Below, one piece after another: positions 1-38,735 of a stretch of 38,735 nucleotides of DNA. Source of the DNA: Mitosporidium daphniae (lineage: Eukaryota; Microsporidia); NCBI RefSeq assembly GCF_000760515.2, contig NW_013546401.1, positions 1 to 38,735 on the forward strand, read 5' to 3'. The translations under genes were made by a program, and so were the position numbers. Below the pieces are notes generated by a model. That model worked only from the letters and a program-made list of their open reading frames with translations. It was not told the DNA's origin and did no database searches. The first letter of the stretch is position 1, and every line of letters begins with the position of its first letter.

Positions 1-1
1 C

Positions 2-1444
2 AGCTCAATCGTAAGACGAGCAGTATGTGTCACCGTTCTCGTGTTTTTAATCGTTGTGGCTCTGGTTTTGAAAAGCCCGACATCGTCTGGGGAGCCATCA
101 ACTGCGGCTGCAGCTGCCACGCCCAGTGCCATCTTGATCCCCAAAGTCGAAAACGCCTCCTCCAAAACATCGCGGATAATCTCACTCCAAAAACAGGACT
201 CATTTATGTGGCTAAAAAATTCCATAAAAAAGATGCAGACCCACTATACGGGTTTAGATGGCATGCTGACTGTAGCAATTACAGCGTGTATTTGCATCGC
301 TACGCTACTTGCGTTAAGAGTTGCATATGGTCTGGCCGTTCCGGCACGTTCTCGATCGAAGCATCTTCATACTTATATATTCAAGCTAGCTGGGATATGC
401 ACGGTGATCGGCTTTAGCGCTTATTTCATATCTTCCACAAATTCCTCCAAAAATTCCTCCACAGATTCCCCCACAGATTCCTCCAAAGATCAAAAAGCTG
501 AATACAACAGAGCTAATGGATTATTCTGTAATTTCGCAGGTAAATATCCTGATTACACATGGAGGTTGAAAAATGTGACCGACTTTTATGTTTTCTTCAA
601 TGGGTCTCAAGATAGGACGTATTTTCCTTCAGCATTGAAGCCCATGTTTTACTTTCCCAGGCAGGATGGCTTTTTTACTGCAGAAAAAATCCCGTCCAAC
701 GAAACTAGCAGCCCACCCAAATGGATTAGGTCTTTTTATTGCACCGAGTCTATCGAATTATTTCTCAAAATCTTTTTCATTTCTAGAGGCTTTGTTAATA
801 ACAAATCTTTTCCTGGGGAAACCTTTCGTGATGAATTAGATCACCACATGAAATGTGTTGACAATCGACAAAGCTTTCTTTTGATCCTTACGGAAAACTT
901 GGACTCTTTTCTCAAGAACGACGACGAAATATCCCAGTTTTTTGACCAGAAAACTCTAAAAAACGAAGATTTAGTACAAAAGTTTTTCAAAGGCAATTAT
1001 TCAAATGCTGCTGAAGAGGAGCAGAAACTACGGTATGCTGTATCTACTCATTTCAAGAAATGGGCTGATCATGCACTGGTGCCAGCTGTAATTCAATCCC
1101 ATGGTGTAAATATTACCGTGAAAGAAGACAACACCCTTTCTTTTAAAGGGGCAAAAGGTAAAATCTGGGAATTGGGAAACTATGTTGCTAAAAACGATTC
1201 AAATTTCACCTTTTCGCTTCAAGGCTTGACGAGCGGTGTATTAAAGATACCCATTTTGGGTGAAAAGCTCGAACCTTTAGATCTGCTCAAGGGAATATAT
1301 ATTTGGAATCAAGATAAAATGGATAACTTGGATCATATGAATATGAATATGAAGGCTGCACAGGGCGCGTTGATTGATGCAAGTAATTCCACAATTACGC
1401 TATTGGGATACATGTATCGGAATTTAACCGCCAAAAATAGTTAG
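2..1444 (+). CDS. Sequon-rich multi-pass membrane protein of unknown function, 5' end missing
   Basis: I do not recognise this protein. The frame is open from the left window edge with no start codon that I trust, so the gene probably begins outside the window; about 480 residues are visible. Three hydrophobic segments lie in the N-terminal third: one at the window edge (core VTVLVFLIVVALVL), one around residue 90-115 and one around 125-145. The rest looks like a soluble extracytoplasmic domain, with about a dozen Asn-X-Ser/Thr sequons (for example NVT, NGS, NET, NYS, NIT, NFT, NST, NLT). Between the last hydrophobic segment and this domain is a Ser/Thr/Lys/Asp linker built from five 12-nt repeats. 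It ends 73 bp before prp18 on the same strand. A secreted or surface glycoprotein is the natural inference; its function cannot be stated. Confidence 0.7.
   Translation, partial: SSIVRRAVCVTVLVFLIVVALVLKSPTSSGEPSTAAAAATPSAILIPKVENASSKTSRIISLQKQDSFMWLKNSIKKMQTHYTGLDGMLTVAITACICIATLLALRVAYGLAVPARSRSKHLHTYIFKLAGICTVIGFSAYFISSTNSSKNSSTDSPTDSSKDQKAEYNRANGLFCNFAGKYPDYTWRLKNVTDFYVFFNGSQDRTYFPSALKPMFYFPRQDGFFTAEKIPSNETSSPPKWIRSFYCTESIELFLKIFFISRGFVNNKSFPGETFRDELDHHMKCVDNRQSFLLILTENLDSFLKNDDEISQFFDQKTLKNEDLVQKFFKGNYSNAAEEEQKLRYAVSTHFKKWADHALVPAVIQSHGVNITVKEDNTLSFKGAKGKIWELGNYVAKNDSNFTFSLQGLTSGVLKIPILGEKLEPLDLLKGIYIWNQDKMDNLDHMNMNMKAAQGALIDASNSTITLLGYMYRNLTAKNS
431..490 (+). repeat. Five 12-nt tandem repeats inside the membrane-protein gene
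   Basis: Five consecutive 12-nt units (431-442, 443-454, 455-466, 467-478, 479-490) of the form TCCTCCACAGAT with a few substitutions. They keep the reading frame and encode SSTN, SSKN, SSTD, SPTD and SSKD, making a short hydrophilic linker just outside the last hydrophobic segment. Copy-number change would lengthen or shorten the linker without a frameshift. Confidence 0.9.
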
Positions 1445-1485
1445 TTCGAAGTTTGTTGGTGCGCCAATCGCCATTAAGAGGGGTC

Positions 1486-1507
1486 TATAAAATTAAAATT
1501 TAAAATA
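1486..1507 (+). promoter_or_regulatory. A/T-only box upstream of prp18, with TATAAAA
   Basis: The sequence 10-30 bp upstream of the prp18 start contains TATAAAA followed directly by a run composed only of A and T that includes AAAATTTAAAA. Similar AATTTAAA-type boxes occur upstream of most genes in the window, so this is a plausible core-promoter element. No transcription start data are available. Confidence 0.5.
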
Positions 1508-1517
1508 TCAATTCCAC

Positions 1518-2526
1518 ATGCAAGCATTGAAAGCCGAATTAGAGGCGAAAAAGGCATCACTTGAATATACACGCTCAGAATCACGTAAATTGTACGTTGC
1601 AAGAAGAGATATTGAAAAAGAGCGCGTGAACTCGTATCTATCTGCACATGAGGAGCGCCAATTGGTCAAAAAGAGATGCATTCCCCCACAAGAGACTGTT
1701 CCGTGTCAGCCTATTTCTTCTGCAGAAAAAAAGGAAGCATTACCCCACCAAGCTTCTTACAGCAAAGCTGCAACGATAAAGATAAACACAATTGAAAATT
1801 CAGAGGAGAACCGATTTTCCACGCTTCTTTTCGAGCATCAAGACACACTTTCTCTCGATCTCAAGATGAACAAAGAACACGGCATGACATCACACGAGTT
1901 CCTTTTCCTATTTTTCAAGTTTGTTCATTTTAATTTCTCACATTAGAAAATTGCTACTAGAATGGGAAAAGGCCGAGATCCGGCAAGAACCAACCAACGG
2001 ACAGGTGCTCCATCCTCAACTGCCCCACGAGCATAAGCCCAGGGCATTTCCGGAAAATCAAATGGCCCTGAAGGGCGTCGAAACGAAAATGGACCAGCCT
2101 GAATCTTTGCATCTGAAGGTGATTAGCGAATTGCAGCCTGTTGTCAGGAACAAGCAGTTTCTTTCCGAAATTTTTACCCAAACCAGCCAATATTTGATGC
2201 CGTTTTTTGTGCTTTTGCAAGAACAAAATATTCCGGACTCGGTGATTGAACACCTTATGGAGATTGTCGGCTTTTTGCAGACGAAACAATATGTCAAGGC
2301 AAACGACGCCTATATACGCCTCTCAATAGGTAATGCGCCATGGCCTATTGGCGTAACCATGGTTTGTATACATGAGCGTTCAGCTCGGGAGCGTATTCAC
2401 TCGAATCAGGTAGCACATGTGCTAAACGATGAGCGTCAACGCAAGTGGATCCAGTCCATCAAGCGGTTGATTTCCTTTTGCCAACGCGCATACCCACCTG
2501 CCCGTATTACGCAGGCTCTAGGCTAG
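1518..2526 (+). CDS. PRP18: Pre-mRNA-splicing factor Prp18 (one 28-nt intron)
   Basis: Second-step splicing factor that works with Slu7 at the spliceosome catalytic centre. Exons 1518-1918 and 1947-2526 join to 326 aa. The C-terminal half is the Prp18 helical domain: YVKANDAYIRLSIGNAPWPI, then GVTMVCIHERSARERI and VAHVLNDERQRKWIQSIKRL match the family almost residue for residue. The N-terminus is a basic coiled-coil region (ALKAELEAKKASLEYTRSES). The SFM/PRP4-like motif found in most Prp18 proteins between these parts is not visible, so the protein looks shortened in the middle. The intron (GTTTGT...TTAG) ends exactly at the TAG that would otherwise stop exon 1. An alternative donor at about 1898 (GTTCCT) would remove seven more residues, so that junction is the least certain point. 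A splicing factor fits an intron-dense genome. Confidence 0.93.
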
Positions 2527-2641
2527 CTATAAATACCGCAGGGTCTCGTCTCATTTGGAAATCGGGGGGGGGTTTAATTTCCATTTCGCTAGCGTTCTGA
2601 CTCCGCCCTTTGATTTGTTTTGGTCTAGTTGTATGATTAGT

Positions 2642-3658
2642 TTATTGAAGGCTCCTTGGTTTAAGCCAGCGCGCCTGTATGAATGTGCGCTCGAGATCGA
2701 GGCCATCTCTCGCGTTCACGGTCCGCCGCGTGACGTACCTGTTTTCCAGGACTACAAATCCTGCTCCTGAAAAAAGCGCCTTCGCGTACTCTGCCAATAA
2801 ATAGTAAATGGGCATGTCAAATGGGATCGGTGAAGGGTATGGTTAATGGTAAAGTTAGCCCGAATCACGGGTGATGATAGGAAACATAAAAAGTAAAGCG
2901 TGGAGGCCTACCTGCAGAAAAGAAGAAGGAAAGCGTCCCATCCTGCCGTACAAAAGTATGTTCGTCAATTTTTCTGTCCTCTTTAAAGCGGAGCTGTGCC
3001 AAATCATTAACTGCATAATCGCGGAAGAAGAGCACACTACCTGGCCGGAGGAGCTAGGATTCAATGCAGAAAGGCTTACCTCAAAGGCATTCCGGACCAC
3101 TAGATTATGGCTGGCTGGAGGTACTGCTGAAAGCATAAAGACGAGCGTCGCGAGTGTAAAGCTTGGATGCATCTTGGTCGTGTCAAGTAGGGAGTAAAAA
3201 TTCTTCCATGTTGGGGCTGGACTGGCATCCAAGCACAGGCCTTGCATGCCAAAATTACAGTTAATGTCTTGATTCTTGTGCATGGGAAGGCCAAGGGCCA
3301 ATTGACCCTGAGAGATATCTGTGGCAAAATCAAAAGCGGCCACCCAAAGCCGATGTGCAAACCGCTCATATTCGGGTGATTCCATGATCAGCTTTACTGC
3401 CTCTGTGGATATCTCGACACCATAGCAACGCAGCAATGGAAACTCTCTAAGTAACGGAAAAAGCAGATTCCCTACACCACACCCAATCTCAAGCAGGAAA
3501 TGACCTTCCCCCTCTCCAGACAACTCTGCAAATTCAGTACCGAGCCAGTGACGATCACGGAAAAAGTGGTCCTTGTTACGACGATAAAAGAGATTCCAGC
3601 TCTTCTCACCACACTCAGAAAGGTATTTGGACGTCCAAAATGGCGGTATCACCATCAC
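2642..3658 (-). CDS. tRNA N3-methylcytidine methyltransferase, METTL2/6/8 (Trm140/141) family
   Basis: SAM-dependent methyltransferase of the family that makes m3C32 in tRNA anticodon loops. Exons (complement) 3658-3080, 3053-2912 and 2790-2642 give 289 aa. Family signatures in order: WNLFYRRNKDHFFRDRHWL near residue 22-40, SAM-binding motif LEIGCGVGNLLFPLL at about 56, FMLSAVPP near 173, then LLRPGSVLFFRDYAVNDLAQ and FVRQDGTLSFFFSA after the first intron, and the C-terminal VVLENRYVTRRTVNARDGL. Intron 1 is 26 nt; intron 2 is 121 nt, the longest in the window. There is an unusual insertion of roughly 35-40 residues between the Rossmann strand FDFATDI and the VLSAV-type motif. Family assignment is firm; METTL6 versus METTL2/8 cannot be decided. 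It converges on prp18 with 115 bp between stop codons. Confidence 0.9.
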
Positions 3659-3857
3659 TTAAATGTACAAAATTTATTCAAACTTCGGACACCTCTGATA
3701 AGTGCGCATCCTTCAATTGAGCCGCGGCTATCGACCAAAAATCGGTGAGCCAAAGATCAGCATACCAAGGCACACGCTAATGATAGATGGCAAAAGGAAA
3801 TTTCAATTTCGATGCCACGACCACCGGGAGTCTGACTTGGTGACCATCAGGGTTAGG

Positions 3858-6800
3858 TCAGAATTCAGGATGCCATCGTGGGTCCACGCCAGAAATATCT
3901 TGACAGGCCTTCGATGCCTGTGAAATGAGCTCGACGATAGGTGCATAAAGTGAGACTGGCAGTGGTTGCTTGACCTTGGATTCGCTCTGGACGGTAGCTT
4001 GGGTTCCGGCTGCTGTTGATCCCCCATCCTGAATGTCTTCTTGGGAAAAGACGACCTGGCTCACGTAAGCAGAGACATGTGCAGAAATGATGTCCTTTTC
4101 TTTCTCGCAAGCAAGAACTTTGATGCGTTCTAAAGCCCCTCGTGCATGAATAGAGGGACCACGAACCCGTTGCTCCATCGTTGGCTGGCTACCAGCTAGA
4201 AGATCAAAGAGATCGCTAATTTCTTCAGAGCGATGGGAAAGTTCATCCGCAAGGGCATGCACGGATGGCACAAAGAGCCCATCTACAAAAACACGGCCCA
4301 AGAATGTTTGCAGTGCAGGTCCCATACGGAACACAAGGGGAGCATGCAGCACACGCATACCCGGTGCTTGGGTATCATAACGCAGCGATGAAGGGTCAAT
4401 TTTGATAGCACAAGCAGAGTTGGGCTGCGTCGACATTTCTTGCGAGGCATTTGGAGCCCGTTCAGTGGCTGATAAAGCCAGTTCATGTGCCGTAGCGTCA
4501 AGACGCTCAAACAGCGCAGCGCCAATCCAGGAGAGCCGACCGTGCGCCAAAGGGCCTAACCCAATTGAGGCTAAATCGCGCTGCCGTACGCTTCCCAGGA
4601 TGCTCCATCCCGTGATCAGAGCAGCCCATTGTAGTGCAAACGACTTGCGATAAAGCCAATAGTCTTGAGAATTGGCCAGCCGTGCAGCTACGAATGCTGC
4701 CAGTACTGAGGAACACGCCATCTGTATGTCCTGTTCTTTAGCCGGCGTTTGGGGCTTCATTGGCCCTGCCGTTGCAATTTCTACTTCCGCCGGCTGAGCA
4801 GCGGCGCCGGTGGTCGTATTTAAGCATTGAGCCATGGAGAGCGGGTCTACAATGATGTCTGGAGATGCAAGAACAACCATGCAGGATCCATTTCCATTCA
4901 GAGCATCAGAGGCAATTAGTGGCAACAAAGATGAATTCCACGTGAGCAGCGGAGATGCCCGTTGGCGAACCAGACGCCCCTTTGAGGCAACTCCGCCCAG
5001 CATCCAAAGAAGCCGCGATGCTGTGGCCGCACCAAGTATGGCATTGACCCTTTCGGTGTCATTAAAAATGGTAATAGCCCGCACACTGCCATCACTAAGA
5101 TATACCACAAGCCCATAATGACCATCTGTTTGGCGCAGGATGGCACCAAAGGAGTCGATTTTTGTAGATGATGCCCCAGTATCGCCTTTGCGTGGTAATA
5201 CCAAACGCTGACCAGGTAATTCGAGCTCATCATCCATTGGGAGACGTGGGAACGAAGAAAGCCAACGCGAAGTTACATGCACAGGGCTCACTACCACATT
5301 GCACCGTTTCTTTTTTGAGGGCAGGTGATTGTTTTTCTTTGCCGACATTAGGCTGTTTTGCACTTCCCCCAAAAAGATGATCATTGTCTCCGTGGCCAAA
5401 GGATGGACTGCCCGTAGCATAGACAATAGCGCTGCCATTTCGTCTCCATTAGAATCCAAAGCTTTGCTTCGAATACGTGCTGAAAGCGGATAAAAGAGAA
5501 GATTCGGGAAAAGGCGTCCAATGCGCTGCAATAAGCTTCGTAGCCTGGAGCCTAGCTCCATGGTTGAGCTAGAGCCCGGAGAATCTCGCAAGTCATCAAG
5601 CATTTCTTCCAGAAACGGTAGCCACGGAGCCAAAGGAAGCTCTGCCAAATACAGATCAAAAATGCCTGCAAGCTCTGGCGCCATTCGCAACATCTTCAAA
5701 ATCATAGAAGCAAGTAACAAAGCTTGACTGTGCGTGCACCCATTGCTCAGTCCAGAGCCATAGCGGAGATCCTCAGCATCTTCATCGCAAAAAGAGCGCT
5801 CATGCGAAGATGAGTTTGTCCCGTTTGGATCAGAAGAAGAGGCAGATGCCACAGAAGATGATGCTGTTGAAGGATCATTGCGTCTTTGGTTGGCATTTTG
5901 GTGATGAGACGCAGAAGAGGAAGAGGATGTTCCAAGAATCATTGCCTGCAAGTAACAGTGAATAGCATGCATTGCAAATGTTTGTGCGTTAGGCTCCTCC
6001 GGATACGGTGTCAATGCAGTAAATGAGGTCAACGTCGACGGAGAGGTTGTCCCCAGTGAAGTGGCGGATGTGATATTCAGCGAACATGGTGGTGGTTTTG
6101 CTAGGCCAGGAGATCTTCCAGCGGTCAATGAGGATTCATCTGCGGAGCACGTGCCAGCAGCTTCCACGCCCAAATCATGATTTTCTTCTTCTTTTTTGGC
6201 GATAAATGCACGGAAGCGGCGGCGATTATAATGACCCCAGGCAGCCCAGGCGCGTCCGTGGTTGATGTCCAGCTGTACTGCTTGCGAGTGAACCTTGTTT
6301 GCTTCTTCAATTCCGGTGAGGTTAAGAGCCTCCAAAAAACGGCCTTTAAGGGAAAAAAAGTCCGACTTTTGAGAGGCGCCAAAGTATGCCAAATTTGTAG
6401 AGTTGATAATCTCAAGCCCAGCTACAAGCAACAACGTTCCCGGAGACGCACAGCATGCCGTGGAACTGGATTTGGCTGCGCCTTGGTCATCCGCACATCC
6501 TTCGGTGGCTTGTGCCGTGCTGCTGTTGGTGTCCGTATTTGCACTTGTAGCCCCTCCACTAGCACCACCAAACGTAGCAGCAGCGTGAAGTGGTACGGCC
6601 GCTGTCAGCCATGGTGCTGACAGCGGATCGTAAAATGCATCAAGATAGCATTGTGCTTGCTCGCTCAACTTCCAAAAAGCATCTTGAATCTCGATGTTGG
6701 GCAGCGTGTAAATCTTATTGAGCAGCTGTACGCAAATATCTGGAAGACGATGGCGACGAGCTACAGTCGCAAAGCGATTGATCAGCCATGCGCTTTCATG

Positions 6801-9800
6801 ATAACCGCGATAAATCAGGGTTCCTCCAGAAGATGCAGCAGAAGAGGCCGAAGATGGGGCCGTAGATGGGGCGTTCATATTGCCAGGACCTGCGGCTCCA
6901 CCCATTATCACCATGTTGTCTAGTTCCGTAACGGTGGCTGCAAAGAGCCCATTGATGGCCGAAAAGAGAGACTGCCTCCAAGCAGCCAGCTCAGACCATG
7001 CCCCAATGGAATCATAATGGATGGAGGGAAGCCGTTCCCGCCAGGTGCCCAAGATTCCTCTGAGCTCTTGCACCATAGTCAATTGGGGCTGGAGCGGTGA
7101 TGCATTGGAAAGGTGAAGATTGCCCGCTCCACCGCCTCCAGCACCAAGGAAAAGTCCGGCAGCTTCCTGCACTTCCACAAAAAGCTGAAAGAGAATTGAT
7201 AGCGAATCATTTTGAGATGAGCCGATAAGTGGCCATGGCATGGCGGCCCATTGTGCAAGAGTCACCTGGAAACCTTCCTCGATAAGGCGGCCCAACTCAG
7301 CGACACGCCGACCAGAGAGGACTGTTGATCCAGAGGATGCGTTAGCTCCTGGCCCATGGATCCCACCAGAAAGGCCAGCACCAGCGCTGGTACCAGTACC
7401 GCCCCCGCCGATATTTCCAACAACTCCCGTGATGATTTGATGTAAGTGAAGCAGAGCATCGTAAAAAAGACGCTTAGGTGTTGGGGCATCCGCAACAAGC
7501 TCTAGTGCCGCGCGCACAGCGGCTTGATCTTTAGAGGTGCTCCAGTCCAACAAGCGCCAAGATGCATCAAGTGAGAGGTCGATGTCATTGTCTACCTTTG
7601 CAAGTTCAACCAAAACGTCCCATTGTTGCAGCCGCCGCGCAGCAGCGATCCATCGCTCCTGCCATTGTTGCATTTCATCCCCGCCTTCTCCGAATGAATG
7701 GGAAGAGGCATTTTCAGACTTTTTTGCATCACAAGATGAACCTTTCCGGGCACCATAAGCATCATAATAAAAGGAAGATCCATCACCGCTAGGGCAAGCG
7801 GTACTATCACACGGATCTTTCATGATGTTGACGATGTTTCCAACTTCGTTCTTGACAAGTGGTTCTGTGGCAAGACGTCCTGCTCGCGCAACAGCCTGCG
7901 CAGCCTCCAAAACTACTTGTGCACCTTCAAGATATTCGGCCTGTTCCAGCGAGCTCGCAAGAATGGTCTGCCCGTGGCGTGCCTGGCATCTCCGTGCCCC
8001 GAATGCACCATCACTCTCTCCCATTGCTTCATATAAATAGCCGAGAGCCTCATAATTTTGTGAAGCCCTACACATGGTCTCAAGAGAAAGTACAGGTGCA
8101 AACCAATTGAAGTTTTTGGCAAGGTACCGTAGCAGCATCTCACTGAGCCCAAACTGTACCATGATTTGGGGATGATGTAATGCGAGAGCTGAAATAGCCT
8201 CCAACAGCGTACATGCCGGTAGCGTGTGGTTTCGCGGGGACCAAGAAGTGGAAGAAGAGGAGCTAAGCAAATGATATGGCCGTGATAGATTGTATGAGAG
8301 ATCAGCCCCTATGGTTGAGAGCAATATCATGTCGGTTCCTTCGCGTTCGCGGTTTTGAGAAGCAGCTATGGCGATTTCGCCAAAACATCGTACCCAGCAT
8401 ACATGAGCCCAAGCTCCATCTACACGGGCTAGGGCTGAAATCGGACCTTGAAATTGGGAAAGTAAAGGTCCTCGAGCACGTTGTATGAGGGCCAAAGCTT
8501 CGTGGATCCAATATGAGGTCGCAATGGCCTCCCAGTTCTGAACGCCAAGAATATAACGCAGGGCTTTAAAGGGACCCTCCAGTGATGGTTGCGCAAATTC
8601 AAGAGAAAGATAAATCACCTCAATTAGCTGATCATACAGCTCAGGCTCGCCTCGACATTCTACCATCAAAGATAAAAAGTCTTTCTGTAGTTGAAAGGTT
8701 ACTTCTGAATGTGCAAATGACGAGCAGGGCATCGCTTCAGGGGTAGATCGGGAAGGAAGATCCATTGATACATGGGACTTTCCATACACCAGACAAAGTA
8801 GCTGAACCATAGCCCGGCGCACTTTTCGGATACTTCCGAGCCGAATCTTGGCTAGAAGTAGGCCCAAATCACCCCAATGGTGAAGATTATGATCACCATC
8901 TTGGCCATTTGGGTGATCATCACGGCCGGCTCCAAAGTGACCTTCCATGGCCTGATGGCCCGAATCAGAGGAATTTTCGCGGAGCTTCGCGTAACAAGAG
9001 GCAGCCATAAAAAGCAAGTCCATTTTCTCTTTCAACATGAAAGTTCCCCCGTTGAGCCAGTGAAAAATTCTCACCAGAATATCTTCGATTACGGCAAGAG
9101 GATAAAGCATCGGATGCGAGGTAATCATTCCGATCACGCCAAGGAATTTTTGTCGCTCCTCGCTAGATGAGACCAAGTTAGATGCCAAAGCATCCCTTTC
9201 AATGATATCAAAAATGAGTATCATTGCTAAGCCACGAATGGTGGAGAGTATCTCTTGAGGACCGCCCATTAAAATATCCTTTTCCGTGATAATGGCGGTA
9301 CAGAAAGCAACCTCAGAAGCAGAGGCCGGGGCTCCCGGCGCAAGTGCTTCGCGTGCCAGATCTGACAGCATGCTAATTAGCACCGAAATAGGAAGCAATG
9401 TTGGAGGTGCAGCTGCGATGGAGGCGGTAGATTTCGCCTGAAAGTCATTGTTATCTTCGTGAGCGTACAACACTTCACCAGCTATTGTCGGCAAGGCGGC
9501 AGTTGTACGTTTTGAAGAAACAGCGCCAAAGTTCGACCAAATAAAGAGCAAGACAGGCAGCAGTGAAGGAAGCGAAACTATGAGTGCCGGATTGAAATCA
9601 GAGGGAACAACATCCAGTCTTTCCACAACTTGACCGTTTTTCTTATAAAATAAAAGACCAGAAAGCGACAGTGAAATACGAAGCGAGAGCACAGATGAAA
9701 GAAGAGGAGAAGATGTCATTGCAGACGAGAATGAGTTTGCTCCCCCACTAACACCATGTTGAAGCAGCGATGTTGGGTATGAAAAAAAGAACCCAGGAAA

Positions 9801-12800
9801 AAGCGAAGGGATACGCTCCATAATTATCTTCACATATCTTTCTCGCTCTTCCTTGGCATTTACGCAAAATATCATTTCAAGCAAAAAGAGGGCATTAAGA
9901 ATCGATCGTAAAGGCTTAGGCAATTCCGAAAACGATGTCGCAAAAGCTTGAGTAGCCATGGGAGGTTCGGCAGACGAGGATGCCTGAGCTGCGTTTGCAG
10001 GCAGTGGGATCATGGACGCAGTTTGTGCTGGAGAGGATTGGAAAATCTCATCAACCAAATGCCATGGCAAGGAGAGTCCAGCTTCTGCAGCAGACATAGC
10101 CAGTTTTAATGCATATGCATCATACTCCAGGCAAGGCATTGATGATACCGATGCTGCCAAAGAGGCACCACCACCATTACACACCGTTGATGAGGGGTTC
10201 ACCGGTGGCGTAAAGGTAGGCTTTGCCATGAGAGAAGAAGAACACAGGGTATACCCTTGGCCAGAAAGGATGATTCGAAAAAGGGTTTCAGAGGTGCCCT
10301 CCCAAACACCAGGCCCAAGGATCGGTATCAAAGGCAAAGGTTGAGCCGCCTGGGCGACGCGAGTCCTTTTTCGCACGTGATGCTGCTTGGACGAAGATGT
10401 TGTTGATACTGGAGAAGGAGTCGTTGCAGATGAGTTGTTAATGGAAAGAGTTATAATGCAATCGATAATTAAGAGCTGGCCACTTTTCATAAGATCAGAA
10501 ATAGGTGATTGTGGCTGCGAAAGTAGCGAGCTTATCACTTCCAATGCCGAGTACCACCACCAACAAGGAGCTTGCCCCATTGCAGCCGTGATCTGCAGGG
10601 GAGATATGGTTTTTATTGGCGATGGGACACCTGCTGTTGAATTTTCTATCTTTGCTGATGAAGGAATCCCCAAAAAGGGAGGAAACCCTGGAGCTTTGTA
10701 TGAAAACGAGGTTGGTATCACGCGAGCTTGATTTGAGCAGGCGGTCATTGAAGCAAGAGCGCTCCAAACAATTCCGTGTTGTTGAGAAAGTGACGCCATA
10801 ACATGCTCGGATCCAGATATTGAGCCAAGGCCTTTTGTCATAGGTGGGCCATAGCCTGCAAGTACATGCAGAATGGCGGAAAGTACGCGTTCGAGCGACA
10901 TTGATAACGCTATTGTCAGGATCTCTATCACTGCAAATAGACGTCGAGAATCAACAATAGTGCTGTTTGAGCCACCAAAATCTAGCAATACACGGAAAGA
11001 AGACTCGAGTTCTCCATTTGCACCTACTTCATTTGGATGAGATGCATAAAGAAGCACCTGAGCCGCAGCGAGATTGTACCGATCCTCGTCACCGTCGGTA
11101 GGAAGTTCCTTGGCAACAGTAGTAATGGTAGTGTGGCACCACTCGTTTAAAGACTCCGAATTGAGACGAACCGACATTTTCGCGATGGCAAAGAGAAGGG
11201 CAGAAGAGCAGAACCCCCGCTTTTCGATGATTTTTACCAATTTTTCTTGTGAAACCTTGTCAAGTTCTTTCAAATCATTGATCCAAGAAACAAGAAAGGC
11301 CTCCCGAGCAGCCCAATTAGGAGGGTCATCACAGGGATCAACGGCATCGATAAGGCTGCAAATAAAGTTAAGATCACACTGTATACGCTGCTCAAGAACC
11401 TGTGGAAATGAATCCACCAATGCAGCTAGTAGAGGTAGCAGCAGAGGTGCATTTTCGTTGCAATGAAGCACACCATCGCTAGAGGACACCTTCGCTATAT
11501 CAGATGCCTTAGGAGCTGTGGCGACCAGCAGGGCGGTACCTGCTTGCCAAAGAACATCTTCGAGTGAAGTGGCAAAGGCATCTCCAAAACGAAGCAGTAT
11601 CCGCTCTCCTCCCTTGCGGGGCTTAACCTTATGTCTTTGGATCATCCGCACAATGAGGGTTGAGACACTCTCTGCAAGCTGCGGGCTCAGAAGCTTGCAT
11701 ACTGAAGAGGATCCGGAAGCGGAGGGATTCTTGCAAGACAATGGATCTTTGTCTTGTTGAAGATGCCCAGAAAGAGTACCTCTTTGTAAAGAAAGAAGCA
11801 TGGAGGCAACGACTTCGGAAAAATTTGCATTGGCCCCTGGGCTGTCCCTCCAGCTTTGATTGTTCTCTCCTAGATCGAGACGACTGGCCAGAAGCTCCCA
11901 AGTTCCTGGAGAAAGCACAATGTCCCGTGCCTCACTGTGCATCGCCATGAGCTCACAAAAAAGCCCAACAATACGATCATCCTTCAGTCGTTCTCCCCCA
12001 ACAATCACTTCAATGGTAACCGAAAGGTGTTTGCAAAGATAGCGCAGTACGGGCCTCCTGAAAGGCGAGGCTCTTGTCCTGCGAACCATTTCTTCAAGTG
12101 AGCACAGAGCGACCAGCGTCTCTTCTAGAAATACTGATGAGGTTGGTGGAAGCAGATGGAAGACATCCAAAATGGCTACGATGATGCCGATTTCTGGCGC
12201 CAAGATTTCTGGAGGCCCAGAAGGAGACGCCGCCTTGGCAGCTTCAGCCCATTGCCTGAGATGCTCTAGCAACTTGCGACCAATTTCGGCTTTAAAATAA
12301 GAAGTGAGAAGCTCAAGTAAGCGGCCGAGACCCTCTAGCCCAGGTATGGTTAACCGCTTATAATCGGAGAGGTTCATCAACACGGGACGAAGACCGTGCT
12401 GCATTAGCTCTTTCGGTAGCTTGTGCTGCATGGCTATGACGAGAGCAAGACCTGTTTTACTTGCGCCCACTATATCAGGATTTCGAGCATAAAGAGACTT
12501 GAAAAAGATGGACACAATTCGATTCCTGAGTGCCAAATGGTTTCCCGGTGCTGAAAAAGTAGGCGAGCCCATGGCTGCCGTAAGGAGCCGGATGCAAGCT
12601 ATGCGAAGCCGGGCCCCGAACGGGCCATTGCTTCCCTTGGCCACTGCTGATGTGACAGAAGGTGAGGAGGCAATCTGTGACCCTGAAGGAGTGGTGGCGC
12701 TCGGTGCAGGCGATGAAGAGGTTGTGTTTGAGGCTGCATGTGCTGGACCTGCACTTGAAGGTGTAGCAAGCGATGCTGAGACCGAATTTACTCCCATTGA

Positions 12801-15800
12801 AATTGAAGATTGATCTTCAATGGTATCAGCCATGCCCACACAATCTGTAACCAAAGCAAGAAAAGATGGGGAAAATTCCAAAAAAGACGGATCTTTTTTC
12901 ATGACAAAAGCTATCGCTTCAATTATTCCGATCTGATGAGAAATAGGAAGCAAAGAGATGTCTCTTCCTTCTGGACCGCCAAGCCACTCTTGCTCAATGA
13001 TTGTAGATCGGATGGGCTCAAGTAGCTTACAAAGAGCCCGACCTGCAGCAGATGATACCACAGGAACGGGTGGGGTAGTTATTCCGGCACTTGGAATAGA
13101 AGGCCGTGCATCTTGTGTGGGGACCGATGAATTGAGTGTTTGCGATGATGTAATCGCAAGCGCTGGCTGCGCAGCGGGAGCTGAAGATACCGGTATATGG
13201 GGTAAAGCACCAAGAGCCCCAGACTTTGCAGCAATAACATCCCCATCCTGCTTTTCAAATTTCTTAGCCAGCTGTTCAAGCATCCCTTGTGCCATGGCCC
13301 TATTTTTTTCCAGAGGAGATGCAAGCTCCTGCGTCAAAACCCCAAGCAACCCTAAACAAGGAGTGTCGTTCCTTTCCTCAATAAGAACAAGCAAAAGGGA
13401 ATCAAGGGCACGCTCGGGCGCTATCTGTAGCGAGCAAATGCCAACCAAATGCTGACTAGCCAACTCAAGGGACTTGAAAAGGGCTTCGGCACAAAAAGTG
13501 AGAGTGGTATCTGCAACTGAAAACCTTTTCTTTTTGGAGAATATTTCGCGTAACAGGTCAGATCCAGAGAGACGGGCATAGATGGACTTTTCTCGGAAAA
13601 GCCCGCATATTCGAAATAGGATGTCCTCGACGCCATGCTGGAACTCCTGTTGAGACAATTGCTTAAAGGCAGGATGATTTTGATAACATGTCCCGCGCAA
13701 AACTCGAAGCAAAAGAGAACACGCACAAATTCTCAGCTGTGGATTTTCAGAACATAAATACTCGTCAAAAAAAATATCAATAATATCGCTACTGCGCTCG
13801 CTATCCCTCATAGCATCGGCAAGCCCCAGTTCGAGGTTTTCTCTGATTTGATGCAAGAACGAGGCCGAAGGGAGATGATGATGATGATGATGATGCTTGT
13901 CGTCCATCTTTTGGAAATCATCGAAAGTTTTATCGAGAATTACGGGGTCATTAACGCAAAAGAAATGCCCGTCCACGGTACTAGTGTGGTCCGACTCGTC
14001 GTGATTAAACCAAGAAAAGTAGGCTAGATATCTGATCTGGATGCCGATCAGCTCTTTAGTATGCCTTAAGCGCTTTTCCTCCAAATAGGAACGAGTGATA
14101 CGAGGAAGATAATGAGCAGGTGATGAGGGAGATGCGCTATCTCGCTTCTTGAACGACTGCTGTGATTCTGGCAGCCACAAGAGCTCATTCCACTGTGAAA
14201 TAAGCCGATGCAAAAAAGCCTGCTCGTGCTGAGCCTCTAAGGGCACCTGCAATGATGAAGAAAGATGCGTCTTGAAATTTAGTTGCCGTATGGGTCTCTT
14301 ATTACGTCCTGCAAGCTTTCCAAGGATCCTAAGCGCAGTATGAGCAAATTGGGAAGGATATGGGAGAGGTCTGCAATGAGCCCAAAGAGCCTCAAGCAAC
14401 TCTGGCATGACACTGGACAAAATGGGATCGAGAAAATCCTGCGTCAAATTATCAATACAAAGCTCCAGAGTCCGCAAGCCTTGAGACAGCAATTCAGGCG
14501 TCATAAACGTTGAAGACGATGAGGAAGATGAGGAGGAGGATGACGAGCCACTCGAGATGTTAGACGTAGGTGCTGACGCTTGTGAGGCGGCAGATGTTGC
14601 TGATAATGGTAGAGTAAAGCCGCCTTGATTCTGTGACGCCGTACCAGAGGCGGATGGCATCATAATCATCATTGACATTGAAGGTGAGCTTATAACTTTT
14701 AACGAATACACAAGTGGCTTCATCAAAAGTGAAAGATATGGAAGCAGCACAGAAAGACGCACAGGAATGGTAAGCGCCAGCTCGACAACCAAATCCTTCA
14801 GCAAATCCGTGGGTTGTGGGTATGAAGGCGTTAGCGGTGTGTTTGATTCATGGCTACCTCTGGAAAATGTCTGAAGAATCTCAATGGAGTGAAGCAGGGC
14901 ATTGAGTGTCTCAAGAATTGTTGGCAGAATAGGAAGAATTTCACGATAAAGAATTTCAAAGCGGCCACCCCCAATGGCTCGAAAAAGAGTTCTAAGAAGC
15001 AAAAGGGCATGAAAAGGCTCCTGTGACACTTTGGAAGAACCGCAACGTAAACACGAAAGGATCAGTTCAGGAAGAAAAGCTGCCCAAACACCCTCGATTT
15101 CTTCTGGATAAGCCCCCAAAGCCATCAACATTAATTTCATTATACGCTGCAGACGGGCTGCACTATCAATATTCATCACTTGGGATAGCTCATTGCCGCC
15201 GAAAAGATTCTTGGAAAGCCATCGAAGCAAATGAAGAAGTGTGATTTTGGCAACCTCCGGCCCTCCAGGTCCAACCAAAAAAACTTGAAGAAGTGCGGAG
15301 AGTGCAGGCACAGATGTAATTGCATTGTATATGTTTGGGCAGTTGGAGGAAATGATGTCCGAAAAAACAGAAACCTCCAGCAAAATGAAAATCTGCGCAA
15401 TCTGCTCCACCATGTCCTTTTCCTCTTGTGCGAGCTGGCTTTGCAAAAGAGACGCATCATATGCCAATCCTTTGGCAAAAAAATTGATCGTCTCACACGA
15501 AAGCGAAGAGGAAAGACCAGAAGAAGGCTCTTGGATGCATTTTTGATCGGACGCACAAAGACGCACCAATGTGGCTACAAGATCCCCAAAAAGACGGACA
15601 AACCAAATCGACTCCTCATGAAGGATACCTCGAACCGAAAAGATTGCGGAAGACAAGGGGGCAGGTGATGGTTGAAGCGAGCGAAAGGCGAAAAAGATCA
15701 CTTTAAGGCCTGTAACTAGTGCACGAAACAGAATTCTAAAATTTTCTATGCCAGTTTCTTCAGAACCGAAAACAGGCGTTTCCGAAAGCATATGAATGGC

Positions 15801-17351
15801 CCTACAGTACGAGTAAAATATTCTCCAATAGGCCTCTTTCCTATTGGCCATTGTAAGTTGCGGGTGGGAAGCAAGAGGAAGCCCGACCACAAAGTGTTCC
15901 GCAATCGTACTTAGCAGCCTAGCCGCCACGGCCCTGACGCCAAAAGAAAGACCGGAGCGGTTATGCTCGGACTCTAGCAAGCTTACAAATGCCGGTATCA
16001 AAGTCCAATTGAAAAGAGAAACCGGGATTTCCGTTCTAAAATGGACTATAAAATCAGCAAATGTGGTAATAATAATCGGTCGCAACGTACGCGCCGCTGT
16101 TGATTGCAGAGAAGATGAACAAACGCCCTCCTCGTCGATGGAAAAATTGAACAAATGACATTTTGATGGGTCAAGAAATTCGCCCACTTTTGCTCCAAGA
16201 TGGGGCCTAACATCCTGCGTTAGCATTAAATGGCGAAGAGCAATCAGCACTTCCCTTCTTAGCCCATATGAATCTTCTGGAATGATTCCAGAAAGGCTCA
16301 TCAGTAATTTTGGAAAAAATGGTGCAAATGACTTCATGGATATTGGAATGGCCCTGGCCATAAACGTTAGCAGGGACAAAATCTTTCATTAACGAAATAA
16401 AAGTACCTTAACGTGGATAGAAATTACCTCTAAAGGTAAGCTACTATCATCCAAAGTAGTCAACTGTCGATCCAACAGTGTGGTACGCGAAAATTCGACA
16501 AATTGCATCATTAAAGGACCGTTAACAAACAAGTCGGCCATGGGTTTCTTGTAAATCTGGAACAGCACCACGATGATCAGCGGACATTCGGTGGCAACTT
16601 TTAAAGAATTTGATGCCGATGGTTGGTGAGATGGAATGCAATGCGAAGCGCTAGAAGATCCCATTGAATGCGAATGTATCCAACTAAATAGATCCTTTAC
16701 AAATGAAAGGAAGAAAGAAATCAACTGCGACAAAGTAACCGAACTAGGCGCTGCGGATGGTGGAATCTGTGCCTGCGGTACCGGTGTCGTCTCCAGCTCA
16801 TGCTGCACCTTGGAGAAAAGGGTCTTGTGCCAATCAACAAAGATCTTTAATATGGATAGCCCGGTGCGCTCACTACAACCGGGGCTAGAGAGCCATGTTA
16901 GAAGCAGAGAGATGATAGTTTTTGGCTCCAGCACTTCAGTCCGACGCAATGCTGAAAGAAGACGAAGTGCATCGAAAACATTGTCGTCCCTGTGAGAAGA
17001 AGAGAAGGGGGAGCAAAATGAAGAGGCGCTTGTTGAGGGTGTTTCTGTATTTTGTGCCAAAGACAATTCCAAGACATTTTTCATTAACACCGCTTTAATT
17101 AATTGCGAAGCCTTTTGCATTAAGGGGTCAAAAACGCAGCAGGAAGATGGAATGATAAGGAAATATTCATCTACAAGCACATTTATCGATTCTACGGCAA
17201 TTATGACAAAAATGGTACCGGAAAATTTGGCATGATCTAGGTTTGCTTCGACTTGCTCTGCTAAGGACTCAAGAAGCGATGCAAGCTTGTTTTGATGCTG
17301 CTGATAGTACAATGAGGATGCCGAGAATTTGCTAATTTCCTCATTGAGCAT
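3858..17351 (-). CDS. TRA1: Tra1/TRRAP, giant pseudokinase scaffold of SAGA and NuA4 (one 24-nt intron)
   Basis: Activator-binding scaffold of histone acetyltransferase complexes. Exons 17351-16407 and 16382-3858 (complement) join in phase 0 through a 24-nt intron to about 4,489 aa, longer than yeast (about 3,740) or human (about 3,860) homologues. Layout: N-terminal HEAT-type helices; a very long alpha-solenoid; FAT domain around residues 3000-3750 (LSLETMCRASQNYEALGYLY); PI3K-like pseudokinase from about 4030 (RLPMDDELELPGQRLVLPRK); and a FATC tail ending SGVDPRWHPEF, close to the NPAWHPWL-type end of TRRAP. The usual catalytic Asp-x4-Asn and DFG residues are not evident, as expected for this non-catalytic PIKK. 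Extra length is partly low complexity: a Ser run, a seven-His run, and Gly/Ser/Ala-rich inserts. The start at 17351 lies just below an A/T-only box. The 12.5-kb uninterrupted second exon contrasts with the intron-dense neighbours. Confidence 0.95.
13874..13895 (+). repeat. (GAT)7 microsatellite coding poly-His in Tra1
   Basis: Seven GAT repeats on the plus strand, read as CAT codons on the minus strand. They give a run of His after DDK in an insert of the Tra1 solenoid. Likely a length-variable, unstructured insertion. Confidence 0.9.
14517..14550 (+). repeat. GAN-type triplet run coding poly-Ser in Tra1
   Basis: Imperfect GAT/GAG/GAC/GAA triplets on the plus strand, read on the minus strand as mixed Ser codons. 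They produce a run of more than ten Ser within a Ser/Ala-rich loop of Tra1. The mixed codons make it less slippery than a pure microsatellite. Confidence 0.85.
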
Positions 17352-17519
17352 TATTTGAAATTAAATTTTAATTTTAATTGTTCAAGTCTTCCATGAAAGA
17401 TAAGGGCCCCCATTGCACACGGGTGTTATCGAAGCAAAATGTTATTATTGTTCATCAGCAACATGCACAAAGTGCAATTATTTAAAAATTTATTTAAAAA
17501 GGCCTTATTTTTGTCGTTG

Positions 17520-18524
17520 TTATTTGTAAGCATCTTTGAAAAGCCGGGAGGCAATGGAAATTGATATGTCCCGATCAAGGAGACAAGGCACCTCGAAATC
17601 CGAGCTGATTTGCAGACAATTTTGAATGGAAGTCTCTGAAATGGAAATGGAATGGGTATCCAAAATCAGTATGCAGTTACGAACCCTGGACAATAAAAGA
17701 CGATCATCGACAGAAAGGTTCTAAATGTTAAACGCAAAGAGCAAATACCCTGTTGGCAAGAGCATACGGATTGCCATCGACGACGTTTGCCGTGTTCAGC
17801 CTGGCCTGTGTGTCCTCTGGTAAACCGATCCAAATGAACCCGTTAATTCCTATTATTAAATCGACGCCACAGGCGAGGGAAACAAAATGGAATTTTGATC
17901 TCTGGATATTCCGTGGATTTACGGCGACGAAAATGCCATTGCAAAGCTGCAAAAATAGTTACATAAGCACAAAGGGGTACCTTTCCATATTTAACACTTC
18001 TAGTGTGAATGGAGACCGAGCCATCCGCATGAATAGCCTGCACTTCGGCGGAAATCAAATCGCCCTCGACGAAGAACTGACGAATCAGCAACTCGTCTTC
18101 TTCTAATTTTCTTCTCTGAATGCCGCCGGGAAGATAAATTGCCGATAGCTGCAGGGTAGCCGGTTGTTGGCCATTTAAATCGATGGCCCACTTTCGTTGA
18201 CAAACCCTGATGACTCGGCCAACGATGACATCCCCGATTTCGCCAAGGTATCTTTGGAATTTACAAAAGCTTAAAGTACCTTGCCTTTGGAGGGATAACT
18301 CGTATAAGTTTGTTGATGTACTCGACATTTCCAGCAACCGTAGACAAGATGGATGAATTTGAACTGTCGAGAATGGTACCGTTTCCACAAATAAACGACT
18401 CTATGTCGTTTGTGATAAGATCTCCGGGCGTGTAAAACGAAGAAGACGAGATGGGAGGCTTCCGATCGTGTATAAGCTTATTGCTGCCATGCACCAAAAG
18501 CTCGTGTATCCAATTTGAGGCCAT
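17520..18524 (-). CDS. RRP4: Exosome complex subunit Rrp4 (three introns)
   Basis: Cap subunit of the RNA exosome. Exons (complement) 18524-18280, 18251-17981, 17946-17749 and 17720-17520 join through introns of 28, 34 and 28 nt to 304 aa. Domain order matches the family: N-terminal barrel (FYTPGDLITNDIESFICGNG, then VAGNVEYINKLIRV), S1 RNA-binding domain (GDVIVGRVIRVCQRKWAIDL, LPGGIQRRKLEEDELLIRQF, EGDLISAEVQAIHADGSVSI, HTRSVKYGK), and a KH-type domain (GVDLIIGINGFIWIG, then RLLLSRVRNCILIL). The first intron joins at KA-R-YLGEIGD, which restores the conserved RYIGEVGD motif. The last exon is invisible to simple ORF scanning because both flanking introns shift the frame. It lies 168 bp downstream of the Tra1 start on the same strand. 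Identification is firm. Confidence 0.95.
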
Positions 18525-18843
18525 GGGGATGTATAAATAATTAAAATCCGGTCCGATAAATTATTTAAGGGAATAAAAATTTGCATGTACCCTAAAACGG
18601 ATATCCATGCACCTTAAAGCAGATATCCATGCACCTTAAAGCAGATATCCATGCCGCCCCGCCAAGCGGACAAATAATTTGTTTTCAACAATCAAGCGAA
18701 GCATACAAGCTATTATTGGCGGCGTAAAATTTGCAATTGCATATTTAATTAAACCTTGCGCCGCTCTGCATTAAAAATCACATATCTGTTGCGGATACAC
18801 GCTGCTTAAATGGTCTGAAGCTTGGAAAATTATATACATCAGT
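18525..18843. other. 319-bp intergenic region between rad6 stop and rrp4 start
   Basis: No coding frame with family similarity is seen on either strand. It should contain the rrp4 promoter (an A/T-rich stretch with TATAAATAATTAAAAT lies just above the rrp4 ATG) and the rad6 3' end. Its striking content is the 22-bp tandem repeat listed separately, followed by a GC-rich CCGCCCCGCCAAGCGG segment at 18654-18669 that could form a small CCGC/GCGG hairpin. Confidence 0.6.
18584..18654. repeat. 22-bp tandem repeat, three full copies plus a partial
   Basis: Copies at 18584-18605, 18606-18627 and 18628-18649, with five bases of a fourth copy. Copies 2 and 3 are identical; copy 1 carries five differences. 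Each unit begins CATG, contains CCTTAAA and ends with the palindrome GATATC. The array is non-coding and starts about 60 bp upstream of the rrp4 start codon. Function unknown. Confidence 0.9.
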
Positions 18844-19432
18844 TTAGTTATGTTCAGCGGGTTGTTCAGAATTTTGCGGGCTTTCGTTTGGAGGCTCGAG
18901 CGCAACACTGGCTCCGTTAGACGGATCGGGCAACATTTGGCACTCATCATCTGCATCAAACCAGGATTGTTCGACGGTTTCTTTAACGCGCTTCACGTAT
19001 TCTTGGCGGTTTTCCATGTAAAGTTGGGCCGCGTGTGCGTTAGCAGGGCTGTTTGGATTTGGATCGTGCAAAAGCGACTGGATACTTGTCAGTATTGAGG
19101 AAACATCATAGCTGGGGCTCCAGCGATTCTGAAGAATGTCCAGGCATAGCTGGCCATCGGGATAAACATTTGGATGGAACATCTTGGAGATAAATTGTAC
19201 CGATGGCGGCTTGTTGGGATAGCTTTCGTCGAACCGGAGGACCAGGCGAAACGTTCCATCCTCAAATGGGGTATCCTCGGGGCTAAAATGAGCGCAAGAT
19301 GCAATACCCGAATATTACGGCCTGCCAAAGCATGATGTTGTCCGAAAGCGGCGATCCCGCAACTCCTGGCGGCGGGTCTTGCTGAATGCATCGGAAATCT
19401 CGCATCAAACGGCGACGGCAGGGAGTTGACAT
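18844..19432 (-). CDS. RAD6: Ubiquitin-conjugating enzyme E2 Rad6/Ubc2 (UBE2A/B)
   Basis: E2 enzyme acting with Rad18 on PCNA and with Bre1 on histone H2B. Exons (complement) 19432-19308 and 19282-18844 join through a 25-nt intron to 187 aa. The start is set by the conserved [14 protein letters not shown]-terminus; an in-frame upstream extension exists but is not conserved. Core matches: [17 protein letters not shown] across the splice, [20 protein letters not shown], and the active-site region [20 protein letters not shown] with catalytic Cys in CLDIL. Beyond the usual VEQSW end is an acidic, Pro/Ser-rich tail of about 35 residues, comparable in position to the acidic tail of budding-yeast Rad6, although the sequence differs. 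Transcribed divergently from the carrier gene. Confidence 0.97.
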
Positions 19433-19486
19433 TATTAATATTTGCTTGCAGGTTTTGAATTTAAATTCCATCGATAAACTTGTAAA
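19433..19486. promoter_or_regulatory. 54-bp divergent promoter between rad6 and rim2
   Basis: Only 54 bp separate the two start codons. The interval is A/T rich and holds a perfect 12-bp palindrome, GAATTTAAATTC, at 19457-19468, roughly central. Being palindromic and AATTTAAA-like, it is a good candidate for a shared bidirectional core element. The 5' UTRs must be very short. Confidence 0.6.
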
Positions 19487-20662
19487 ATGTTGCTTTTAAT
19501 TTGTATTTTCATGACCATCCCTTCAAAGTCAGATTCATCGTTGCCGACATCTGCTTTTGCCTCGTCCTCTTGTTCTTCTTCGTCTTCTGAAAAGGAAATA
19601 CGCATATCAAACGTTCAGGACGTACAGTATCCTTTTTGGATCCACTTTTTCTCGGGCGGCATCGCTGGATCCGTCAGTGCTGTGATAACGTGCCCACTTG
19701 AGCTAGTCAAGACTAGGTTCCAAAGCTCGCAATATTACACCGAAAATGTAAAATGGAGCTTCCGGAAAAATCTATTTCGAGCCACCTTTGGCCACGTGTC
19801 TACCACCCTGGGAGCGCTTCGGTATTTTGCTATTTTCATTTCTAGATTGATTTATTTAAACGAGGGCTTTTTCTCCTTGTGGAAAGGCGTTGGCGCCACA
19901 TTGGTCGGTGTCATGCCTTCAAGGGCAATCTATTTTTCTTCCTATCAAACGTGTAAAACTCATTTTAGTCAATTTTTCTCCAACGGCATAGAAAGTGCCC
20001 CAATTCACATCGTATCTGCCATTTCAGCAGGTATGCATGTTTCATTCTCATTTTCAATGCTAGGAATCGTTACCACCACAGCAACAAATCCAATTTGGTT
20101 GGTTAAAACTAGAATCCAGCTTCAGTCGACCCCAAAGATTTATAAAAATTCTTTTGATTGTCTCAGAAAAATCGTTCGTAACGAGGGTCCGTTGGCGCTG
20201 TATCAAGGAATGACAGCATCCTATTTGGGGTGCGTCGAGGGGGCGATTCAATGGGTCCTTTATGAAAAGCTAAAGGCTTTTTTTAAAGAAAAATCAAAAG
20301 CATCTTCCGAAAGCGGTTCCGGAAAGGCAGCCTTTTTTGCGGCAGCAATTTCTAAAGTCGTAGCGTGTTCCCTGACGTATCCCCATGAGGTTTTACGAAC
20401 TCGACTGCGCCAAGGGGTGGTTGGAACGCCAACTCAAATTAAGGCTCCATATAAAGGCTTGGTGTCCACTATTCGAAGGATTTACACCGAAGAGGGAATA
20501 GCACCATTTTATGGCGGCATGACTGCCCATCTCCTTAGAGTCGTTCCCAACGCGGCAATTATGTTCCTTTGTTATGAGCTTCTTGTTAGCTCAATATCTT
20601 ACAAATATGGCTGTAAAGAAAATTTTGCTTCCTCGGAAAAGGAAGAACTAAAGGCAGTATAA
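19487..20662 (+). CDS. RIM2: Mitochondrial pyrimidine nucleotide carrier, Rim2/SLC25A33-36 type (two in-frame introns)
   Basis: Inner-membrane SLC25 carrier, probably exchanging pyrimidine (deoxy)nucleotides. Three solcar repeats are visible: [26 protein letters not shown] and [13 protein letters not shown], each the Px[DE]xx[RK]x[RK] signature or its family variant. The NPIW and YPHE forms and [20 protein letters not shown] are typical of the Rim2/PNC branch. Two segments open in frame behave as introns: 19822-19845 (24 nt) and 20031-20063 (33 nt). Removing them gives [12 protein letters not shown] and [17 protein letters not shown], restoring family spacing; the product is then 372 aa. Both are multiples of three and stop-free, so an ORF scan misses them. 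The N-terminus has a short hydrophobic then Ser-rich lead; ATG 19511 is an alternative start. It implies a functional mitochondrion with its own nucleic-acid metabolism. Confidence 0.93.
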
Positions 20663-20751
20663 GTATAAAGCGCCACGGCAGCGACCGTGGGAGGTTGTAA
20701 ACGTAATAATTTAACAAATAAATTTATTGTAATTCTTCAAGCTCCATTTTG

Positions 20752-22299
20752 TCAGCACACAAAGCTTTGTATTTCAGCCTCCAAAGACCTTTTGGAAATG
20801 CTTGAAGAAAGTGCTCTTACAACGTCTTTGGAAGATATACAAGGGGCTGATTGTACAATGGTTTCCTTTGGCTCTACAATGGTTTCCTCTGGCTCTACAA
20901 TGGTTTCCTCGACTTGGCCAGCGTATATCGTTCCAAGTTCATTGTTCTCAAAAACAATGGATGAGCAAAACCCATCCGTCGATGAAATAACGAGAACAAT
21001 GGAGTCATCTTTGCATATCTTGGTCCAGCAAAGATCGGTGATCGCGGCAAAATGCATGCCATTCAACACAACCAACGGAGAAGCCCGATCGGTGCGGTAT
21101 ATAATAACGGAATCTTGCGTTCCAACTGCAAATACCATTGCATATGGTAGAGATATCAACGACGTTCCGCCGATCAGCTGAAACAAACTTGGATGGAATC
21201 GAACAACAACCGGCGCCTTATCAAATGGCCCCAGAACAATAGAAGGCATAGCCTGAGCAGTGCTTGAAGGTTACAAATCCGATATGGTGTTACGTTAATA
21301 AACTAGCGCGGGAGTACAAAAATAGACACAAGTGTTGCCGCCTAGCAAAGGGAGACGTCGCATCTGCAATGATGCCGCATGGGGTGGCCAAAATAGACCC
21401 ATCTGGGCTAAACGAAAGCCTTCGGAAAAATGTGACCAACGTTTCATCGTTGAACAGTTTTGCATAAGTGGGTTTGCCTGAAACTTCGGCGCATTGATTA
21501 GAGGGCACACGAGATAGAATGTGTATGCATTTGGTTGAGAATTTCTTATGATTTTCATAGGAATAAACCTTTACGGATCTCAAAATTACGAGAAACATCC
21601 GGTACCTGTCGCTGCTTTGGGTTGCAAAAAGAAATCCAAGCGGATCTAAGCTAATGCCTTGCACAAAATGAGAATGATCGCGAAGTATCCTTGTTATTTT
21701 TCCTAACGGATAGCAAGCGTGTGCATTACCTGTAGAGTAGCACCAAATTACGGTATTGTTGTTGGTCAGGGCCAGGATGATAAAACTGCCGCAAGGGGAC
21801 CACTTTAGATCGTAGATGTCTTCAGAGTCAGCAATCCTTCAATTAATGCAAAGACAAACCTGCAAATGACGATAGGATTCCACGTCTCTTGGTTTTCCGA
21901 GCCATTCTGATCAGACGCATCTGTCGAGGCCATGCCAAGTTCAGCATTTGGAGATCGCGCCTGAAGTGACCAAAGGATCAAAAGAGCGCCTAGAAATAGC
22001 CAAAAAATCGATACCATCACCGGCAGAGGCAAGAATGGTTTCTACAAATTAGCAAACACAAGTGGGAAACCTTTTGGGTGAAAAGATATCGAGTTTACTG
22101 CCTTTGTGTGTTTGTGCAGCGAACTGAGATGAACAATTTGATATGAATCTGAGAACGTCCAGACCTACATATTATGAGCCGATGTTACTCTGATAGAGTT
22201 GTCAGCACCTGCAGAGGCAAATCTGAACACAGAATCACTGCATAGTGCATAGATGGGCTGTTTTTCATGCCAATACACCTCAAGCAGTTTGGCTTTCAT
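20752..22299 (-). CDS. CAC2: Chromatin assembly factor 1 subunit Cac2 (CHAF1B/p60), WD40 protein, seven introns
   Basis: WD40 subunit of CAF-1, which deposits H3-H4 behind replication forks. Exons (complement): 22299-22189, 22164-22071, 22041-22015, 21989-21860, 21836-21730, 21702-21606, 21578-21294, 21262-20752; total 453 aa. Introns are 24, 29, 25, 23, 27, 27 and 31 nt. The spliced protein follows CHAF1B throughout: start MKAKLLEVYWHEKQPIYAL, RFASAGADNSIRVW, HKHTKAVNSISFHP, ETILASAGDGALLILWSL, DIYDLKWSPCG, HFVQGISLDPLGFLFATQSS, SFFRRL-type FFRRLSFSPDGSILATPCG, SLPYAMVFAVGTQDSVIIY, VISSTDGFCSSIVFENNELG. Exon 3 is only 27 nt. The sixth intron (27 nt) is in frame and stop-free. The C-terminus carries a seven-residue EETIVEP repeat and is shorter than in animals. 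Shares a 28-bp promoter with tof1. Confidence 0.95.
20855..20911 (+). repeat. 21-nt tandem repeat coding EETIVEP in Cac2
   Basis: Two and two-thirds copies of a 21-nt unit (20855-20875, 20876-20896, 20897-20911). On the coding strand it gives consecutive EETIVEP-type heptads (EETIVEP, EETIVEP-like KETIVQ) in the C-terminal tail after the last WD40 blade. A lineage-specific expansion, probably a flexible or docking segment. Confidence 0.85.
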
Positions 22300-22327
22300 T
22301 AATTTTAATTTTAATTTCTTTGTTGAA
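22300..22327. promoter_or_regulatory. 28-bp divergent promoter between cac2 and tof1
   Basis: The two start codons are 28 bp apart, and the interval is nearly pure A/T with repeated TTTTAAT units (22300-22318). No room exists for separate promoters, so cac2 and tof1 are probably driven by one bidirectional element or by elements inside the opposing coding region. Both encode replication-fork proteins. Confidence 0.6.
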
Positions 22328-25307
22328 ATGGCTGTTCACTCGACTTTTTCTTCCGTCTCCACCTCCACCCCGGCTTCTTCTGCTTCCTCTTCCTCGTTGC
22401 TACTTTCGATTTGCTCCGGTTTGGGGAAATACAAAACCACTGGCGAAAAAAGTGATCTGAAGACCGAATATATTTTTGATAAAGAATCCTTTGATTGCCT
22501 GAAGGATTTGAAAAAGATAGTCAGATATGAGATCCAAAAACAAAATCGCAAATTTTTGAGAACAATTACGGAATGGAATGTGATCAAGAATCACCTGATT
22601 CCTATTTTTCTTGAACATTCTCTTGGCGAATACATGCTATTCCCAAACGAAGAGGGAGATTCGCTAAATACGGACCGCCAGAGTGTAGAACAAACCAAAT
22701 ACGTGATTTCTCCATCTAAATACCAACTGTCGAAAATAATTTGTAAGCATGTTGAGTTACATCATAGTGGAAATTCTGGTTGCCATTACATGGCCTATTT
22801 CGCTTGAACAGTCGGAGTTTAAAAGCGAGGATTCTGAAATCAATTCGCCGTTCATATTATCAAAGGAGCTTTTGCAACTACACTTACAAAATAAGCTTGT
22901 CATTTGCGAAGCAAGGTTCATTACCGCTCTTGTGCAAGCCATTTCAGAATGCATCGCGGCTAGGTATCTTATTTGGATAATTTTAGCGAACACGAAGCAA
23001 ACAACGATATTCTGCAATCTTCCATCATTCAGCTGTCATTTATGCTTATTCGAAACCTATTGGTTGTTCCTGATGTATTGTTGCATGGTAAATCGATTCA
23101 AGTAGCTTGAGGAATTTTGTAATCCATAGGACCTCCTTCTCCTTCAACTTTCCAACTCTGGGTTTCTTGATTTGCTGCTATCTATTACCTCAGAATTAGT
23201 TGATCAAAATAGCAGATGGAACGATAGGATCCTCATCCTGGTAGAAATTATACATTGTTTTTGGGCTTCAAAAGATCCCACCGAATTAGTCTCCCTCGCA
23301 TTACAATCACACACCAGTGATTGTGACATTTCTTTATTAGATTCGAAGGATATGTGCAAGAAAAATGCCCACACTCCAACAAGACACTCCATGTTTGGCG
23401 GCACATTTTCGCACACGCTCACGGTTTGTAAATACGCGTTTCAATTTGTTTTTTAGAACGGGTCTGAATATGTGTTTGAAGGCTTCAAGCAATGTCCAGA
23501 ACTGGATGGCAAAAAGTTGTCCAAATATCGCAAACAGGCCCAAAAGGTGTGGCGGTAACATCTTAATGTTTACTAGAGCTTTTTGGACTTGATGAGCCCA
23601 TGTAACAATAGGAACACATCCACACTCTTTTCTTTTACTTGTCAATTTCTTTCAAGCAGTGCAGGAGCTTTGATACGGTCGTTTTTGTCGCATTTGTCTT
23701 CATTTCAAAGTAGCTATCATAATGACATTTTCAACACCAAATTTTACAACTCTGGCAGTGCTACCGAAAAAGACCACATGAGGTTTATTGGCATTGTGGC
23801 ATTTTCGATCCGCTTTTTCCTAGCGCTCCCAGATGGCCAAAAAAGGACACTTGGACCTGCGTCATCGATTCTTTCGAGCTATTTGAACACAGACGATCTC
23901 AGTAAATACATCTTTAAAAGACTGATGTCTTATGCCGATGAAAAGCAATTTGTTTTGCTTCATTCGAGCGTCGACTGCCTTTCGGCAGTGCTTTTTTTGA
24001 TTGATTTTACACTGTCTAAAGGGCGATTGAAAAGTGCGCACAAAGGCAATGTAGACAAGCATTCTGAGTTGATTGTCGCTTCAGCAGACTCTATTTTGTG
24101 CAATTTCTTTTATGATTTCGGGCATATTAGTTCGATAGCCCTTTTGTCAAAGTCAATTACTTATACCAAGTCCAGGGGGTTTGCTTGTTTGCATTTACTG
24201 TTAGTCTTCTCAAGTGTCTGATTGAGCTTAACCATATAATTCTTCGACTTTTAGAATCAAGAGGCAGCCATTTTGGATCCTTGGCGGTTCAGAGTAAAAA
24301 GAACAAACAAAACGCAACCGTTAGTGAGGACAATATTTCCGGTATTGATGCTTGTTTTTCCCTTCATAGGATCCCAACAAAGTTTCGAAAGAACCGAGGA
24401 CTTTTTATTGCGTATTGAAGCTTCTTTCATTTGCAGCAGCATCGTTGACAATTATTGCATGCTTTTAACGGAGGATGTTCGGCTTGGCAGTTCCACTACA
24501 CACTATGTTGCGAAAATGTTTTATCGAATTTTCGTAAAGCACCAAGCAGAGTCGCTATTTTATAAGGTAAACGCCATTTTTCAACGTCCAGATTTCAATT
24601 TTGCACATTTTTGAGCAGTTTTTAAGCACAAACGATTCGAAAAATGAGTTGGCTCTCTTCATTAGCTTTTTTTTGGGCAAGCTTTTTAAAAGGCTAAACG
24701 CATCGCCGTTTCTTCTGCTTGAAGTAAGATGTTCATCTTATTTTAGCTTTTATTTCCGAAAAATTCACAAGACTGTAAACGAATTTCCGAGGCACTCGCA
24801 ACACTTTAAGTGGATTTCGAGGAACCCAGTTGCAAAAAGCCCGACTACGTGACAGAATTAAGCCGTGTATTTGGGAATAGCATATGTATTTGCAACCAGC
24901 AGATCTTTTCGAGTATCTCGTTTGTACGTTGAAATGATATTAAGCTCCATGTGTACAATAAATGCTAACCCAGCCAACGAAAAATCGAAACATACATGCA
25001 TTCTTTTAGTACACAACAAGCGATCACAAAAAGAAGATTGGCGGTCTGGCTATCAAATATCTACTTTGCATTGGTGCAATCGAGTGCTCAGGTCACAAGA
25101 CCTCTGATAACCAAAGTTGAGCTTAATCGGTCAGATCGTTAGTTGCTGAATTTAATTTTGTCAGCGGATCAAAAGAATCCATGCAATGCTAGCAGCTTTT
25201 TCAACCAACAGCTAGCTTTAGCAGATATCGAAATTTTCTGCTCTCATAGCTTTGATTGCCATTTCTATTTTCTTTCTCCCTTTATTACAACTTGGCCCAG
25301 CAAATAA
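22328..25307 (+). CDS. TOF1: Fork-protection factor Tof1/Swi1/Timeless (13 deduced introns; C-terminal exons tentative)
   Basis: Replisome factor acting with Csm3/Tipin in fork pausing and checkpoint signalling. Exons: 22328-22742, 22768-22963, 22987-23101, 23130-23423, 23457-23546, 23577-24178, 24205-24341, 24370-24566, 24592-24723 and, less certainly, 24747-24774, 24811-24923, 24945-24952, 24974-25137, 25165-25307 (877 aa). N-terminal matches: LLLSICSGLGKY, CLKDLKKIVRYE, ILEILVAITWPI across the first splice, SFMLIRNLLVVPD, LLLLQLSNSGFLDLLL, RHSMFGGTF. Later: HYVAKMFYRIFVKHQAESLF, LGKLFKRLNASPFLLLELLF. The tail LAVWLSNIYFALVQ ... RPLITKVELN ... HFYFLSPFITTW resembles the conserved C-terminal block of Timeless. 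The exon 5-6 junction (donor GTGTGG) and an 8-nt exon at 24945-24952 are the weakest points; if exon 10 is not spliced, the frame would stop at 24809 (746 aa). Shorter than the roughly 1,200 aa of yeast and human proteins. Confidence 0.88.
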
Positions 25308-26068
25308 AAAACGATCAGCTCCAGAAATTGGACAATTTCGAACAAAGATCAACAGTATGTTGCGCAAGCTAAAGGAACCACTTCAAATCGCTCCAGAAGC
25401 TTAAATGATCGGACAATTTGCAAAAATCCAGGCGATTAAGAAGCATGCAGAATCTGGAGAAATGCCATCAGACTAGCCATATGCCATATGTCAAATTTAG
25501 CCCGCTCAAAAAACCTAAAATCCAAGTATTTCAAGAAGCTCGAAAAAGCACCCATTGGTCCGGGAAATGGCCACCAGGAGGAGCTCCGCCAAAAGGTCTC
25601 ATCGGACAATAAACTCCACGCATTTAAGACCGTTAAGTAATAACCCGATAAGAATGACTTTCTACTTTGCGTGCACCAATGCAAGCTTATTGCGGCCGTT
25701 GCAAACATCGTTTAATCAGGCGGTTGCTAGTTCTGGCGATGCACCAGGAACCATATTGCTTGAAATTGAGAATTTCAACCAAGCAGAATGATGATTTATA
25801 TGTGTATATTTCAACGCTTATCTTTACAGATAAATAGCAACCTCGGGAAATAAAGGCACTTGTGATTGAATTTTATGGCGTTTGTTGACAGTATGATACT
25901 TTAACGGTTGTGATGCTCGTCTTGGATGCTGCGTTAGGACGACGAAAGCGTTAATTGCCTCTTGGTCCCGATCACATTGCACTGGACGCGAGACGATTGG
26001 AACAATAAGTTAATTTTATTTTCTATTTTAAAAATACAATCGCCTCAAAATACGCCATCCATCTGATG
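25308..26068. other. 761-bp stretch with no gene I can name
   Basis: Unusually long for this window. The plus strand carries intron-like and coding-like pieces that I could not join into a known protein: an open Lys/Glu-rich frame at 25488-25640 (starts MSNLARSKNLKSKYFKKLEK), preceded by a 23-codon ORF at 25405-25476. A possible in-frame continuation follows after a 21-nt GTTAAG...ATAAG segment (25632-25652), reading NDFLLCVHQCKLIAAVAN. GT-AG pairs of intron size occur at 25355 onward. The minus strand shows no convincing coding. The last 270 bp (25800-26068) look non-coding and A/T-rich. A small spliced helical protein gene or a decayed gene is possible. No tRNA or snRNA signature was found. 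Confidence 0.4.
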
Positions 26069-29000
26069 TCAATATTTTGAAGTTTGCTTGTTTGAAATCC
26101 AGCGCGTAACATATGGCTGCAAAGATATTATTCTCTTATTAAAATCCGAGATTGTGCGGGTTCGAAAATACCAATTAAATCGATAATAAGGAGATGTCTG
26201 AAACGAATTTCGAATACTCCACAGGGCAGAATCGGACCCAAATCCGTGCACAGAAACAAGAAACAGCTACAGTTGGGTTAATGAAAAACACCTACAAGAT
26301 AGTTGTCGTCAGAAGGGGTCCAAAATTTGCTTTTCGGAAACCCAGAATCAGGAAGATTTTTCGAGTATTTCACATAGCAACAGATCTGGTTGTAAAGCTC
26401 TCGCGATTTTTGCAGCTTCTCTTCACCTCTCTCAATGTTGTGGGCTATCTTCACCAATTCTAAAAGTTAAAGCAAGAAAACACACCAGGATAGGCAGGAT
26501 ACATGGACCAAAACGCTTCCGAATATCTTTTAACCTCCGCCACATCCTTGGTTCCGATATCGGTGGAAATTTTCTCATACGCATGACTGCAGTAAGAAAA
26601 CACAATTACCGGCCGTGCTTTTCAGAGGCTTTTGAAAAGGCAATGAATTCCTTTCGAGACCAATCAATAAATCCTTGGCCAAACAATAGATCTCTTTCGT
26701 TGATTTCGGACTCGCTTAGAGGCTGTGCTAACGACGTTACACAAAGCGACATACCTGCTCGGATCAGGTCTTGCTTTTTTTCACGGTCGATTCTGGAAGA
26801 TTCAGACTCGCTTAAATGTATTGGGATAACAAAATCAGAATTGCGGCGATTCCAATTGGATTCCTTTTCGAGAAGCGAAAACAATCTCAAAGGGTGAAGC
26901 TGAAATGGCGATCTATTAGATGAGTTTGCGGATGCCAATTGGTACATTCTTAGGCCTTTCGCTTGCCTCTGCGGTTTGGTGATGGGCTGCTTGACCACCG
27001 GAAGTCCCAATGCTTCTCGATATTCCGGATCCTCCGTGGAAAACATAGAGCGCCTTCCTCTTTTGCCAGACAAATCGACACCGGGTCTTGTGAGCGATGA
27101 TTCAAGCCTCTAAGGGTCAAAATCAAACTCACTTGCCTTTACCAGAGGATCATCTCCGTTTTTCAGGTCGGGGGCGCTTGAACCCGATTCAACAGAAAAG
27201 GTGTGTAGATCCTCAATACCGATGCTTTGGTATCGCTGGAAGATTTCCCTTGTCTTTGTTTCCCCTTGCTCGATCAGGGACTCAATAGAAACATCCCTCC
27301 TATATGTTTATATGACCACAATCCTAACATGGAATGAAGACTATCGTCATCTAGCAAGTCGGAAGCCCCGGACTTTATCATATTAATGAGCTCGACACTA
27401 GAGGGTTGCGAATCCACGACATGATGTCCCCGTTGGATAACCAACTGGTCCAGGCGAAGCTTCCTCAAGCTTTTGTCAAGAATACGCTCCTCAATCGAGT
27501 TCTACGGTGACAATGGCGAGTTTACCTCCGTTAACAACCTAAAAACCTTGACAGGCTTTTTTTGTCCAATTCGGTGTGCTCTATCTTGAGCTTGCAAATC
27601 GGCTTGGGGATTCCTAAAGTAAGAAAAATTGAAAACCAATCGCTATCGTAGATAACAACCACATCTGCGGTGTATAAATTGATCCCAAGCCCGCCTGCAC
27701 GTGTAGTTAATAGAAATATAAACTTTGAGCTGTTTGGGGCATTGTACTCCTCCACATACCGAACTCTGACATCTGAATCGGTTTGTCCATCAATTCGACA
27801 ATAATCTAGCAGCAAGAAATGCGCGTCGCCTACCATAGTTGAGCCATTCACAAAAATCCTCAATAATATCAAGCATGCGACTCATTTGGCTGAAAATCAA
27901 AACGCGCGAGCCGTTTTCTTTGCAGCGAACGAGCAGCTTGTGTAAAGCGATCATTTTCCCAGAGTTTTCAATCAAATGGAATCCTGCTGCATATGGAGGC
28001 CCTGGCTCGGCTCCATCAAACAAATACGGATGGTTGCAGCATTTCCTGAGCTGCATCACAATATTCATTAGCCGGGTTGTCGCTGGAAGTTTTCCCAATC
28101 CAGGATGCTTTGGCAAGATCAGTGACTCGATGTCTTTCTCCAAAATCTTTTGATACCATAGTTTTTGCATCGGGCTGGGCGGAACAAAAAGACAGATTTC
28201 CTTTTTTGGCGGAAGTCCCTTTTCAACGTCCAATTTGAGCCGACGAAGCAAACAGGGCTTCAAAAGCATCCTCAACTGATCTATTATGTTATCGGAGGAG
28301 GAATTGTCTTGTTTGCTTTCTTTTTCCTAAAAAAAGGCAACAAAGTGCATACAAATTTGGATGAGCCATTGGACGCAGTTTTGGATGACGATAGCTGAAG
28401 AAACCACTCATCAAACTCTTCTGAAGACGAAAAGAGCTCGGGCATTAGAAAGTTCAAAAGAGCCCAAAGCTCATGCAGGTTATTTTGAAGCGGAGTTCCT
28501 GTGATCAATAATCGATAATTTGTCGGAATCAGACGGACAATTTGCGACAGAAGACTTTGTTCGTTTTTTATTCTATGAGCTTCATCGATCACCAGATAAA
28601 CCCATTTAATCTTTTTTATAAAAGATCTTTCAATCATTCCAATCTCATAAGAAGTTATTAGAACATCAAAGGGAGCCACTCCGTCTTTTGAAGTGTCCGA
28701 CTTGATTGACTTGATGATATTTGCCCTCTCTGACTTGTCTCCATGAAGCACCAAAGTTTTGAGATCGGGAATCCACTTATTGGACTCTTGCAACCAATTG
28801 ATAATGGTACTTTTAGGCGCCACAATCAGAATTGGCTCGTCGGTATTGCAGATCATCTTCAAATAGCCGATAAAAGCCAATGTTTGCAGAGTTTTACCGA
28901 GGCCCTAAGATAAACAAACCATTGAAAACCATTTCATCAGCCAGGATTCCATTTACATTATTTTCGTAAAGTGAAATCAACCAATTCAACCCTTCCAGTT

Positions 29001-29360
29001 GATAATGGCGCATTGTACCATTTTTAACGTCTAAAATTAGGATACTGCTGGGCTACAAAATGGGGTGGTGGTAAAAATATATGGGCTGTCTTTCAAAGCA
29101 GGATCTTCTGGCGCGGTTTTCGGCGTCAAAAGGTCGCTGGGCGCAGCAGGTGCCCTTTGTTTTGAAAATCTTCGGCCTCTGGTGCCTCTGAGCCCAGATA
29201 TTTTAAAATTAATAAAATTCTGAAAAACAGGCGATTTTCCAATAAAATATGAATATCTTTTGACAAGTGCATTTAATTCGTCGACGGGACTGCGATCGTG
29301 TGCCGAAAATGAATCATTCTCATCGTGGGAAAAATGACAATTGTTCTCATTAACTACCAT
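26069..29360 (-). CDS. ISW1/ISW2 family: ISWI-family chromatin-remodelling ATPase (11 introns)
   Basis: SNF2-family nucleosome-spacing motor. Exons (complement): 29360-29057, 29030-28930, 28904-28353, 28326-27834, 27805-27637, 27613-27526, 27501-27329, 27299-27143, 27109-26610, 26586-26486, 26459-26296, 26266-26069; exactly 999 aa. Introns are 23-33 nt. Motifs: [20 protein letters not shown] and GILADEMGLGKT (Walker A Lys about 139, split by an intron before GLGKT), [10 protein letters not shown] (DEAH at about 242), [74 protein letters not shown]. Then ISWI-specific HAND ([20 protein letters not shown]), SANT with the IERGE motif, and SLIDE ([20 protein letters not shown]). The full HAND-SANT-SLIDE set makes ISWI rather than CHD or Snf2 certain; ISW1 versus ISW2 cannot be decided. 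The eighth intron (27142-27110) has its donor chosen for phase. Confidence 0.96.
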
Positions 29361-29437
29361 AAAAATTAATCATTCGCATAAAGTTTTAATTTTGCAAAAT
29401 CTTTTTATTGATCAAATGATTTGATTTTTTCTGCTAA
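29361..29437. promoter_or_regulatory. 77-bp divergent promoter between ISWI and TRAP-beta genes
   Basis: Start codons of the divergent genes are 77 bp apart. The interval is A/T rich, with AGTTTTAATTTT near its ISWI-proximal half and a TGATCAAATGATTTGATT segment containing overlapping TGAT/ATCA half-sites. Regulatory function is inferred from position only. Confidence 0.5.
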
Positions 29438-30099
29438 ATGCTTGGTACTTTATTGCCCTCATTGGGATTTTTCCTGGTAAATTGGCTCAACTAACCCCCT
29501 TTAGTCATTGGTTTTGGTTGCATCAGCAAACATGGGACCATTTTTGTTGGTTGAAAAGACTATTCAACAGCCTATACAGGACATGCCTTGTGCCGTTCAA
29601 ATAACTATTTATAATGTTGGTGACAGGTCCTCCCATTCTCACGTTTATTTTTAGAAGTGCTTATGATCTCTTTCTTCTTGACACGTCTTTCGCTCCAGAA
29701 AATTTCAGTCTTTTACATGATGGAAATATAAAAGAAAAAATTCCGGAACTTTTGCCTTCAGAGTCGTTTGAATATAAATTTACGATGAAACCCCTTATTT
29801 CTGGTCACTTTTGGGACAAAAAAGCTCTTGTCTCCTATTTAGACGATAAAGAATTTAATTCCAATATTCAAGTATGTATACCTTTCTTTCTTTAGAGAGC
29901 ATTTTCATCCGCCTCAGAATATTCATATATCCTAATTCCGGAGCAATATCATGCTTACGTTTCGTCTAACCCTATTATCTGGACTATCATCCTGATTTTT
30001 TCTGCCATGTGTGTCGTTTTTCCTATGCTGAAATACCGCTCGAGCTGTAACTTAGTTGCCAGGCATTTTGGTTTGAAGAACAAACCGGCACAAAATTAA
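29438..30099 (+). CDS. SSR2: Translocon-associated protein subunit beta (TRAP-beta/SSR2)
   Basis: ER membrane protein that binds the Sec61 translocon. Exons 29438-29476, 29505-29626, 29655-29871 and 29896-30099 join through 28-, 28- and 24-nt introns to 193 aa. Splicing creates a clean signal peptide, MLGTLLPSLGFFL-SLVLVASA, that exists in no single exon. The lumenal beta-sandwich follows: VQITIYNVGDRSAYDLFLLD, FAPENFSLLHDG, YKFTMKPLISGHFWDKKALV. One transmembrane helix (IIWTIILIFSAMCVVFPML) and a short basic cytosolic tail close the protein. The second intron has an unusual donor, GTCCTC. The length (193 aa) matches the family. TRAP is missing from ascomycete yeasts, so retention is a mild lineage clue. 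It sits 51 bp before the dolichol kinase gene on the same strand; both serve the ER. Confidence 0.9.
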
Positions 30100-30150
30100 T
30101 TCCCCATTAAACAATTAAAGCGGGCTAGCACACATGATAACAATTTTGGC

Positions 30151-31042
30151 ATGCAATTGAGTGTTGTACAAACATCCCTCCCAGTGTTTACAAATTAATT
30201 TCCGAGTGTCGACACTTTTATTAATTTTGGCTGCCATATTGTGGAATATCTTGAATCCCAGATCGGGATTGCCTTCTGATTACTTTTTAGCCTTTTTTAC
30301 ATACCATGCCATGCTAGTTTATATGTATTGGATGCTTGTTCTTTTAGGGGCTTTCTATCTTATTGAAGCACTGAAATCCCGCTTCAATAGCCATCAAGTG
30401 GAGTTTAAATGCTACTCCAAATTGCAACTCAACATTTTAAGGAAGGCATTTCACTTTGCTATTTTTTGCATCATCATTGTTCCGATTAGATTTTGCAATG
30501 ATATTTCGGTGTTCTACCTAGTTCAGGCATGTTCTTCGGTGGTGCTGTTATCATTTGTGGCTGTTGAATTTATTCGTATTCATTACCCCTTCTCGATGGT
30601 TTCAACATGTATTACTGGATACATGATAAGATTTACCGGCCATTCTCACAAGAAGAATAGGGTAAAGCCTATCACGGATCATATTTATCTGATGGCAGGT
30701 GTGACCCTCCCCTTGCTAATATCGGCCCCAAATTCGCTGGAATCGCTGTCCGGTTGTATCACCCTGGGCCTTGGTGATTCCGCGGCAGCCCTTGGCGGGT
30801 GCACTTATGGGATATATCGTATCCCTGGCTCCAATGGGAAAACCGTAGGCGGGGCGCTTTGTTGCATTGTAGCTTTGTTTCTTTCATCGATGCTTCTTTC
30901 ATATTCGCAGATCAGCTTTTGGGAGTCCCTTGTTTTATCAACGATCACTTCTGTGGTTGAAGTTTATAGCCCCATCAACGACAACATCGTACTTCCATTA
31001 ACATATTGGGTAGTGCTAAAGAAGCTAATAAAACCTGGCTAA
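30151..31042 (+). CDS. SEC59: Dolichol kinase (Sec59/DOLK)
   Basis: CTP-dependent ER enzyme that makes dolichyl phosphate for N-glycosylation and GPI anchors. Multi-pass membrane protein of about 289 aa. Family motifs in the C-terminal half: KPITDHIYLMAGVTLPLLIS, ITLGLGDSAAALGGCTYG, YRIPGSNGKTVGGA and VEVYSPINDNIVLPLTYW, matching the proposed CTP-binding loop and NDN(L/I)VLPL block. The long frame has no ATG at its 5' end, only GTG/TTG after a stop. I propose a four-codon first exon, ATG CAA TTG AGT (30151-30162), spliced over a 22-nt intron (30163-30184) into TGT TTA CAA; this restores a normal start but is the least certain splice call. Shorter than yeast Sec59 (about 519 aa), mainly by loss of N-terminal membrane segments. 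It converges on the eL20 gene, with only 25 bp between stops. Confidence 0.9.
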
Positions 31043-31067
31043 CTTATTTCCTACTTTTTATTAATAC

Positions 31068-31669
31068 TTAAGCAGCGGTGCTTGGACGGCAACCAGCAAA
31101 TATGGGTCGGAAAGAACGATTTGTGCTGTGGGGAACAGGAAACTTGAGTTTGGAGTCAATCAACTGTTTGATATAAGGACGACGAAGATCGGCAGCCTTG
31201 ACCTCTTCAATGCGGATGATGTGGATTGAAGAGAAGCGGGCGCGATGGCGGGATGCCATATCTTGGTAGCAAGATGCTATGGCATCGGTGCGAGAGCACT
31301 CTCTATATTCCTTATACATATTATGAGTTCCAGAGCGAGAGTCGTATCTGATCCAAATGCCATAGTTTTTAACGGTTGATGGCTTCTTTTCAAAGACTTC
31401 CTTAATAGAAACAATATCTCCAGCAGAGCTTTTGACCTTCTTTAGCCTTTTAACAAAGTACCAGAATCTGCTTTTGGCAACAACCTTGTTTGGAGCAAAT
31501 ATCTGCAACTTGTACAGAGGGGGCTCTGGCTCCTCCTTTGAAGGGAGCTTTCTTCCAATCACTTCATATTCATGGATCTATAAAATTAGCATTTACATCA
31601 ACATGTTAGAGGATGGATGAAAGAGATACACAACCACAAGATATTGAGGGAGTTCCTTACTCTGGACAT
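31068..31669 (-). CDS. RPL20: Ribosomal protein eL20 (L18a), 83-nt first intron
   Basis: 60S subunit protein. Exon 1 (31669-31661) is ATG plus two codons; an 83-nt intron (31660-31578) follows, then exon 2 (31577-31068); 172 aa. The spliced start MSRIHEYEVIGRKLP matches the (E/F)KEYQVIGRRLP start of the family. Further matches: PPLYKLQIFAPNKVVAKSRF, WYFVKRLKKVKSSAGDIV, VKNYGIWIRYDSRSGTHNMY, SIHIIRIEEVKAADLRRPYI and KFPVPHS. The intron is three times the local norm, has a canonical GTAAGG donor and TGCTAAT branch-like sequence, and sits immediately after the start codon, a placement common in fungal ribosomal protein genes. Upstream lies an A/T-only box of about 40 bp. Confidence 0.96.
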
Positions 31670-31724
31670 GGCAGATTTAAAAATTATTAAATTTTACTTT
31701 TAAAATTTACAACCATCACATTTG

Positions 31725-34700
31725 TTAAAGCATTTTGTACAAAGATTGCTGGTCACCATAATGCCCCGATGATCGCTGAGCTGAAGGGTGCCACTTTTCT
31801 AATTCCAAATGGAAGTGTGCATCAAGCAGCTCTTTAAGAAAATCGTCCCATTGCTTAAAAAACTCTTCTAGCGTAATGTTTTGTATGTTTGGTGGAGCCT
31901 CGAATTCGGTGCTTGAGTTTAGAAAACACTGTTCTCCAAAATAAACGGCAACCTCCTCCCACAAGGTGTTAAAATTTTCAAACAAGTCCCACAAGTCTGT
32001 AAGTTTTTGGGATTTTTCAGCTGCCCATATGTTGATGGCAGCAAGAAATTGACTTACCATCTCACCACTTTCACCGGTGTCCGGCCCTTCTTTGATCTTC
32101 TCGATGCTAAGGTTCAATTCGCGTATGGATTCGCGAAGAAAAGTAGAATCGGTGCCTCTGATTTCCGAAACTAAGCTACGAATTTTCTTGAGCTCAGCTA
32201 TGGAAGAGTCGTTTAACGACTCGGCAATGAAATGTAGCAGGGTTTTTTGTCCGCTATCGGATCGAAATGCAGAAAGCCTAGAAAGGGAGGAGATTCTGAC
32301 CCCCTTTGTTGCACCTCTCATCAAGATTTGCTGTTTTTGAGATTTTGAGCGCCCAAACTCGAGTGTTGCCAATTGACAGCCATCCAAGATATTCTTCATC
32401 AACAACTTGATCGTTGAAGATTTCTTCAAAACAAGCAGTGCATTTTTCAACAGCGACAATAGCCGAATGATTTCGGAGCATTCCGAATCAAATTGTCTCT
32501 GCATAATCATTGCATCTACAACCCAATTTAGCGCAGGCGCGGAGCTCGTTGCTATCATAAAAGATTCTGCAGGAGAGCCTGTGTTGCACTTTTGAGTGTT
32601 AGCTGCCAGCTGGAAAATGCTTTTTTCTTCAGGTAGTGGAAGCAAGGGTTTTAAAGCAAGAAGATCATCCAAAGTGATGCTGCAGGTATTTGAATATAGT
32701 TCTTTCACCAAATTCTCAGCACCCAGGAATCTTTTGTATAGCCTTGAACAGCCGATTGCGATGTTATTTGCCCTGCGAAGATCAATTAGGGACAATATTG
32801 ACGATGATGGCCTAAATTAACAAATAAAACGCATACAAAAGCGATGAATCAGAAAAGCTTTTCGTTCGATAAAGACTAGATTTCGGATTGAGCGTCAAGG
32901 ATGTGTCAATGCAGAAAAGAGCTACATTGATGAGAATGATGTTGTTACCTTCAAATGTGCCTTTGTCGAGGGAGGATTCAATGTTTAGGTTGCCTATATC
33001 TTCCCAGATGGTCCCTCTGATTTCGGAAGATGACATTCCTTTCCAATCCAAAAAGCTTTTCGAGACCTTTGGAGCCTCTAATCTCTCTTTGCCTTCTTGA
33101 AAAGCAATAGGCGACTGCTTATTCAAGGAAAAATCGCTTCCAAAAAGAGGTTTGTTCTTAGCGCCCATTTCTTTTAGAGGTGGAGGTGGAGGGGGAATGG
33201 GGGGTGTCGTCTTTGTAGGCAATGGAGGGGGTAAGGGGGGGATAGCTCCTGATGACGACGATGACGACGACGATGATGATGATGTTGTTGTTGTTGTTGC
33301 TTTTAAAGATAAAGAGTCCATAGCTGGATCGCTGGTTGAAAATTGTAGCAAAGAGGGGTTTGCATTTGATTGACGGCAGATTGCAAATGAAGGTAGGGGC
33401 GGGGGCATCGGTGGATCTTTTAATGTGACACTTGAAGCACATTTTTCTCCAAAAGAAAGGGCGTCTGCCTGGTTATGTGATTGATCAGTTTTCATAACAC
33501 CCTGATGGGGCTGATCGTCCTGCTTCTGGCTGCCATTTGACATCACATCACCAAAGCTATCCAAAAATGGCTTTTGACGGCAAAATTGAAACACAAGCTC
33601 ATGTGCCAAGAATAAATTGTTTCCAAAGATTTTCAGCCCTAATATTGCTATAAAGGTAAAAAAGTCTTCATTTTACCAAGCGAACGAGGGATCCCTTGGT
33701 TCACAAGAGACTCTAAAAAAATCGACTCCGGAACTATTCCTATCATCAAAGACAACGAATTGATTTCAGATTCAAGGGAGCGAGAACACACGCCACCCTC
33801 AGTGGCGATATAAGTTGGCGACGGTTCAACATCTTCGAAAACAAAATCAATCGAGAAATCTTGGCCAAGTTTGGGACCAGAGGCCTCCAAATCTTCCAAG
33901 GTAAATCTAGTCAGCTCTGAATTGATCCAATTCGTGTTGAAATACAATGAAATCAGAGTAACTGTATGGCTGTATGAGAGATGGAAATCCTTGATGGACT
34001 CGTCGGGTATGTGAAACAAACGAAAATAGATGTCTTCAGATATGGAAATAGGATCTTGAAAGTTGAAGATGATGTGGTTTGTATCTTGATAGAACACGTA
34101 TTTTCCACTTTTGGGAATCAGATCGATGAATCCACTAGTCGCGCTCGACGAATCTTCGTCTTTAACGCGGTTAGAGGCGCAATGTCCAGAAGACGACGTG
34201 CGCGGTGGATCATCGGTAGACGACGAAGAATCTTGATTTCCGCACAAACCAAAGCCGCTTGAAGACGAAAGTCCGTTAAACAATTCAGAGGAGCTAGCAA
34301 AGGTAGAGCTCTCATCAAACGAACAACGGTTTTCAAAAGAAACAGGGGTCTTTTCTTTGATTTTACAATCCGTAATGTATTCGACGTCCACCATCAAGCT
34401 GTTGTAAATCAGCCTGTCATTTTGAAAGATCGCAATGCCCGGTGAAAAGTTGCCCGACGCAAACTTGGGGATGGTATTAACGATGATTTGCCGCAATTGA
34501 ATTCTTTTTGGTTCATCACGCACAGCGGGCTTGGAAACAAAATCCTCAAAATAAAGCATTGAGCGTCCAAAAGAGGGCGATGGAGTTCCGTAAGATGCAT
34601 CGGAAGCACAAATAGCATAGGGAAAGCGGCGTTGGTGGAAAAATCGATATGAATCCAAAACGCTGTCAAAACACCCCAAATAAAACAATAAACAGGAAAT

Positions 34701-35411
34701 AAGCAGGCCTGAAATTACGAATCCAATACAATACCGGACCTGTGCAAAGCATCTTTGCAAACAATGACAACAATATTGGAGTCGTGGAGCTTCAGCCAGC
34801 AGGCCATCGCCTGTACGAACTCAAATACAGTTTGTCTCAAAGGAGGCATCCAGGACAGATCTCCCAACGCCTCTGAAAACGAGTGGGCAATCCTCGATGG
34901 GTCAAAGCAAACACAAAACTCCTCCACAAGCAGGGATGAAAGATTCCAGATAAAATAATGGCCGCCATACCTATAGTTTAAAAGCTGAATGCAACATTGC
35001 TTCCAAATATAAGCCAAGCTGCGACACGTTAAATAGGTGTCCATTTGGAATGTCAACATCATTTGCTTGATCTTCAAACGAGGAATTGTGCCCAATAATT
35101 AAAATGCGCTTGGAAATGGAAAACACATTGAATTCGGCAACGTCTTGGTCTGCATGGTGCGAAAAAGAATACCTGCCAGTAAAAAATTTAATAATCAACC
35201 CTAATACTTTGGACGAAAGCTGCTTAAACAAGGAGACCTTGCCAAATATGGAGCTCAAAAAATCTTGTTTCGACATTGTCGGTTCGTTTTTCTTTGCTTG
35301 TGATAGGGCTTGAAACTTCAAAATAGATGGCTTATGCCAGGACAAAGGATTTTCAGATTGCCCAAATACTGAGGAGGTCAGCAGTGAATCAGTGAAGGCC
35401 TCTTTATCCAT
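31725..35411 (-). CDS. PTEN-like phosphatase/C2 formin (PTEN-C2-FH1-FH2)
   Basis: Actin-nucleating formin with an N-terminal PTEN-type module. Exons (complement): 35411-34996, 34970-34735, 34708-33677, 33647-32949, 32921-32837, 32811-31725; introns 25, 26, 29, 27 and 25 nt; 1,184 aa. Residues 60-290 resemble the PTEN phosphatase fold: HYFIWNLS, DLSWMPPLRQTVFEFVQAMA, and signature loop VCKDALHRSGLLISCLLFYL (Cys210, Arg216: CX5R kept, but the usual His and Gly are Val and Leu). A C2-like region follows to about 540 (IRLFHIPD-type FRLFHIPDES, LISLYFNTNWI), interrupted by a Ser-rich insert. FH1 covers about 640-718 with three poly-Pro runs. FH2 spans about 745-1140: RGTIWEDIG, LRRANNIAIGCSRL, VRISSLSRL, KTLLHFIAESL. 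Each junction restores one continuous frame, so one polypeptide is predicted. This architecture is known from plant class II formins. Confidence 0.9.
33251..33299 (+). repeat. GAY/GTT triplet runs coding Ser and Thr tracts before FH1
   Basis: A run of GAC/GAT triplets followed by GTT triplets on the plus strand. On the coding strand these give a Thr run followed by about eleven Ser, immediately before the first long poly-Pro stretch of the formin. A trinucleotide-expansion linker. Confidence 0.85.
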
Positions 35412-35613
35412 CGAAATTGAACTATCCAAATTTGCTCCCTTAAATTGCAATTTCTTATCAAAAATAAAATTTACACTTTGAGTTTCGGCTTTGCTAAATT
35501 TAATGAATATTTTAGGTTCAACCCAGCAGCCCCAATGCAGTTGAATTTAAAAAATTAAAAAAGATCTCCGTGAGCCAGCATCGATAGCACCAGCCCTTTT
35601 TTCCGTTTCGAAA
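35412..35613. promoter_or_regulatory. 202-bp divergent intergenic region between formin and TFB3 genes
   Basis: Contains GAATTTAAAAAATTAAAAAA at 35543-35562, an A/T-only box about 50 bp upstream of the TFB3 start. The formin frame stays open for about 50 codons upstream of the chosen ATG (35411) but has no ATG there, so a longer formin N-terminus from an unseen upstream exon cannot be excluded. Confidence 0.45.
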
Positions 35614-36712
35614 ATGACTGTTGCAAAGCAATCCAAAAAACAGCCACAAAGCGATATTGTTTGCCCGCAATGCAAAACGACCTCATATCTTAACCCGTCG
35701 ATAAAGATATTTATGTCCACGTGCTTCCATAGAATGTATTTATCGATGCTAAAAATTTAGGTGTAATTCGTGCGTTGACCGAATTTTTCTGCTGGGTGCT
35801 GCTCCGTGTCCCGTGTGTAATCTGATCTTGAGAAAGTCTAACTTGTCGCCTCAGCTATTTGACGATATCCTGGTAGAGAAAGAGTGCAGAATTAGGAAAT
35901 CTATCCATTCTTAGTATGCTCGCTTTTAATGTTTAGTATGAACTTGATTGAACCAGACTTTGATAGCTATCTTTCCTACAATAATTATCTTGAGAAAGTG
36001 GAAGACTACAGTACGTGTGTTTGCCCTCATTTTAATAGCCTTCAAGCTTTTGGAAGCCAATGGGAAAGACGAAAGCATATATGACGAGCTCGAAAAGTTT
36101 AAAGAGGAGCATCTGATGAATATCACAAAAAATGCCAAGCTTCAAGTATGTCACGTTTGTCTTTATGCCTGTCGCTTCTAGAATGACGAGGCCACCCGGC
36201 TTAGGATGCAAATTAAGTTTGAAGAGTCCGAAAAGGCACGCCGCGAACATGACCACTTGGCCAATATCAAAAGGGCCAACTATGAGAAAATTTCTACAAA
36301 AGCTACGCTGTTAACTGAGCTTGTATCGTTGCCATATTATCATTTATTTTAGGAAACATCGAGTAAGCCTGCAACGATTATCTTGGAGAAATCCTTTTCA
36401 AGAGCAAAAGCCTCGACCACTACGTACCTTCCATCGTCGATCAGCAAAAAGCTAGCAGAAAACTTGCCATCCTTTGATGAGAACACAATAATGAGCATTG
36501 AAGATGATGCCCAAGAAGATCTGCCCCCCTTTGATCCGCTAGAGGGATGTATAAAACTCGCTTTGCCATTTGATATCTCCCAAGTGTTGCATGATCCCAT
36601 CTTAGATGGCTGGATATGCCGAATCGATGTTGTTGCAGGCGGATGCAAGCCGCACATTTTCCAAGAAAGGGCTCTTCATAGCTCATATGCGATTGTCAAT
36701 ACTACACCATAA
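35614..36712 (+). CDS. TFB3: TFIIH/CAK assembly subunit Tfb3/MAT1 (five introns)
   Basis: RING-finger subunit that links the Cdk7-cyclin H kinase to core TFIIH. Exons 35614-35735, 35761-35913, 35937-36010, 36039-36145, 36182-36322 and 36353-36712 join through introns of 25, 23, 28, 36 and 30 nt to 318 aa (human MAT1 has 309). The RING is rebuilt only by splicing: VCPQCKTTSYLNPS, MSTCFHRMCNSCVDRIFLLG, APCPVCNLILRKSNL, matching C-x2-C...C-x-H-x2-C-x2-C...C-x2-C. Next come the MAT1 helical region (QLFDDILVEKECRIRKS, YLSYNNYLEKVEDYTFKLLE), a charged coiled coil (LRMQIKFEESEKARREHDHL) and a C-terminal CAK-binding part. Several introns end at TAG codons that would truncate single exons. Its stop codon lies 10 bp from the stop of the convergent small gene. 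Confidence 0.93.
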
Positions 36713-36722
36713 AGTTTTATTT

Positions 36723-37001
36723 TTATAACTCCGTTGTTGATGCTAACCGTTCACGTACCAATTCTTTAATCTTATCATCTGTCATCTCGTCTAGGCGAGT
36801 AAGTTTTGGTAGAATTCTTCGGTGTAGATCAGAAGAAATGTTTTTTGGAGCGTAGGAGGAGAAATCCAAAGCTTCTGGAAGCGGTTTTTCCAGGAGCATC
36901 TTGGATTTTTGGATGGTTTCGTTGGCGGACTCTTCTAATCTAGTGTGGTATGTAGATGGAAGCGAAAACGTTTGCCGTTCAGAGGATGACGGGGTTTGCA
37001 T
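36723..37001 (-). CDS. Small charged protein of unknown function (92 aa)
   Basis: I do not recognise it. An intronless ATG-started frame of 92 aa, predicted largely helical and hydrophilic: a Ser/Thr-rich start (MQTPSSSERQTFSLPSTYHT), a central LLEKPLPEALDFSSYAPKNI, and a charged C-terminus (LTRLDEMTDDKIKELVRERL). No membrane segment or signal peptide is seen. It is likely a real gene because an A/T-only promoter-like box precedes the ATG, the frame neatly fills the space between TFB3 and eS21, and the reverse frame there is occupied only by the TFB3 end. Head-to-head with the eS21 gene (83 bp). A subunit of a larger complex is possible but unsupported. Confidence 0.6.
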   Translation of the reverse strand: MQTPSSSERQTFSLPSTYHTRLEESANETIQKSKMLLEKPLPEALDFSSYAPKNISSDLHRRILPKLTRLDEMTDDKIKELVRERLASTTEL

Positions 37002-37084
37002 GTTTTTATTAAAATTTAAAAAAATTTACAAGCCCCTTGGAATTTACTTATTGCTATTTTACAGGAATTTTTAATTATTCTACA
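37002..37084. promoter_or_regulatory. 83-bp divergent promoter between the small gene and eS21
   Basis: Begins with an A/T-only box directly above the minus-strand start (TATTAAAATTTAAAAAAATT, within 37002-37026), followed by the eS21 upstream region. This is the clearest example of the AAATTT-type box in the window. Confidence 0.5.
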
Positions 37085-37404
37085 ATGCTTAACGATAAAG
37101 GAGAATTCATTGATCTGTACATCCCTCGTAAATGGTACCCGCATGCTCATCTCTTATACCCTGTAGCTCTGCTACTGGACGCCTGATTTCAGCTAAAGAT
37201 CACGCTTCCGTGCAAATCAACATCGCCGAGGTTGATGAAAATGGTCTTGCTACTGGAAAATCCCATCCATATGCACTTTCGGGCTTTATTCGCTCGTCCG
37301 GTCAGGCAGACGATTCTCTCAATCGTCTTGCCACCAGCGACGGCTTTCTTCAAAGGTATTTCTTGTGCTTTTATTTTTCTAGCGTCTGGAAATCGATCTA
37401 TTAA
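37085..37404 (+). CDS. RPS21: Ribosomal protein eS21 (two introns)
   Basis: 40S subunit protein. Exons 37085-37134, 37167-37355 and 37383-37404 give 86 aa. The first splice (32-nt intron) joins [16 protein letters not shown] to [17 protein letters not shown], restoring the family's [20 protein letters not shown] with exact spacing. The middle matches [10 protein letters not shown] and [20 protein letters not shown]. The second intron (27 nt) is a multiple of three with no stop: if retained, the protein would be nine residues longer, ending [17 protein letters not shown]; spliced it ends QSVWKSIY. Splicing there is inferred from length and intron-like sequence, so is less certain. It lies 50 bp before the TOR gene on the same strand. 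Confidence 0.95.
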
Positions 37405-37454
37405 AGATTTTAAATAATAAACTTTTACATTTAATTTTAAGAACAATTTTCTTG

Positions 37455-38735
37455 ATGGCCGTACATCTTGGCGACATTAATGAAATCTTTGAGGGGCTAA
37501 AGTCAAAGTAGGCCTCTTCTTCTCTTCTCTTTTAGGAACCCATTTAGCAGGGAAACCTTTATAAAGGAGCTTGATATGCATGTATATTTTCTTTTCTTTC
37601 CAGTTAGCTTCATGCACTTTCTCGCTTATATTTTGGAGACATGTTTGCCAAGTTTTCTTTAGAAATTTTCAACATTATCCATGCATATTTATCTTCAGAT
37701 CATCCATGCAACCATTATGCTGCATTGATTGCCATCGGTAGCTGTACTGGGCTCCTTACATATAGATCTTTTGATTGACATATCTTGTGAAGACCTTGTT
37801 ATGAAAATGAATAGGTATATGGGATATTTACGAATCATATATCCTCCAGAGGAACCAGAAATAATGTACTTGGCTGCCAAAATCATTACCAAGTTGATCC
37901 TTTCTGGGGGGAGATTATGCTCCGAGTTCAAGGATTTTGAAATATCAAGATCTCTTCGGTGGATCCAAAGTAGCCAGTTGCTTTCCTTTTATCTTAGTGA
38001 AAAAAGGAAACAAACGGCTAATGGGCTTGATTCTCATAAGGCAGCTGATCCTATCCGTGCCAAACGCACTATCCAATTACATTCCTCAACTGTTGAGCAT
38101 CATTTGGGAGCCCTTCAAGGATCCCCATGTAATGTGTGCCATTTTAAACTCGTATCTAGGAGCTAGTGAGAGATGAAGCGTTTTTTGTGCTCTCCGAAGT
38201 TTTTAACGTCATTTTCCCGATCTTTCCAAATATGAGGCCTCAATGTCTATCAAGAGCAATGTCGGAAATCTTGCTGGGACTTAAAAGCAGCACAAAAGAG
38301 GATGTCCACTTTTCAATCCTGCTTTTGAGGCTGGTCCTCCTTCACGATGATAATGTATGGCTTGCATTTTATCTTTAGAGCCTCAACAGATCGTTTACGG
38401 ATATCATCCATTATTTGCTCAAATTGAAAGACTCGAGGGATCTTGATCTTCGAAGGGAAATCATCGAAATCATTCCAGACTTGGCTCAATATGCATGCAA
38501 CGAATTTTCGGCAAATTTCTTGCAAGTTTGGATGTGTTATTTTATAAAGCTGCTACGTCCCAGTAAGGAGCAGCGATTTGGTATTTTGATTTGTATCCTC
38601 AATGCGTAGTGTTCAATGCGATTTCGCGTCTTGTGCAAATTTTCAAGGAATCGATGACTGTTTTTTTTAGGGACATTTTTGATTCCATCAGAGAATTTTT
38701 GACACGAAGGCTGAAGAAAAAGCCGGCCTCCTTAC
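37455..38735 (+). CDS. TOR: TOR (target of rapamycin) kinase, 5' part only, runs off the window
   Basis: N-terminal HEAT region of the PIKK growth regulator; kinase and FRB domains would lie beyond the right edge. Exons 37455-37507, 37536-37581, 37608-37737, 37766-37969, 37998-38128, 38160-38354, 38379-38580 and 38610 to the edge; introns 28, 26, 28, 28, 31, 24 and 29 nt; 362 residues visible. Matches to TOR in order: INEIFEGLKSKNPFSRETFI, HPCNHYAALIAIDLLIDIS, YMGYLRIIYPPEEPEIMYLA, GGRLCSEFKDFEISRSLRW, GLILIRQLILSVPNALSNYI (the LRELA-SVPTFFF segment), IIWEPFKDPHELVRDEAFFV, then KEQRFVFNAISRLVQIF and RDIFDSIREFL. The consistent collinearity over 360 residues makes TOR more likely than another HEAT protein. 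Upstream is an A/T-rich stretch with TTTAATTTTAAG. Intron density (seven in 1.3 kb) is the highest in the window. Confidence 0.88.

Follow-up and report, generated by a model that had tools for sequence, protein, structure and literature searches.

Formins with the domain order PTP-C2-FH1-FH2 are already known from several lineages, and Pruyne 2017 (PMC5628938) lists them in the choanoflagellate S. rosetta (PTSG_07580), in Spizellomyces, a chytrid (SPPG_06651/06650, which Pruyne joined), and, on the strength of a fold predicted with PHYRE2, in Encephalitozoon intestinalis, a microsporidian that has two formins, Eint_071180 and the PTEN-type Eint_101200. Opisthokont and heterokont PTEN-formins group in Fig. 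6 of that paper, and its model has an old PTEN-formin that some fungi retained and other fungi lost (PMC5628938). Within the literature that we searched, the term 'PTEN-formin', like a chytrid PTEN-FH2 formin, occurs only in Pruyne 2017.

We analysed a 38,735-nucleotide stretch of DNA (the window) in which one gene likely encodes an opisthokont-type PTEN-formin (PTP-C2, linker, FH1, FH2), whose predicted C2 domain and altered PTP pocket would place the FH2 dimer at a membrane for actin assembly. The original prediction had implied that no such formin was known from a microsporidia-like or rozellid lineage; this is contradicted by the chytrid and microsporidian examples given in the text of Pruyne 2017 (PMC5628938), and the window protein is one more representative of a family already described, and no novel protein type. 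A PTEN-formin report for the window's own lineage was not found in the literature searched, which misses most subscription papers.

The gene lies on the minus strand, where six exons of 416, 236, 1032, 699, 85 and 1087 nt join in one frame into a coding sequence for 1184 amino acids and a TAA stop (Table 1). Upstream of the ATG, an in-frame stop stands 46 codons away without an intervening ATG. The six in-frame exons proposed originally were borne out, with a match to PTEN (residues 128–321) crossing introns 1 and 2 and a match to FH2 crossing introns 4 and 5; as judged from the sequence, the gene is confirmed as real and correctly read.

Table 1 Features of the PTEN-formin gene, in positions of the window.
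Feature	Position	Strand	Description
Exon 1	34996..35411	-	begins with ATG; encodes residues 1-138, comprising an N-terminal extension and the first part of the PTP-like domain; PTEN match from residue 128
Intron 1	34971..34995	-	25 nt, GTTGCA...CTATAG; of 6 GT-AG options with an open frame, the one scoring highest with P0001 (84, next 68)
Exon 2	34735..34970	-	residues 139-217; PTP-like core as far as the signature loop; inside PTEN match 128-321
Altered signature loop VCKDALHR	34739..34762	-	residues 209-216; Cys210 and Arg216 kept
Intron 2	34709..34734	-	26 nt, GTATTG...TTTCAG; top of 11 open GT-AG options with all three homologues
Exon 3	33677..34708	-	residues 218-561; remaining PTP-like domain, C2, first linker helices
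C2 domain	33825..34505	-	about residues 286-512; strands in predicted model, Foldseek, Pfam
Intron 3	33648..33676	-	29 nt, separates C2 exon from FH1 exon; 51 against P0001 (next 34; 5 open options)
Exon 4	32949..33647	-	residues 562-794; linker, FH1, FH2 start
FH1	33175..33414	-	short proline tracts, residues 640-646, 697-705, 710-719
Intron 4	32922..32948	-	27 nt, multiple of 3 (retention in frame); FH2 match spans junction
Exon 5	32837..32921	-	residues 795-822; FH2
Intron 5	32812..32836	-	25 nt; FH2 match spans junction
Exon 6	31725..32811	-	bulk of FH2 (match ends residue 1151), C-terminus, TAA stop

The predicted PTEN-like phosphatase and C2 module followed by FH1 and FH2 was likewise recovered. 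Pfam placed FH2 at residues 752–1151 (E=4.3e-30, 105.5 bits) and recognized PTEN_C2 at 35.2 bits against a cut-off of 27.1 (E=1.2e-8); the C2 domain holds a serine-rich insert at about residues 331–418. A Pfam scan of the whole protein reported no PTP family, the sole further row being a DUF at E=0.15, under the cut-off; in single-sequence searches, residues 128–321 matched human PTEN (5bug_A; phmmer, E=2.3e-7), and auxilin (E=0.0042) and VSP matched too. The structural model of exon 3, which covers the protein past the catalytic loop and was computed from an alignment that included tensins, reached a middling pLDDT of 63.5 and matches PTEN/auxilin/tensin/VSP-type structures. The protein thus shows the domain features by which a PTEN-formin is recognized—an N-terminal PTP-like domain, C2 next, then FH1 and FH2—and its N-terminal half is filled by PTP-C2 where the GBD/DID-DD of a Drf formin would stand. 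Pfam detected no GBD/DID-DD here, an insensitive test that showed none in the second formin of the genome (see below) either. A UBA-like domain after the C2, where we took the linker to resemble UBA, was dropped, with no Pfam match in three segments and low confidence in this region of the model of P0001, a homologue; the linker match to another homologue, P0022, was not significant in a shuffle test.

How firmly the two halves belong to one gene depends on intron 3, which separates the C2 exon from the FH1 exon. For introns 1–3 we compared all GT-AG options of 18–79 nt that start within 100–160 nt around the join and leave the frame open (n=6, 11 and 5, respectively). The chosen intron 2 scored 98 against P0001 (next option 78) and 72 and 91 against the other two homologues; the chosen intron 1, best against P0001, ties with other options against P0019 and P0022 (56 and 41). 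Removing intron 3 yields an ungapped 45-residue match to P0001 over the junction, with a score equalled in 1 of 2000 shuffles, a test that is not fully independent because P0001 was itself retrieved using the spliced protein. Among the homologues compared, the join depends on P0001: the score against P0022 was 32, equalled in 263 of 2000 shuffles, and another option scored 35. Further downstream, removal of intron 4 creates TFEALF, aligning with ELESLF-type motifs in other FH2s.

Two neighbouring genes—one for a PTP-C2 protein that terminates at the in-frame stop codon at 33648, the other for an FH1-FH2 formin—could account for the missing P0022 support, and spacing in this genome may be tiny, with 55 nt from the PTEN-formin stop to the start of the adjacent eL20 gene. 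Since genes are this tightly spaced, distance says nothing on one gene versus two. The size of intron 3 is, however, typical, its removal matches a one-piece homologue across the junction, and P0001, P0003 and P0022 are each listed as one predicted protein with PTEN-like and FH2 parts, leaving the two-gene arrangement very improbable.

The 25–29 nt introns of the PTEN-formin are normal for this genome: an ISWI-type gene (window 27.5–29.4 kb, minus strand) has four introns of 23–28 nt and the second formin six of 24–30 nt, all placed by eye. Across the two formins, the ISWI/SNF2-type gene and the eL20 gene, 15 of 16 introns placed measure 23–30 nt; introns of this size are, to our knowledge, near the shortest known. 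The exception lies in the eL20 gene (window 31578–31660, minus strand), is 83 nt long and follows immediately after the third codon; beside the 23–30 nt introns elsewhere, it perhaps marks a second intron class. The window also contains, at 3858–17360 on the minus strand, a 4175-aa ORF with an upstream ORF, of Tra1/TRRAP type by eye, in which many low-complexity serine/alanine stretches are unusual given the compactness of the genome.

Database searches placed the window protein among distant relatives. Its best match was P0001 (EukProt, 1123 aa; E=3.5e-26), with 24% identity across 16% of the query length, and no near-identical protein occurred among 7977 scored candidates, where the best identity was 25%. 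In a search with FH2 only, none of the 7992 candidates scored reached E<=0.001, probably because this divergent FH2 has few words in common with its true relatives. A profile search with three PTEN-formins added two proteins, the PTEN-formin P0022 and the Diaphanous-like formin P0021. P0022 (1629 aa, ENA) is itself divergent, with the loop HCHNGKFK, a greatly enlarged interval between PTP and FH1, and FH2 as its only Pfam match above cut-off.

For the phylogeny of FH2 we aligned 18 rows, comprising 16 of 22 database proteins, the window protein and the second formin; excluded were two tensins (no FH2), P0005, P0012 and P0021 (FH2 start missed by the pattern) and P0016, a Papaver protein resembling P0015 and P0018. 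The window protein, P0001 and P0022 fell on one side of a branch supported at 93/97 (96/96 without the second formin), with P0001 as sister to the window protein (85/80); the Lagenidium protein P0003 fell outside this group, and the rows did not contain the sequences of Pruyne 2017. The second formin also lay outside the clade, despite its longer branch (2.76 vs 2.35) and shared genome, so that a grouping produced by branch length or composition alone is less likely; holding the two formins of the genome together was nonetheless not rejected by the FH2 data (p-AU 0.0855). In the PTP-C2 tree (13 rows, the human PTEN row entered by hand), the window protein grouped with P0001, P0022 and P0003 at 84/93, and a grouping with P0001 and P0022 but without P0003 was not rejected (p-AU 0.105). 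The non-plant branches are long, with joins flagged as possibly false, and neither clade was starred. In the proposed check by phylogeny, both halves of the protein fall with non-plant PTEN-formins, a position that is provisional.

The identical domain order could also reflect a relative of plant class II formins acquired by transfer, and such a placement is not rejected when PTP-C2 is analysed by itself (p-AU 0.262). This is the least probable reading that we weighed: a class II origin is rejected by FH2, the only part to do so (p-AU 0.034), the loop is unlike the plant HCERGGWP or HCEKGGWP, and the introns are of the genome's own kind.

The catalytic loop matched its original description, with Cys210 and Arg216 kept and the preceding His and the first Gly changed. 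Val replaces the His before the Cys, Ala the first loop Gly and His the second loop Gly of PTEN, and VCKDALHR does not conform to the HCxxGxxR signature of active PTEN-type phosphatases; the Ser-Gly after Arg216 is kept. From what holds for PTPs in general, the Cys is expected to be a weaker nucleophile once the His is gone. Across the 13 aligned PTP-C2 rows, the Cys is present in all and the preceding His in 12, the window protein with its Val being the exception; four rows have the CX5R Arg, namely the window protein, P0001, P0003 and PTEN. The relatives read HCQNGKSR (P0001), HCQSGRTR (P0003) and HCHNGKFK (P0022). Stramenopile PTEN-formins were described as keeping the Arg and losing the His (Grunt 2008, PMC2386819), a pattern from which the oomycete P0003 departs in having both.

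The PTP part is most likely catalytically weak or dead and would bind lipid, placing actin assembly at the membrane, although retention of both Cys and Arg is odd if the enzyme is fully dead. A phosphatase that works despite its unusual loop, coupling dephosphorylation of phosphoinositides (or of protein) to actin assembly, would explain the retained Cys210, Arg216 and Ser-Gly, and Asp176 in GDLSWMPP lines up by eye with the WPDLHAPP loop of tensin. Intact signatures in P0001 and P0003 are in keeping with this, as is the active loop of INPP4B, CKSAKDRT, in which Ala stands at PTEN's first Gly (PMC3248162), so that this Ala is not fatal alone. None of the comparisons made, however, supports close kinship with INPP4B; the exchanges of His for Val and of the first Gly for Ala set the loop apart from PTEN, P0001 and P0003, with a His at the second Gly as well; and erosion is known within the group, P0022 having Lys for Arg. 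We therefore regard a working phosphatase as unlikely. Somewhat less likely still is a history in which the ancestral non-plant PTEN-formin phosphatase was active and has been lost by separate routes—His and Gly in the window, Arg in P0022, with P0001 and P0003 intact—the window protein then standing at an intermediate stage, perhaps still able to hydrolyse a phosphoinositide through an INPP4-like loop and to nucleate actin on the same membrane. The originally proposed lipid-binding pseudophosphatase or membrane tether, or weak activity, agrees with this loop, and the tether is a reasonable reading; what failed in that proposal was its implied novelty.

The genome assembly (4.66 Mb in 147 contigs) may be incomplete. 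It contains a second formin with FH1 and FH2 (contig stretch C104:3000-12000, about 1961–4571 of that stretch, minus strand), for which removal of six introns gave an FH2 of 178.9 bits, Pfam reporting FH2 only; from its N-terminal region by eye, it looks Drf-type. In six frames of the genome, PTEN_C2 gave only the window's own match, a search that split exons can escape. The only DSPc-type phosphatase match found (C88:13459-13611) scored 21.7 bits, under the cut-off, and the genome also has a PIP5K-type gene and many Ras-type matches. Searches for PI3K_C2 and a TLC nucleotide transporter were negative without a positive control and are not taken as absences.

Concerning the host, Chitin_synth_2 matched strongly on three contigs (best pieces 523, 513 and 374 bits), a pointer and not proof, as the profile also fires in prokaryotes, in 4 of the 14 genomes run as controls. 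Compared with solved ribosomes, the eL20 protein scored up to 224.9 bits at the top, with ribosomes that we take to be animal and fungal, and 70–112 bits with the bottom four (6zu5, 7qep, 6rm3 and 7qca), presumably microsporidian. The 'fungus-like' label of the original prediction is thus supported, if unproven: a fungus-like opisthokont is the most likely host, as opposed to a canonical fast-evolving microsporidian, and it may be a rozellid or a short-branch microsporidian relative.

In the arrangement that we favour, a single membrane-placed PTEN-formin, the most likely ligands of the C2 domain and altered PTP pocket are phosphoinositides or acidic membrane, the bound module would set the FH2 dimer at that membrane, and FH1-FH2 would feed and elongate actin filaments there. 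With the catalytic loop altered in more than one way, PTEN-formins allow asking what selection keeps, the phosphatase or only a lipid pocket.

Among known systems, PTEN, auxilin and VSP match the window protein in PTP-C2 sequence, the HCxxGxxR loop of PTEN being different; we know of no FH1-FH2 in PTEN, auxilin, tensin or VSP. Plant class II formins share the PTEN-like domain and FH1-FH2, yet in six rows they have lost the Arg while keeping His and Gly, and their FH2s form a separate clade; for one of them, moss For2A, lipid binding is reported in a review. Stramenopile PTEN-formins, as represented in Grunt 2008 (PMC2386819) and by Lagenidium P0003, keep the Arg as the window protein does, and P0003 groups with it in PTP-C2 but differs in its intact His and Gly and in its FH2. 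P0001 resembles it more fully, with a PTEN-like part followed by FH1 and FH2 and a shared stretch after C2, but has an intact HCQNGKSRTG signature. With SPPG_06651/06650, Eint_101200 and PTSG_07580, as these are described in Pruyne 2017, the window protein has the order PTP-C2-FH1-FH2 in common (PMC5628938). The window's genome becomes another small, fungus-like one in which two formins are detected, a PTEN type and a Drf-looking one, like the pair that Pruyne 2017 names for E. intestinalis, and such a set fits the model of an old PTEN-formin kept or lost among fungi (PMC5628938).
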